Source: Kondoa malvinella (taxonomy: Eukaryota; Basidiomycota; Agaricostilbomycetes; Agaricostilbales; Kondoaceae). Taken from it: a stretch of 64,000 bases of DNA. Location: assembly GCA_039545315.1 (NCBI GenBank), contig BCIM01000003.1, positions 1,065,637 to 1,129,636 of the forward strand, in the 5' to 3' direction. Below the pieces are notes generated by a model. It ran no database searches and was not told the DNA's origin. It saw only the letters and a list, made by a program, of their open reading frames with translations. A program made the translations under genes and the position numbers. This document shows positions 1 through 64,000 of the stretch, one piece after another. How positions within the stretch are numbered: position 1 is the stretch's first letter; each line of letters begins with the position of its first letter.

Positions 1-1
1 A

Positions 2-2851
2 GCTGCAGCTGCTAAGAAGATCGCGAAGAAGGAAGAGCCGAACGATGACGACGCTTTGTTGGCTGATGGAGCTGCTGGTAGCGGTACAGGCGAAGAAGAG
101 GACTACAAATGGTGGGAGAACGTTGACGATGCAGACGACAGTGTGAAGTGGAAGACATTGCAACACGCTGGTGTCATCTTTCCTCCCGAGTACGAGCCCT
201 TGCCTGATCATGTCAAGCTGCACTACAACGGTCAGTGCCTGAATAAAGTCCCGGTGCTAAAACTGATAATACTATAGGCAAACCCGTCGACTTGCCTCCC
301 GAAGCTGAAGAAGTCGCTTTGTTCTTTGCTGCCATGTGCAAGACCGATCACGCCGAAAAGCCAGTCTTTGTTGAGAACTTTTTCAAAGATTTCAAGACTG
401 TCCTCGACGAGTATCCTCCTGTGAGTCAATGCTTCGAGCAATTTTTCCATTCTGAGTTTGTCACACAGAACGACGGCACCAAGATCAAAGAGTTTGCCAA
501 ATGCGACTGGGAGCCGATGTACAACTACTGCGAGATTGAGCGAGAGAAGAAGAAGCAGCTGACCAAGAAGGAAAAGGATGCAATCAAGAAGGAGAAAGAC
601 AAGCTCGAAGAACCGTACAAGTTTGCCATCCTTGATGGACGCAAAGAAAAGGTCGGCAACTTCCGCATTGAACCTCCTGGTCTTTTCCGTGGTCGTGGTG
701 CACATCCCAAGACTGGTATGCTGAAGGTGCGTTCGCGTGGTGTACCTTTCAGTGTCCAGCTGATGAAATCCCATTGTGTTGTACAGAAACGAGTCCAGCC
801 TGAACAAGTCACCATCAATATTGGCAAAGAGGCTGATGTACCGGAACCTCCTGAAGGACATTCGTGGGGCAAAGTTCAGCATGACAACACTGTATCTTGG
901 CTCGCCATGTGGAAGGAGAATATCAATGGCGCTACTAAATACGTCTTCCTCGCTGCTGGGTCTTCTTTGAAAGGTCAATCGGACATGAAGAAGTTTGAAA
1001 AGGCTAGAAATCTAAAGGTAGGTTGTTAATCTTGGTACTGTGCCGTACTGAGGATTCGGCCGTCCTCACAGGATCACATTGACCGCATTCGACGTGATTA
1101 CAACGACGACCTTACTGACAAAGCTATGGTTACCAGGCAACGTGCTACTGCCGTCTACCTCATTGATCAATACGCTCTTCGTAACGGTAACGAAAAGGGT
1201 GAAGACGAAGCAGACACTGTCGGCTGTTGTTCTCTCAAATGTAGCAACATCACCTTGACTCCGCCCGATGAAGTGCTCTTCGATTTCTTGGGTAAAGACT
1301 CTATTCGCTTTTTGCAAACCTTCAAGGTCATCCCTCAAGTCTTTAAAAACTTGCGCATCTTCAAAAAGGAGCCAAAGACTGAAGAGGATTTGCTCTTTGA
1401 TCGCTTGACCGTCAGTCGAGCCAGAATCCCTTTTGAGCAATGCTAAAGTGTTCAACAGACCCAAGTTGTCAACACCTACCTGAAAGAGTACATGGACGGT
1501 CTGACTGCGAAAGTGTTCCGTACCTACAATGCTTCCTGGACTTTCCAAGAACAGCTCGACAAGCTGACTGAAGACGACATGTCGGTTGCCGACAAGATTT
1601 TGGCTTACAATCGTGCCAACCGTCTCGTTGCTGTGCTCTGTAACCATCAACGTGCTGTGCCCAAGACTCATGGTCAGCAGATGGAAAAGATGGATGACAA
1701 GGCATGCCATTCATCTGATCTGCCCAGGTAATGCTGACTTTTTGAAACAGCTGAAAGCTCTTTTGTACCAACGTCGAAAGATGCGCTTCGCCCTACTCAC
1801 TGCCGTTGGTGACAAAGGTCGCAAGAAGTACAATGAGTATGAAGATGGCGAGGAAGAGCTCGATGATGAGTGGATCACCAAGTACGAAGAGGACTTGCGT
1901 GATGAGAAGAAGGCCAAGGTCTGTGAAATGCTGTTCGTGGGACTCTCACTGATTCGTTGTTACAGGCCAACAAGCGCTTCGAGAAGGAAGGCGTAAAAGA
2001 AGGAGAAGAAGAATCTGAGTCTGAAGCTGAGGCAAAGCCAGCACCTAAAAAGGGTAAGAAAGCCAAGAAGGGCGGTGAGTGCGCAAGCCTTCACTCTATC
2101 CTAATCTGACGTATGATGTGTAGCCGATGACGATGAAGCCGAAGAGGAAGCGCCTGCTAAAGCCAAGGGAAAGAAGAAGCGATGGACCAAAGCCGACCTA
2201 GACAAAGCTCTCAAAGCTGCTGATGACGAATTCGACCAGAACCGGAAGGACACTGAGACTGAAGAGTCAGCTTTTTGACTCGCAGCAGAACGAGAAGCTG
2301 AAATGAACAATAGGGTCGTCGTCTCCAAGTACAAAGACAACCCAGACAAGATTATCGCTGACATCGAGAAGCAAGACTTGAAGATTGCCAACTTCCGCAC
2401 TACAATGACTGACAAGTCTGAAGGCAAAGATGTTTGTATGTGAATGCTCCTGTATCTGCTCCATCATAGCTAAAACATTGATCTTAGCCTTGACCACTTC
2501 AAAGATGTAAGCATGCTTCCCCTGACATTGTTTCGCTGAAGCTGACGTCTTCTTACAGCAACTACGTATGTAATTCTGTTTGCCTGCTCTAAGATCTGCT
2601 CACCACGGCTCGCTTCCTGATAGATCGAGTCAGATTTCATCGCTGTTCGTTCAGACTGTGTGCTGATAACTTATTTACAGTCCGAGACTGACTGTTGCCT
2701 GGTGTAAGAAGCACGAGGTTCCGCTGGAAAAGAGTAAGCTCGTATCTTTACGGTTGCCGCTTGACACTAACAGTTCTGTACAGTGTTCAGCAAGACTATG
2801 CGAGAGAAGTTCACTTGGGCGATGAATGCACCAGCTGACTTCCGCTTCTGA
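2..2851 (+). CDS. TOP1: DNA topoisomerase I (type IB), 5' end missing
   Basis: Relaxes supercoiled DNA in the nucleus by transient single-strand cleavage through a 3'-phosphotyrosine. The window opens inside the charged N-terminal region. The core then reads in order: [31 protein letters not shown] motif ([11 protein letters not shown]), [41 protein letters not shown] and CNHQRA. A lysine- and acid-rich linker follows, then the active-site block [19 protein letters not shown] and the usual ...DFRF end. At least twelve introns are needed, most 47-60 nt; several are multiples of three and stop-free (421-468, 727-786). The active-site tyrosine lies in a 7-nt exon (2559-2565) followed by a 5-nt exon (2624-2628). 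One intron (1702-1750) needs a GC donor, and one junction (2266-2288) implies a 23-nt intron. The family assignment is certain; exon edges in the linker are less so. Confidence 0.97.
2559..2565 (+). other. TOP1: 7-nt microexon carrying the TOP1 active-site tyrosine
   Basis: Reads CAACTAC between a 52-nt intron ending ttacag and a 58-nt intron starting gtatgt. It supplies the last base of an Ile codon plus Asn and Tyr. This is the only split that restores the universally conserved SKxNYxDPR block of type IB topoisomerases. Confidence 0.85.
2624..2628 (+). other. TOP1: 5-nt microexon in TOP1
   Basis: Reads ATCGA between introns 2566-2623 and 2629-2680. It encodes Ile and two bases of Asp; joined to TCCGAGA at 2681 it gives I-D-P-R, exactly as expected after the active-site tyrosine. 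Donor gtcaga and acceptor ttacag are both normal. Confidence 0.82.
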
Positions 2852-3379
2852 TGTCGAGAAGGGTTGTTGATCGACCGTTGTGGACTTTACGGCATAAAAT
2901 GCTGTTGTAACTCTACTGAATTGCACCAACTGCACGCTTTTACGCTTTTGCTCCTGTCGCTTTTGCCTGAAGTCGCTTGCTGCGAAACGAATCGTCTGCC
3001 TCACGCACATCTCGCTGCAAGACGTCTTGTAAACATGGCTTTCGGCATCCGTATGCAATGCTTATCCGCTGGAACCTCTCTGTTCTCCCTAGCGCAAGAG
3101 CTGACGTGGGACAAGATGACTTGGATGCTACAGCATCTTTCACAGCTCAAACCGAGTCACGAGACCTAGGCAAGCGTCTATGTATGCCGCAGTATACTTC
3201 GGGCGCGTGCTGCATCGCCATGCTCGTCCCGGGCTATGACCTTATAGATGCGATGTTTTGTCTATGGCAGTGCTATGACTCGCTGGCTGTCACTCCCTCT
3301 GCTCTCGCGGTCCTCTGCTCTGCTGTCCTCCATATCTTCCGTAGCATCGCTTCGCTTCTGGACGTTCCGACTGAACGAA
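2852..3379. other. Intergenic region, TOP1 3' side and upstream of next gene
   Basis: No convincing coding exon on either strand. The last 130 bases are pyrimidine-rich (CTCCCTCTGCTCTCG-like), as is usual upstream of fungal start codons. Open frames here translate to Leu/Ser-rich or Cys-rich strings typical of non-coding sequence. Confidence 0.5.
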
Positions 3380-6300
3380 ATGAACAAGGACTTTGGCCTA
3401 CAGTCTTTTGGACCTGTCGGCCGTCATGTCCCTATGGATGGAAGCTTCGTCCCACCAGATGTAGAGGCCAAGTTGCGCTCGCACAAGCTGGATGAGGAGA
3501 CGATTCTGCTGGTCGGTGGCACGATAGGTCGCGCGCAAATGCGACCTGCAGGATATTTTCTGGACTCAATGGTATGCCTCACGGCTCAAATGGCTTCGGA
3601 TTTGACTGATGGGTGTGCATGTAGCAATTCATCATGCAGCAGTGAGCTGCGATTGCTTTGCCGTCACAACGCGACTAATCTGCGTCAGCCCTCGAGGCGA
3701 TAAAGGAGCTTTCTTCTCGCAAGCCGTTCCCGAAGATACCATTGTCTGTGAGTGTTATTGTTTCGATGCGTCGCTAATACTCACGAATTATAGATCGCGA
3801 CCTCCCTCTCGTCTTGGTCCCAGCGAATGCGCATCGCAACCTGCTCAAGGATGTCATCGATTTTCTACCGGACGATACCAAGCAGATGATCAACGACATG
3901 CCTCTGCGACCTGACGAAAGGCCGACAGAACCTTTCTCAGCTGAGCGATATGCCGCAGTGATGAGACAGAACACTGTTCGTCGAAAGTGAATCGCCTAGG
4001 CCGCATTGCTGACATAAGTGTATAGTTCTTGCTTGAGCTACCGCCGTGGAACACGACCTTCTGCGCCTTGTATGCATCTTTGTCGAAGAGTAAGCCGGTC
4101 CTTGTATCGTTCCGGAGAAACTGACTGAGTACACCACACTCGTAGTGCATCACGACTGCTCCCCTTCTCTGCAGCTTTCTACGAACGGCCTGGAGCTCAT
4201 CATGCGCAACCCTGTCAAGATTGCACCTTTTGCTGGTATGCCGTTGCGCGGACCTGTTTCCCGGCTAACAAGGATTACAGCCCTGACGTACGCTGCTTTT
4301 GATGTCTTCTTACCGCGAGAGTATCGCCAGGCAGAGTACAAGAACATGTTTGGTGGCAGCGTATGTCCACCCTATTCTCGGTCAGCTGTTTTTGATGAAT
4401 CCTCCAACAGTGCGGATGCGGAACGTACGCTTATGCACTACGATATCTGCTCAGCTAACATAGCCAGGCATTCAGCTGTAACCCTCTGTAGGTCTACCTC
4501 TCTAGTCAGAACGTCATCTCATTCCGAAATAGACGAAAGTACGCAACATTGGCATCGGACACGAGACGACAGTACATCTTCGAGCAACTCCATTCTTTGC
4601 GTAAGTGTCATTCAACTGAGATAGCTATCCGGTCACATATGTTCATAACAGCACCTGATGGATCTGGAGACATGTCGCAACTTGATGCCAAGCGATTGCT
4701 ATGGGCATGCGAGACTGAAGGCCTAAATTTCAGTACGCACTTACACTTATACTCTCTCTGCTTTTGCTGACCAAGATCAACAGGGCGCAAGGATATCTTG
4801 AAGCGGATTGAGAAGGCTGCGCCGCCAGAGAATAAACCCGCGGCTGCTCCTAATGCTCCACGTAAACTCTTGCCATGCACTGTATACTCAGCTGACATCC
4901 AATTCCAGCTGCTCCAGCGCCAGCAGCGCCCATTCCTGCTAGACCGCGTGCGTGAATATCGCTGCTTTGCTCTGCACGTGACGAATGCTCATGCTCATGC
5001 TCATGCTTCCTGCTTAGCTATGCCAACGATGCCTCCTCCACCGTACGAGTCTTCTAGGAACCTGTCATTGCTTCACTAACGAGAGTATTCAAGGCCACCA
5101 CCTCCGTCTGTTTGTAAAGTCAGCAATGCTGAGCAGTCTGACTTTTCTTTGTGCTCTTAGGCCGCCGCCGCCGCCGCCGCCGCCTCCTGCCATTCCTCCG
5201 CCGTGTACGCTTCTAAAGACCCTGCTCATTCTGAAATATCTGACTGTGCCGAAATAGCACCACCAGCTGCAGGTAAATGTTTCGCGCCTCTCGCTCCGAT
5301 TTCTCTGACCTCTCTTTACAGCTCGTCCGCCTGACCCACCTAAGCCTACTCCCAAACCAGCACCGCCTTCAAGCTCAGCATCAGACACAGAAGAAAAGAC
5401 AGAAGAGATAAATATCCCCTTGTTCGATTGGCCTACTGCGGAACCTGTTCGCCAACATAAGGCAAGGTCGCCCTCGCCTGAAGTACCACAAAGCTCTGCA
5501 TCATACAAGCAACCTGTTTCGATCTTGAGAAAGAAACGCCCCGACACTTTGAAGCAACACCTATCAGAAGAGGATCAGCTTGGACCTGAAGGCTGGCATA
5601 TACCTCTTCCTAAAGTCGCTTACTTCGATTTGCAACCAGACATCGCAGAAAGCGAACACGGCGATCAAGAAACAATTGAATGGTTTAGACCAGCCCAGAG
5701 TAGGCTAGGAAGTACCACGCCGCCTTTGCTCATCAGAGATGGTGATGCCATCCCTAGACCCAGCTCGCCAGATCTGGATGATGAGAACACAAGGGAGCAC
5801 GCTTCGACGCCGAGACCTAGGTCAACACGAGACATGCCGCTGCATACTACAGAAGAGGACGAATTCGTCTTCGGCCCACCATTACCTCATCAGCCTGACG
5901 ATCTACCCTCTGGCTCGTACAAAGATACTCCGGAATCGCCAAGGCTATGCATGCCGCCTCCTTTGCCGACTTTAGCTGCATGGGACGTCGATCGACCTTT
6001 CTATCCGAATCCGGAGGCCGACGAAGATTCGTTCTTGGACAAGAGAGCTAGCTCATGGAGCGTTGGTGATGACCTTGAAGAAGTGCTGAGGGAATTACGA
6101 GGCGAGAGATTTAATTTTCACCATGACGCATCCGAGAGACAGGTGCGGTTTGTCACCATCACACCAACTATAGCTGACGTATCAAGCAGTCACAAGACAC
6201 CAGCTCGTGTGCTCAGCCTATAGCTAGAAGCAGCTCATTGCCCGACGTCTTCAATTGGGACGACTTGGAGGTCTCGACAGCTCAAGCATGGGACGCTGTA

Positions 6301-6483
6301 CACCCTGGACTGCCTCAAGATTGGGACACTTCTCATTTTCCGTCTCAGCTCGACCACTGGGACATCTCCCATGCCTCAACTCAGCAGCAGCAGCAACTTG
6401 CGCAGACACAGCAAGAAGACGAGCATACAGAAGAGACAGAAGTAGTGCACGGCCAGCTAGTGCCGGCGAATTATCATGCTTAA
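3380..6483 (+). CDS. Proline-rich protein of unknown function, many small exons
   Basis: I do not recognise the family. The start used is the ATG at 3380 (MNKDFGLQSFGPVG); an upstream in-frame ATG at 3248 would add a Leu/Ser/Arg-rich leader that may just be translated promoter. About ten short exons give a folded-looking N-terminal half (QHPRGDKGAFFSQAVPEDT, RDLPLVLVPANAHRNLLKDV, FLLELPPWNTTFCALYASL, AAFDVFLPREYRQAEYKNMF, RRQYIFEQLHSL). From about 4850 to 5340 a run of tiny exons (about 15-45 nt) encodes only proline-rich text including (CCG)n. A long acidic, disordered tail follows (5340-6223) and a last exon after a 36-nt intron (SSSLPDVFNWDDLE...) ends at 6483. The PxxP tracts suggest SH3 or profilin binding, perhaps a cytoskeletal adaptor; this is inference only. 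Confidence 0.6.
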
Positions 6484-6607
6484 TATCATTCATAGATTAG
6501 ATCTGTACATGTATTAGAGCCGTAAAACAATGTGAAATCATTGTGCATACCTACTCGTTTTCATTCGATACATTGCGACGGCCCTTGCAATTGACGTTTT
6601 ATATACC

Positions 6608-7535
6608 CTACGGCAAGACCCATCTACCCAGCACCACGCCCAATATCCCCACTGCAAATCCAGAGAACTTTTCAGGCGGTGTATGGTAATAGACGGCAGT
6701 CATGAGCAACCTGAAAGTGGATCAGCTAAATTTCGATTGATAGAAGAATACTCACATCCACGCCCAGAAGATACACAAGATACCAACGGCCAACCTTACA
6801 CCTCTATGAAAAGCCCATTCCGTCCCAGGACTCCTCAAAGGCGACGGAGCTTGAGCTATCGTGTTTCTCGCCGCGTATCTTGTAACGAGGGCCAATTCAG
6901 AGACCATAAACAAGATGGCGTGCGTAAGTAAGAAAGTGTGACCGGATACATCGTGCCCTCCTGACCAATGTGGGCGAGGTTGTATAATAGGTTCATCTTC
7001 CGCTGTAGTGACTACATAACGTTTTGAAGGGAAAGTGCAATAGGTAGGATCGAGGGTAGAGTTGTTTTCAGGGTCGGAAGAGATGCATGCTGCGCCTGAA
7101 TAGAGGAGGATGGTGTGAACGAAATATTGAGTGACGAGCCACCAATATGCGGTTGCTATGAGCCATCTACCCGCTGAACGTAGAATAACTGAGCGAGTGA
7201 TGAAGGGTTGGGTAAAGGTTAGAGGTAAGAAGAAAAGGGTCGTCCAAAACCAAGCTAGTTTGACGCCGTACTGGTTGGCTGGGTTGCGCTTGTCTGCAAA
7301 CCAACTTGGCAGCTGCGGTGTGATGGTGCCTAAATTCATGGCTGATATTGGAGCTCTTGCGCGTGCTTCGTTTTCCTAAAGAGAGAATGCAGCGACGTCA
7401 TAACTTGTTGACACAGAAACAAGACAAGAAACTGACAGCGGGCGAATGATGGAAATGAGAATAGGCCATGCCGAGAGATATGAGAATAAAGAGAGAGCAG
7501 ATGGTATAGAGCAGCGTTCTGTCTGCAGCCTGCAT
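6608..7535 (-). CDS. FIT2/Scs3-family ER membrane protein (fat storage-inducing)
   Basis: A multi-pass ER protein. The family (FITM2 in animals, Scs3/Yft2 in yeast) acts in lipid-droplet budding and phospholipid homeostasis and is described as an acyl-CoA diphosphatase. The first exon (start 7535, MQAADRTLLYTICSLF) supplies the first membrane helix. The second exon carries the family signature WSGGHDVSGHTFLLTHAI with its conserved histidine. The third exon, after a short intron beginning gtgagt, supplies TAVYYHTPPEKFSG with the second conserved histidine and a last helix, ending RWVLP. Upstream in-frame ATGs (7682, 7745) would add a disordered leader. It converges on the proline-rich gene and is divergent from APC5. 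Length (about 250 residues) is normal. Confidence 0.88.
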
Positions 7536-7721
7536 CGTGTGTGAAGCGACACTCGACAAGTCCGTCACGGGTCCATCTCGCTTGCCCTTTTCCCCTTCAC
7601 CTCTAGCTGTCAGCTGTGGTGCGTTTGGAGCTCTTCGTTGTCGCTGCCCTGCTAAGCCGCTGTTGTTTGGTGTCAAGCTCATTTGCGTGCGTGGACGTGT
7701 GAGAGAGAGAGAGAGACCGCC

Positions 7722-10611
7722 ATGCAAGCGATAGAACCTGTCCAAGTCGCGCTACTGTGCTGCATAAAGCATCTCTACAAGGACACAACGTCAGAAGATG
7801 GTATAGCTGTGCCGTTGCCTCCCTTGAATCTATTTTCTTATTTGCTCGAATGCATTCACGAAGTTCGCTCTCTAGCTGCTTGTCTCTATGCTTGTCTTAC
7901 CAGTCTGTGGCTAGTTGAACTCTCCTCCTTCTACTCTGCGAGAATTCGAAGATCGTCTATTCGACTTGCCTTGCAAGGTGCCAAATGAAGGAACATCAAC
8001 TCCGCGTCAAGTACCTCTACTGGATCGGAATCGCAAGCAGCAATACTGTGAAGACGGGGAACCTATGCATACTTCACAACTAGAAGCAGATTCAATCGCT
8101 TCGAGAACAGCTTTGGTCGACTCTATCCGCTCCAGCTTTAGTAGCATTGGTCTCTCAAGAACAGACGGTCTGGTGCAAGTCTTTACAGATGCTAAAGCTT
8201 TACTGTGCGAGCGAGATGAACAAGAAGTGCAGAACAGCATTTACGCTCGACCGCCAATAGTCAGTTCTAACCAATACCCAAATTTGATTCTACCTGAAAA
8301 GCTCATGAAAGGAAAGACGCTCACCTCTCGGTCTGTTCGTAAGAAAGATGTACCTGATCTATTCTCGAAAACCCTACGATGCAATGCTCAAGCTCGTCGA
8401 CCGTCTGATCGGCTGGTCGGAAAACATCAAACCCCAAGCTGGCCTTGATCTAGATCTCAGTCTTTCTTTCCTGGATGAATCGGTCCAAGTCAAAGATTGG
8501 TCTACTTTACTAACGTCAGAACCGCTTGACGAGTCTGAGAAAGGAAAGAATCGACAAGATGGTACTACAACTCAACGGGGTCTGGCTTATGACGAGTGCG
8601 CCGTCTCTTGCTTCACTATCTCCCATTTGAGTCTAACTGTATTGCGAAAGCTACATGAATGCCAGAAGAGCAGGTCATCCGCTCCTAGCTCAAGCTGCCC
8701 TCCGACGTTTCTTCGACTTTCGTACACCAGGAAACAACCTCCTCGCCGCTCGAGCTTACAGCCAACCACGCGCCCTATTCGCTCTAGCAGCTTATCATCT
8801 CGAATCCGGCAATTACAAGTCCTCGCGAGCCGCATTAGAAGAAAGCATGCGTATAGCAAGACAAGCGTCTGATAGAGAGTGTTTATTCTTTTGCGCTAGT
8901 TTGAAAAAGAGGTTGGATCATTTGCATCAGGAGGGTCGACCGGCTGGTCAGGCGGAACCGAGAGTTGTTGGACCGGGAACCAGTACAGATCAATTGTGGC
9001 ATGTTAAAAAAGGTTTAGCGGACGTGCGTCTAGCCCTTCGTCCTCTGTTGATGACCTGGCTGATGAGACTGTGTAATAGGGTCTGCCAGTGCAGGATCTG
9101 ATGCTGTATCTCTATCGCGCAAAAGCCTTGATGCCGCTCGATACTGTTGGCATGACGTTTGATGTTCAGCGGTATAGGATGAATCATGAGGCTATTGCTG
9201 CTGAATTGTGGGCGCTTTCAGGTGCGTCGCGGTTGTACTATGCCCTTGAGTTGGCTTAATGAATGTTCTTGCCGCACAGGATCTCCTGCGCTGGCTGAAA
9301 CGCACTGGAAGCTGTCCACTGAAATCGATTTAGACGTTGAGACTCGTTATACAGCTATATGTAAGAAGTCAGCGGAGGTCTGCTTTTCGTTTACGGCCAC
9401 ATCTATAAAATCTGACCATACTTGTACAGCTCGCTCATGTCGGCAAATACGACGAAGCGCTCTCTTTGCTTCTCGTTGCATGTATGCCGCAGAGCGATAG
9501 CCAAGACGAAGCACAAGTATACTTGAAGAGCGAGCTTTCTGCCCGAGACTTTCAAAAGCTCCATTCTGCCTTTTGCCATGTTGTTCGGGTCAAAGCCGAG
9601 CGAGCGTGAGTTCTTCCGCCTTTTTTGTTATGCTTGACTAATGAGCGACACAGCGGCCACCAACGAATACTTGATCGCCTAGCGCAAATTGATACCTCAG
9701 TCGATTCCATATTCGAAGACCTGGAAGCCGATGCAAATCATAGCAAGCTGGCACACTCATCTGGCTCGGAGGCTCACATTCGTGCTTTACTGTCGAGATG
9801 CAAGAAGCTGATTGTGAGCTAGCTACCCCTCTTCACATTCCTCGATGTCCTAGCTGAGTATTTACAGGATCTCCGCAATCCCGCACAAGCTCTCAAGCCC
9901 TTACTGGAAGCCTTGACGCTCTCTTCTCTCTCTGAGCGCAGTGATCCGGCAGACGTACCGAAAACCGATTCTGGCGGCAAGGGCTTGGTCTTGCTGCATC
10001 TTCTCGCACTGGTTATGCTTGCCGACGTGGAGATCCAATTTCAAGCACCTAAAAAAGGAGAGCTTCAACTCAAAGCAGTGTGGGCTAGAGTCAGTCTTTA
10101 CACTCGAAGGTCGAGGGAGACACTGATCAGTCAATAGATACAAGCGTCTCCAGATATCGAGCTGCAAGCGTATGCGAAATGGACCATGGCGAGATGTATC
10201 ATTGGTGGACCAGAGCAAAGTAAGCCCTCCTTGTGCTGCTTTAATGCCTGTTGATGTAGTGACAGATCAACGGAGAGAAGAGGCCGCTGGATTGATACAG
10301 TCTGCTTTTTCTGGTTGGTCAATCTGTCTGCCTGCTTCAACCGATCTAACCCAAATGCAGAATACTGGAATATTGGTCACCGGCCTCTCGCTTTACAGCT
10401 TCTCTCTGATCTGGCTGTACTGAAAGACCAGATGGGCCAGATCGAAGAGCGAGATATTTTGGCTGCCCAATGGTTGGAACATGCTGACCCGGACAAAGCT
10501 AAGGCTGAAGAGGACCGGTTGCTCCCAGAGCTTGGCGAGATGCAGGCGTGGTGGACAGAGTGGTCTTCAGATGTAGCTGGACTAGATCGCTTCGAGGCAA
10601 ATGAAACTTGA
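7722..10611 (+). CDS. APC5: Anaphase-promoting complex subunit 5
   Basis: A scaffold subunit of the APC/C ubiquitin ligase, a TPR protein that helps join the catalytic module to the TPR lobe. The start ATG at 7722 has a good context (CCGCCATGC). The N-terminal helices lead to LGLFVRKMYLIYSRKPYDA, typical of the Apc5 N-terminal domain, reached only after removing a 52-nt intron (8260-8311). Next comes the most diagnostic stretch, RRFFDFRTPGNNLLAAR followed by LFALAAYHLESGNYKSSRAALEES, a TPR pair characteristic of Apc5. The remaining exons give further helical repeats (LAHVGKYDEALSLLL, ALKPLLEALTLSSL, PLALQLLSDLAVLKDQMGQ) to the stop at 10611. About ten introns of roughly 50 nt. Apc5 is assigned from the TPR signature and overall layout; a different TPR protein is unlikely. 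Confidence 0.78.
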
Positions 10612-10772
10612 GAGTGCCAGCGAGCAAATTGTCACGTCCGGCTTTAGCTTTTGCTATGTACATTTGGCCTTTCCATTCGTTCATATCTGTCTCATTTGTG
10701 CTCAACGAGAATCTTCACATGCCTGTGTGGTCAGTAGTCAGTATTCCATCTGCTGACGTGTGCAATTGCAGC

Positions 10773-12076
10773 CTACTTGTCCTTCTCATTTTGCAAAGCC
10801 CTGGTCAACAGATATCAGTATAGCGCAGTATCAGCATAGCACCAGCATACCGGAAGCCCTTTTCAACTAAATCGTTAAGCGGAATCTTCGCGGTGATCAT
10901 GTCCTCGGCCTTGAGAGAACCATTCGACAGGGCTTCGATGACTTCCACAAAATCTGCCGAGATGCTCATGAGCACTTGAGAGGCACTCCAGGCGATGCAG
11001 CCACCTTGTTTCAGATAGCCGATGATGCCGTTCAGCTTTCTTTCGCGCATGTAGAGGGCGACGATGTCCGTCGAGACATTTGCATTGTGAATAGCTGCAT
11101 GGACAGATGGGCTTATCTAAGAAGATTAGAGGCAGCAGGACTGACCGATATTGGTAATTTGGCCGCCAGCCCTTGTCGCTGCGATGCACATGCTGATAGT
11201 GTTACCGCTAGCCAGTCCGGCACTATAACGCACGATTAGAATTTGGCAGGGGTTACAGTCGACTCTAGACGTACGCGTCCAAAGCAACATCCACTCCTTG
11301 ACCGTCTGTGGCATCCTGACAGGCTTTGACCACATCATCAGTGATCGGATTGACGACCTTGTCAGCTCCTGATGCTTTGGCAATGTTCTGGCGAGATTTT
11401 GTAGGCTCGGCGCAAATGACTAGACCTGCTCCCAGCGCCTTCAAAGATCGAATGGTAGCTGCGCCAATAGGTCCTGATCCAACGACCAGGGCTGTTTGAC
11501 CTGGCTGAATCTGGGAAACCCGTACCTAGGCAGGTATTTAGCGATGAGGCTATTGTAAACACTTGAAGCTCTCACAGCATGCCAGGCTACGGCAAGAGGC
11601 TCCACTAGGGCTCCAATATCGAGCGGAACATTGTCTGGCAGCAGATGAAAGTTCTCCGGCGATAGAGCAGAAAATTGACCAAGTCCACCGGCTGAAATGT
11701 CATGTGAGGATAGATCAAAGCCATATGAGACTGCAGTACCTGGGCCAGACAGCCCGATGAAACCCATGCTACTGCAAACATTGCGCCTGCCGTCCTTGCA
11801 GACCACGCATTTTTGACAGCCGAAGTCCGGTTGACAAGCGCTTCATTAACTGTTAGACCTTTACAGTCCGCTCAAGGTAGCACATACACGTTCTGGCCCT
11901 CCTTGTACTTGGACTGTAGGTTCTTGCCTACCTTAACAATCGTTCCACTGTATTCGTGACCAAGTACAAGCGGCAAGTGCGTTCCGCCGACAGGATGAGG
12001 TTTGCCTTCTTGCGGACAGAAGTTTCGTGTCGTCCTTTGCGAATGGAATCACTGCTGGTTTCAAGTTGCCTGGCAT
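10773..12076 (-). pseudogene. 2,3-butanediol/polyol dehydrogenase (zinc MDR family), N-terminal catalytic segment deleted
   Basis: A zinc-dependent medium-chain dehydrogenase closest in motifs to fungal Bdh1. Present: PHPVGGTHLPLVLGHEYSG with the catalytic His-Glu; the four structural-zinc cysteines in DCQKCVVCKDGRRNVC; ALVEPLAVAWHAVR; the nucleotide fold GSGPIGAATIRSLKALGA; and the C-terminus IPLNDLVEKGFRAL, ending at 10773 after a last intron. The N-terminus begins normally (MPGNLKPAVIPFAKDDT) at 12076, then jumps into a different frame at NFCPQEGKPHP. The roughly 40 residues that should lie between, including the catalytic zinc cysteine in the CGxCGxDxH motif, are absent near 12020-12040, and no upstream exon supplies them. 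Either a recent pseudogene or a local assembly deletion. The remaining exons look undamaged. Confidence 0.75.
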
Positions 12077-12449
12077 TCTGTCTGAAATGTCGAATCAAGC
12101 GATAACGGGATAACAGTGAGGATGGCAGTGCGTGTCAAGCAGAGGGCGGGGCAACATTATGGAGAAGGAACAGCCGAAGCAGCGAGCGGAACGCGCGCGC
12201 GATTTAACCGAGTGAGAGCACTGCGAGACGACGACGACAGAGACGCAGAATAGCTCTCAGCGCAGCCGAGCCTGCCATGTAATGGCACAGACTTGGATCT
12301 CAGTTCCAAAGAGCAGAAGCCTATCGCGATTCAAAAGCAACCTGAAGCCATGACATAAAAAGACAAGACGGTACACCAGTCATGCTCGATAATACATAAG
12401 TACAATCCAACAAGATACACCACAGAGTGTCCGATCTTCACCCATTCCT
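12077..12449. other. Intergenic region
   Basis: Lies between the dehydrogenase start and the end of the C2-domain gene, both on the minus strand. Contains a purine-rich stretch and a CGCGCGCG-like run near 12190. No lost dehydrogenase exon, RNA gene or repeat was seen. Confidence 0.45.
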
Positions 12450-14441
12450 TTACTTTTCTTCCCGCACCCAATTCAGCACACTAGACTTTGGATGTGCCAA
12501 ACTTTGCTTCAATCCATTAGAGTGACCCTCCACTTCCGTCTCCTTCCGCTCAGCTTCTGCCCTCCCTTCGAGATCTTCTTCATCCGACGAACTGATTGAG
12601 CTGTCGCTATCCGAGTACGAATGACCATGCTGAACAAACACCCGACCGTCACCCGTCTTCTTCTTGTTTTCGAGCTGCTGCTTCTTTAGCCGTTCGAGCT
12701 CTTCATCACCTTGAGGTAAAGCTTTGATTTTCAACCCGGTGAAATTGGATTCCAAGTATAGTTTTAGCTGAGAAAGTAGATCAGGACTGGGTCGATAAGT
12801 TCCCGAATCATTGTCGATAATCAATTCATAATCAGCTGGATCTTCTGAAGTATGCGACCTTGTACGATCGAGCTGAGGCTTGAGGTTTAGGTCATTCATT
12901 TTCAGCTGTTCAGGTCCGTTTGTTTGACCGTTTCTTGGACGCCTTGAGCGGATAAAGAATTCTCCAGAGTAGGCAATATACTGCGCTACATTGCTCTAAA
13001 GCAGTCGGAAGCATAGACGTGAGCGGACCAACGTGACTACTGAAGGCTCTGCAGACTTACGTGCATTGTGTGTTTCGATAGCTGCAAAACAGGTCAGCTA
13101 AAGACTTGGAATGCAATTAGGACATACCAGATCGATACCAAATTCTTTCCCAGTCTCTGTTTCACATCTGTGTCAGAGAAATCATACCATGAGTGACCTT
13201 TTGGCCTCACCGGTAAAGCGGAGTTGACCATCCAGCATGAGAACGTCTGCTCACAGATCACACTTTGAACTAGACTCGATAACGGACTTACATGTATATT
13301 GTCGCCCGCCACTCGCCCATCTAGCCATCTTCAGGAATTGCTTTGACAAATCTTCGCCGGGCTCTGGCACGACTCCATACTCGGTCCTGGCAACGACTCA
13401 TGAGTACAGATGAGATGATCAGAGCAAGAGACGTACTTCTTATCGTGGTTGTATATCCTGTTATGCTGATGCCTCAATAAGCGATTTAACACGACGCCTG
13501 TGTGCTCAGGTCAGACATGGTCGCTCAATTCGTAATTGTGCCGACCTTTTACACCAGCTGAAGTGAACATGGGTTTGATGTGCTTGCTGAATTGAACATA
13601 ACCTGTCAAGGATACAGCAGTGCACAAAAGCAGGATATTGAGGCTTACGGTGATACAGGTCGGCCGGCCTAGGTCAAACTGTCAGCAGGATCCTACGCAG
13701 ATCTATACGAAACACTCACACAGGTCCTGCCAACTGTAGCATATTCGCTTGAAAGTCGAAATTCTCTACGCCCTTTTCATCCTCGTGCTTGGTATTTGCA
13801 ATCTTGCCAATCAAAGAGGAGTAAGACTGCGACCAATGCCCAGGCGAGAGCGTATAAACTCTTCCACTAGGCCCTTCAGTCCTACCCAACACTTCTGCAC
13901 TGACGACCATTTGACCACGCATTTCCAATTGACGATGAAATACCGTCGCAACAGCTCTAAGACCATATGCGCGCCAAGATCCTGACCGCTTCTCGATTCT
14001 ATACGTCTGCTTGTTTAAGCCTTTCCATTCTCGCAGATGCGCAATGGTGATGTAGACGTTGCCTAGTCTATCATCATGATTTCCTGGATCTTCGTCGTAT
14101 ACCCGAATGTTGAGTCGGAAACCATCTTCAGGGACGTTCGCTACAACCCAAGTGCAATTGAATGTTGGGTCGACGCTTTTATGTACTGTAGGTGTTCGAA
14201 GCGATACTTCTGGATCGCCTGCATGTCGTTTCGGCGTCGAGGTTTGCAGTATAGCGTAGAGAAACGGATCAGATGCTCTTGATGCCAAGTCAGACATGGG
14301 TAGATTGCCAGCGCTGTGGAACGTGAAGCGGACGGTGTCTGTACCGAGATAGTGGTCATGATAAGATTAGATTCAAGCAGCTAGCGGTTGATGACGGTGA
14401 CATACAGCCGTTGGGTAGGTCTGGGACTGATGTAGCGTCAT
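12450..14441 (-). CDS. C2-domain protein of a conserved fungal family
   Basis: Starts at 14441 (MTLHQSQTYPTAV). After a small intron comes a C2 domain: VRFTFHSAGNLPMSDLASR, DPFLYAILQT, DPTFNCTWVVANVPEDGFRL, RVYDEDPGNHDDRLGNVYI. Acidic residues for calcium binding are partly present (D-E-D-P-G-N-H-D-D). A series of short exons then gives FTSAGVKGRR, TYVLMLDGQLRFTGETGKEF, HSNVAQYIAYSGEFFIR and a large last exon with IDNDSGTYRPSPDLLSQL and LESNFTGLKIKAL. That tail pairs with a C2 domain in uncharacterised fungal proteins I recall, presumably peripheral-membrane proteins. The C-terminus is Ser/Asp/Glu-rich. The function is unknown; membrane or lipid binding is inferred from the C2 domain. Confidence 0.75.
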
Positions 14442-14774
14442 GCCCACAACTTAGATCTGGCATTCTCGAGAAGCGCAGGCAGAAGAGAGGCAGATCAAAA
14501 TAAACTTCGGACGAGTCGCTATAAATGGCAAAGGCGCGAAGGTATCTTCAGCTTCATGTTATGCCAGCAAGGTAGAGGACACGCTGGTTGAGGATCAACA
14601 AGCGATCCAGCGGCGGGACTGATCGACGTCTGCCGCCAACAAGTCGCCTGCTGTCTGTGAACCATATACGGCAATACATTTCAGAGTCACTCCTTCGAAG
14701 TTTCGTAGTGCACAAGCAACCGCATCAAGTCTCTGTATCAAGTGTCCGCGACACACAGCTAGTGTTCTGGAGTC
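14442..14774. other. Divergent intergenic region (C2 gene / GDSL esterase)
   Basis: Shared upstream region of two divergent genes. A TATAAA-like element (gctataaatgg) lies near 14519-14529. No exon or RNA gene was seen. Confidence 0.4.
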
Positions 14775-16111
14775 ATGAAATCGCTCGCTATCTTACTTTT
14801 GGTAGCTCAAGCCCTCGCTGCCCCTGTATCAAAGAGGAACAACTACAAGCAGCTCGTAGTCTTTGGTGATTCTATCAGCGACAACGGAAATGTGTATCGC
14901 TTGACGAATCAGACGGTGGGCAGCCAAGTCTCGCTCGCATCATTTGCTAAGTCTGTCTACAGTGGCCTGAGGATCCAGCGTACTACAAAGGCCGCTTCTC
15001 AGAGTGAGTCTGCTGTCTATACGAGCATTGATACGATGGGTGACAAACTTCCTAATCCAGCGGTCCGGTGTAAGTACACTCTTATGCTGGAAAAAAGCTA
15101 TCTTATGCATCTATGACCTAGGTGGTGTGAACAACTAGCAGATCATCTATCTCTGGAACTCAAAGACTATGCATATGGCTCTGGAACGGCGAATAATTCT
15201 CTCGTCGCTGGATTCACGTAAGCTGCTACGAATTGCCTAAAATGCTGCTCATATCTATGCAGTGGTGCAACGGAGACCATACCTGTCCCTTCTGTTGATG
15301 AACAGATTGATATCTACCTTGATGAAGGAAGCAATAAGCTCGACTCGAGTATAGCTGTCATGTAAGCAGCTTCCACATCTGCTCCAATAGCGCTCAGATC
15401 TATTCAATAGTATGGTCGGACTGAGTGAGCTCCTCCTCCTCCTCATCAAGCTTAGTTCATTTACATATGCTTTCAGATGACGCCTACTTCGATCCTTCCG
15501 TCTCCGCAACAGCAGTAGCATCAAGTATTCAAGCCTCGTCTAATCGCCTAGCTTCTCTCGGTGTTTGTCACCTCTGCCCACCCTTATCTACCTATCTAAT
15601 CTGCTGCAGGCAAAACACATTCTAATCGGGATTGAATACGATCTAGCTCGGGTGCCATACTACAGCTTGGAAGCCAACATCATCCCTCCTCAGAACATCA
15701 GCATGGCAGCAGAGTACAGCGCCGCGTTAGGTTATGAACTCCGGACTTTCGCTGCTACCAACAAAGGGTCAAACGTAGCCATCCTGGATGCTTAGTATGT
15801 TTCTCTCTTTCTTACTTGAATCGATTGTTGATGATGATGCAGTACCCTCGTTAATTGGATCATTGGCCATCCAGACCAATATGGTTTCAATGCAAAGACG
15901 ATAGGGGAACCTTGTCTAGTTACTGAATCGGAAGATACTCCTCGATCAGTATGTCAAGATCCAGATAGCTATTTGTGGTTTGATACGGTGTGTCTTTTGC
16001 TCGTTGCATAAGACAGAAGTTTATACTTGACGCCAGTTCCACTTGACGGAAGCTGGTCACAAGCTGCTCGCAGATGAGGCTAAGCGCGTCATCAAAGGCG
16101 CATACTGGTAG
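14775..16111 (+). CDS. Secreted GDSL-family esterase/lipase (carbohydrate acetylesterase type)
   Basis: A predicted extracellular serine esterase, probably deacetylating plant polysaccharides (CE16-like); substrate is inferred. Signal peptide MKSLAILLLVAQALAAP is followed by a possible Kex2 site (SKR). Block I is VVFGDSISDNGN with the catalytic serine. Exons then give YYKGRFSDGPVWCEQLAD, YAYGSGTANN, a block III-like MVGLNDAYFD and the Asp/His pair in WFDTFHLTEAGHKLLADE, ending GAYW at 16111. Seven or so introns of about 50 nt. Length after splicing (about 300 residues) is normal for the family. Confidence 0.85.
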
Positions 16112-16368
16112 TGTCATCGTCTGCCAGAATGAGAGGAAAATGTACCATAGTTTGCAAGAGGTGTACATAGGTACATTAGTGCCGATGAAATGAAAAAGTC
16201 TGTCTTTACCAAACAAGAATTCCGAGTATTGTAAAGTAGGTATAGGAAAGATGAGGTGGACTTCCAGCAGGAGTGAGCGCGCGAGGTGGGCCTGACATTC
16301 TGACACGAGCAGCACAATCGCACGAGAGATGAGATCCAGAATGATGTATTTGCATATGATTAACAAGT

Positions 16369-18020
16369 CTAAGCCTGTTTGGCAGCCATAGCTTTTCTGC
16401 AAATTCAGAAGACATTATCAGCAACTTTCTCACCTGACAAAGGAGAGAACGAACCTCTTTGATGTGAGCGCCTTGAAACCACTCGTAATTGAAGAGACGG
16501 AACGGCGAGATTGACACCTGTTCATGGGTTTAGATGCCGATAACAAGAGATAGACAGGGACATACGATTGGCAAGTTACGAAATAGATACGATTGTCCTT
16601 TTCCAGCAGCGTGTCTGGCGATTTGCATGTCTTGCAAGTCACGTACTCAACTGTCAGCCAGAGTCGATGTCAGTATATAATCATACACAGAACAATGTCA
16701 AACTGACCGATATAGCGACGCAAGATGTTTTCAATCTGCTTTTGCTGGAAACGACCTTTGATGACCAAACGCCCGCTTCCGTCGACTGAACCAGTTGTAC
16801 CCATTTCAGCAAACAAGAATTGAATGACGTGCTCTGGTTGCCTGTGAGTTACCAAGGTATTGTCAAGCAATTGTTGATTGCAGCAGGACCATCACCCACC
16901 TGTGCATCTTTTTGCAAATGTCGGCAATGTTGGCAAAGACTGATCGCTTGTTGCCGTCTCTGTGCATGCTGGGAGGTGGGATGGTGTATCTCTTCTTGCC
17001 AGATCCTCCAGACAGCGAAGGATGTGATTGATACAACAAGCTGTAAAAGCGGCCAAGCAACTATCATCATAGTTCAGCTTGTGCCCCCTCTCAAGCAAGG
17101 ATGGAATGCTCACCTCTCCATATTGATAATCGCGATCTTCAGAAATCCATCCCTTCTTCTCATAAGCTGATTCAGACTTTGTCTTATCACCACCTTCACC
17201 AGCAGCGCCACCTTCCGCAGCGAACGGATTCTCTCCCTCTGGTACATCCTCATCATCGGCCACAGGTGCATCTCCCTGTTCGACGTCTGATCCAGCTTCT
17301 CGATTAGCAGCATCAGCAGTCTCGGTCGCTGCTAATTCTTTCTCGAACCTAAGAACATCTAATGAGCATACCATAGAATTACTCGGAGAGGTGGGGACAT
17401 ACGCCTCCAAGTCAAAAGTCTTGGTCTTTGATTTCTTCTTCTTCTTCTTGAGGTCTGCAAAGTCGTCCAAACCATCACCTTCAGCGGGAGCATCTGGTTG
17501 AGCTTCAGGCGCAGCAGCTTCGGCTACATTGTTTGCCTCGGAGGCTTGTGGTTGTACGCTATCATAGACATAAGCATAGCACAGGATCATGAGCAGCGAA
17601 AGACTCACTCATCCAAGTCGAGCGCGATTTTAGTCTTCTTCTTCTTCTTTTTCTAAAGATACCGGCCATAGATCAGACCCATAGTCTCGCATAGCCCTAT
17701 GTAGAGCCGTACCAGATCAGAAAAGTCCAACTCTGCGCTCTCAGGCAACGTCAAATCCGCCTTTGTCTCTTCAGGCCTGACCGCATCTTGCAATCTAGAC
17801 GCTGTAGGTTCTTCGAGTTCCGTCTTGGCTCCATCAGCTCGACTACCGCCTGCTGGACTGCTGCTCTGTTCTGATGGAATGTCCAACTCATCGAATCTGA
17901 ACATAAGTGCGAAATGAACTTTTGAGCAAACAGCGGGCCTAATAGGGCTTACGCTACTGATTTCTTGGGCTTCTTGCTCACTTTCTTGACGCCCGCAAAC
18001 ATGTTGTCGAGATCTGCCAT
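16369..18020 (-). CDS. SUI3: Translation initiation factor eIF2 subunit beta
   Basis: The beta subunit of eIF2, which carries initiator Met-tRNA to the 40S ribosome. Starts at 18020 ([20 protein letters not shown]). The N-terminal half carries lysine blocks (KKKKKK, twice or more) that bind eIF5 and eIF2B, separated by acidic linkers. The conserved C-terminal half contains [53 protein letters not shown] and [20 protein letters not shown], and the zinc finger CKTC...CQSC with an intron just before its last cysteine. It ends [19 protein letters not shown] at 16369. The short final exon is recovered only after a long intron. All family landmarks are present; the gene looks intact. Confidence 0.95.
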
Positions 18021-18330
18021 CTTGGTGATATCGTGACTCGAGAACGACAAGGCAACAGGTGACGATTTGAAATTAAATAGCAAGCTCCGAGTCAGACGAG
18101 TCACAGAATAGCTAGGCACGCAGTTGTAGCGCTATTCGGGTCAGCTTGCAACGACGGCTTGCCTTGCACGAGTCAGCTTGAGACTCGAATGAACAACAAA
18201 AAGCACAGCTGCGCATTGCAAAAGAAAATAAGTAAAGAACAGCCGTACTCTACCCTTGCTTCCTCTTGCAAAAGCAACGCGCGTCCCAGAATCTCTCCTC
18301 TTCTTTCCTTCGTGATGGAATCGACCTAAA

Positions 18331-20058
18331 TTAAGCGGCAGTCTCGGACGTAGCAGGTGCAGGCATTTCTTCGTCGGCTTTGACATCTTCAGCTGGTGCA
18401 TCAGCTGGTGCGTCGGCTTCTTGCACTGGAGTCTCTTCGACCTTCTTCTCGGCATCAGCCTCCACAGTTTCAGTCTTTGGGGCATCGCCGTTGGTTTCAG
18501 CTGGAGCATCGCCATTAGTCGCTGGGACGGGAGTCTCTTCGACCTTCTTGTCGTCAACATCCATCTCGCCTTCAGCTGTGCCATACGCGATCAGTCATTG
18601 CGATTCAGCGATAGTAGGAAAGCTTACGCATGAGGGAGTCTTTCCACTTCTCTACAAGAGCTGTAGGACAAGAGGTGGATGAGCTCACGAGTACAGCTTC
18701 GATGAGTTGCCCAAGCGCCTACCTGCAGCACGGGACTTGAAGTTGAATTCGCTGTCACGAGGAATGTCTTCCTTGATGGTAGCAATGCGCTTGACGACCT
18801 TGGGAAGCTTTGATGGCTGTGGATCACACGTACCCAGGCTCAGCAATAGAACATTGCATGCCTAGCGAATGACGCACTACTAGCCAGTCTGCCTGATGTT
18901 GGAATTCTTCCATCTCTTTGAAGATCTTGTCGTAGGTAGGAGCATCCTGTCAAAAGCCAGTATAAGCGACTGTAAAGGAACGTTGCCGAACATAAGCGGA
19001 CCTTTTCATCAGGTAGACTTTTTGTGAGGAAAGCCTTTTGCAGCTTGTGCCTCCACTCGCGACATTTGACGGCACCCTCGGACATGTCTGTCAGGACCAC
19101 AAGCATTCCTATCAGCCTATAATCTTATATTTATGTCTCGCGAACTGACCTTCGCCACCAGCAGCAGGCTTTTTCTTGTCAGCCTTTGCTTTTGGCTTGA
19201 CCTCCTGTCAGACCATTCAGCAAAGAACTTCCAGAAGGAAGGTCATAACTAATGGCGGACCTTCTTCTCAACTTTAGCCTTCTTCTTTTCTCCAGCCTCT
19301 TTAGCAGGTTTGTCGGCCTTTCTTTTCCTCTTTCCATCAGTAGTAGGCTTGCTCTCAACCTCATCCTCAGAATCAAGCTCATCACCGTCTCCAGCATCTT
19401 TAGCTTTTTCCGCCTCGGCTTGTTTTTCTGCTTCCCATTCTTCAGGATCTTGAGCCGTCTTGTAGGCCATCAGCAATTGACCAGAGCCTTTCTTGTTGCC
19501 AATGTAATTTTCGATGGCTTTAGTAGTGAGAGCGTTGAGTTCCTTGTCTGCGCTCCACGAACTGTTAAAACGCCACGGGTGAAATTCCCAAAATTAGCCA
19601 ATGCATCCAGACGAAGAGAATGATGGAACGCACTAATTACCATCAGTGTAGTACTTTACGAGATGAACTTGTTTCTTAGCTGGTCTGGTCTTGAGCACCT
19701 CTTTGGTCAGATATTCCTTTTCGGGGTCAACAATCTGTAAGCGCCAGACAGATATTTGGTTAGTATGACTGGTCATAGGAGGTGTTGAGATGTGTTATAG
19801 CTAGGTTGCAGCACCAGCAGAGGATACGAGTAAACGGGTCGGGGCCAAATCGAAAAAGGAAGGATGAAAATGAGGGAAAACATTCACCTTTGCTGGCCAA
19901 GGAGGGTATCCTGATGCAGCCAGTACATGTTAGATGTAGCTACAGCACGAATCGAGATAGGACGTACCCTTGATGCGACCTAGGACGAGGTCACCGATTT
20001 TAAAAGACTTTGTTTCAGCGTCGGCAGTCTTGGCCTTGCTACCACCTTTCTTTGACAT
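18331..20058 (-). CDS. PWWP-domain chromatin protein with TFIIS-N/LEDGF-like domain
   Basis: Starts at 20058 (MSKKGGSKAK). A PWWP domain follows at once (KIGDLVLGRIKGYPPWPAKI), which in this fold reads methylated histone H3 with DNA. The middle is a long K/E-rich, nuclear-localising linker (KRKRKADKPAKEAGEKKKAK). A helical bundle then appears: VKCREWRHKLQKAFL, YDKIFKEMEEFQHQADWLVAS, KLPKVVKRIATIKEDIPRD, FNFKSRAAALVEKWKDSLM, resembling the TFIIS N-terminal/LEDGF integrase-binding domain. The tail is acidic with repeats of KVEETPV and TNGDAP. The order PWWP, linker, helical bundle matches the HDGF/LEDGF family. Expected role: coupling H3K36-methylated chromatin to transcription elongation; this is inferred from domains. 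Confidence 0.82.
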
Positions 20059-20531
20059 GGTGTAATGTACTGGTTGTCCAATTAAAGAGGGAATTGAAGA
20101 CTATCAAGCACAGACAAAGCATAAGAACGAGGGAGTTATACGACGAGCAAGCAAGGAAATTGTTATGCACGCGATTTTTGATGGGTAGCAACAGCAGAGC
20201 AGTGCAATAGACCAGACGTAGATGAAGAGCGAGGCAAGGACGAGAAGAAACAAAGAGATTAGCACGTAAACACAAGCTCAGCGCGGTCGCGGGACAAGAG
20301 TGGTCGAGAAGCGTTGAGCCGGATGCTGTCTGCTCAGGTGCGTCTCTCTACCTCGCGATACCTGCTGCGGATCCTCACAAGCATACTGATCAATGCTTAG
20401 AGAGCCAGCTCGTAGCCGAACCAAATGAATCGGTGACCTTTTCGAAATGCAAACACTTCCGGAGACCCATTCAAGCCTTCAAACCGTTATCTCGTTCGCT
20501 GACACATACATGGAACCTCGCTTGACTACTT
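20059..20531. other. Intergenic region upstream of the PWWP gene
   Basis: Lies between the PWWP gene start and the 3' end of the ATP synthase delta gene. No coding exon, tRNA or repeat was recognised on either strand. Confidence 0.45.
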
Positions 20532-21374
20532 CTAAGCACGGATAGCGGCCTATAAAAGAGCACATTTCAGTATTTCTTCCGAGGTCTGCGGAATTATCAG
20601 GAAAATTACCTGAAGCGCTTCAAAGACCTATTCATACAGCCAACTGATTAGCACGACTTGGTGCAGAATAAGTAGGTCGACGAACCTCAATCTCAGCCTT
20701 TGCTTCCTGCTTTTCCTGGTCAGAGCCGTTTCCGCCAGCTACACGTTGTGCCTCTGCCAATCCCGAGCGAATGGCCTGTAGATGTAACCGGCCTGATGAG
20801 CAATGTATATTGCATCAGAGCGCAACAACCTACGTCTTGAGAGAATGACTCTAGCGGGTATGCCTCAACAGCGTTGATGGTGAGCAGGTTGGAAGGGTGA
20901 ATGTTTGCGAATCCGCCGGACACTGTTGCACCAAATAGAATGAGCTTCTATATGCTAGATAGACTGGCAGGCCAAGCAGCAGAGCTTCGGTAGCTGCTGC
21001 CATTTATCCCATTCCGCCTGTCTCAAATGACTTACCGAACCACTTTTTGCTATCGTTGGAACCACTCTCGACTACTTCGACCACACCAGGCTTCAAAGCT
21101 TCCACAGTAGGGACGTGGTTGGCCAAAATACCCATATCACCTGAAGCAGCTGACAGATTGACTTGAAGTACTTCCGAGGACGAAAAGAGAGTCTACCCAG
21201 CCAAAATAACATTCAACCTTGCATGTGTAGCATGGCGTGGATGCCTACCTGATGCGGCAAAGTGAGGGAGAGCTTTAATTTGTTGCTCGACCCTGCTTCT
21301 TCGGCGTAACCTCTAGCCAAACGAGGCAAAGCTGCGGCTCTACGAAGGCCTGAACGGGCTAATGGTGCAATCAT
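20532..21374 (-). CDS. ATP16: Mitochondrial ATP synthase F1 subunit delta
   Basis: Part of the central stalk of F1Fo ATP synthase; the homologue of bacterial epsilon. Starts at 21374 with a mitochondrial presequence (MIAPLARSGLRRAAALPRLARGY). Conserved blocks: KLKLSLTLPHQ, VNLSAASGDMGILANHVPTV, ALKPGVVEVVE, FVSGGFANIHPSNLLTI, AVEAYPLESFS. The last two exons are tiny (VFEALQ, then AAIRA and stop at 20532). Six short introns. Upstream ATGs in the same frame (21473) would place extra residues before the presequence and are less likely. Confidence 0.93.
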
Positions 21375-21589
21375 CTTTGTTGTGAAACGAGAGATGCTGC
21401 TTTGCTGCTGAGAGAGAGAGAGAGGTGTCGACTTGGGAAGGATCGCAGAGCTTACAAAACTCATTTCTGGCACAGTTCAAAATCACTCGACGCAGGTCGT
21501 CTTGTTCCCTTCCAGAGCCTCTCGTAGGCACTCACAAACAACAGCTAGCAAAGGTAACACACGCTGGCTTGCACGAGCGGCGCGACGAA
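21375..21589. promoter_or_regulatory. Short divergent promoter between ATP16 and TOA1
   Basis: Only about 215 nt separates the two start codons. It contains a GAGAGAGAGAGAG tract (21409-21422), matched by a CTCTCTCTCTC tract inside the first intron of the TOA1 gene. No TATA box is evident. A shared promoter is likely from the spacing alone. Confidence 0.4.
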
Positions 21590-22457
21590 ATGAGTAATCG
21601 CCAAGTGGTAAGGCCTCCTCTCTCTCTCTCTGCCACCCTGTCCTCCCCCTCTGCCTCTGTGTCTCCAAAGCGTATACCAATGCATGTCTTTTCTGTTCAG
21701 GCTGGCGTATATCGCCAAGTGATTGACTCTGTCATCCAAAACTCTCGAGCCGACTTTGAAGAGATGGGCTTTGAAGATTCCGTCCTCTCTGCACTACAAA
21801 AGGTGTCTTTCCCTTTCTTTTACTTTTGTCTTGGTGTACGTTCGCTGTAGCGTTGTGTATTTCAGTCATGGGAGAGCAAGTTGGCTTCTGCCCGAGTAGC
21901 CGATTTCGAGACCGACGCTCGACTTGGTCCTTTGGCCCGTGAAGCTGCTACACAAGCCTTACAAGCCCGTCAGCGTCTTTTAGCCCAACAACAAAAAGAT
22001 GCCGCTTCTGCAGCTTCATCTTCTGCTCCTTCCCCTGCTCAACAAGCCGATGTCAAGGGGAACATCAAGTCTTCGGGTACGACAACACCCATGACCAACA
22101 AGAGCGAGGAAGATAAGGAAGAGGATAATCTCATTGGAAGTGATCTGGATGATTCGGATGATGAGGACGACAACAAGGCTGAGCTTGATGATTCTGCTGC
22201 TGGCGGTGATCTCGTCATTGCCCTTTACGAAAAGGTGCGGTTAAGAGCTTGGAAATGTCCTAGGATGTTGCCAAAGTTTGCGGTTTGCACAGGTCACCCG
22301 AGTCAAGAACAAGTGGAAGGTCCAGCTCAAAGATGGAATCGTCAGTGCAAACGGAAAAGACTACCTCTTCTCAAAGTGTAATGGGTGAGAATGACTTGCA
22401 GTCTACTACCACGTAGCTGAGCTCTGCGTTGGTTATCACAGCGAGTTCGAGTGGTGA
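21590..22457 (+). CDS. TOA1: TFIIA large subunit (alpha/beta)
   Basis: A general transcription factor subunit that stabilises TBP on the promoter. The start exon is five codons (MSNRQ, from 21590). After a CT-rich intron comes the N-terminal four-helix part AGVYRQVIDSVIQNSRADFE. A low-complexity linker (QQKDAASAASSSAPSPAQQ) and an acidic region (GSDLDDSDDEDDNKAEL) follow. The C-terminal beta-barrel part, split over two further exons, reads VTRVKNKWKVQLKDGIVSAN, GKDYLFSKCNGEFEW, ending at 22457. Both conserved ends are intact; the linker length varies widely in the family. Confidence 0.94.
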
Positions 22458-22610
22458 TCCATGTGCATCGTGCTTTAATCATCCTGTATATGTCTGCTCT
22501 TGCAACGCGCATCAGCTTGTCTGTGACATGGGCGCTTTGACTATCCCTCGCTGCATCCATGCTTTCCTGAGTGTTTACATCTATTCTCATGCTCTAAGTC
22601 TACATATAAG

Positions 22611-23890
22611 TTAATGCTCCTGCGTCTGTCCTTGACAAAGCCGTATCGTCACTTCTGTCCCTTCACCATACTTGCTGTCCACAACCAAGCTTCCGCCTCC
22701 AAAATACCTCGCGTATATTCTCGAGAGTTTCAATCCAAATCCTTGACCTGCCAAAGGTGAATCTTGTTCACCAGCACCTGCATTCTGTTGCATTGAATAA
22801 GGCCCGCTTTCTCTATAGTCGACGGGTGGAACAGTAGCAGTAGTGAAACCATAGAGCCATATTCGATCTAGATCTTCTGGTCTGATTCCACCTCCTTGAT
22901 CCTTGATCTTCACTACTAATGTTGAGCCTTCTAGAGATATATGCGCTTTGATAGGTGGGAGATCGAGTGCGTCGACGTGGTGCTCGCAGGTAGCTCGAAA
23001 GGCATTCTTTAAGATTTCCGTAAATATGTAGGAGAGGTGCATCTCGACGCTGTAAGATATAAGCCTCAGATACTTAGAGCAGCTAGTTGACTCACTAAGG
23101 GAAGGTACAGTCCAGATCACCTTCTATTTCTATCTCTGGCGCGCGGTCATATTTGTCCTCGCAGAGCTATCCACCGATTAGCAATAGCTCATAGCGCTGA
23201 GTAGTCGTACCTACCACACCAACGAAGGCGGCACTTCCGTCAAGGACCAATTCGACCGGTAAAGCTTTATCTAAAATCCCTATACGTCTGCCTTTCTGCT
23301 TCTGCGCTTCCCCAGTGCTTGCCTTGGTCAGAGCGACGTGCTGCTCCGCTATCAAACGTATCCCTATCCGATTTCTCAGGGCCTTGTCCAAGAATTCAGT
23401 GAGCTGTTCGTTGCTGAGAAGCTTCTTCTGCGCAATCTCTTTGAAACCTCTTGACAAGACGGAAACGTTCTTTGCATGAGCTTCGAGATAGTTCGCTAGA
23501 TGCTTGCTGTATCCTTCATTATCTTTCAAGCTGGTAATCTTTGGCCAGGCATCGAGATGCTTGAAGCTGTCCAAGTAAAGATCATGGATCTGCTTGATGA
23601 AGGGATTATCTTGTGCTTCTTGAGGCAGACTTTCGTGAGCTCGTACGCGCCGGGCGACTCGATGAGGTAGCTGGCCGCGAGTCAGTTCTGCGCTAGCCAA
23701 CAGAGCATCTTGAGGCAGCGGAGGATGACCAAAGGACATGAGCTGCTCCACTGAAATGGAAGCAGGCGGTATCTTAGCCAGTCTGAGCAGAGATCAGCCT
23801 TCCATCTGCAGCCCTTCGCTCGACTAACTCTGCCAATCTGGCTCGCATTGTAGCATCTGTTGCAAGCCTTATACTGGCTCTGAAAGCCAT
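22611..23890 (-). CDS. Mitochondrial pyruvate dehydrogenase kinase-type protein kinase
   Basis: A GHKL-fold kinase that inactivates a mitochondrial 2-oxoacid dehydrogenase by serine phosphorylation (PDK/BCKDK family; Pkp1/Pkp2 in yeast). Starts at 23890 (MAFRASIRLATDATMRARLAE), a plausible mitochondrial leader. The N-terminal helical regulatory domain includes MSFGHPPLPQDALLASAEL, LPHRVARRVRAHESLP and FLDKALRNRIGIRLIAEQHV. The ATP domain has an N box (YIFTEILKNAFRATCEHH), G1 box (VKIKDQGGGIRPEDL), IWLYGFTTA and G2 box (GQGFGLKLSRIYARYFGG), ending at 22611. An insertion of about 25 residues lies between the G1 region and the G2 box. Whether pyruvate or branched-chain dehydrogenase is the substrate cannot be told. 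Confidence 0.9.
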
Positions 23891-24119
23891 CTTGTACTGT
23901 ATCTATCGTCGCTATGGATACCTCATTGCGGCGGTTGTATAGAGCACCGCTGGGTTGGCTGTGTCAAGAAGACTCGCTCTGGTCAAAATATCGATCAGAT
24001 CATGTGATTTCCGAGTCAATGCATTAGCACCATAATTACAGAGTACAAGGGGTACAAAATACATGTGGATATACCATGAGAATGATACACAAACGGAACT
24101 TTCCAAGCTTGGAAGAGCG

Positions 24120-27100
24120 TTACATTGCGGTGAAGGCCCATTCTGCGTCATTGAAGATACAGGCAAAGTCGCCCGAGCCTTTCGTGGCAGGCTTGGTGCC
24201 GTTTTGACTTGATATGTCTTTCGGATTCGTGACTGGCGTCCCCAAGATGTCGACCGATTCAGGTGAAGAATGCATAGATGACAAATCAGGCGTAGCAGCA
24301 TTAGCTTGAACCTTCTTTGATGTGTCGATGCCTTCAAAGAAAGACCAGTCAATGTCGTCTGCTTCTTGTGTAGACGGCTTGACGATGGATTCGACCGGGA
24401 ATTGAAAGCCAGGTGCAGACGACAGGAAGTTAATAACTGAGCCGTCTCGAACAACAGGAGGAAGAGCATTCTCTGGCTTGTAGTCAGCACCGAAGAGCTA
24501 ATTGAATAATCAGCTTTACATACTTCCCGCGATAATCAGCCAACTTACATCGCGATCAAGCAGGTTCGCCGCGGTCAGAGGCGCGCTAGCGTTCAGCTCA
24601 GACGCCTTGACAAGAGAAGCCTGCAGCGCCTTCATGCTGTTCTCTACAGCCTGCTCCGGATTCGAAGCAGCATCTTTCATTTCCCTCTTGCGCTTCGCTT
24701 GTGGATCTTCGCTCTCCTGCTTGAGATCGTCCCTCTGATCGATCGTTCTCTTGTTGGACGATTTAGCTTTGAGTGATGGTTTGCGTTGTAGTTTACCGGG
24801 AGAAGGAGGCGCTTTGAACGGCGATGCAGCGTTAGCAGGCTCAAGAAGTTCGGCTGCGGGCGTCTTTGCTGGTGAATCAGCTGCAGGAGATGGGTTCGTT
24901 AATGGCGATCCATGATGTGAATTTCCCCTCTGTTTCATCGGAGGTTGGCGCAAATCTTCTCGCTTGAGACCTGCCCTCAAGCCATTCTGCAACGCTTCAC
25001 GGGAGAAGGAGTCGGCGGGCTGATTCTTAACAGGCGCAGAGCCAGCTGGTTGACCCGATTGCTGACGCTGTTGATCAGGACGAGGTTGAAGCTGTTGCTG
25101 CAAGTGCTGTTGCAGTTGTTGTATCAATTGGTGTGGTCGACCAGGCGGCGGTAAATCTTGGCTCATCCTGGCATGGATGAAGCTGCTGATTTGGTTCATT
25201 ATCTTTTGATATTGTTGAAGGTCTTGCAGAGAATATGTAAAGGTTTGTTGTTGTGTCATTTGGGTCAAAGCTTCCCTGCAGGAATAGCAAACAGCAAGGG
25301 CGTCATTGATCATCTTTGGGGCAGCCGGAGTATTTGAGTTGACTACGCGGGGCAGTAGAGGCAGGACTTCGCGAGTATCGCGGGCAAGCTGTTGTACTTG
25401 CTGGAAGCCGACGATCAGCTGCTTCTTTTCGTGATCAGACAGATTGAGCGGCGGTCGAGGAGCTATGATGTACATGTGAGATTGCAGCATCTATGGCGGC
25501 GGGAAGATCTCGCTTACGTCTGTTACTGATAATCTGCTTTTCCAGCTGGGCCATAATGGTTTCCTCCTCCTGAGTCATGCCATACGGCCTGTTGCCCTGA
25601 GACGGACGACCTTGTTGGTTCTGATTCTGATTCTGATTCTGGACGAGGTGGGTCTGCTTCTGAGCGTTTGCCAATGCATGATTCAGCCAAGCTTTGTCGA
25701 AACCAGCGACATAGTGCATATAGACTCGCTGCACATGATTGATGATGTTTTGCACAGTTGGTGACGAGTCTTTAGGGTCGTTAATGTAGTTGAGCACTTT
25801 GCACATGCTAGGCCAGATATTCTTCGCATTCGCTTGGTCCAGCCCACCAGCAGTCATTGAGAATTTGAAGATCTGATGCATGTCAATTGTGATGCCATCA
25901 ATCTGTGGTAATTGGCCGGCGAGAAAGTTGGGTATGTTTGCTGTATTCTGGGACCTGAGGTAGCCTTGTAATTGGGTGTAAAATTGCTCTCGAGAAGGAA
26001 TCTGAGACTGAATCCATTGCTGAGTGGTCATTGCTTGTGTAGGCTGCTGATTGGCTTGAGCTGGAGATGCCTGGACGGACTGAGGTAAGGATTGCGCTTT
26101 TATGGGCGGGGTGGAAGTGCGATCAACATTCGGCTGTATCTGCTGTTGCTGCTGGAATTGTGGAGCTTGTTGCATTGGCGCTTGGGCGTTTCCGAGTCTG
26201 AATTGGGCCTGCTTCATTTGGGCTTGAATATGTTCGAGTGGACCATATTGGCTGATGCATTGACGAAAAGCATGCATCGCTCCTTGATATTTGGTCTGCA
26301 GCTGGACCAATTCAGCCTGATACTGATTCTTGATTTCTTGCGTCAAGGGCTGGCGTTGAAGATTCTGTGGTGGTGCCATACCCTCTGGGAAATGCTGAGC
26401 CTTGGTGGTATTGTCATTGAGCGCTTTCAGAATATTCGCAATCTCGCTGCTGCTGCGCTGCACATGTTGCTGAGCTTTGATAAAGATATGCGCTGCCTGA
26501 TTGCTCAAAGGCGGATATTGTTGGTTGTTGTTTTGCGCCTGCCCATTTTGTTGCGGTGCTTGTTGTTGTTGCTGCTGTTGAGACTGCTGCTGCTGCTGCA
26601 CTTGTCGCGACAACGCCTGAAGCTGTTCGAGAGTGAGTTGCGCTTGCTGAGGGCGCTGCTGCTGTTGAGCGGTAGCCTGTTGCTGCTGGTTAATGTTTGG
26701 TGTATGAGACTGCTGTGGGGTGAATTGAGGGAATAGGTTGAGGTTCTGAGGAAGAAAGGCAGCCGCATTCATATTCATCGCCAAGTTTTGTTGGCCAGCA
26801 AAAGGCATCTGTTGCTGTTGGCCAGTACTAGATGACTGCCGCGAATGCTGTTGCTGGGGCGAGTTGTTCTGGAAAGCGTTGAGGGCGCTCAAATCGGGCA
26901 ACATGTTTTGATTGGTTCCGTTCTGGCGTTGCTGAGCCATTTGCATTTGCAGAGCACGAAAGGCCATATCAGGCATGTTTTGCTATACAGCTACAATCAG
27001 TACAACACCAGACTTGGACAATGATCAGAAAGCCGACATTCTGTGGAGTATTGTTCTGCTGCGCTTGCAACAAGCCGGAATACATGGCAGCTTGAGATTG

Positions 27101-27244
27101 TCCTGAATTCTGGAAAGGCTGGCTTCCAAAGATGTTTGCACTATTCGTGGTATTGGCATTGTTTGGCATATTGACTGTACTGTTCAAGGCGTTAAAGTAT
27201 GCTTCCATGGTCGGATTCCTGCCATCGCTGTTCAAGCCGTTCAT
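24120..27244 (-). CDS. Glutamine-rich ARID-domain protein, Swi1-like SWI/SNF subunit
   Basis: Starts at 27244 (MNGLNSDGRNPTMEAYFNAL). The N-terminal half is extremely Q/N-rich, with several runs of 4-8 Gln (26080-26840). An ARID DNA-binding domain follows at about 25690-26020: REQFYTQLQGYLRSQN, IPNFLAGQLPQIDGITIDMH, FKFSMTAGGLDQANAKNIWP, SMCKVLNYIND. After it come a helical region (KKQLIVGFQQVQQLAR, SLQDLQQYQKIMNQISSFI) and a charged Pro/Ser-rich C-terminus. A small last exon (LFGADYKPENALPPVVRDGS...) ends in an acidic WSFFEGID segment at 24120. Q-rich N-terminus plus a central ARID is the layout of Swi1, the ARID subunit of SWI/SNF chromatin remodellers. A different ARID protein cannot be excluded. 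Confidence 0.8.
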
Positions 27245-27854
27245 CGTATAATAGTTTCAAGCAAGTGGAGTGGATTCAGAGCATTCAGGTACGTCGTGGA
27301 CACGAGCAGGACAAGCTGAGTTGGATTCGAAGGCGGAAGCTGACAAAGGGGACAGCTTTCACCTAGTGATGCACTGCTTGTACGTCGTTGAACGCGGTTA
27401 TTGTGCTGTGCTGGGCCTAAGAGGTCGTAAAGGGCTTGCACAGAGCAGGTGTTGGGACGACAGCCAGCCCGTTCTTGAACGTTGCCTTGTTTGATTCTCG
27501 AGGCAAGTTGACAGTTGGAAAGATCGCCAAGCTTCTATCGTGAACGTGGGTATATAGACGAGCTGTCCTTTGTGGTATATTGCGCCTGGTAAGCGGCTTG
27601 ACGAAGCGAGAACGCTGGTGGTGCGAAGCAACTGTCGGTCGGTCCGCCAACGCGGAGTAAGGTTTGCCATCAAGTGCCTGATGGTATCGCATTTAGGTGT
27701 ACAGGCAGCTCTCGAACTCCACTGCAACTCTCTTACATAGGCTGAGCCTGCAGGAAGGTTATTACATGAAGGTATGAACCACAAAGTATTGGTATACTCT
27801 TCTCCCCCAGAATCCGCAAACTGCTCAGATCCACCCGAATTGCCTCGGTTCACC
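27245..27854. other. Intergenic region upstream of the ARID gene
   Basis: Probably promoter and 5' leader of the ARID gene. Open frames on both strands are short and rich in Cys, Arg and His, unlike the neighbouring proteins. No RNA gene or repeat was seen. Confidence 0.4.
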
Positions 27855-28097
27855 CTAGGCAGTAGCCATTGAATCAAGAGTTAGGTGAGGCAAGTCAAGC
27901 ATGTAAAGCTGCTCACCGAATTCCGACCTATCTGTTAAGAGCGCCTCTGTCATATTTGCAAAGACCTGTGAGATGACTGTCGTTAGGAACTTGTGGTGCT
28001 CCTCCGAAGAAGCTACTGGTTGAGATCTGAGAGCCTCGAATCGACTTTGGACATTATCAAAGCGACTGTTGATGTAATCGAATCGCTTGTCAACCAT
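27855..28097 (-). CDS. Small coiled-coil-like protein of unknown function
   Basis: A single 80-residue frame starting at 28097. The first third (DKRFDYINSRFDNVQSRFEA) has a seven-residue rhythm of a short coiled coil. The rest (EHHKFLTTVISQVFANMTEA) is helical-looking with normal composition. No known family. It could be the last exon of a longer minus-strand gene or a chance frame. Confidence 0.35.
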   Translation of the reverse strand: MVDKRFDYINSRFDNVQSRFEALRSQPVASSEEHHKFLTTVISQVFANMTEALLTDRSEFGEQLYMLDLPHLTLDSMATA

Positions 28098-28868
28098 TTC
28101 GTTCGCGTAGGGCCTTATGCATCTGTCAGATGCTGTGAGCGATCACCTTGCAAATGACGAAACACTGACCGACCCCGTCATGAAGTATTTGGCCAGACTG
28201 ACACTGCCTATTGTGCCGATTACGACTGTTTCTGTCTTAAAGGAGCGGACTGCTCGTCTTGTATAATGGATAGCAGTCCTCAGCATTTGGAAGATGGGGA
28301 TGTGTAAAGAGCAACATTCAAAGCGAAACCGGTCGCATGACTAGACACCGACAACAGCGGCATTCAACGCTGCGACTTGCAGACTTATTGGAAGAACCAG
28401 GCATACTGCAGTGGTAGAGCGATGTTGCACAGAGATTTGACATTTCGAAGGTCCTCGACGCGTCATTAATGAGACGCGTTCGAAGCTCTTGGATGCGTGT
28501 GCAGGTAACTGAAGCTGCAGCATGGACGCAGCAGGCATGCAATAGCAACTGCTAAATTCAGAAAGAGGGCCTTTTCGCCAACGTTCTTGGGCACGCGCAA
28601 AAGGAACAAAGCGTTCAACTGCCTGCGTCGGACCCTTAAAACGGGAAGTGCCAATGCCTGGGCTTCATCTTCTTCCCGCACCGCCAACACCAGTCTCTCC
28701 CTTTCGCTCTCCTCGAGATCCTGTGGATTTCCTTCAGAGGCTCCCTTCATTTTCTCACATTTCATTGACATTCCTTAGAGAGGTGAGCCAATTATTGTCA
28801 CAAGCCATGTAAAGCTCAGACGCCGATATCCTTCCACAGCTGTGCTCCTATTCGACTTTCACACAAAA
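28098..28868. other. Intergenic region upstream of the Kex2-repeat gene
   Basis: No convincing exon. A stretch near 28260 (tgtataatggatagca) resembles a tRNA D-arm, but no acceptor stem or T-arm could be paired with it. The last 150 bases are pyrimidine-rich, as expected of a promoter. Confidence 0.4.
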
Positions 28869-30785
28869 ATGAAGACTACCTTTTTGACTTTATTCCTCGC
28901 TGCTTCGCTATTCTCTCTCACTCAAGCTGACGCTGGTCGTCAAGATGAGTCTCTGCAAGCCAGAGAAGCCATCATTCGCATGAGATCAGAATCAAGCAAA
29001 GCTCATCAACACGCTTCATCCCACATGCGCATGGCTAGAAAACATCGCAAGCGCGTTCCTAAAACTTATGGTGGTCAAGGAACTATGCCCGGTATTGCTC
29101 TGACGGACAATGTCGTTGGGATGGACCATCGTGAAAAGCGCGATGAAGGAGAAAGTGAGTAACAGCTGCTTGTGCTCTATTAATAGTCCGAGTAAGCTGA
29201 TGGGTAAAGTAGAATTCGCTTTCACGTACGATCACCGCAAGCGAGCTGGTCAAAAGACTGCTGATGCACCTGCCGGTATGTCCTTGTATTGAAATGCTCG
29301 CTCTTGTCTGATTATGAGATGAGCAGAATTCGACTTCAAGTATGACCACAAGAAACGAGATGCTCAAGACATCGAGTTTGACTTTAAATACGACCACAAG
29401 AAGCGCGATAACCGCAACAGCAGCCCGGATGACTACTCTTCAAGCTCAAACGATGGATCAAATGGATCATCTGACCAAAATGCTTCTTCGTCGAACGGTC
29501 AAGGTTCTGGCTCGAGCAATCAAGGATCTGACTCAAATGCGCAAGGCTCAGACAACAGCGGCAACTCGGACTCTTCCAGCTCAGACAACCAAAGTTCAAA
29601 TTCCGGAGACCAAAATTCAGGAAGTGCTGATCAATCAAGCGGCAATCAGTCAAACGATAACTCTTCCGGCTCCAATGGCGATGCTAACGACAGTCAGAGC
29701 AGCAGCAAAGGTTCCGCTAACAGTTACGCCACGACTTCTTCCTCGAACGGTAACGGTCAAACAACTGCATCTAGTTCTAGCTCTAGCTCGACCGCCCAAA
29801 ACACCCAAGCAGCCTCCAACAACGATTACAGCAACTCTGGTTCTGGATCGAATGCGAATGCAGGAAGCGGGTCCAATGATTATGCCAATCCAGGATCAAG
29901 CAGTTCCAACTCTGCCAACTCCAACTCCAACTCGGGTTCAGGATCATCTTCGAGCAACTCTGGATCAGGTGCATCAGACTATAATTCTGGCTCGGGATCT
30001 GCAGACAGCTCAAATTCGGGAGGTTCAAGCGATGTTTCGTCGAGTAATTCTGGGTCGGGATCTGGATCTACTAGCTATACGGATGACAGTGCGGCTGGTG
30101 ATGATGAGGACTGTGAAGAAGGTCAGTTTCTCGATCTGCTATTCAACATCAAGTTGATTCGGTGGGATTGATCCTGACAGATGATGACGAGACTACAACT
30201 ACATCATCAGGCACAACCGCGGGAGATGACGAGGAAGATTGCGAAGAAGATGACGAAGGTTCAAACTCGAGCGATTACAGATCCTCCGAAAACACCTCAA
30301 ATACCGAAGCATCTTCATCTTCATCATCCTCAGCTAGCAGCTCAACATCAACCGGATCAGTCTCTACTTCAGGACAAGATTACAGCGGAACTGCCACTTG
30401 GTATGAACAAAAGGGCAATGCTGGAAACTGTTTGTCTTCTCCCTTGTTTCGGTATGCGAAGTGCTGACGATCTATCAGGTGGAACGGTTGCGCAAGATTC
30501 TGATCCGGTCGTTGCGCTGTACACTGGCGATTACGATGGAGGCGCCAATTGTGGCAAGAAGGTCGAGTTGACAAACACTGACAATGGAAAGACTGTTGTC
30601 GCTACGTGAGTACAAACACATTCAGCTCTATTCAGAGCTCATGGTTTCTTTGTATTCACAGCGTTCGCGATTCATGCCCTACTTGCGAGAAGAGCGGCAA
30701 CATCGACCTCTCCGTAGCAGCCTTCACCGCACTAGGCTCACAGAGCGCCGGTATCCTTCCAGTCAAATGGGCCTACGTTTCCTAA
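28869..30785 (+). CDS. Secreted Kex2-repeat protein with C-terminal double-psi beta-barrel domain
   Basis: Signal peptide MKTTFLTLFLAASLFSLTQA. A basic region with possible Kex2 sites (ARKHRKR, DHREKR) is followed by three near-repeats, each ending in a dibasic site: IEFAFTYDHRKR, EFDFKYDHKKR, IEFDFKYDHKKR. Introns fall next to the repeats (exon 1 ends at 29154). Next is a roughly 250-residue Ser/Asn/Gly-rich, probably O-glycosylated region with two acidic DDEEDCEE segments. A C-terminal RlpA/barwin-like barrel follows: SGTATWYEQKGNAGNC, ALYTGDYDGGANCGKKVELT, VRDSCPTCEKSGNIDLSVAA, ending WAYVS at 30785. Such barrels occur in expansin-like and cerato-platanin-like fungal wall proteins. Short secreted peptides released by Kex2 are inferred from the repeats. 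Confidence 0.82.
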
Positions 30786-31028
30786 AGCTACAACTACAAT
30801 TCGTTATGCATGAGCTTTGGGCTCCCTTTCTTTTTTTGGGTTCACGAACATTTGAAACCGAGCGGACGGGATTCGCTACGGTAGTAACAAAACACTCACA
30901 TGTACTTCTACAACAGTCATTCATTTCACATAGAATTCATTATGCATTGCGATTTTTTTTCGTTCAGGGACGAGTGATAGTGGACGAATTCTATTTCAAG
31001 ACGGAACTATAGTACAATTGAGGGATGC

Positions 31029-32156
31029 TCAGTTCTCTGCTGATTCTTCTAGTACCTCTTTGAGCTCCCCAGATGCGATCCTGTGAGATCATTAGTCGAA
31101 TCGAGGCAAAAGTCAGAGCAGACGCACATCTCCTTCAAGATATCCAAACCCCCGATAAGCTCGCCATTGACGATGACTTGAGGGAAGGTAGGCCAATCAT
31201 TGAGCGTCTTCATCTCTGTGCAAGGACTTCTACTGAGCTTACTCGAAGCACAACGCCAAAAAGACAACGCACGAGATCTCACACCCTCATCTTGCAGGAT
31301 ATCATAAGTCTGATAAGCGACTTTCTGCTCATTCAACAGTGCGACTGTTTGTTTGCTGAACCCGCATTGTGGTCGTGAAGGGTTTCCTTTCATGAACAGG
31401 ACGACTTTATACTATCGTTACCGCAATTCTGAACATCAGAGGAAGGTCAAAAGCTAGGAAGAGGGACGAACGGCATTCATTATTTTCTTGCATCGTTCGT
31501 TGAGCTCTTCCTCCGTCTCGGTTTCAGGCGGTGCAGGCTGATTGAATTTTGTCACTTCTTCCTCCTCCTCCTCGTCTGAAGAAGCTGCTGCTCCGTCTCG
31601 CGCTGGTGGTGCAGCCGGTGCTTTGTTCGTTGTACTTTGTGGTTGAGCTGTACTACGATTAGCTGGTACTACGAAAGAAGGGAGCTGTGACGCACTGGAA
31701 GACATGTAGAGGTGCTTTTCGATTGACTTTGATAGCTGTAAAGCTTGAGCGCCAGATATTTGATCCAGCAGTGTATGCCCCTGTGAGTCAAGATTCGATA
31801 ATCAGGCCATGACAGACCAGTGCAAGGGAATCAAACTCACCCTGAGGATGACAAAGAATGGCACCGACTCTACATCAAAGCTCTCTGAGATTTCAGGCAG
31901 TGCTTCAGCTTCAATCTGATTCGATCCCATTTCCCATCAGCTATACACCCAAGCCAGTGCAGAGCAGTGCTTAGCGAACCTCCAAGAACAGCGCTTTCGG
32001 ATGCTTCTCTGCCAATTGTTTGGCTACAGCGTCCATTTGCTTGCATGGTTCAGCCCAAGTAGCACGAAAGTTCAAAATGGATAGTCTGGTCAGGTCTGCG
32101 CCTAGGTTGGCTTGCAAATCATCCGATGAAGCGATGGGAATATAATTCTTAGTCAT
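31029..32156 (-). CDS. GRX4: Monothiol glutaredoxin of the Grx3/Grx4 type
   Basis: An iron-sensing CGFS glutaredoxin that binds a [2Fe-2S] cluster with glutathione and passes it to iron regulators. Starts at 32156 ([15 protein letters not shown]). A thioredoxin-like domain with [20 protein letters not shown] and [12 protein letters not shown] is followed by an acidic linker ([10 protein letters not shown]). The glutaredoxin domain follows: [58 protein letters not shown], ending [15 protein letters not shown] at 31029. Two-domain layout and length match Grx3/4. About six introns. Confidence 0.93.
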
Positions 32157-32265
32157 CTTGTGCAGCTTGCACAGCGGTCTTCACACGAAAGGCTAGGCTT
32201 GGTTGGATATCTCTATTACTGTGTGCGAGGTATCTTGGTGGCAGCGTCGTTGAAGAGGAAGAAAA

Positions 32266-33296
32266 ATGACGAGGCGACATGTTTGGACCAACTCGGTGAC
32301 TTGCAGTGGCTTAGCACTTCCTTTCCTCACATACAATGGTCCAGAGCTCATGCTTCAGCAGGAATCATGTGCCTTCTACGCCTTCCCTTTCGCCAAATGT
32401 CAATCCGGTATCTCGCTGTACGACCAGCTCTGCGGCGGTATCCGTTTCATCGACTTGCGCTTCAGTGTCAAACATGGGCAACTATTGGCTTACCATGGAC
32501 CGCTTTCGATGCATGCTACAGCGGAAGAGCTACTCAGTCAATTGTATCGTTTCTTGGTGGACCATCCTAGGGAATGCGTGATTACCAGCATCAAACAAGT
32601 GCGCATGTTCTGTTATCGATAAATGAAGCTGAACTAAAGCAGGAAGATTCAGATCCGCAATTTGCGGAATTGCTGGCTGAATTGATATTAAGGGAAGAAA
32701 AGAAATGGTATCTCTCCGATGCGTTTCCTCTGCTGTACGAAGTGAGAGGTCAAGCGGTCCTGTTATCTCGCTTCAAGAGCAGTCCGCAGAGTGAGTCTCT
32801 TGTTCCTTATCTTATTACCGTGGATCTGATCTTGTGTTTTGAAAGTCGGTCTACATCCTCTGCAATGGTAAGACAGCTGTACAAAAGCGGACCAGAGCTG
32901 ATGCAACCAATCAGGCCATACAATCTCCCAGCAGTCTTTGCCAACGAAATAGCTCAAGTCTCGGTTCAAACACAAGATTGGTGCGAAGTTTCAGCTCTAC
33001 AGATCCCAGAGAAGTTTGCTCTGGTCTCGCAACTCCTTCTCAGTCCCATCTCCCGGCCCACTTTCAAGCTCAATTTCGCTACTGGCGCAACTTTCATTTC
33101 AGGCATGCCTTGGCTTGTAGCTAAAGGTTTTGGTTTGCCATGGCTAGGAATACGAGGTATCAACACGCGGGTATTGGATCTGTTGCTTCAGTTGAAAGTG
33201 GAAGAAAAGCAAGTAGCACCTTGTTGTATCCTGTTTGATTTCGTCGAGTTTCCGCAAGGGCTTGTAGATGTGTGCATAGGAATGAACTTCTTTTAA
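32266..33296 (+). CDS. PI-PLC X-domain-like phosph(atid)yl phosphodiesterase
   Basis: Related to the single-domain (bacterial-type) phosphatidylinositol phospholipases of fungi. Clear blocks: ESCAFYAFPFAKCQSGISLY, DQLCGGIRFIDLRFSVKHGQ, LLAYHGPLSMHATAEELL (second catalytic His), FLVDHPRECVITSIKQ, QFAELLAELILREEKKWYL, IGLHPLQWPYNLPAV, FKLNFATGATFISGMPW and the end FDFVEFPQGLVDVCIGMNFF at 33296. Three introns in the second half are clean. The N-terminus is a problem: the expected GTH motif with the first catalytic histidine, just before ESCAFY, is not in an open frame. The start at 32266 works only with two very short introns (about 36 and 23 nt). The gene may be damaged at its 5' end. Its last 200 bases recur at 36450-36636. 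Confidence 0.72.
33100..33296 (+). repeat. PLC 3'-end direct repeat, intact copy
   Basis: Last exon segment of the PLC gene. From 33149 on it is nearly identical to 36488-36636; further upstream the match is weaker and contains small gaps. Confidence 0.85.
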
Positions 33297-33669
33297 ATCA
33301 GATATTACAAGGTTATCATTGCAATGATCGGTACGATATATATACAAAAGAGTCAAAGGGGAACTTGTTTCCAACACCTACAGAGAGCACCTTGTCTGTC
33401 ACGTGCTGGCTTGATAGAATAGCCCAAGTCAAGAGTCTTTGTCACGCACCATCAGGCAAGAGCGATACCCCTCAGCTGACCTTAGATACCCTACATTTGG
33501 CACACCCGGCGTTATTATCTCTTTGTCTCCCCCGAACGCTAGATTGTGAAATTCATAACACCGGTTGACTTTCCTGGCGCGTTCGAGTGAAGCAAGTCGC
33601 AGCTACAGGAGACCTTCTTCGTTGTCTCTTGAGTTTTAGCTATCACTTGTCGTATACGCTCAATACAAG
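33297..33669. other. Intergenic region between PLC and FunK1 kinase genes
   Basis: Holds a tatatataca run near 33336. No exon or RNA gene was seen. It lies just inside the two PLC repeat copies. Confidence 0.4.
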
Positions 33670-36172
33670 ATGACCTACACGTCTGCGCCTGGCTCAAAAA
33701 AAGGCTCTAGACCACTGTCTATGGCTCACACGCCGTCAACGCAGACCAGCGATCCGTCTCAGATCCATAGTGACACACACAGTACCGAGAGTCAGATGTA
33801 CAGAAAGAAAGATTGGCAGCACCACTTAACCAAATATGTCGACTTCTCGAGCCTACTGAACGGCCTTGCTCAACGTGGCCACATCGACCATACCGTGTTC
33901 CCTCTCCCATCAGCTTCGTCTCATCCGTATGAACCTGCATTATTGCGGGAGCTACAAGCCGTTGCGGCAAAGTCTGCTGGCTCCCCGGAGCAAGTCTTCG
34001 GTACAAAGCTGAACGAGATGCTTCTGAACATCGAACCTGTTAGTGGTCTCGTAGCAGAAAGATGCGTTTGACTGACCCCGCCGATCACAGCATTTCCCTT
34101 CTTTGCCTCTGCGATACCAGATCTGCTATGAAGGAGCCGGAGAGATGCTTCCGCACACAAATATCTGCACCGCCATTCGCAAACACGACTTCATCATTCG
34201 CGATCCGGCCGAGCCAAGAACTTGGTTGACCAGCTATGCCTTTGGTGAATTGTCGACCGAACCTATCCACAACGTCTCTAGAAGTATCAGCGCTCCTGTT
34301 ACCCATGCCAACCATTCGATATTAAAGCCTGCTCAATTGGCTGAAAAGCACCTACAGCTGCTCAACAACATGAATGCAGGCTTACTACATCGACTTAAGT
34401 CCTTGCTATTCAACTCGTTCCTCTGTTTCGAGGGCTGACTTCAATCTTATAGCACTCAGCAGCCATTTCTTTGGCTTTGGCTTCAGTCAGAATGAGAAGA
34501 ATGACCGAAAAACGACGACCTACATATTTGCCTGCTTAACGAGAGAAGATCTCATGTTTTGCGAAATTGAAGATTGCTTTGGCACCCAAGACAAGCTGTA
34601 CCAAGTCTTACAAGGTCTCTACTTTCTCTGTGCTGCCAAGGACGAGGATCTACATGGCTTCAATCAATCCAACCTCAGGCACTTTATGCAATTCGCGTGC
34701 GAGCTACCAACAAGCGAACCTGATCGTCCAGACATGAAGGATAAGTGGACGTCTCAATCCTCTCTCGATAGCTTGGATGGCTTACCTGAAGGACTACCTC
34801 GATTCTCCGGTCACAGACGGTTCGGTCGAGCATCGGCAGTGTATTTCAATGGATCGGATGCGTATAAAGCAGTATGGTTACCGGAGGTTCTATCGAAAGA
34901 AGGCAATCATGTGATGGCAAAGGAGCTGGAGGTCATGCAAGTGCTGCATCAACATCTGCCGGCCGAGTTCAAGAATCGTATTCCAGAGTTGAGAGGGTGG
35001 GCGCACGAAAAGAGGCAGAATGCCGAGAAAGTGGACCCTGGACAGCGGAATCCGGGTGTGGATATACCGAAACGACATCTATGGATCATCCGCATGTCGC
35101 GAGGAGAACTTATCGAACCGGCGGTGGTGCGCAACCTGGGTGATTTTGCGGAGCTGTTGAAGGACACTGCTGCAAGTGTGTCTCTTCCCCTTGAGCGTCA
35201 TTGCTGGTCACTGATGGTCTTGCTAGCCATCAACGAGTTCCATCTGATCGGGGTTGTGCATCGCGACATATCTCGCAACAACATCCTATGTCAGCGTACA
35301 TCTGAGAGCGGAAATCCGGTCAAATGCTTCATCATCGACTTCGACAACGCCTCTTATGTGGATCGAGACACGGGCTATCGGAATTCGAATGACATGCAGA
35401 TCGGTCGCAAGGCACCTATCACCGTGAGCAGATTCGTTGGGCACCATGACGTTGCTGATTCGCTCGATCGATACAGTTCACACTTGACTGCGTTCCATAT
35501 GCTCTTTTCGTAGGCGGCCTTACCTACTTGTATCGCTTTCACGTCAGGCAAGAAATGGAATCTATCCTCTACCTCTTCACCCACATCTTGATGCGGCTGT
35601 TCTTTCCTTCTAAACAGCAAGCGAAACACGATCGTCAAGTTGCATCAGCTCGAGAGCCTGCATCGGGCCGCTACAAATTACGCTCAAGTCAGACACAGAC
35701 TGCAAAGATGTCCTCAAGCCCAGCTCAGGTATCCCAGCTTGGTGGCGGGCTACAGACAGGACAGCACTGCGATGAGAATTTCGGTAAATGTAGGAAGGCC
35801 CTTGTGGATCTCGCGGATGAAGAATTGCGTGGTCTGCTCCGTGGATTTGTTAAAGACTGGGAGAAGCTTCCGATAGTTCCCAACAAAGATGAGCGCGAAT
35901 TTTGGACTACTTGGTCAGATCTAGCAGTGAAGAAGGAGCACAAGTTGAGGCAAGACAAGTCAACGTCCGGATTGGAGGGGGGTCTATCGCTGCAGACTCT
36001 GCGAGAAGCTTTGGAAGAGTCTATCCCTCCTGACGAGCGGAACTTGGTTTCTGTTCAAGACAGCGCGTACCTCAGAAATCGCTTTGATCTGAACAGTCTG
36101 CTCAACACATTTGGCGAGAAGATTGCGAATTGGTCAGATAGGATACCAGCCGAGCTCGAGAAGAATGATTGA
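33670..36172 (+). CDS. FunK1-type fungal protein kinase
   Basis: A member of the fungus-specific FunK1 kinase group, expanded in many basidiomycetes and of unknown function. Starts at 33670 (MTYTSAPGSKKGSRPLSMA). The N-terminal region is followed by the FunK1 pre-kinase part (HFFGFGFSQNEKN... after an intron). Kinase landmarks: RASAVYFNGSDAYKAVWL (Lys of the N-lobe), LWIIRMSRGELIEPA, IGVVHRDISRNNILC (catalytic loop HRD...N) and CFIIDFDNASYVDRD (DFD in place of DFG). After a 38-nt intron the C-lobe continues (RFHVRQEMESILYLFTHILM) into a helical tail ending at 36172. One intron (34380-34452) needs a GC donor. The usual GTxPFMS activation segment is not recognisable, so activity is uncertain. 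Confidence 0.82.
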
Positions 36173-36449
36173 AGGTGTGATTTCGACCCCTCTCTTTGTC
36201 TCAAAGAGATAGCTGATAATGCTCTATAGAATCTGAATCGCCAGCTCTGCGAGCATATGATCAATGATTCCGACATTTCGCGCTTTGTTTCCACAGACAA
36301 GACAAAGCAAGCAAGTTTTTTTCTCTCGGGGTCTCGGGGCAGCTCAGTACAGCACGAGAGGTCGGGAAACAGAAACAGTAGAGCATGTTGATAGGCAAAT
36401 CATTACAAACTTTCCTTCTCCATCTTGCTGTCCACCAGCCGCAACTTCT

Positions 36450-36636
36450 CAGGCATGCAGCTTAAGGATCTGGTCTGCCATGGATAAGGATACGAGGTGT
36501 CAACACGCGGGTATTGGATCTGTTGCTTCAGTTGAAAATGGAAGAAAAGCAAGTAGCACCTTGTTGTATCCTGTTTGATTTCGTCGAGTTTCCGCAAGGG
36601 CTTGTAGATGTGTGCATAGGAATGAATTTTTCTTAA
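36450..36636 (+). pseudogene. Decayed copy of the PLC 3' end
   Basis: Matches 33100-33296: GGCATGC..., TTTGCCATGG-like, then an almost perfect stretch from ATACGAGGTxTCAACACGCG to the final GGAATGAA. Differences include a base insertion turning TGGCTAGGA into TGGATAAGGA, which brings a stop into the frame, and a changed stop context. No other part of a PLC gene is attached, so this is a fragment. Confidence 0.85.
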
Positions 36637-36663
36637 ATTAAACTGTTACAAGGTGTTTCTGTG

Positions 36664-37418
36664 TCATGCTGTGAAGTAAGGATCTGTTTTATATGAGGTG
36701 TATGCTGCTCGTTCGAGTGATTTTGTTGCGGCGACTTTGTCTAGGTTGATGTCCTCTATCAGTTCGTCTACAGCCCGTGTCAGATAATTAAAGTATACAT
36801 GGTGGAGAAGGACTAACCCATTGATGGATAATTATACTCTGGCCGTACGAAACCTAGTATGACGACTTTCAGATGCGAGCCGTAAAAGTCGCCTGGAAAT
36901 TCATGCAACAGATGCACTTCCTGTAAGCAAGCATATATTGAGCTGGACAGCCAGTAGAGGATAAGAGAGCAACTCACCGCTGTCCGCTTTTCGTTCTTGT
37001 AATAAGGATTCCACCCAATGCTCATGACCATCGGCAACACCTCGTCATGCTTTGTATCCGATCCTTTGTAAGCAACTTGAGCATATCCGAAATGCACGCC
37101 AGTCTGTAACGTATTCTTTAACGGCGCTATAGCTTCATCTGGTAAATTCGCTATCACCCTTGCATCAGTCAGCAATTCTCGCCTCCAAACGAGAGAGAGA
37201 GACGGACCAGTAGGACAGCCAAGATCTTTACTCCCTCTCCCAAAGCCTCGCATCACTTCGCCTTGCATGTACACGGGATAAGGCGGTTCTGGTGAATCAG
37301 GTCCGCATACGAGTTGTCTTGTCTTGCTGCTTGTAGGTACTTGAACTGGTGTCGGTGCTCGAGTATGATCTGTCTCTTCTGCCAGAGAGGCTCGCACGGC
37401 TTCTACGGAGGAAGTCAT
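36664..37418 (-). CDS. FMN1: Riboflavin kinase
   Basis: Phosphorylates riboflavin to FMN. Starts at 37418 (MTSSVEAVRASLAEETD). Family landmarks: PPYPVYMQGEVMRGFGRGSK, DLGCPTANLPDEAI (the PTAN motif appears only after removing an intron that starts gtccgt), GVHFGYAQV, VLPMVMSIGWNPYYKNEKRT, EVHLLHEFPGDFYGSHLKVV and ILGFVRPEYNYPSMDELI. It ends AAYTSYKTDPYFTA at 36664. About 200 residues, the normal length. Only about 115 nt separate it from the divergent gene at 37536. Confidence 0.93.
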
Positions 37419-37535
37419 CGCTGCAAGATGAGAAGTGCAAGCTTGTTTCCGTACGTCGATGTCGCCTTTTCTCTGGGTCCTTATGCTGATCGCCGGCCTA
37501 CTGTATGAGTGAAGAGACCTGCAACAGCGATTGCA

Positions 37536-38049
37536 ATGTCTCAACAGGTCGAATCGGAAGCTGCAAACGCTCTCATGCAAGAGAATCCCAATTCTTCCTT
37601 TCTTCTCCAACCTGTGGCATTATTCTCTCATGCCTGCTTGCTGTGCATGTCAGCATCTGAAGTCCGCGGAGATCTCGTCCTTTGCCCAAGCGAAAGATTC
37701 CGTCCTCGGCCTGTCTGCCATCAAGACAATCACGGATGAGCCTCAACGAGCCTTCGCTGCAGTCCTAGCCGCCATTATTCCATCAACCTATCTCAGCCAA
37801 GCCGTGTTTCGCCTTGTTACCACTTGTGCATGGCGACGACACTACGACCAGCTGCGATCTTTGTGTTGGTACAGACTGGCTAGTCATGCGGATATACCTC
37901 TGGTACATTGCAATAAAAGCTTTCACGAAAGACATCAATACTCATTTGCTGGCATCATGATCACGTTCCGTCTGAATTCTCAACAATTGGGCTACCAAAA
38001 CCCACCTACCTGCGCGCAATCTTACGTGACTCATTCAACCTTCGGTTAA
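37536..38049 (+). CDS. Small protein of unknown function, divergent from riboflavin kinase
   Basis: Probable start at 37536 (MSQQVESEAANALMQENPNS). Removing a 40-nt intron starting gtggca joins it to HLKSAEISSFAQAKDSVLGL and AIKTITDEPQRAFAAVLAAI, a helical, alanine-rich stretch with normal composition. Beyond about 37800 the frame becomes Arg/Cys/His-rich and is probably not coding, so the true end may be earlier. I do not recognise the family. Confidence 0.4.
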
Positions 38050-38217
38050 CTAGTTGCCCTCTTGAACCTTTTTACCTAGTCCACCTTCGGTTATCTCATT
38101 CACCGCTCTTAGCTCTCAAATCGCGCGGGTCGGGATTTGTTGATCTTAATCATTAATCCGCTCAATGCGGGGCCTATAAATGAACGAATGATCTTTTGAT
38201 TAGCACGCACCATCACA

Positions 38218-39480
38218 ATGGCTGTGCTCAACTCTCTATTGGCTTGTGCTGTTCTGTTGGCGCCTGTGTTGGCTTGGAAAGAAAGTTGCGAAGCTTTGCG
38301 ATACCATTCGGATTTGGTCGACACGGTTGCGACTACCTACTATGCTCCTGGTGACTTGGTAAATATCACCAACTTGGCCAGTAGCATTTCAACCACGGAG
38401 TTACCTGTGCGTTCCATACATAAGCTGGGAATTCGCTCATGCGTTACCTATAGGGCTTCTGCAGAGCACAGATCATCGTGCACACCAATAGAGAGACAGG
38501 TCAGCTCTTATCATGCAGATTGTAAACCGACTAAGCGTCTTCCTAGGCAACTTTGCGAATACCGAAGTCTGGCTTCCTGATGAATGGAACGAGCGATTTT
38601 ATGGTGCTGGAAACGGTGGTTTCAACGGAGGCAAGGGTTTTACCTTTGATGATGGATCATTCATCTGATGCTACGTCGTATGCAGGTGTCATTGTATCGG
38701 ACCTTGGGTTTTCTGCCGTTTATCGAGGCTTTGCCGGCAGTGGGTCATTGCATGGTGGCTGTCTTGCTTTCACTAATCTACTGCGCAGTGTCTACGAATG
38801 CCGGTCACAACTCGACCGCTTTCGAGTAAGTTTGTCAACCGATACCCTAGCTACATGTTCTGATTCTCCTGCACTAGTCTCTCATGGGCGTTGAACAACC
38901 CAGAAGCTGTAACTGACAACGGATACCGCGCTATCCAGCTATCGACTGTCGCAGGCAAGCAGATCGTCAAAGCATACTATGGGAGAGAAGCAAAGACCAA
39001 CATCTGGAACGCTTGCTCTACCGGTGGTCGACAAGGACTCCTCTTCGCTCAGCGCTTCACGGATTACTATGACGGTATTGTTGTAGGTAGTCCAGCTGCC
39101 TGGGTCACTCACTTAGGTGAGCTCGATTCCAATGACCTAAATGAAGACTGACGAAAGATGTTTATAGAGGGCAGAAACATTCACATTGCTCTTATCAACG
39201 GTACAGACGAATACGTTGCACCCGATAGCTGGGGTACTCTGCAAGAAGCCGTTTTGGCTCAATGTGACAAGCTCGATGGCGTCGAAGATGGTGTCATCAC
39301 CAATCCAACTGCTTGCAGCAAGATGTGCGTGGTTCTGCGTGGTTCTCCGGAACATATCGCTCAAGGGCTGACTCGACCTTAGCTTTGACTTTTCCGCTGT
39401 GGCTTGCGGCGCGAAACAGACTGCTGGATGCTACACTCCAGCTCAGATCCAAAGTATTGCGACGCTATACAGCATCAGCG
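38218..39480 (+). pseudogene. Tannase/feruloyl esterase, 5' part of a split gene
   Basis: A secreted esterase of the tannase family, which cleaves phenolic esters of plant walls. Signal peptide MAVLNSLLACAVLLAPVLAW. Spliced exons give GFCRAQIIVHTNRETGNFAN, VWLPDEWNERFYGAGNGGFN, VSTNAGHNSTAF, SWALNNPEAVTDNGYRAIQL, the nucleophile block NIWNACSTGGRQGLLFAQRF, DGIVVGSPAAWVTHL, INGTDEYVAPDSWGTL, CDKLDGVEDGVITNPTAC and AGCYTPAQIQSIATLYS. Two introns (38631-38685, 38737-38788) need GC donors. Homology stops near 39475. The Asp and His of the catalytic triad and the C-terminal third are missing, and the sequence runs into the 3' end of the opposite-strand XPG-Fanzor gene. The C-terminal end lies at 51224-51475. 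Confidence 0.85.
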
Positions 39481-42400
39481 GCCTCATTAATCGACTGGGC
39501 CATAAAATCTGCGCAACACGACATGAGCAGCTGGATTTGGCTCGCCGCTAGCATAGAACACTCACCCTCTTTGCGGTCAAACGGGTGACAACCCCAGACC
39601 AGCCAATGCCAAGCGGCAAAGGCGATGTTACTTGCAGCCGCAAGGTCCCTATTATACTTTCTCCTGCAATTCTCGCATTGTAGCACCCGTTCGCAATTGT
39701 TTCCGTTATCCGCGTACAGCGGTTTGTGAAGCCTATCCACAATAGTCAGCGGCTATTCGAACCAAGGACCTGAAAAACCCACTTCGAGCGTCTCCAGTCT
39801 CCGCCTACTTCATCGCCCAAACGGTCCTCCCAATCGTCCCTTGGAGACCGCAAGCATTGCGAATCAGGACAAGCCTGGGAGGTAAACCCTTCTTGCACCT
39901 GCCATAGCATGAACTCCAATCCTTGCCAACCCACCTCGCTCAAAATTGCCCTCACAATGCCATTTCTGAAGTCTGCTGATTGCATCCTCACATTGTCCGA
40001 AGCCTTTCCCTCACTCCCGAGCGCGAATATCACCTTGACTCTCGGCCAGCATCGCGATGAAGGTGTGTGGTCGTGATTGCAGTTGTCCGAGGAATGCGAG
40101 CACCGACCAGCGCGAGCTCCACATGCTTCCAAGATCTGCGCCGAAATCCGAGCATAGATTGACTGCTGCCGTGTTCTCAACAGCCAGGCTTCGTGTCGAA
40201 TCGGCCTGGAGGTGCGCGAAAGAACCCTGATTGCATTGGCCGCAAATTTGACTCGTTCGGACTTCCCGCCAAGCTCGTTCTGGTTGCTGTACCGCTTGAG
40301 CCAAGGCAAGTCCAGACAGAAGTTGTCGCGAAGCTTTTGGCAGGCTCGAGCATGAATCTTGAGGGGTTGCTGCAGGCCGCCATTTGGGATCAGTATACGG
40401 CGCTGGACCAATTTGCCTTGTTCGTCGTACGTTCTCGCCCAGAGCGCGTGGGTGAATCGGACGCCAGGATCGTCGCCGATAAAGACGACCTTCTGCTTCT
40501 CAAGTGCTTCAGCGACGAGACCGTTGGCTTTTGGTTCAGCTTCTATCGGATCTTCTTGCATTGCTTCTTCCATCAAGTGGTCTTCTCTCTCCGGATCTTG
40601 CAGCTCGTCCACTTCCACTTCCATTTCCATGCCATCCTCCGCTGCTCCATGACTTTTGTAGCTTTGCCCTTCAACCTCCTGCATCTCGACATCTTGGCCA
40701 TCTCTGACGCTGTTCTCTGTAGGAGTTTTCTGAAGAGCAGCCTGTCGACCGATGTCAGATACCTTTCGGTAATCCTGCAAGTCACGCTCACTTCGGCAGT
40801 CACAGGTTCCATCTCGTCCGCCAGACCTTCTTCTGGATCGTATCCCTTGAGCACGAAGTCTCGCGCGCTACCGACTGTCTTGGCATTGAGGTGCTTGACG
40901 CTTATTGGTAGACCATTGAGCGTGCGCTCTTGAGTGATGAACTTGGCTTGAGTGTACGTCCTTGTCATTTTGTCGAAACGGCACGGTCGTGTAGAGTGGT
41001 AAGTCGGCAATATGCCATCTTTCGCATAGGACCTGCTGAGATCCACCTTGTCGCACTCTTCTCCTTGGCACAGAGGTGAGTTGATCTTGTTGCAAGCTTC
41101 TTCAAACATCCCTTTGACCGAAGCTCCATCTTGCAATGGCAGCTTGCCTCTTGATACGTCGAGACCACGAAGAATGAGCGCACATCCATCAAATGAGAAC
41201 GATCCGGTCGCCACAAAGTACCTCGGCAGCTCTTCTGTCCGGAACAGCATGTCGACAAGCGGCAGACGAATGCCTGTTGCATCTCGCTTCGCCAGGCTGT
41301 TTTTGCCTTTCAAAGCTTGAGCGACACCTTGAAGTAGCTTCTCTGAAGCAGCTACATGCTCTTCGTCCAGCTCGAGCTTGTTCATGGCCTTGCTGTTTGC
41401 ACCCAGCGCATTCTGAAGTAGCTGACGACCGATCGATGGCTTTGACCTGATAGGCCTGGTCTGGTTGTGCTTGAAACATGGCAGTGTGTCCAGCATGCCA
41501 GCAATCTGATGGGCTACTTCAGGGTGAATTGAAGCATATCTGGTCTTGCCAATATTGCACGAAAGACTGTCTTCGAATTGAGCAGAGTCGAAGCTGCCAG
41601 GTGTTGGCATAGGGGCCTCGCTCTTGGCAGATGCCACCAGCATTTCACCGCACAACGGCAGAACCTCCTCGTTCAACCAGGCAACACAATCTTCTGAAAC
41701 CCGCCTAGGCTCTCGTAGAATGTCGTAGAAGCTGTCGAAGCCAAAGCCCAGAAAGTTCGGTTCAAACCTCTACGATGCTGTTAGTCTTGTGGGCAGTCAG
41801 ATTGTAAGTTGACCCACGATCATGTTGCCCGCGTCTTTCCCTTGGTTTCGCATCATGGTGTCCCTCCACCGGAACATGGCTAGAGGTCGAATGGAACAGA
41901 GCTGACGAGGGGTCAGGGTCGATGCGGCATCGGAGTTGATGTTCTTGTCACGCTCTTGCAATGATGGCAGAAGCACTGAGCCGATTAGCAGATCCACGAC
42001 CAGGCTCAGATCTTGAGCGCTAATGCCGAGATTCTTGCTCTTTACCGCTGCTTCGAGGCGCTTTCGATCTTTCGCATCGACTTCTGGTGTTTCTCCATTG
42101 GTGTACGAGCTGATTCCGACGTCGTAAATCAGATTGCGGAGGACTCGACAGACAGGTCCCAGAGCTCTTCGGACCTTCAGATACAATGGATGCTCGGCGT
42201 GTATCAGGCCGATGAGCCGCATGATTTCTCGCCTGATACAGTCGTGTAGGTCTTCTTTTGCGCTGGTTTGAACGGAACTGGCGATCGCGGATGACACCTC
42301 GCCCCAGAGTATGCTCGAGCTTAAGATGTAAGGCAGCAAAGGTAGCCCGGTGTCCAGGACTTCACAGACCGACCCAATAAGTATAGGATCTAGATCGTTG

Positions 42401-44941
42401 TAGGATCTGAGTCGAGCCACCACTTTTGGATCCAGGCTGTCGACATAATTGTCGCACTCTGCTTGACCAGAGAAGTAGGGCCGGAAGGTTGGATCGGACT
42501 TGAGCTTTGCTCTGAACTTGATTTGCATGTCCGGCTGAAGGTTCTTGGCCTCGTTCTGGGCTTCTTTCTCGACAGTCAGCACTTGACAGATTTTGGCAAC
42601 CACTTGCAAGTAGCTCGTCGGACTCTCATATCTTGCGCTACCAATGTAGGACGACATTGAGCGATCCAAGTGACGTTGAAGCGTCCATATGATGGTCGGT
42701 AGCCCAATCTGCTGACAGGTAAAGACTAGACGTAGATTGCAAAGAAGAGGATTGGAATATTGAGACTCGTCATGCACATCATGCTTGCGAAAAATGGTTT
42801 CGGCAAGGCGAGCATGAGCAGGAGTCCGGTAGACATGAGAGAGCTTTGATTTGTTATTGAATATCTTCTCTTTTGGCGGATCTTGCTCTGACTTGTCTGG
42901 CTCAACATTTGCTGCAGTCTCCTCTTCATCCTCAAATTGGGCCTCTTGCTCGTCCCACTCCTTCTCTGCCCAATGATCCAACTCGCTCAGCTCGCCTCTT
43001 CTTCGCAACATCTCGTCTCTCCGGATTTCGCTTGCTCGCATGACTTTCGCCCTTTCCACCTCTTCTGGGGTATAATTCTCCTCGTTCCATGCCAAGGCCT
43101 CATCGAGAAGCTTGAGATCGGACCTTTTCTTCTTGCGCTGCCATCTGGCTTCTCTGCGAAGCGTAGACCAATGCGGAGGTGACATCTCCGATCTCTTGCT
43201 GCGCTTTCGGATAGATGGAGACCGACCGAGCTGCCTGCTCTCAATTCGAAGCTGGTCTTGCGAGCGATCGTCGTCTTCAGCATCGAGCGGGTCTTGCCTG
43301 TGAAGGTTTTGGTCTGTGTCGGAATGGTCGACGAGGCAAAGGTATTTGTTTGGTGGTTCAGGGAACTTGAATGACAGATTGCGAGGTGGTTTGGACTTGC
43401 GAAGATCAGTCTTTGACCGTACAGCCTCTACATCAGCCTGGTCGGCAATTGCGGGAACCTCAGGAATAGTGTCGAGGTAAGTATGCGCACAAAATTTGAA
43501 GATTTTGCAGGCTTCTAAGGAAGTTCGAAGCAGAGTCTCGGACTTCAGAGAATTGAGCGTTTGATGCCAGTTTGACTTTTCTTGGAGGCGCATCTTCTTG
43601 GGCAAGCGAGCTATCTTTTGCCTGCACAGCAGAACCAGGTTACTGATCGTCTTTTCCGGGTCGTCCTGTCACGAAACATTGGCCTTTGTGCTGTCGAATG
43701 TATGAAAATCTTACCTCGTGAATAAGATCGTGATATAACTCTAGCTTTGCGAAGCCAAGCTGTTTCACGCCCTTGCCTCCGGAGTAATCCTGGCCAGATA
43801 GCAGGCTGATTTGGTGTAGAATTCCTGGACTGGCCGCCCATTCCTCTAGTTGCTCGAGAGGCTTCTTGTCGATCAAAGAGTATTTCCCGCTTTGCCCGAA
43901 CCTTGTTCGCGTCGAAAATGCTACAAAGCGACAGATTTGGTGAAACCGGTAAATGAAGAAGTCGGAGTCGGGTGACCAGAAAAACGTCCAGTCTGCGATG
44001 TGTTGATTCCGTAATTTGCGAGCTTCTTGTATGCGATGAGCTGTATGGTCGGCCTCGCTGTGACATAGTACCACCAAGATCTTGGCTGTACTGGCGAGCA
44101 TGCTTGCGTTTGCAGTCCGCCAACCTTGATCGAACGCTTCGCTGCTATTTTGCAACGATTCAGGACGAGCGACTGTTGATAGCGATTCGTTAAAGACGTC
44201 CACCGTTGTTGGGTCGTCGAAGGCTTCCTCGATGGATGGAATGCCTGGAGCGCGTTGCAAAGCGGATCTTGACAAAGGCCATGCGAATCCACATGGAGAA
44301 TACTTCTGAAACGTCTTGAAAAGTCTGCCTAGACGCCTGGAAAGCACACGCTTGTTCTGGGTGTGCTGTCTGTCGCGAACTTTCTTCCCTCGATCTTCTT
44401 GCCTCAGCTGACGGAGCTTCTCCACAATGCCTTCAGCCTCTAGCCGTGCAGCATCGAACAATTTCTTGCCCTCTGACAATGCCCTTGCTCGATCTTGATG
44501 GGTCGCTAGCTTGCCGCATGCGTACGCCGACCGATCTCTATCGTCCAGCAGAAGAGTGATAGAGTTGGCTTTTTCAAGGGAGTAGGCCAGATTTCCCAGT
44601 AACGACCGGGCTGCCAGGTTGATACGATGTTGCGCTTCCTCTAGATCCGCAAAGCCAGCCTTGCCAGCCCATTTCAGATCTCGGAAGGGACCAACCCGGC
44701 AATGGTTCTTTTGGATACGGCAAATCGCAGGGAACAGGTAGCCCGTGCAGTCGACCACATGATCTGTAGACTATTTAGCTCTTTACCCTGCTGGTGATGA
44801 CCTGAAACTACCTGGCAGACGCTCGTCTGGTACAACAGCTTTCACCAGCTCGCCAATGGTATCGAAACGCTGCACAATCTTTCTCTCCAGCGTGCCAACA
44901 TTCTTTTTATTAATAAGGGCATGCAGTCCTCTAGCTCCCAT
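39465..44941 (-). CDS. XPG/FEN1-like nuclease fused to a Fanzor (TnpB-family) RuvC nuclease
   Basis: Six exons (44941-44812, 44763-43715, 43665-41818, 41769-40792, 40741-39783, 39732-39465), introns of 48-50 nt. They add up to 5232 nt, an intact 1743-residue frame. The N-terminus is XPG-like: MGARGLHALI start, VVDCTGYLFPAI, LLLDDRD, EADHTAHRIQEA (about 280), SPDSDFFIY (about 309) and the helix-hairpin LLSGQDYSGGKGVKQLGF (about 365-381). A charged linker and a long helical middle follow. The C-terminus is Fanzor: FVATGSFSFDGCALILRG (wedge-like), VVFIGDDPGVRFTHALW (RuvC-I Asp, about 1425), WQVQEGFTSQACPDSQC (RuvC-II Glu about 1619, first zinc cysteines), RVLQCENCRRKYNRDLAAAS (second cysteines, RuvC-III Asp about 1684). 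Fanzors are RNA-guided DNA nucleases carried by eukaryotic transposons; function of the fusion is inference. All catalytic residues appear to be present. Confidence 0.88.
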
Positions 44942-45483
44942 CGCTGTTGAATAATTTCAGACTTGCGCATGTAAGCTTTTTTTCCATCTTGCTTACGTTC
45001 CCTCCTCTGCGAGTGCTGTACACCACCAACAATCAATTATCGCCAGATAGTTGGAATTCTGTCTCGTCACCTTTATATCCACGAATCGCTGTTATCCGCT
45101 CGGCAATACCGGTCGTGTTCATGCATCGCACATTGGTGCTATTGTGATTGTGCGGACAATCGTGGGTGTGCGCTTTGTTGACGGTACAGTCTTAAATGAT
45201 CTGCAAAGGTTTCGTCCCTGGAGAGAAAGAAGGCTCGCCGAAAATTGGTGCAACATGTCGCTGAAAGATCCGAAGAACTTGGACAATTTGGACAATAAAC
45301 CTTTCTTGTTTTCCACTGCGCAGACAGGCTAATGTTGCAGGGATGTAGTGCAGCAAAAAGCTAAGCGATCCGAATTGTTATCCGGTAGTTGTAGTGGCAG
45401 ACGCGTTAAATGCATCGATCGACGGCTCTTTGCTCGCGTCACCACTCTTAGACGCTCTCTGCTTGTCTGTCACTTCAGCATCA
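44942..45483. promoter_or_regulatory. Upstream region of the XPG-Fanzor gene
   Basis: The minus-strand promoter and leader of the nuclease gene should lie here. A short upstream ATG (MRKSEIIQQR frame) lies just before the start codon at 44941. No plus-strand exon is convincing. Confidence 0.35.
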
Positions 45484-46924
45484 TGCGCAAGGTGCATACT
45501 TATCGATATAAAGCCAGATTGGTGGAACAAGCCGCCCAAAGAAGTCTAGAAAGCGGCTTCGTCTTGTTTCGACTGCTTGAGTAGGCAGCGAGCGCATACA
45601 GCCAAGTCTAGGAGCGAAGGCCAACATCAACAAGCTACGTGTCTTGATCTATCGACCTTGCTGCTACTATATCTGCGTCTATTCTTTCACCTAGCAAGCC
45701 CAAAGCTCCGCAAGCTAGTGCTCCCTCCCTCGTTATCCCTTTGACTATAGGTAGACAGACAAGCACGTTTGCTTCTAGCTCTTCCTCTCGCCCTTGCCTG
45801 CAGCGTCATCCCAAGATTTGGCAAGACATCGACTCTTTTTCTATCTTCTCTTCTAGGTCTGCAGTCCCTTACGGCCAGGACTCGCGCAACAAAGAGGCCC
45901 ATTCCTCTGCTTCCGCACTTCTCCTGCTACAATATCAGAGCTAAAAGCTTGCTTCGGCCCCGTCTCCTGCACCTTCACCTGGAATCCTCTCGTTCAAGAA
46001 GTCATTGCCATCAATTCCGACGATGCCTCACTGCGTGAACTGAGCAGCCATAGAGCGAATGAGTAGGAGAAACAAGTTGAAGCAGCTAAGCCAGAGGCGG
46101 ATGTCACAAGGGTTGATGCGAACACGCACGAGCTTGTCGAGCAGAAGGCGCGCAACTGGGTGGCCGTTTTGTAAGCCAAGCCTCTGTCAAGTCATCTTAC
46201 ACCATACTCATTGCCCAGTTCTGATAGTGCACAAGCTCGGACGTCGTCTCTAAAGGCATGTCTTCTCTCATGTCGACAAATATGGACGTCAAAGTTGTGT
46301 CTACAGTCACTGCCGCGTCCACTTGCGTGTCAGCTCTGCTCAGCTATACGTCAGCTCCCTTGCAAGTCTTGTATACGACTGATTCGAACATCAATACAGT
46401 CGCTTCAGCGCATTCTTATACTAGCTCAACGCTTACTCTCTGTCAGCTCTCGAGGTGCTCAAATCTACACCTGCCCTGCCTCTTTCCTCGTTACGTCCGC
46501 ATTTACTGCGCCCTGCTATCTGTGCTTTGCGCTTCTCGAGATGATGCACTCGATCTATCAAATCACCTGTGTTCCGGTTACCTGGACCTTGGCCCTCACT
46601 GCTTGTTACAGCACTGCCTGCTTCCGATCATTTCCATGCGCCGATGTTGTGCGCTGTATATCTGCCAAAGATGCAATATGCCGTCGGTATACCTTTGCCT
46701 CAAACGCACTGACCGACTTTCGCACGGTCACCTACAAGACCCAGCCAAAAGGCAAACGCAAAGTCCGCAACATTGATGGACGTTGGGCTCGACTGGTAAA
46801 TGACCTCGGCACAGCGCTCGATGATCTAGTCGCAGGTGCCTCCGAAGATCAGACGGAGGTCTTGCAAGTTGCCTGCGCCTATCTCAGAATATCGCCTCCG
46901 AATCGCGTCTTTCAAGTATCATGT
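45484..46924 (+). other. Uncertain or degraded coding region inside the insertion
   Basis: Pieces look coding but do not assemble cleanly. Near 45960-46170 a helical stretch (NPLVQEVIAINSDDASLREL, then EKQVEAAKPEADVTRVDAN and LVEQKARNWVAV) is interrupted by an in-frame TAG at about 46056. After a possible intron (46172-46218) a 230-residue frame continues to 46924, ending in a credible segment (TQPKGKRKVRNIDGRWARLV, LGTALDDLVAGASEDQTEVL). No family is recognised. Either a decayed gene or one whose introns I have not resolved. Confidence 0.3.
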
Positions 46925-47673
46925 TGACGAAGACTAGGATAGCGTTAGATTCACAACATGTTCCATCGCAAACCGACAGATTGACCAACACCCTCGGACT
47001 TCATCGTCTGCAATACCATACATTCTTTTGCCCTATACACCTTTTAATATTGTCGCTGGTCCCCATATTAGACTTGCTTAGTTGCGCAATTGTAAAAGAT
47101 CGCTAAACCAGCTCTTGACTTCTGTCCGCGACATCCATACCGCTGATTGTCCTGCATGACCTCAAGCGCCTCTCCGCTCACTCGTCTGACACGCTCTGCG
47201 AGCATTGATCTTCCGCCGGCGGTTTTTGAGTATTCCTTCGCATTCGCCAACCTTTAAAGCATACCCTCTCGTAATGGAGTGCCTTTCTGCCAGAGGTGAC
47301 CGATCTACAGTACAATGCCTTGATCGTATGTCTGCTCTTCTTCTGCCTTGTCCTGCCAAATGGCGTCACCTTTACCGATTCTCGCCTACACTTCTACCTC
47401 GCAACCGTCCGCTATCATCGCTGCCTCGCGCAAGCGCGCGGTGTCATGCTGCGCACATCTTACACGCATCGCGCCATTCTCATCGGAGCCGTCATGCATG
47501 AAACATCAGGGTCCAAGCACCCATTCATTCATGCCGTGTACAATTTAGAGCAAAATTTTCACAATTGATTGGCCTTCTGTGCAAAGAAGTACGAAGGGTT
47601 GGTATTGGACAGTTGACACGTCTTAATTGGTCCTTAGTCCTTGCATCGCCCTGCATCCGCTGCCACGTTCAGG
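46925..47673. other. Unassigned region upstream of the nucleotidyltransferase gene
   Basis: A short frame from about 47158 (MTSSASPLTRLTRSASIDLP) and a second at 47296-47568 (ending HAVYNLEQNFHN) could be exons of a small gene. They cannot be joined with confidence. No RNA gene or repeat was seen. Confidence 0.3.
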
Positions 47674-49125
47674 ATGTCGGCGCAAGACTGTTTCATTAGC
47701 AGCTCCCCCAACATTACCGAACAAGATTGTGAGCATGCATCGAACATTAAGACCTCACATCTGACTCTTTGGCCGTCAGCTGCCTTCTGCACTAGTAGTT
47801 CGTCATCTGAGCTCGTCTGAAGCTTGACTTAATAATGCTACCGCAGTATTGGGGCGCTCACTTGATGAGAGCAAGCGAGACACACTCACCCACGAAACGC
47901 TCTGCCTAGTCCAAAAAATGCTCAATGACCTTGTCGCCTTTGAAGATCCTAGTATGGACATCCGCATCGCTCTATTCGGCTCAGCAGACTCGGGCCTGAC
48001 AGCGGGTGGGGCATGCGACGATGAAGTGTCTGGCGCCGCCTATGACCTCGACATTGCCGTTCTAATGGACAACCTACCGTCCAATGTCTCGGAACGGCAT
48101 CAGCTCATGCCTTGGCTGCATGCTCTCATGCATCGACACCCACTTTCGGACTTGGATCTATCTACATTCAAGTTAAAAGGATTCACGCCCATGCAAAATC
48201 TACAAGGCTTGGTCTCGGTGTCAGGCAAGCTCGTCAAAATCGATCTGACTGGCCAGAATGACGACGGCATCGCTTTGGCCGATACCTTCAAGCACGTCTT
48301 CGCCTGTGATGCTCGACTACGACGGGCGGCAATTCTCGTTAAAGCTATTATCAAGAGGGCAATCCCCAGCATAGACAATGCCCCGCAAAAGCAGCAGCCA
48401 GCCCCAAGAAGCATTCTCATTTTGTACCTACTACTCTGCTTTGCTGTAGAGACTCTGGAATTGCCTCCTTTGCCGTGAGTATCTCACTGCGCATACCGAC
48501 AGTCGACTCAGTACGGTCATGAAGCTGTCTGGTAGCGTCGAAGATCTCAACTGCTGCTGATGCCAAAAACGCGCGTCAAATGTACCACACCACGCTGAAA
48601 CGGCATCTAGGGGATTTCGCCTGCCCGGATGATGCGACAATCCAATCGATAGTGGCAGGCTTCTTCCGCTGGCTGACTTCTGTTCTTGCAAAATCGGCCC
48701 TGGCCCTGAATCTTGACATCTTTGAGCACAAAGCCGATGAGAGATTGGCAACATGTTCGCGTTCGCCTGGTATCACTTGGCATGACGGGTGTCGAAATGC
48801 CTGGAAAAAAGGTTCGGCGTGCTCTATTGATGCTTGCTCTGGTCTAAACCTTTTGTGCCTAGAACTCGAAGGAGTGAATAGAATGACCAAGCTCAAAATC
48901 GCCGTCGACAACATCAGCGCGAGTCTGTGTGCGTTCTCACCAAACGGAATGTTTGACTTGTCTGTCCCAAGGTGTCTAATCTCCATGTCTGGCTAGCACC
49001 CTCGTTTGACATTGTTATACAGACCAGCGCCAATTAATCATCAGTCCTCTTCTCTCGCGCCCCTCTTTGATGTCGATCAAGCAAAAGTACTCGGATTTGC
49101 TACTTGCGATTGTAAGCTCCAGTAG
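47674..49125 (+). CDS. Cid1/TRF-type nucleotidyltransferase (non-canonical poly(A) polymerase-like)
   Basis: Two short leader exons (start 47674, MSAQDCFISSSPNITEQD) precede the main exon. The nucleotidyltransferase core reads IRIALFGSADSGLTAGGACD then AAYDLDIAVLMDNLP, matching the GS...DLD metal-binding signature of the pol beta superfamily. KLVKIDLTGQNDDGIALADT could hold the third carboxylate, and ARLRRAAILVKAIIKRAIPS matches the start of the central helical domain of Cid1/Trf4 enzymes. The frame passes through a small exon (TVMKLSG) into FACPDDATIQSIVAGFFRWL and a final exon PAPINHQSSSLAPLFDVDQA. Such enzymes add A or U tails to RNA. A link to the guide RNA of the neighbouring Fanzor is only a thought. 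Downstream exon edges are tentative. Confidence 0.62.
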
Positions 49126-49182
49126 TCTTGCTTTGTCCAGAATATTGATGCGACCATGGTGCAGCTTGCAGTAGCCCAGTAG

Positions 49183-50925
49183 ATGGTTCTGATCTCGCTG
49201 CTAGCCATCGGCACACCAAACAGCGGATCTGCAGTGCGTAGCATGATCCAATTAGTGTCCGCATCTCAATTTGCTGGTAGAGTCCTGCCTCAAGAGCACG
49301 TTATGGTCTCAACTCAACCTATCGTATGTTTGGTGCACTCGCAGCGTTGGTTGGCCTGATTGCCGCCAGCAGCAATCTCGGGAATGACGAACAGCAAACG
49401 CTATGTTCCGAATTGAATCAGGTTCCTACCTCTGCCGCACCGCGAGATACGTCGATAGGGGTCACTCAGGCTATGCCGACTGGGGCGATCACCAGAACTC
49501 TGAAAGCCTTCAACTGCGCCAGTCTAGCGCAAATTTATGAATCCATCGACTTTCTGCAAGCAAGTTCCTTTGCCAGCGTCCTAGAAAACGATCGAGCTTT
49601 GGTCTCTGCACAGATTGGCGATCTTATCGGCATGCTCATCTGCAAGGCAGAAGATGCTCGATTAGCTTACCCAAACCCCTTTGGCTGTCTTTGTCCGCTG
49701 GAAGTCCTCAGAAACTCGATGCTCGTCGGGTCGGATTTCTTTCAAGCATTTATGACCACCTTTGGCATTGCCGGCATGCGGGAAATGCAATTGCAACAGA
49801 TCTTCATGGCTTTCGCGCACGTCACCTTGCAAATCAAACAGATCAGCCTCACCATCTGGACTAGTCGGATAGGCAGCATGATCAGAACAGCCGCAAGTCT
49901 CGTCACGAAGGCGACAAGCTCATCCGCATTGGCTGGTCAAGAACTATGGGCTCAGATACTGGCAGACCTGCGCACCCTACCTCCCTCAGCTTCAGCTGAG
50001 CATCTGGAGTCTATCGCTACTCTGTTCCACTCCTGTATTGCTGTCGCTGTCCAGTTGTCTTCCAATGCTGCTTCCACCGCTTTGATAACGCCCAAACGTG
50101 CAGTCAGCAAGAAGCGAAAGCGCGCTGCCTCGCTGGACACTCCCAATGCCAAGCGATCCAAGCCAGAATCGTCTTCCCCTGGTACGCGCATTTCCGCTAT
50201 GCTTTGATCAGAATCTCACAATTTTCATTGCAGGTCAAGTTCGAGTGGGTTGCTGTTTAGCTCTATGATTATGGCTCACTCTATGATACAGAGTACTGCT
50301 GGCGAAGCTGCTCGTGAGGTCATCACCCTGTTCCGCTACGTTCAACCTGACCATCGTTTGGCAAACCTACAGCTCAATCTAGCAGAGTAAGCGCGATCAT
50401 GTGCCTATCCTGTGTGTTAGCATTGATCGACTCGTGAAAACAGTTGCACGACGCCATTGAAGAAGCGGCCAAAGTAGGCCAGAAAGCTCTCGAGACAGCT
50501 ATGAAGGCAAAGAACATCAAGACAACTGATCTCCGCTCATTCGCCAAATCACAAACAATCAACCTCAAGGGACGGAACACCATCGCTGGACGTATCGAAA
50601 TGATTGTCGCTCATTATAGCTCGGAAACGCCTGCAACACCAAGTAGGCCGCCATTTGTATACTTGCTATAACTCCCGCCTGAACCGTATCGATAGATTCT
50701 GCCAGACGCCAACCCAGAAAGCTACGGCAGAAGAAGGATGTATCAGAAGATGAGGAACAAGCTGATGACTGTGGAAGCGTAGATGAAGATGAAGAAGAAG
50801 AAGAAGAAGACGGCGCCGAAGAGCCTGGCCAGAGAAGATCAACGAGAATCTCTGCTTTCCCGCGCAAATCCGTCAGGGAACTCAATTGTTCCGAATCAGA
50901 CGATGCAAACGGGACAGAGGCCTGA
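49183..50925 (+). CDS. Nuclear-looking protein of unknown function inside the insertion
   Basis: Probable start at 49183 (MVLISLLAIGTPNSGSAVRS). A first intron from about 49278 leads into a long helical exon (FAALVGLIAASSNLGNDEQQ, FASVLENDRALVSAQIGDLI, MQLQQIFMAFAHVTLQIKQI) that ends in a bipartite nuclear-localisation stretch (KKRKRAASLDTPNAKRSKPE). Smaller exons follow: VITLFRYVQPDHRLANLQLN, LHDAIEEAAKVGQKALETAM, and a SAP-like piece LRSFAKSQTINLKGRNTIAG. The last exon is acidic and basic in turn (EDEEEEEEDGAEEPGQRRST) and ends at 50925. I do not recognise the family; nuclear DNA or RNA association is inferred only from composition. Confidence 0.55.
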
Positions 50926-51223
50926 GCGATCAAACACACTTTGCGGGACCTTCGCCTTTCTTGTATATACTTTTGGGTTGCATCAGCTGTTGGGCTTGAT
51001 TTTACACTCTCGCTGACAGGTACAAGGAAGACGGACTATTGCCTTTATAAATCTCGCCCGTCCTTGGCCAAAGACACGCAGGGATACCCATAGTACGGAA
51101 GACTCGGTCTGCATTCCTTTATGAACACACGGATTTCGTCTTGAGAGAAGAAACGAACCATAATCGAGCAGCAACCGCTCAAAAGCTTCTTCGATGAAGA
51201 CCAGGTCCAAGTCAGTCAGAGCA
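50926..51223. other. Right-hand junction region of the insertion
   Basis: Contains no tannase-like plus-strand sequence until about 51224. On the minus strand one open frame (51342-50983) includes LTDLDLVFIEEAFERLLLDY and FLLSRRNPCVHKGMQTESSV, which could be a decayed exon but matches nothing I know. Confidence 0.35.
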
Positions 51224-51475
51224 GCAGCGATAGCTCGAAAAGTCGGCCTAAATTCGCCCAATGTCGCCAACAGCCCTAAATACGATATCGTTGCAGCCAT
51301 GGTCGCATGGGTAGAGGAAGGCCGCAAACCAGAGAAAATCATCGCTGCTCATTATCAGGACAACAATGCTACTCTAGGCATTGAATTCACTCGACCTCTT
51401 TGCCCTTGGCCAACTAGAGCTACTTATGATGGAAAAGGAGATGTCGATAGTGCTGATTCTTTCAGTTGTGCTTGA
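51224..51475 (+). pseudogene. Tannase/feruloyl esterase, C-terminal part of the split gene
   Basis: The frame reads NSPKYDIVAAMVAWVEEGRK, PEKIIAAHYQDN, GIEFTRPLCPWPTRATYDGK, GDVDSADSFSCA and stops at 51475. The block YD(I/V)...ALxxWVExGxxPExIIA, followed by TRPLCPxPxxAxYxGxGDxxxAxxFxC, is the standard end of the tannase/feruloyl esterase family. Same strand as the 5' part at 38218-39480. The catalytic His region (VPGMxHC) is not present upstream of it. Confidence 0.82.
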
Positions 51476-51560
51476 GGTTGAAGGAGTATAGGGAATGCGT
51501 CATGTGATAAAAATGCTATGCAATGTGAGAAATAGTCCGTGTGAGATACCATATGTTGCG

Positions 51561-52606
51561 CTAGAAAATGCTGTTGACGAGACTGGAGCCTGCTCCGAAT
51601 CCTATACCTCCAACACCCTGTTGACAGGTAAGTATAGAATGACGCGATGCGAAAGGTCAACGCACAGCATGCATCACTGACCAAACAATGAGCACCGCAC
51701 TTGTAAGAGCAGAGCGTGGACTTACAAGTATTCTTCAAATCAGATCTCCGGCTGTTCTTCTGCTCTACAACAATGGGCTGCTGCTGCTGTTGAGGCGGGG
51801 GAGCATGGTACTGCTGAGGCTGGATTTGCATTTGTTGGAATTTCTGGTCTACAGGTGCAGAAGCGGGAGGTGCGAAAGCTAAGATGAGTGTGATATCATT
51901 GTACTGCCAGGTTGGTTGGGCATGAGGGGTTTTAACAAACCGTTGCTGTGCGGTACTATCCCGGTTTGAGGTAGGTTGGCAGGATCTTGCATCCGTTCCA
52001 CGTCTGTCAATGATGTCAGTGCCATATCCGTGGATAAGAAGCTCAACACACGGCTGTATAGATAGCTAATCAGCTATGCAGCACAAAGAGCGAAAGACTC
52101 ACTTTGTAGGGAACAATCCCTCAGTGCCAGCACTATGTCTACCTCTCCACCACTGCGCCTCTCATCAGCTTGAGTACTTTCACCGTATCATCGCACATAC
52201 ATGCTCATTCTCCTCAGCGAGAATCTCAATCACATCGCCTTTTGCAAAGTTCAAGTCACCTGGCGTAGCAGACGAGTAATCCCATAATGCTCTGGCTAGG
52301 TTCTTTGGTGTCTGAGGCTTGGTCGCAGCTGGTATAGCGGGCACAACTCGACCGACTGGGACCTGCTGCGGTGGTAGAGAGACTTGCTGTTGTTGCGGTG
52401 GAGCGATAGATAGAGGTGCTGAAGCGGGAGTGGATATCACAGGTAGACGAGAACGAATCACAGCGGCGTCTGTTCCAAGGTCAGCTTCCCCAGGGACCGG
52501 ACATAAAGATAGCTATACCATTAGGTTGGAGGTGTCTCAATTCAACGAGTAGATCTAGGTCGGCGTTGATGCGCGATGTCAAGTGATCCAATAGTCGAGC
52601 TTCCAT
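51561..52606 (-). CDS. SH3-domain adaptor protein (Lsb1/Pin3-like)
   Basis: Starts at 52606 (MEARLLDHLTSRINADLDLL), a short helical head as in yeast Lsb1/Pin3 and related actin-patch proteins. A Pro/Gln-rich linker (PPQQQQVSLPPQQVPVGRVV) precedes one SH3 domain: ARALWDYSSATPGDLNFAKG, DVIEILAEENEH, with the remaining strands after a short intron (GTEGLFP). A Q/P-rich region (APPPQQQQQPIVVEQKN) and a glycine-rich C-terminus (GVGGIGFGAGSSLVNSIF, stop 51561-51563) follow. Expected role: linking proline-rich partners to cortical actin or endocytosis, inferred from domain order. Confidence 0.75.
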
Positions 52607-52909
52607 AATACGAAGAAGGGGAGAACGTCACGGGTGCAGGGCAAGAAATATGGCACAGCCGAAACTCAGAACCCGTCGTCGTGGTGAAATAGCCTATTAA
52701 AGCCGCTTTCTGACACTGCTTGGGTCATCTCATAAGCAGTATATGTGGATATGCAGAGCTCATGCGAGATTTTATAAGATATTGTTACAATGGAAGCGTC
52801 CTTCTTGATGCATGCGAAACGATAAGGCTGAACCGAGCTGAGAAAAGTTGTACAGGTGATGCGTGATGTATTGGTAGGATGGTAGAGCTATGAAGCATGT
52901 CTAGTCTAT
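52607..52909. other. Intergenic region upstream of the SH3 gene
   Basis: No coding exon, RNA gene or repeat recognised. Confidence 0.4.
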
Positions 52910-53717
52910 TCATGAGAGTTCGTCTTCTGGACCGATGCGGATTTCGGTCACCTGCAATTGCGTCAGACGGTATTCATAAGGGATCAAATCAGAGGAGAAA
53001 CGTACTTGAACAGCATGGTGATCTTCAGACTCGGAATCATCTTGATCTCCTTGATAGCCATAAATGGACTGGTTAGGCTTGCGAGAAGGATTTGTTGGAT
53101 TGCAGAGCGAATAGGCATCTCTCATATGTTGAGGGAACTGTCACGCGGACGCTACTTCAACTTCACTCTGAGCAGGATGGAGCAGACGACTGACCAAAGC
53201 AGACTGAGAGAATTGCCAGCCGCTGTCCTTCCTGAGCGTAATGACCGGTCGTCTAGCATTCAAACTTGCTCTTCTCTCCTCTTTCCTCTTCTTTGCTCGT
53301 TCCTCTCTGCTTCTCACAGGCATCGCTTTGCCTTTCCCTTTAGCTTTCGCTGAAGCCGATTGAGGTGCTTCCTCTTCCATTTCCATGTCCAAACCATCAG
53401 ACGATTCATCGTAGTCCTCCTCTGAGCTGTACCCGAGTCCAGAAACGCGTTCATAGAATGCGTACTGCTCGAACGTAATTAGCCCTCGCTCAAACTTGGC
53501 AAGCGATTGCACGAACCTCTGTATCGCCAGATGCTCTACGAGACTCTTTCATTCTGTTTAGTGTTCCTTGTGAGCTCAAAGCGGGTAGAGACTGGGAAGT
53601 CGAGCGATAGAGGATGGGCGAAGTTGAATTGCCATGACTGCTGCCGTAGGACAGAATGGCAGAGTTGTTGCTGGCCTGTGTAGGCTTGGTGCCCGCTATT
53701 GGGATGCTAGCAGTCAT
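52910..53717 (-). CDS. Nuclear-looking low-complexity protein of unknown function
   Basis: Starts at 53717 (MTASIPIAGTKPTQASNNSA). Three or four exons. The first is Ser/Thr/Asn-rich. The second begins RFVQSLAKFERGLITFEQYA and carries an acidic stretch (EEDYDESSDGLDMEMEEEAP), a basic nuclear-localisation stretch (REERAKKRKEERRASLNARR) and SGWQFSQSALVSRLL. Two short exons (QHMRDAYSLCNPTNPSRKPN; VTEIRIGPEDELS) close it at 52910. No family recognised. Confidence 0.6.
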
Positions 53718-54086
53718 TGATACGGGCTGGTGGTAGATAAGCAAGATGACTCGGAGGGTCTAATGACCAGTGGGGGTCCGGTGACATATCGGTTATGTGC
53801 TGGTGACAAGATGGCCATGAGCATGAAGCTATGTACATCATATAGCTAGTTTGAGCTCTCCCTTGTGTTTCAGCTTGATGCGGCTCTAGCGGAATTCACC
53901 AGCCAGATGATCTGGAATCGGTGCTCTCCTTGAGCTGCAGGTCTGCTCCAATAGATCGCACGAGTCAGCACTGCACAGAAGCAAGATTCCATCGCCAGAC
54001 ACGCACGGTTACCGGAAACAGCTGCCTTTGAGCCTCTGGCCTACACAAACCCTTCAGCATCGATGCACTTATCGTAGTCGGGAATT
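53718..54086. other. Intergenic region
   Basis: Divergent spacer between the minus-strand gene at 53717 and plus-strand frames beyond 54087. Nothing recognised. Confidence 0.35.
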
Positions 54087-54533
54087 GTGAGCGCTTCATA
54101 TACGCCTGATCCTTTCGTTGCGAAGGCATATCAAACACTGAGACCTAGACTGTCTCGATCAAAAGCGGCAAGCGTGGTGAGAACCGTTCCACATAGCGAC
54201 TGGCGAGCACATGCCCGCTTTAACAGTCTTCAGGGGTGTAAGAATTCCCAGAGATGGGAACAGTTCGCCCGGGGCCACTATATTGGTCGAGCATGCTGGC
54301 GTTTTTGCTCTTCTCTGCACCGACCAAGCAGATTGAGTCCTTCTACAGCACACCAATGTATACCGAAAGAGCAGCCGCAACATCAGAAGCAGAGTCCTTT
54401 GCAGCCATTACACGGAACATGGCCAGAATATTTGTTGGAGCAAGCCTTTGCAAATGTCTTTCGCGGCTCAGCGGTCATACTCAAACAGTCAAGCTGCCAA
54501 AGGTCTTCTGGATCGTCCATCTTGAACCCTTAA
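54087..54533 (+). CDS. Uncertain small gene, possible exon(s) only
   Basis: One open frame starting MSASYTPDPFVAKAYQTLRP. A possible intron from 54177 to about 54235 could be removed in frame. The later part contains a credible helical stretch (TWPEYLLEQAFANVFRGSAV). The rest is Ser/Gln/His-rich and may not be coding. No family recognised, and the relation to the gene at 54957 is unclear. Confidence 0.28.
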   Translation: MSASYTPDPFVAKAYQTLRPRLSRSKAASVVRTVPHSDWRAHARFNSLQGCKNSQRWEQFARGHYIGRACWRFCSSLHRPSRLSPSTAHQCIPKEQPQHQKQSPLQPLHGTWPEYLLEQAFANVFRGSAVILKQSSCQRSSGSSILNP

Positions 54534-54956
54534 TGCTCGTGGTAGCGCAGTATACAAGGTCTAATCGTCGTTGCCAGCAAGAGCTTCAAAGCACGCTGCG
54601 TCGGAATGATCAAACCGTCGCAAGCGACCTACTACACTAGTCTGCTTCGGCTCGTAATGTATGCTGGTTGCTCCACGAGGCCAGTTTTGAGTCTCCCTTT
54701 TGTTGCAAGATCATGCGAATTTTGCGATGCCATACTCGCCAGATGCGCTCTGCTCAGCTCTACACGTTCTCGTTCTCGTAAATATACAGCATCTACCATT
54801 CAAGGCATCTACACCTTGAATATGGTGCCAAGGCCTTGCACCGCTCAACATCGCACGCATAGCCTCTCGCCTGTCACAAAACTCGGGCTCTCCTTCTCAT
54901 TGCGCTTGTCTCAAACCATCATCTTGCTCTTTAATTCTGATCAATCCCTCATCAGC

Positions 54957-55805
54957 ATGTCCAGCTCTTCTTCAAATGCTTTGCAAATGCCTTCGGGTCT
55001 CACCTTTCTAGCAAGATCGGCTGTCCTCAGTAATCTGGAAGAGGAACTATCGAACGCGCTCCATATCATTCGCAAGATAGATGAACTACACAAGACAGCC
55101 ATGAAAGACAAAACCACGACAGTCTGGCTAAAGCAAGAGTCGGTTCCAGCTATCAAAGGGTATCTGCACCCAGCGAATGGGATCTTGCAAGCCCACGACG
55201 GTCATGATTCAAAAATTCAAACCCTCGACCAACTCTCTACGGCTGTCTTTTCCCTCATCTATTGCTCTGAAACCGAGAAGAGATGCTTTCGTGAATACTT
55301 TCAACGTCATCCAGCCGGCGAGGAAAAGCTCTTTGCGGATTACAAAGCTTATTCTGAAGCCTACAGACCAGAGGGATGGAGCCATTCTGAAATGATTCAT
55401 TGCGCTATCTTGCGCCCAGACGTCGTGTTGGCAGATTTGCTAAAGTCGCCATACTACCTCTTACCCGGCCAAGCTGTGGTTATCGCTATATACAAAGTAA
55501 TGCATGACAAGATCAAGCAGCCTCATCTTCGCAAAGCATCCGATGATTTCTTTGACATCTGGCGACGCATGGTATCTGTCAATGTCGGCAGAGGCAGAGC
55601 TTCGGCATCAACACCTTTGCATACATCTGGTCAACCTGTACCGATTCAGCAAGCGATCTTCAGAAGCCATTTGGAAGCAAGTCCCCCTCCTCTGCAGCGA
55701 GCAGTTACCCATGATGCAACTTCGCAATACTCACGCGTTCATCACGAGAACGCTCGACTTCGACGAGGAGGTTATGGAGGAGTACAACACAGAGGAACAG
55801 AATGA
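54957..55805 (+). CDS. Helical protein of unknown function
   Basis: The start is taken at 54957 (MSSSSSNALQMPSGLTFLAR) because the frame upstream is CT-rich promoter-like sequence. The protein is mostly helical: NLEEELSNALHIIRKIDELH, DQLSTAVFSLIYCSETEKRC, EEKLFADYKAYSEAYRPEGW, LLKSPYYLLPGQAVVIAIYK, KASDDFFDIWRRM. No family recognised. After about 55575 the main frame turns Arg/Ser-rich, whereas the next frame over gives a more credible tail (ITRTLDFDEEVMEEYNTEEQ, ending 55851). An unresolved intron or a frameshift near 55580 is therefore possible. Confidence 0.5.
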   Translation: MSSSSSNALQMPSGLTFLARSAVLSNLEEELSNALHIIRKIDELHKTAMKDKTTTVWLKQESVPAIKGYLHPANGILQAHDGHDSKIQTLDQLSTAVFSLIYCSETEKRCFREYFQRHPAGEEKLFADYKAYSEAYRPEGWSHSEMIHCAILRPDVVLADLLKSPYYLLPGQAVVIAIYKVMHDKIKQPHLRKASDDFFDIWRRMVSVNVGRGRASASTPLHTSGQPVPIQQAIFRSHLEASPPPLQRAVTHDATSQYSRVHHENARLRRGGYGGVQHRGTE

Positions 55806-56054
55806 TGAGGGTGCTTCATGTCATCTATTGCGATCTCTTGTATGGCGCTAGACTGTATTTCAGCAATGTTTTCCTATACCATCGCTACCGACGACTGTCT
55901 CTTAAGCTATCAGATTAGAGGACTTGTGCGACTGATCCCGAAGCGATAGCAGCATTGCAAAGATGTCCGCGTCCATGGCTGAATAGAACTTCCAAATTAT
56001 CGATAGGCCGAGCGTCACCCTAGCAATTGCTCTCTGTCTCGCACACAGCAGATC

Positions 56055-57035
56055 ATGTCTGCAGAATACCCATCCGGTCCTTCGAATGGTCAGAATTCAA
56101 CGTTTGTTGCTATTGGGCTCGCTGATGTGACGGAAACAGGACAACATGTCATGGGCAAGGATTTGCCTCAGCCTGAAGGCACAAAGGGCTTCTCGCTATA
56201 TCATTTAGCGCTCCGGATCAAGGTGTGTATCTCTCTTAGTTGCTGCATGTCGTTGCTGACCCTTGCGATGAAGGTGAGACAGCTGCTAGACATGCTCGAG
56301 GCACAGGCTCACACGCTCACTAGGATCCAGTCAAGAGTCTCAAGTTCTACAGAGAGATCCTCGGTATATCTCTCCACAGTAGCGCAGAGTGTACGAGCTG
56401 AAATTATGACCAAGGCATGCGCGTCATCTTCTCAATGAACTGTGGTAGCTTCAGTATCTACTACATTGGCTGCGGCGATGAAGAGCCAGTAGGCGACGCC
56501 ATGAAGAACATATTTAACAGAAGAGGCATGATAGAATTGCTGCATGTGAGCATCTATCACTTGGTTGAGCTCAAGCTGATCACAAGTGAAGCAACACGGC
56601 ACAGAGAAGGATGATGACTTTCAGTATATCGCTGAAGCCAGTCATCCTCGTCATGGTTTCTCTCATCTTGGTTTCTGCATGAGCAATTTACCAGAAGTAA
56701 CAAAGAGGCTACAAGCAGCTGGTCCGTTGATAAGTTTCTCCTTTTACTTTGACTGAGCAGGATCTAGGTGTCGTAATCATCAAGCCTCAAGGTGTCGCTG
56801 ATGCGCAAGCCATCGGTTTCCCTTCAGACATTGAGAAGCCGCGACAAGAGTGGGTTGACCTCTTCAAGAACATGATCATGATTAAGGATCCAGAGTATGT
56901 TCTTTTCTCTGCATATTGTACGCGTCTGATGTGCACTGCAGTGGATACTGGATCGAGATTGGTAGGCTTGCTCTTTCGTGCTTCGAGCTTGTAGCTGAAC
57001 GCGCACAAACAGTTCCAACAGAGCTGCATGGCTAG
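56055..57035 (+). CDS. GLO1: Glyoxalase I (lactoylglutathione lyase)
   Basis: Isomerises the methylglyoxal-glutathione adduct to S-lactoylglutathione. Starts at 56055 (MSAEYPSGPSNGQNSTFVAI). Spliced exons give FSLYHLALRIKDPVKSLKFY then REILGMRVIFSMNCGSFSIY, IELLHKHGTEKDDDFQYIAE, RHGFSHLGFCMSNLPEVTKR and DPDGYWIEIVPTELHG, ending at 57035. Metal ligands are recognisable (the H of LYHLAL, the E of MIELLH, the H of FSHLGF, the E of YWIEI). One copy of the two-beta-alpha unit pair, so the ordinary short type rather than the yeast double-length type. About six introns. Confidence 0.92.
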
Positions 57036-57331
57036 AAATCGATGCAGCGTATGGAAGGGCACTCTGTAATAGTCTCACCGTGCGATAGATCCCCTTGACT
57101 TGCCTTCACTTTGCACGATCGATTTCAAGGGGTCTTTCTTTCCCTTACCGCGACCTTCTTTTGCTTTTGTTCCATTCTCGCTGACATCTTCAGCTCAGCA
57201 CTTCTGCTACCAGGCAGCTACACGCGTGAGACTCTGCAGCTGGCTGCACCCTCATCGCTAGATTTGTCTTTGTTTGTTTTGATTTTCGGATGGAGGCTTG
57301 CGCTCATTCTTGGTTGTGACAGCACACGAGC

Positions 57332-59577
57332 ATGCCTTTCTCATTTCCTACACCTCCACGCGGGCGAGGCGAACCACCTCAACTTCCGGAACTTTCCCCT
57401 TCGCGAAATATATGGTCAAACACCCTGTCTATCGACGATCGCAAGCTTTCATTGCCATGCTCCATCACCAGCGACTCTGATCTCGAATCTGAAGTCGAGT
57501 CGATGAGCGGTGAAGATGAATTTGATGCCTTGAAGCGCGCCATTGATTACAAGGTCGATTCTGCTGAAGAGGATGCGAGCGACTCTGGTGGGACCGACCA
57601 CGAAGGATTGGCCAACTACCGCTTTGGATCATCAGTCTCGACTATTCCGCTCAGCTTGAGTCCTGTCGCTTCTTTGTCCAGCAGAATTGACGACCCAAAT
57701 TTGCCTTTATACTTGCGCAGAGGCAGAGGTGCTGCTTCATTCCTTCATATCTCAGAGAGCACTCGCAGCTCTCAATCTTCGTCAGGCAAAGGCTCAGGCA
57801 GTGGATCAGACGAGAGTAGGGACATTTACCTACCTCAGAGCGAAGAGGACGACAATGAGCCCCTCACCGCCCGACCTGGCAATCATTTATCCTTCAGCGC
57901 CGCTCGTCGTGCATCTATGCAAGCTATGCGATCGCGCGGCGAGCCCGAAGTTCGCTTCAATCCTTGGAAAGCTCGACGAAGCTCCATCAGCGGAACTCCC
58001 GTCAATGGTCGACGTCCTTCAATCTTGCCGTTCAATTTCGAAGATTTGTCCATCCACGAGCAAGAGCTGCCTGGTAAAATGTCAATCGATGGGCAGGAGG
58101 TGCAGGCGCGACGGCCATTTGCCGATTTGAGCAATACCATAATTCCTCATCAGCCGAGATTGCCTACTTTGACCCACATCAAGCCAATCCCTTCATTGAT
58201 CGGGGTCAGTCGCGCCCTCTCATTGCAAATCACTGCTAATACTTCTTTTACCTTTAGCCGGAAGCTTTGCCATATGCTCATAATCCCAGGTGAGCGGACA
58301 CCGATAGCTTTCGCTTTCCATCTCTAACGTATCTGTTACTAGCGGCATCAATGCTTATCAATTCGGCGACACCAATCTGAAGGATGATAGCTTGTTTTGG
58401 CCAAACAACCAGCAAGATTTGGCTTCGTCCATGCGCGCATCTGTGTACAATCCAACCCAACGTACTCCTGGATATCATCAGCGTTTGCATAGTAACCACG
58501 ATGGAGAACCAAATCAGCCATACATTCGTAATCCACCTCGCCCAGTTTCCGGATATACAGCTCAATCGGAATCTCTTAATCAGCCTCATCGCCGCACTCG
58601 CCGAGGTCAACGATCAGAAGCCAAGCAGCTCATGTATCAGGCGTATCGAAACAATCATCAGACGTCTTTCCAAGGTCAAGGCAATGTGCATGTGCCTCGA
58701 AGTCATCATATCATCGACCGCCAATCCAATGTGCCATTGCCGCCTCAACCCGCGATGCCTCATTTGATGATGTCCCAATACTCTGCCTCACCGCATGCGA
58801 AGACCCCAGACGAGCTCCATCTTTTATCTTTGCTTGAGCAGCTTGGTGATTCTGAACGTAAAGGCAAATATTTGGCAGAACGAGTAGGTCAGATGATGGC
58901 ATCTACAAATACCATTGCTCGCCCAATCGTTCCACCGCCACCACTACAGCAAGTGATGCTGCCGATGTTGTCGAACAGTATCCCATTGGCCAACAGCTTT
59001 GGTTTTCGAAACAATATCCCTTTGGCCAATAGCTTTGGCCCTCAAAGTATCGATCCAGCTGAACCGCCCAACTTGGCTTTCTTCAGCTTACCAGGTGTAA
59101 GTCGTCCTGTCAGTGTCCTTGCTCCTGTTGTAGAAGAAGAGGAAATGCGATCTTCGCTTGGTCAGTGATCTTTGACTATACGCTCGTCTTCGCACTCATG
59201 CATCCCTTACAGCGTCCTCGAATGGTATCGCTCCAGAACCTCAGACCCAAAAAGAGCCTTCCACCTCAACAAAGCTTCCTCGACCCATCTTGCCCGCCCA
59301 TTCTTCCTCTGAAGCGACTATCACTGGCAAGGGCTTGGCGTCTTCGATCGATACTGGCAAAGCTCAAGTTCAAGCTCAAGTGGCACCTCGTCAACCACGA
59401 CAGAACAGCAACAGCACTAAGCGTAGGCCCAAGGTCTTCTCTGATCAAGAGAACACACCTCGAGTCACCTCAGTACGCAAACCACTTCCTGGCATCAATC
59501 GTGCATTGTCGAACAAGACCGTCAACACACCTTCCACCGCTCAACATGCGAGTCTCAAAGGCAAAGGTCGAGTCTGA
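57332..59577 (+). CDS. Large disordered Ser/Pro-rich protein of unknown function
   Basis: Starts at 57332 (MPFSFPTPPRGRGEPPQLPE). A long first exon is acidic and serine-rich with possible phosphosites (SDSDLESEVESMSGEDEFDA, RRASMQAM, ARRSSISGTPVNGRRPSILP). Three introns (from about 58205, 58290 and 59162) lead into a Q/P/H-rich second part containing a short helical segment (LHLLSLLEQLGDSERKGKYL) and the direct repeat IPLANSFG twice. The last exon is Thr/Ser/Lys-rich and ends at 59577. No domain recognised; a regulatory or cell-cycle substrate protein is possible but not shown. Confidence 0.65.
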
Positions 59578-60045
59578 GTATAAGGGGCAATTTGCTTTGA
59601 CATGACTGCTACGTACATGTGTCCTTCTGTGCTTCATGAATCAGCTGTGCGCATATGCAATAAAGGATACTAGTATTGACATATGCATCTGCATCGCTTG
59701 GCCTTCGACTTCCAACTTAATCTCAAGTCGTCGATGTCCGAGGCCGATTGTATGAGCTGCTCCGCATAAGTACCCTGATCAAAGATATCCTGCGGCCAAG
59801 CTATAGCTATACCCATTTAGTATTATCGTCGTTCAACGCTCTCCTTGCTCGGTTGCGGTCAAGGCTCCAAAGCGGTCGCTGTCTGCTTGCAGCGATACAC
59901 TATTACCAAGAGCTGCTACATCAACATACCACGTTTGTAGCTGTTACTCAAGAGAAGGGCCAGCTTCAGCGCGTTCAGGCTCTTGAAGATAGAAAGTGCA
60001 TAGTCGACACAGCAGCCCACTCTCTCTGTCTGGCTACTGCAATAC
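59578..60045. other. Intergenic region upstream of the Ras GEF gene
   Basis: No exon or RNA gene recognised; open frames are short and unlike their neighbours. Confidence 0.4.
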
Positions 60046-63000
60046 ATGGCGGTGGCTTATAGTCACAGAGAAGCCAATCTGCCTGAACCAGCATCGCATC
60101 ACGCTGAGGACGAACCAGGTCTGCTTTCTTTGACCAAATAAATATGCCCCCGCTCATGACTATCGTCAAGATGCCATCTATGTACGCGCTCTATATGCAT
60201 ACGATGGATCAGACGCTGGCTCTCTGCCATTTCAGCAAGGTGATATCATCGAGGTCAATACACGGCTCGAGAGTGGATGGTCAGTGATTTTCTGTTGAAG
60301 GTGTCACGACTTTGATAGAGCTCCGCTTCAGGTGGGATGGCGATATGATGTATCCTCCTGGGCCTAGGGGCTGGTTTCCGAGCAATTAGTGAGCTTGAAC
60401 AATCGAAAGAGCAATTCAGCATTGATCGAAATAACTTGCAGTGTCGTGCAAATCACACAGGCAGAAGCTCAATTCGCATTGGAGCAAGCTGAAGCATTAC
60501 AAGCTGAGGTAGACATGAACGCGGAGACAAGAACAGGCCCCATGGAAAGTCAAAGAGAGCTGGAACAAGCACTTTGGGCGTCTCTAGGTCAAGATGGTAC
60601 GGAAGACTTGACCAGCTTCTCGACAGGCGGAGACATTTTCGCTGAGATTGCTGCGGCTTCGACTGTACCCAACCTGGACTCCAGTGATGATCAAGATGAC
60701 GATCTGCTGGCTTCGTCTGCTGGAACAAGTCCAGATCTGGCTGGTGCGCCAAGACGAAAGTCGGTCAGCAAAACTCATCCGTATCAAGAAGAGCAGCAAC
60801 CTCTTCGGCAGAGTCAGTCTCAAGACTACTGGATGCCTCAAGTCTCTGAAAATGGCCAGATCACCTACTTTAATTCGCGAACAGGCGAGACGGCCCTTGA
60901 TATGCCCATCGGTTCGGATTCAAGGACTGGTTCAATGAATGGAGCGGTACAGAATGGGTATCAATCATCCCCTCAAGAAAGCCAAGTTCGCTCAAGGTCA
61001 AGGCAAAATTCTGGCTCATCTCAATCTATCACTGCTGCCTTTTATGATAACCTACATCGTGAGCAATCAATGAGGCGACCATCTCAAGGACAGTCGCAGC
61101 AGTCAGAAGATTGGGTTCAGCGATCAACAGCTGATGGCGCATCATTCTATCAAAACCGCCGTACAGGCGAACGGCTATGGAGCCCACCATCTGCTTCAAC
61201 TTCACACTCTGCTCTGCCAAATTCCGGACGAAGGCAGTCTTTGTCCGCCCATCCTGCTGTACCGTCCAGAATGACTACTTCCTCAACTTCTCAAAGACCG
61301 TCCACAGCTCCAGAAGCCAACTCTCTCTCTCCCCAGATGCCTCAAACGGCTCACTCCAGGCTATCCTTCACTTCCGAAGATCAAGCTCCAGATGATCGAT
61401 TTCAGATGCGCAGATTCGACCCCTCGGATGCCAGCAGTCATCGAACAGAGACTCGCCCTTCTTTCGACGGCACTGACAACGGCTCCATCTTTACCTTCCT
61501 TCCAGCAGCTCTCGAAGTCCTCGAACCTTCGCCCCTGCCAACACTTGCGATGCTCCAGTCGAAAGCACAATATACCATCACTGAGCTTATCGAATGCTCA
61601 CATCCGAAGCGCAGCGTTATTCAACGGTCAGATACTACAGGTGATGATCCGGCGCTGCAACAAGAAAGAGAAGAGATCGCACGGCTGGCGACTCTTGTCA
61701 TGGCTGATGTTCGACAACTTCTTCACTCTATCGGCATTCTAGGCTACTCTTCTGGATCATCCAGTCGGTCAGCACCAGGCGAAGACGTTGGTGTAGCGGC
61801 ACAGTTGCGACAATATACCAAAAAGGTCACTAGTCCGCTTAGCAAGCTTGTCTTGAGTGTTCGCGCGGTCTGGGGCTTAATGGGGACAAGTCGGGAAGAG
61901 GAAGAACGAGCGCAAGAGCTGATCAATGAAGCTGCAAGTGAAGAAGATGCGCAAGAGCTTCGCGCCCATCGGTCCTACTTGGTCAGCATGCGCATCGAGA
62001 GCGAGCGAAAACTACGGCTGGATATTGTTGTCGGCGCAAGAGAGGTTTCGGAAGCTTTGGCCGTCTTTGTCGATCAAGCGCGAGGCCTGTTGCAAAATCT
62101 CCAAAGTCCGCTGGGAGACGCAAATCGCATAACAGGGCAAAAGAGACCAGAAGCGATATTAAGAACGAATGTGGCAGCCCTATTAGCCCCAGGCGGAGGA
62201 TATGGTGGCAATTGGCGAGGAAACGGTCTATCTGTCCTCCCAGCTCATCAGCCCAGAATTACGCCTGGGACTGTTCCCGTCCCGAATATCAAGTATGGCT
62301 ATCCTCGGCGTAGGCTTGATGAAGACCTCATGGCCATGCTCTCGATTGTTGCCTCCGCACCGGCAGCTGAAGTAGCAAGCATTCGAAGTCTTGCTTCCCT
62401 TCAGCAAACTCAGGCTCTAGCTCGAAAAGGTTCTGGCGTTTCGTTAAACTCGCAGATGTCTGAGCGATCTGTCGGTGGGACGTCAGCCTTGTCCTCAAGC
62501 TCGCAGCAACCGCAAGCTTCGAAAGAATTCGCAAAGCTTACCAAGCTCTCATTACAAGCCAACAAACTTCTCTCAGCTCTGTCCGGTCTGCTGAGCATCA
62601 TTGAGGATTTGGACATCGCCGCCGCTGTTGATGTTGAGGTCGACTCATCTTCTGTCAGCTCGCTTATCGCTTACCAAAATTCTGTACTGCACCTTGAAAA
62701 TGAAGATACATCTAGTACGGTTCGCGATGGACTGCAGAATTATAGAACATCTCTTCTTCAAGCACGCAAGCATATGTCACAGCTAGAAGAGGCGAAACAG
62801 ACTCTATATAACAGCTTGTCGAGCCTCGTGGTCTGCGTACAATCACTCTCAATGGCGCAAAATGTGACTAGCTCGGCGTCGGAGTCCGATCATACACCCT
62901 CTCGCGCTCAGCCTACTTCATCGGCACCTCTGAGCGATTTCATCACTCCGTCTCTGCCTCTGGATCCATTAGAAGATCTTCTAACTTGTTTGATGTTGAT

Positions 63001-64000
63001 CGACCAGGCAAGAGATGCTGCAACAAGCTCTTTAGACGTCTTGTATCAGATCGCTATGGACCAAGCACAAGTTCCAGACAATCTTCGAAGTGCCAGCCAA
63101 GACCAAAGAGCTAAACTCACAGCCCACCGTCTATCACAATCATCCTTATCTGGTAGCATTCGTTCCAACGCATCCAGCGTTCGTTCTCCGCATCCCATCA
63201 CTCGTAATATACATAGCTCTCAATCACTCAGCGTTGTTCCACTCTCGTCGGAATATGATAATGAAGGTCTTCGATCTGGTACTGCTCTAGGCGACCCGTA
63301 CCGGCCTTCGAAAGCGCGACACGGTCATCGAGGTTCCATAGCAGACTCTATCGCTTCATCGAACATGTCCGGTCACTCGGGTAACAGCCAGTCATCGTTG
63401 ATCCGAAATCAAGCTCAAGCCCGCACGAAAGCAACAGATTTGGCCTATGCGCAAAGCTCACCGACCCGTTCACCTTCCAATAACAAGATTCGCAAATTCT
63501 TTGGCGACGATGTCCCTGTGGCCAACTTTGCTCCTTCCGGTCAAGCAAACGGCAGTCCAAGCAGAGGCGAGGCAAAGCTAAAGAAGTTCTTTGGAGATAC
63601 TGCACCACCGCCTTTCCTCACAGAACGAGGCGCGCCTTCACCTCGAGACGAGCATCCGTGGTACCTGCAAGCGGATTTCGTAGATGAAATCGCGATCGGT
63701 GCCGATGGCCTCGTTCGTGGAGGTACCATGCGTGCACTTGTCGCTCGCTTAACGCCGCACAATGCAGGTAAGACACACTCATTGGTCTGATGGCTGCTGC
63801 TGACTTGACATCTACAGTCGATCAGCAATTCACTGTCACCTTTTTGCTCACATATAGAACGTTCACAACTTCGCGCGACTTCTTCAGGCATCTCGTGCAG
63901 CGCTACACTGCTCTTCCTCCGTCTGGTCTTAACCAAGATGAATATGAGATCTGGGTAGAAAAGAAGCAGAAGCTCATTCGCATACGGTGCGTGCCGCTTT
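60046..64000 (+). CDS. Cdc25-type Ras guanine nucleotide exchange factor, 3' end missing
   Basis: Starts at 60046 (MAVAYSHREANLPEPASHHA). An SH3 domain follows at once over three exons: IYVRALYAYDGSDAGSLPFQ, GDIIEVNTRLESGWWDGDMM, GPRGWFPSNYV. The large exon then carries two WW-like motifs (DYWMPQVSENGQITYFNSRT, DWVQRSTADGASFYQNRRTG), long helical and Ser-rich stretches, and repeated short motifs (KIRKFFGDD, KLKKFFGDT). The RasGEF N-terminal module begins with GADGLVRGGTMRALVARLTP and, after the intron at about 63768, FTVTFLLTYRTFTTSRDFFR. The catalytic Cdc25 domain must lie beyond the right edge. SH3 at the N-terminus is typical of fungal Ras GEFs acting upstream of cAMP signalling; the WW pair is less usual. 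Confidence 0.9.

Follow-up and report, generated by a model that had tools for sequence, protein, structure and literature searches.

Fanzors are eukaryotic relatives of CRISPR enzymes, and bacterial and archaeal TnpB belongs to IS200/IS605 and IS607 elements. Passages of PMC10432273, PMC10711439 and PMC3627910 describe Fanzors (Fz1 and Fz2) as eukaryotic homologues of TnpB; in such passages the RuvC-I motif of Fanzor is given as DPG (PMC10711439) and a shared signature as D-X(125,275)-[TS][TS]-X2-C4 ZF-X(5,50)-RD (PMC3627910). Those passages of Fanzor papers that use 'fusion' or 'fused' contain no natural fusion of a Fanzor to another enzyme and discuss carriage by transposons instead, and a passage on large DNA viruses, in which both names occur together for viral proteins, describes no fusion architecture. 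No XPG/FEN1-Fanzor fusion was found in the papers searched, in agreement with an earlier, sequence-only reading, whose author was aware of no described fusion of this kind.

In the window, by which we mean the whole 64,000-nucleotide stretch of Kondoa malvinella DNA analysed, a gene was identified on the minus strand (44941-39465) whose six exons join to exactly 5232 nt and give an open frame of 1743 residues, with introns 1 to 5 measuring 48, 49, 48, 50 and 50 nt (Table 1). The sequence-only reading had proposed, giving no strand, six exons with introns of 48-50 nt, which the joined open frame bears out, and all the motifs that it quoted (MGARGL, SEAD, DSD, GQDYSGGKG, DDPG, EGFTSQACPDSQC and CENCRRKYNRD) were located. 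Like Fanzor, the protein carries the D...[TS][TS]-X2-C4-RD signature, DPG and the alternative glutamate six residues ahead of the zinc finger. Unlike Fanzor, it is 1743 residues long, its Fanzor-like half being preceded by an XPG-like domain and a further 600 residues or so, and the fusion genes have no transposon ends or omega-RNA that could be found where these were looked for. With bacterial and archaeal TnpB it shares RuvC-III and a probable TNB zinc finger, and it differs from them in its Fanzor-position glutamate, its introns and its large N-terminal fusion. The N-terminus resembles XPG/FEN1 nucleases (FEN1, RAD2/XPG, EXO1 and GEN1) in its I-region and H3TH-like motifs, acidic residues and Met-Gly start, but differs in having a long insertion between D117 and SEAD, in escaping Pfam and in being fused to a Fanzor. 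The pairing of a Fanzor with XPG/FEN1 in one protein is apparently undescribed.

Table 1 Features of the XPG-Fanzor fusion gene in the window
Feature	Position	Strand	Description
XPG-Fanzor fusion gene	39465..44941	-	six exons, 1743 residues; joined open frame and three full-length paralogues of the same architecture
exon 1	44812..44941	-	residues 1-43 and first base of codon 44; MGARGL start
exon 2	43715..44763	-	residues 44-393; XPG-like domain with D48, D117, E280, D282, D309, D311, D369
XPG-I and H3TH-like segment	43724..44080	-	residues 272-390; basis HHalign
intron 2	43666..43714	-	49 nt, phase 0; links XPG part to remainder
exon 3	41818..43665	-	residues 394-1009; charged unconserved linker, then conserved region without known family
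intron 3	41770..41817	-	48 nt, phase 0; sole open solution
exon 4	40792..41769	-	residues 1010-1335; in conserved C-terminal half, ahead of RuvC
intron 4	40742..40791	-	50 nt; in variable acidic linker, borders uncertain
exon 5	39783..40741	-	residues 1336-1655; RuvC-I (D1426 of DPG), alternative RuvC-II glutamate E1619, zinc half-site C1625/C1630
intron 5	39733..39782	-	50 nt, phase 2; sole open solution
exon 6	39465..39732	-	residues 1655-1743; second zinc half-site (CENC), RuvC-III (D1684)

The gene does not stand alone: it belongs to a family that comprises, in this genome, four full-length genes and two C-terminal fragments. The three further full-length genes (L021, L024 and L025) are of the same build, with an identical order of parts, and their proteins are 37% (L021) and about 21% (L024 and L025) identical to the window protein. 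An HHalign comparison of subfamilies A and B spans residues 1-1743 (E 1.6e-48). Taken separately, the XPG part, the middle and the C part can also be aligned between the two, and the later part of exon 3 does so on its own with a probability of 96.7%. We judge the domain architecture to be genuine, old and apparently undescribed. When the whole fusion protein was compared with 5.8 billion proteins, no match at E up to 0.01 was found among the best 8000 candidates by shared words, and the XPG alignment likewise had none among its best 8000 candidates in this collection. The C-terminal alignment matched two of 4541 candidates, P0001 and P0002, which, at 262 and 524 residues, are fragments of exon size and silent on any XPG part; P0002, a metagenome protein, spans the exon 4 part (residues 1010-1335). 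A search with a FEN1 query gave no confirmed relative, and neither did the 22 and 40 pattern matches on viral contigs. Comparison of the fusion protein with PDB sequences gave nothing below E 0.07.

The C-terminus was examined for the catalytic features of Fanzor. RuvC-I of the window protein reads DDPG, with D1426; EGFTSQACPDSQC begins at residue 1619, and CENCRRKYNRD ends at D1684. E1619 stands six residues before C1625 of the zinc finger, and a glutamate occupies this position in all four paralogues. DPG is present in two of them (the window protein and L024), the other two having DAG and DMG, and the D-E-D residues and the zinc finger are kept in all four. The published Fanzor/TnpB signature, run with 5-90 residues allowed between the two Cys pairs, was found in 4/4 proteins versus 2 of 2000 residue-shuffled proteins. 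The TNB zinc-finger family PF07282 matched residues 1610-1691 at E 5.9e-5, below the cut-off of 26.3 bits (the full-length window protein scored 23.6 bits and its C-terminal piece 25.5 bits), and matched all four members at E up to 10, with a best E of 1.8e-6. The guided_TnpB family also matched all four (best 1.6e-4), with the window protein far under the cut-off at 13.8 of 100 bits. In HHalign, the C-terminus matched archaeal TnpB with a probability of 86% and a score of 48.8, whereas 150 shuffles reached 23.7 at most. The Fanzor-like C-terminus that had been proposed is borne out. In the C-terminal features examined, it fits the published Fanzor fingerprint (DPG and the glutamate at -6), and the D-E-D RuvC site and zinc finger of this half are intact.

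We give about an even chance to the reading that the locus is a single gene from an old family encoding a two-nuclease protein, with an XPG/FEN1-type N-terminus and a Fanzor C-terminal half, that acts as follows. Together with a short RNA, the Fanzor half would open and cut a chosen DNA site, and the tethered XPG half would take off the branched or flapped strand arising from unwinding or repair synthesis. This strand removal may commit the break to the copying-in of the gene's own locus, as homing or copy maintenance. The domain architecture, its conservation and the catalytic residues are observed; nuclease activity, RNA guidance, cooperation of the halves and mobility are in this scheme what we infer from sequence. 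More tentatively, an RNA-guided nuclease and a flap nuclease may have evolved as one polypeptide, a self-contained homing or copy-maintenance machine old enough to have formed two subfamilies about 21% identical.

A less likely but plausible alternative is that the protein is a domesticated or purely host-side nuclease: the fusion would be real, but the Fanzor half would no longer use a guide RNA, and the protein would serve DNA repair, replication or the defence of the genome. Consistent with this, the genome has only a small number of fusion-gene copies, which are highly diverged and scattered. A search of the flanks (0.8-3.6 kb per side) for exact repeats of at least 11 nt revealed no TIR or TSD beyond chance, the longest repeat, of 12 nt, lying inside the shuffle range, and the eight ORFs or ORF pieces of the window that were run against Pfam included no transposase. 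The fusion gene lies within a broken tannase gene, whose gap it occupies. The 3' end showed no stable RNA fold in any of the four genes (z -0.13 to 0.56) and no Rfam match, and the 3' segment had no solo copies in the genome; a pattern search for this segment gave three hits with 2 mismatches, all elsewhere. On the other hand, the retention of the D-E-D residues and zinc finger in all four proteins speaks against a purely host-side role, as do two 5'-truncated copies that still carry introns and show duplication at the DNA level. Furthermore, in the last exon identical residues use identical codons in 56-61% of cases, versus 31-43% in other parts, a hint in subfamily A of RNA-level constraint where omega-RNAs lie, with an excess that is not significant for the window-L022 pair (p 0.07) and little excess at fourfold sites between the window gene and L021 (0.39 of 18 versus 0.26-0.36).

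The two-nuclease reading further depends on the identity of the N-terminus. The active-site acidic residues of FEN1 are D34, D86, E158, E160, D179, D181 and D233. In the window protein, MGARGL lies at residues 1-6, SEAD at 279-282, DSD at 309-311 and GQDYSGGKG from 367, and a long insertion separates the D117 motif from SEAD. D117, E280, D309, D311 and D369 are invariant in all four members, and position 282 is D, D, E and D. MGARGL also starts L024 by alignment. M1 and G2 are invariant in 4/4, although for L021 and L025 we chose the start by eye and with this motif in mind; D48 was assigned by visual inspection only, and its presence in L024 hinges on which acceptor is taken. Residues 272-390 matched a profile of archaeal FEN1 and XPG from the same genome over 110 columns in which SEAD, DSD and GxD line up (HHalign probability 75%, P 2.5e-5, 0/150 shuffles as good). 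With archaeal FEN1 alone, the probability was 12% (P 0.0025, 0/200 shuffles as good), and the controls, a reversed alignment and other protein parts, scored 14.7, 17.4 and 22.2 versus 31.5. A FEN1 HMM, searched against the four proteins, matched the window N-terminus weakly (E 0.00087) and gave no match to the other three (0.36-0.39). Five other, ordinary XPG-I matches lie elsewhere in the genome. The XPG-like N-terminus of the sequence-only reading is thus upheld in the I-region and H3TH part, which beats every shuffle and where XPG identity appears most certain, whereas the putative XPG-N half has motifs only. Rather unlikely, in our estimate, is the alternative that a Fanzor C-terminus is joined to another nuclease-like or unrelated domain that merely resembles XPG in its acidic motifs. 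Residues 1-393 have no Pfam XPG match (E up to 10 in all four members) and no PDB match by sequence below E 0.07, the N-terminal half compared with a FEN1 profile was not significant (36/150 shuffles as good), and subfamily B by itself reached an HHalign P of 0.027 at best for XPG-I/H3TH; the in-register profile match of 110 columns argues against this alternative. Several Pfam hits, each to one of the four N-termini, were set aside as chance: PreAtp-grasp (E 0.0036, below cut-off), DUF7181 (0.01), COG5_C (0.011), ACAS_N (0.068) and CCDC138_cc (0.13).

That both nuclease parts belong to one gene is suggested most strongly by comparison with the paralogues of the same build. When every GT-AG intron 40-75 nt long was considered at the five switch regions of the fusion gene, 72 open joins were possible, with 12 alternatives for intron 4, three for intron 1, two for intron 2 and one each for introns 3 and 5. 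Introns 2, 3 and 5 match in place and phase across the chosen paralogue models. Intron 2 was matched in L021; in L024 the match arose when the window protein, but not L021, served as query, and in L025 the intron was our pick from a list. Intron 3 is common to L021, L024 and L025 (in L025 with the window protein as query), and intron 5 is common to all four genes. When the query was L021 instead, different positions resulted for L024 intron 2 and for L025 introns 2 and 3. Intron 4 is missing from the L024 and L025 models, and in the window gene and L021 it lies inside an unalignable linker, so that no sharing is claimed. Some choices lean towards the fusion reading: the intron 1 acceptor of L024 was taken 15 nt upstream of the spliced-alignment choice since the Asp motif is thereby kept, introns 1 and 2 of L025 were picked from lists rather than by spliced alignment, and the L021 and L025 start codons and L021 intron 1 were picked by eye. 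Conservation of the C-terminus runs to about residue 1713; because the last ~30 residues are unconserved and a donor-like GTGAGT lies at 39565, near the 3' end of the gene, the exact C-terminus is uncertain. Although a retained intron 2 could end an XPG-only product, intron 4 is ambiguous and some L024 and L025 introns hang on the query or on our choice, it is very improbable that two adjacent genes, one XPG-like and one Fanzor, were wrongly joined across short introns, since four same-build copies share introns, including intron 2, with the same part order at three other loci down to about 21% identity, and no match to the XPG part away from the Fanzor part was found in two genome searches (E up to 10; E up to 0.1). 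The claim of a single gene is supported accordingly.

If active, the two-nuclease protein would be a natural cutter and flap remover of practical interest for gene insertion. The pairing of a Fanzor with a repair-type nuclease is kept in four diverged genes, which points to a joint action of cutting and strand processing, and it makes the question of how Fanzors benefit their carriers directly testable.

The sequence-only reading had proposed an XPG-Fanzor fusion in the window, and its lengths and motifs were correct: the joined model has six exons, its introns measure 48-50 nt, and it gives 5232 nt and 1743 residues. Introns 3 and 5 each have one open splice solution, intron 1 has three, intron 2 has two, and intron 4, located in an acidic linker, has twelve. 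Beyond about residue 1713 the protein continues as a tail without conservation, and the exact position of its C-terminus is uncertain. Within 39465-39565, a GTGAGT resembling a donor site (39565) could pair with a TAG acceptor to form an extra 3'-end intron.

Protein searches of the Kondoa malvinella assembly (19.09 Mb, 20 contigs) for the architecture of the window gene found it at three other loci, L021, L024 and L025. The small introns and the tannase gene of the window are in keeping with a fungal genome. Protein identity is 37% between the window protein and L021 (subfamily A), 43% between L024 and L025 (subfamily B), and 21-22% between the subfamilies. Introns 2, 3 and 5 have the same position and phase in the family models (393 phase 0, 1009 phase 0 and 1655 phase 2), where the shared introns of L021 and L024 were placed by spliced alignment against the window protein, and L025 intron 2 and the first intron of each paralogue were picked from alternatives or by eye. 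With L021 as query, L024 intron 2 and L025 introns 2 and 3 were placed elsewhere. Some paralogue start codons were also picked by eye. A two-versus-two profile alignment of the subfamilies spans window-protein residues 1 to 1743 (E 1.6e-48), and the XPG part (E 6.8e-9), the latter half of the middle region (3.9e-10) and the C-terminal part (1.3e-34) can each be aligned separately. Because architecture, introns and end-to-end alignment recur at other loci, it is very unlikely that two genes were misjoined or lie adjacent by chance.

Coordinates of the fusion genes and neighboring features
Feature	Location	Strand	Remarks
XPG-Fanzor fusion gene	44941-39465	minus	subfamily A
L021	C2:506918-512301		same architecture; chosen model 1757 residues
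L024	C2:338644-343658		same architecture; chosen model 1659 residues
L025	C12:578067-583155		same architecture; chosen model 1680 residues
Tannase, left part	38564-39322 (also given as 38564-39474)	plus	profile positions 23-213; left break adjoins fusion-gene 3' end
Tannase, right part	51269-51472	plus	profile positions 425-490
Riboflavin kinase gene	36813-37619	minus	PF01687, E 2.7e-19

At two additional loci, L022 and L023, similarity is confined to the Fanzor half. They align over 1506 nt at 94% identity with the last intron retained, and L023 carries one stop and one frameshift. They appear as 5'-truncated copies (L022 3261-4760, L023 2556-4050) with about 390 nt of 3' sequence in common, the terminal 74-88 nt of which recur at C4:100833 (L035 3834-3921). 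A genome search with the L025 protein (E up to 0.1) returned the same six loci and no additional ones. The model of the TNB zinc-finger domain (PF07282) gave four matches in the whole genome, all of them family members and none above the cut-off, and the XPG-I model found five further, ordinary loci outside the family.

Yoon et al. (PMC10711439) characterise Fanzors by DPG in RuvC-I together with a glutamate located six residues ahead of the zinc finger. The window protein carries D1426-P-G as well as E1619, the first cysteine of its zinc finger being residue 1625; all four paralogues have the glutamate in this position and two have DPG. The signature of Bao and Jurka (PMC3627910) was matched by all four proteins and by 2 of 2000 shuffled proteins. 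PF07282 was listed for every C-terminal piece (best E 1.8e-6), the window protein scoring slightly under the curated cut-off of 26.3 bits (23.6 whole, 25.5 as a piece), and so was the NCBI guided_TnpB model (best 1.6e-4), with the window piece far under its cut-off (E 0.026). HHalign of the C-terminus against four archaeal TnpB sequences gave a probability of 86% and a score of 48.8 (maximum of 150 column shuffles, 23.7).

In the N-terminal half, a Pfam search detected an XPG domain in none of the four members. A FEN1 HMM matched the window N-terminus (E 0.00087, residues 303-383 in register) and nothing in the other three. A profile of the four N-termini scored 31.5 against archaeal FEN1 (probability 12%, P 0.0025), compared with at most 24.4 in 200 shuffles, 14.7 for the reversed alignment and 17.4 and 22.2 for the remaining protein parts. 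When the target was enlarged with three XPG exons from the same genome and trimmed to the I-region, the score was 41.0 (probability 75%, P 2.5e-5), and none of 150 shuffles was as good (maximum 24.6). The alignment covers residues 272-390, placing SEAD, DSD and GQD on the FEN1 acidic motifs; P is 3.5e-4 for subfamily A alone and 0.027 for B alone. D117, E280, D309, D311 and D369 are invariant in all members. The first 150 residues alone were not significant against the FEN1 profile (36 of 150 shuffles equally good), and the putative XPG-N assignment is thus based on two aspartates and the initial Met-Gly.

Next to the window gene, on its 3' side, a tannase/feruloyl esterase gene (PF07519) is interrupted; a search between its two ends, which stand 11.8 kb apart, did not find the middle (profile 213-425). 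Because of this break, the window gene may have entered as part of, or along with, a block of at most about 11.8 kb. Neither terminal repeats nor target duplications stood out, and the rest of the block (44.8-51.2 kb) has no second genomic copy (E up to 0.001) save about 160 nt at the right end. A stretch of 227 nt (51039-51265), 88.6% identical to C20 (L036 4021-4249), stops where the tannase remnant starts and is perhaps filler DNA left by break repair. Unannotated ORFs on the plus strand at 47803-48996 look nucleotidyltransferase-like by eye (GSADSG ... DLDIAV), with no Pfam matches.

In the last exon, identical residues use identical codons at 56-61% in three pairs, compared with 31-43% elsewhere in the protein (Fisher p 0.007, 0.003 and 0.07, the 0.007 using counts reconstructed from rounded values). 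With 16-18 fourfold sites each, two pairs show a clear excess (0.65 versus 0.39, 0.50 versus 0.32) and window-L021 a small one (0.39 versus 0.26-0.36). The DNA identity shared by all four copies of subfamily A is lost near residue 1713, beyond which only L022 and L023 stay alike; in TnpB systems, omega-RNAs overlap the ORF at this place. At 39553-39731, nucleotide conservation seemingly exceeds protein need, and the four-copy stretch ends at AAAGAGGG. Single-sequence folds of the 3' region gave z near 0 in all four, an Rfam search of 37000-52000 had zero matches, and no solo copies of the 3' segment were found in the genome. The codon conservation is only a hint of an omega-RNA role, and gene conversion would account for it as well.

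Among the papers listed that link Fanzor or TnpB to XPG, flap endonuclease, fused nuclease domains or Basidiomycota, none described an XPG-Fanzor fusion; this coverage was largely of open papers and stopped short of annotated fungal proteomes, so a database record that no paper discusses may well exist already. The catalytic residues of both halves persist down to about 21% identity, which argues that the XPG-like and Fanzor-like active sites are both in use. We infer RNA guidance and cooperation of the two halves: in the simplest model, the Fanzor half would select and cut a DNA site, after which its partner, the XPG half, would trim the branched product.
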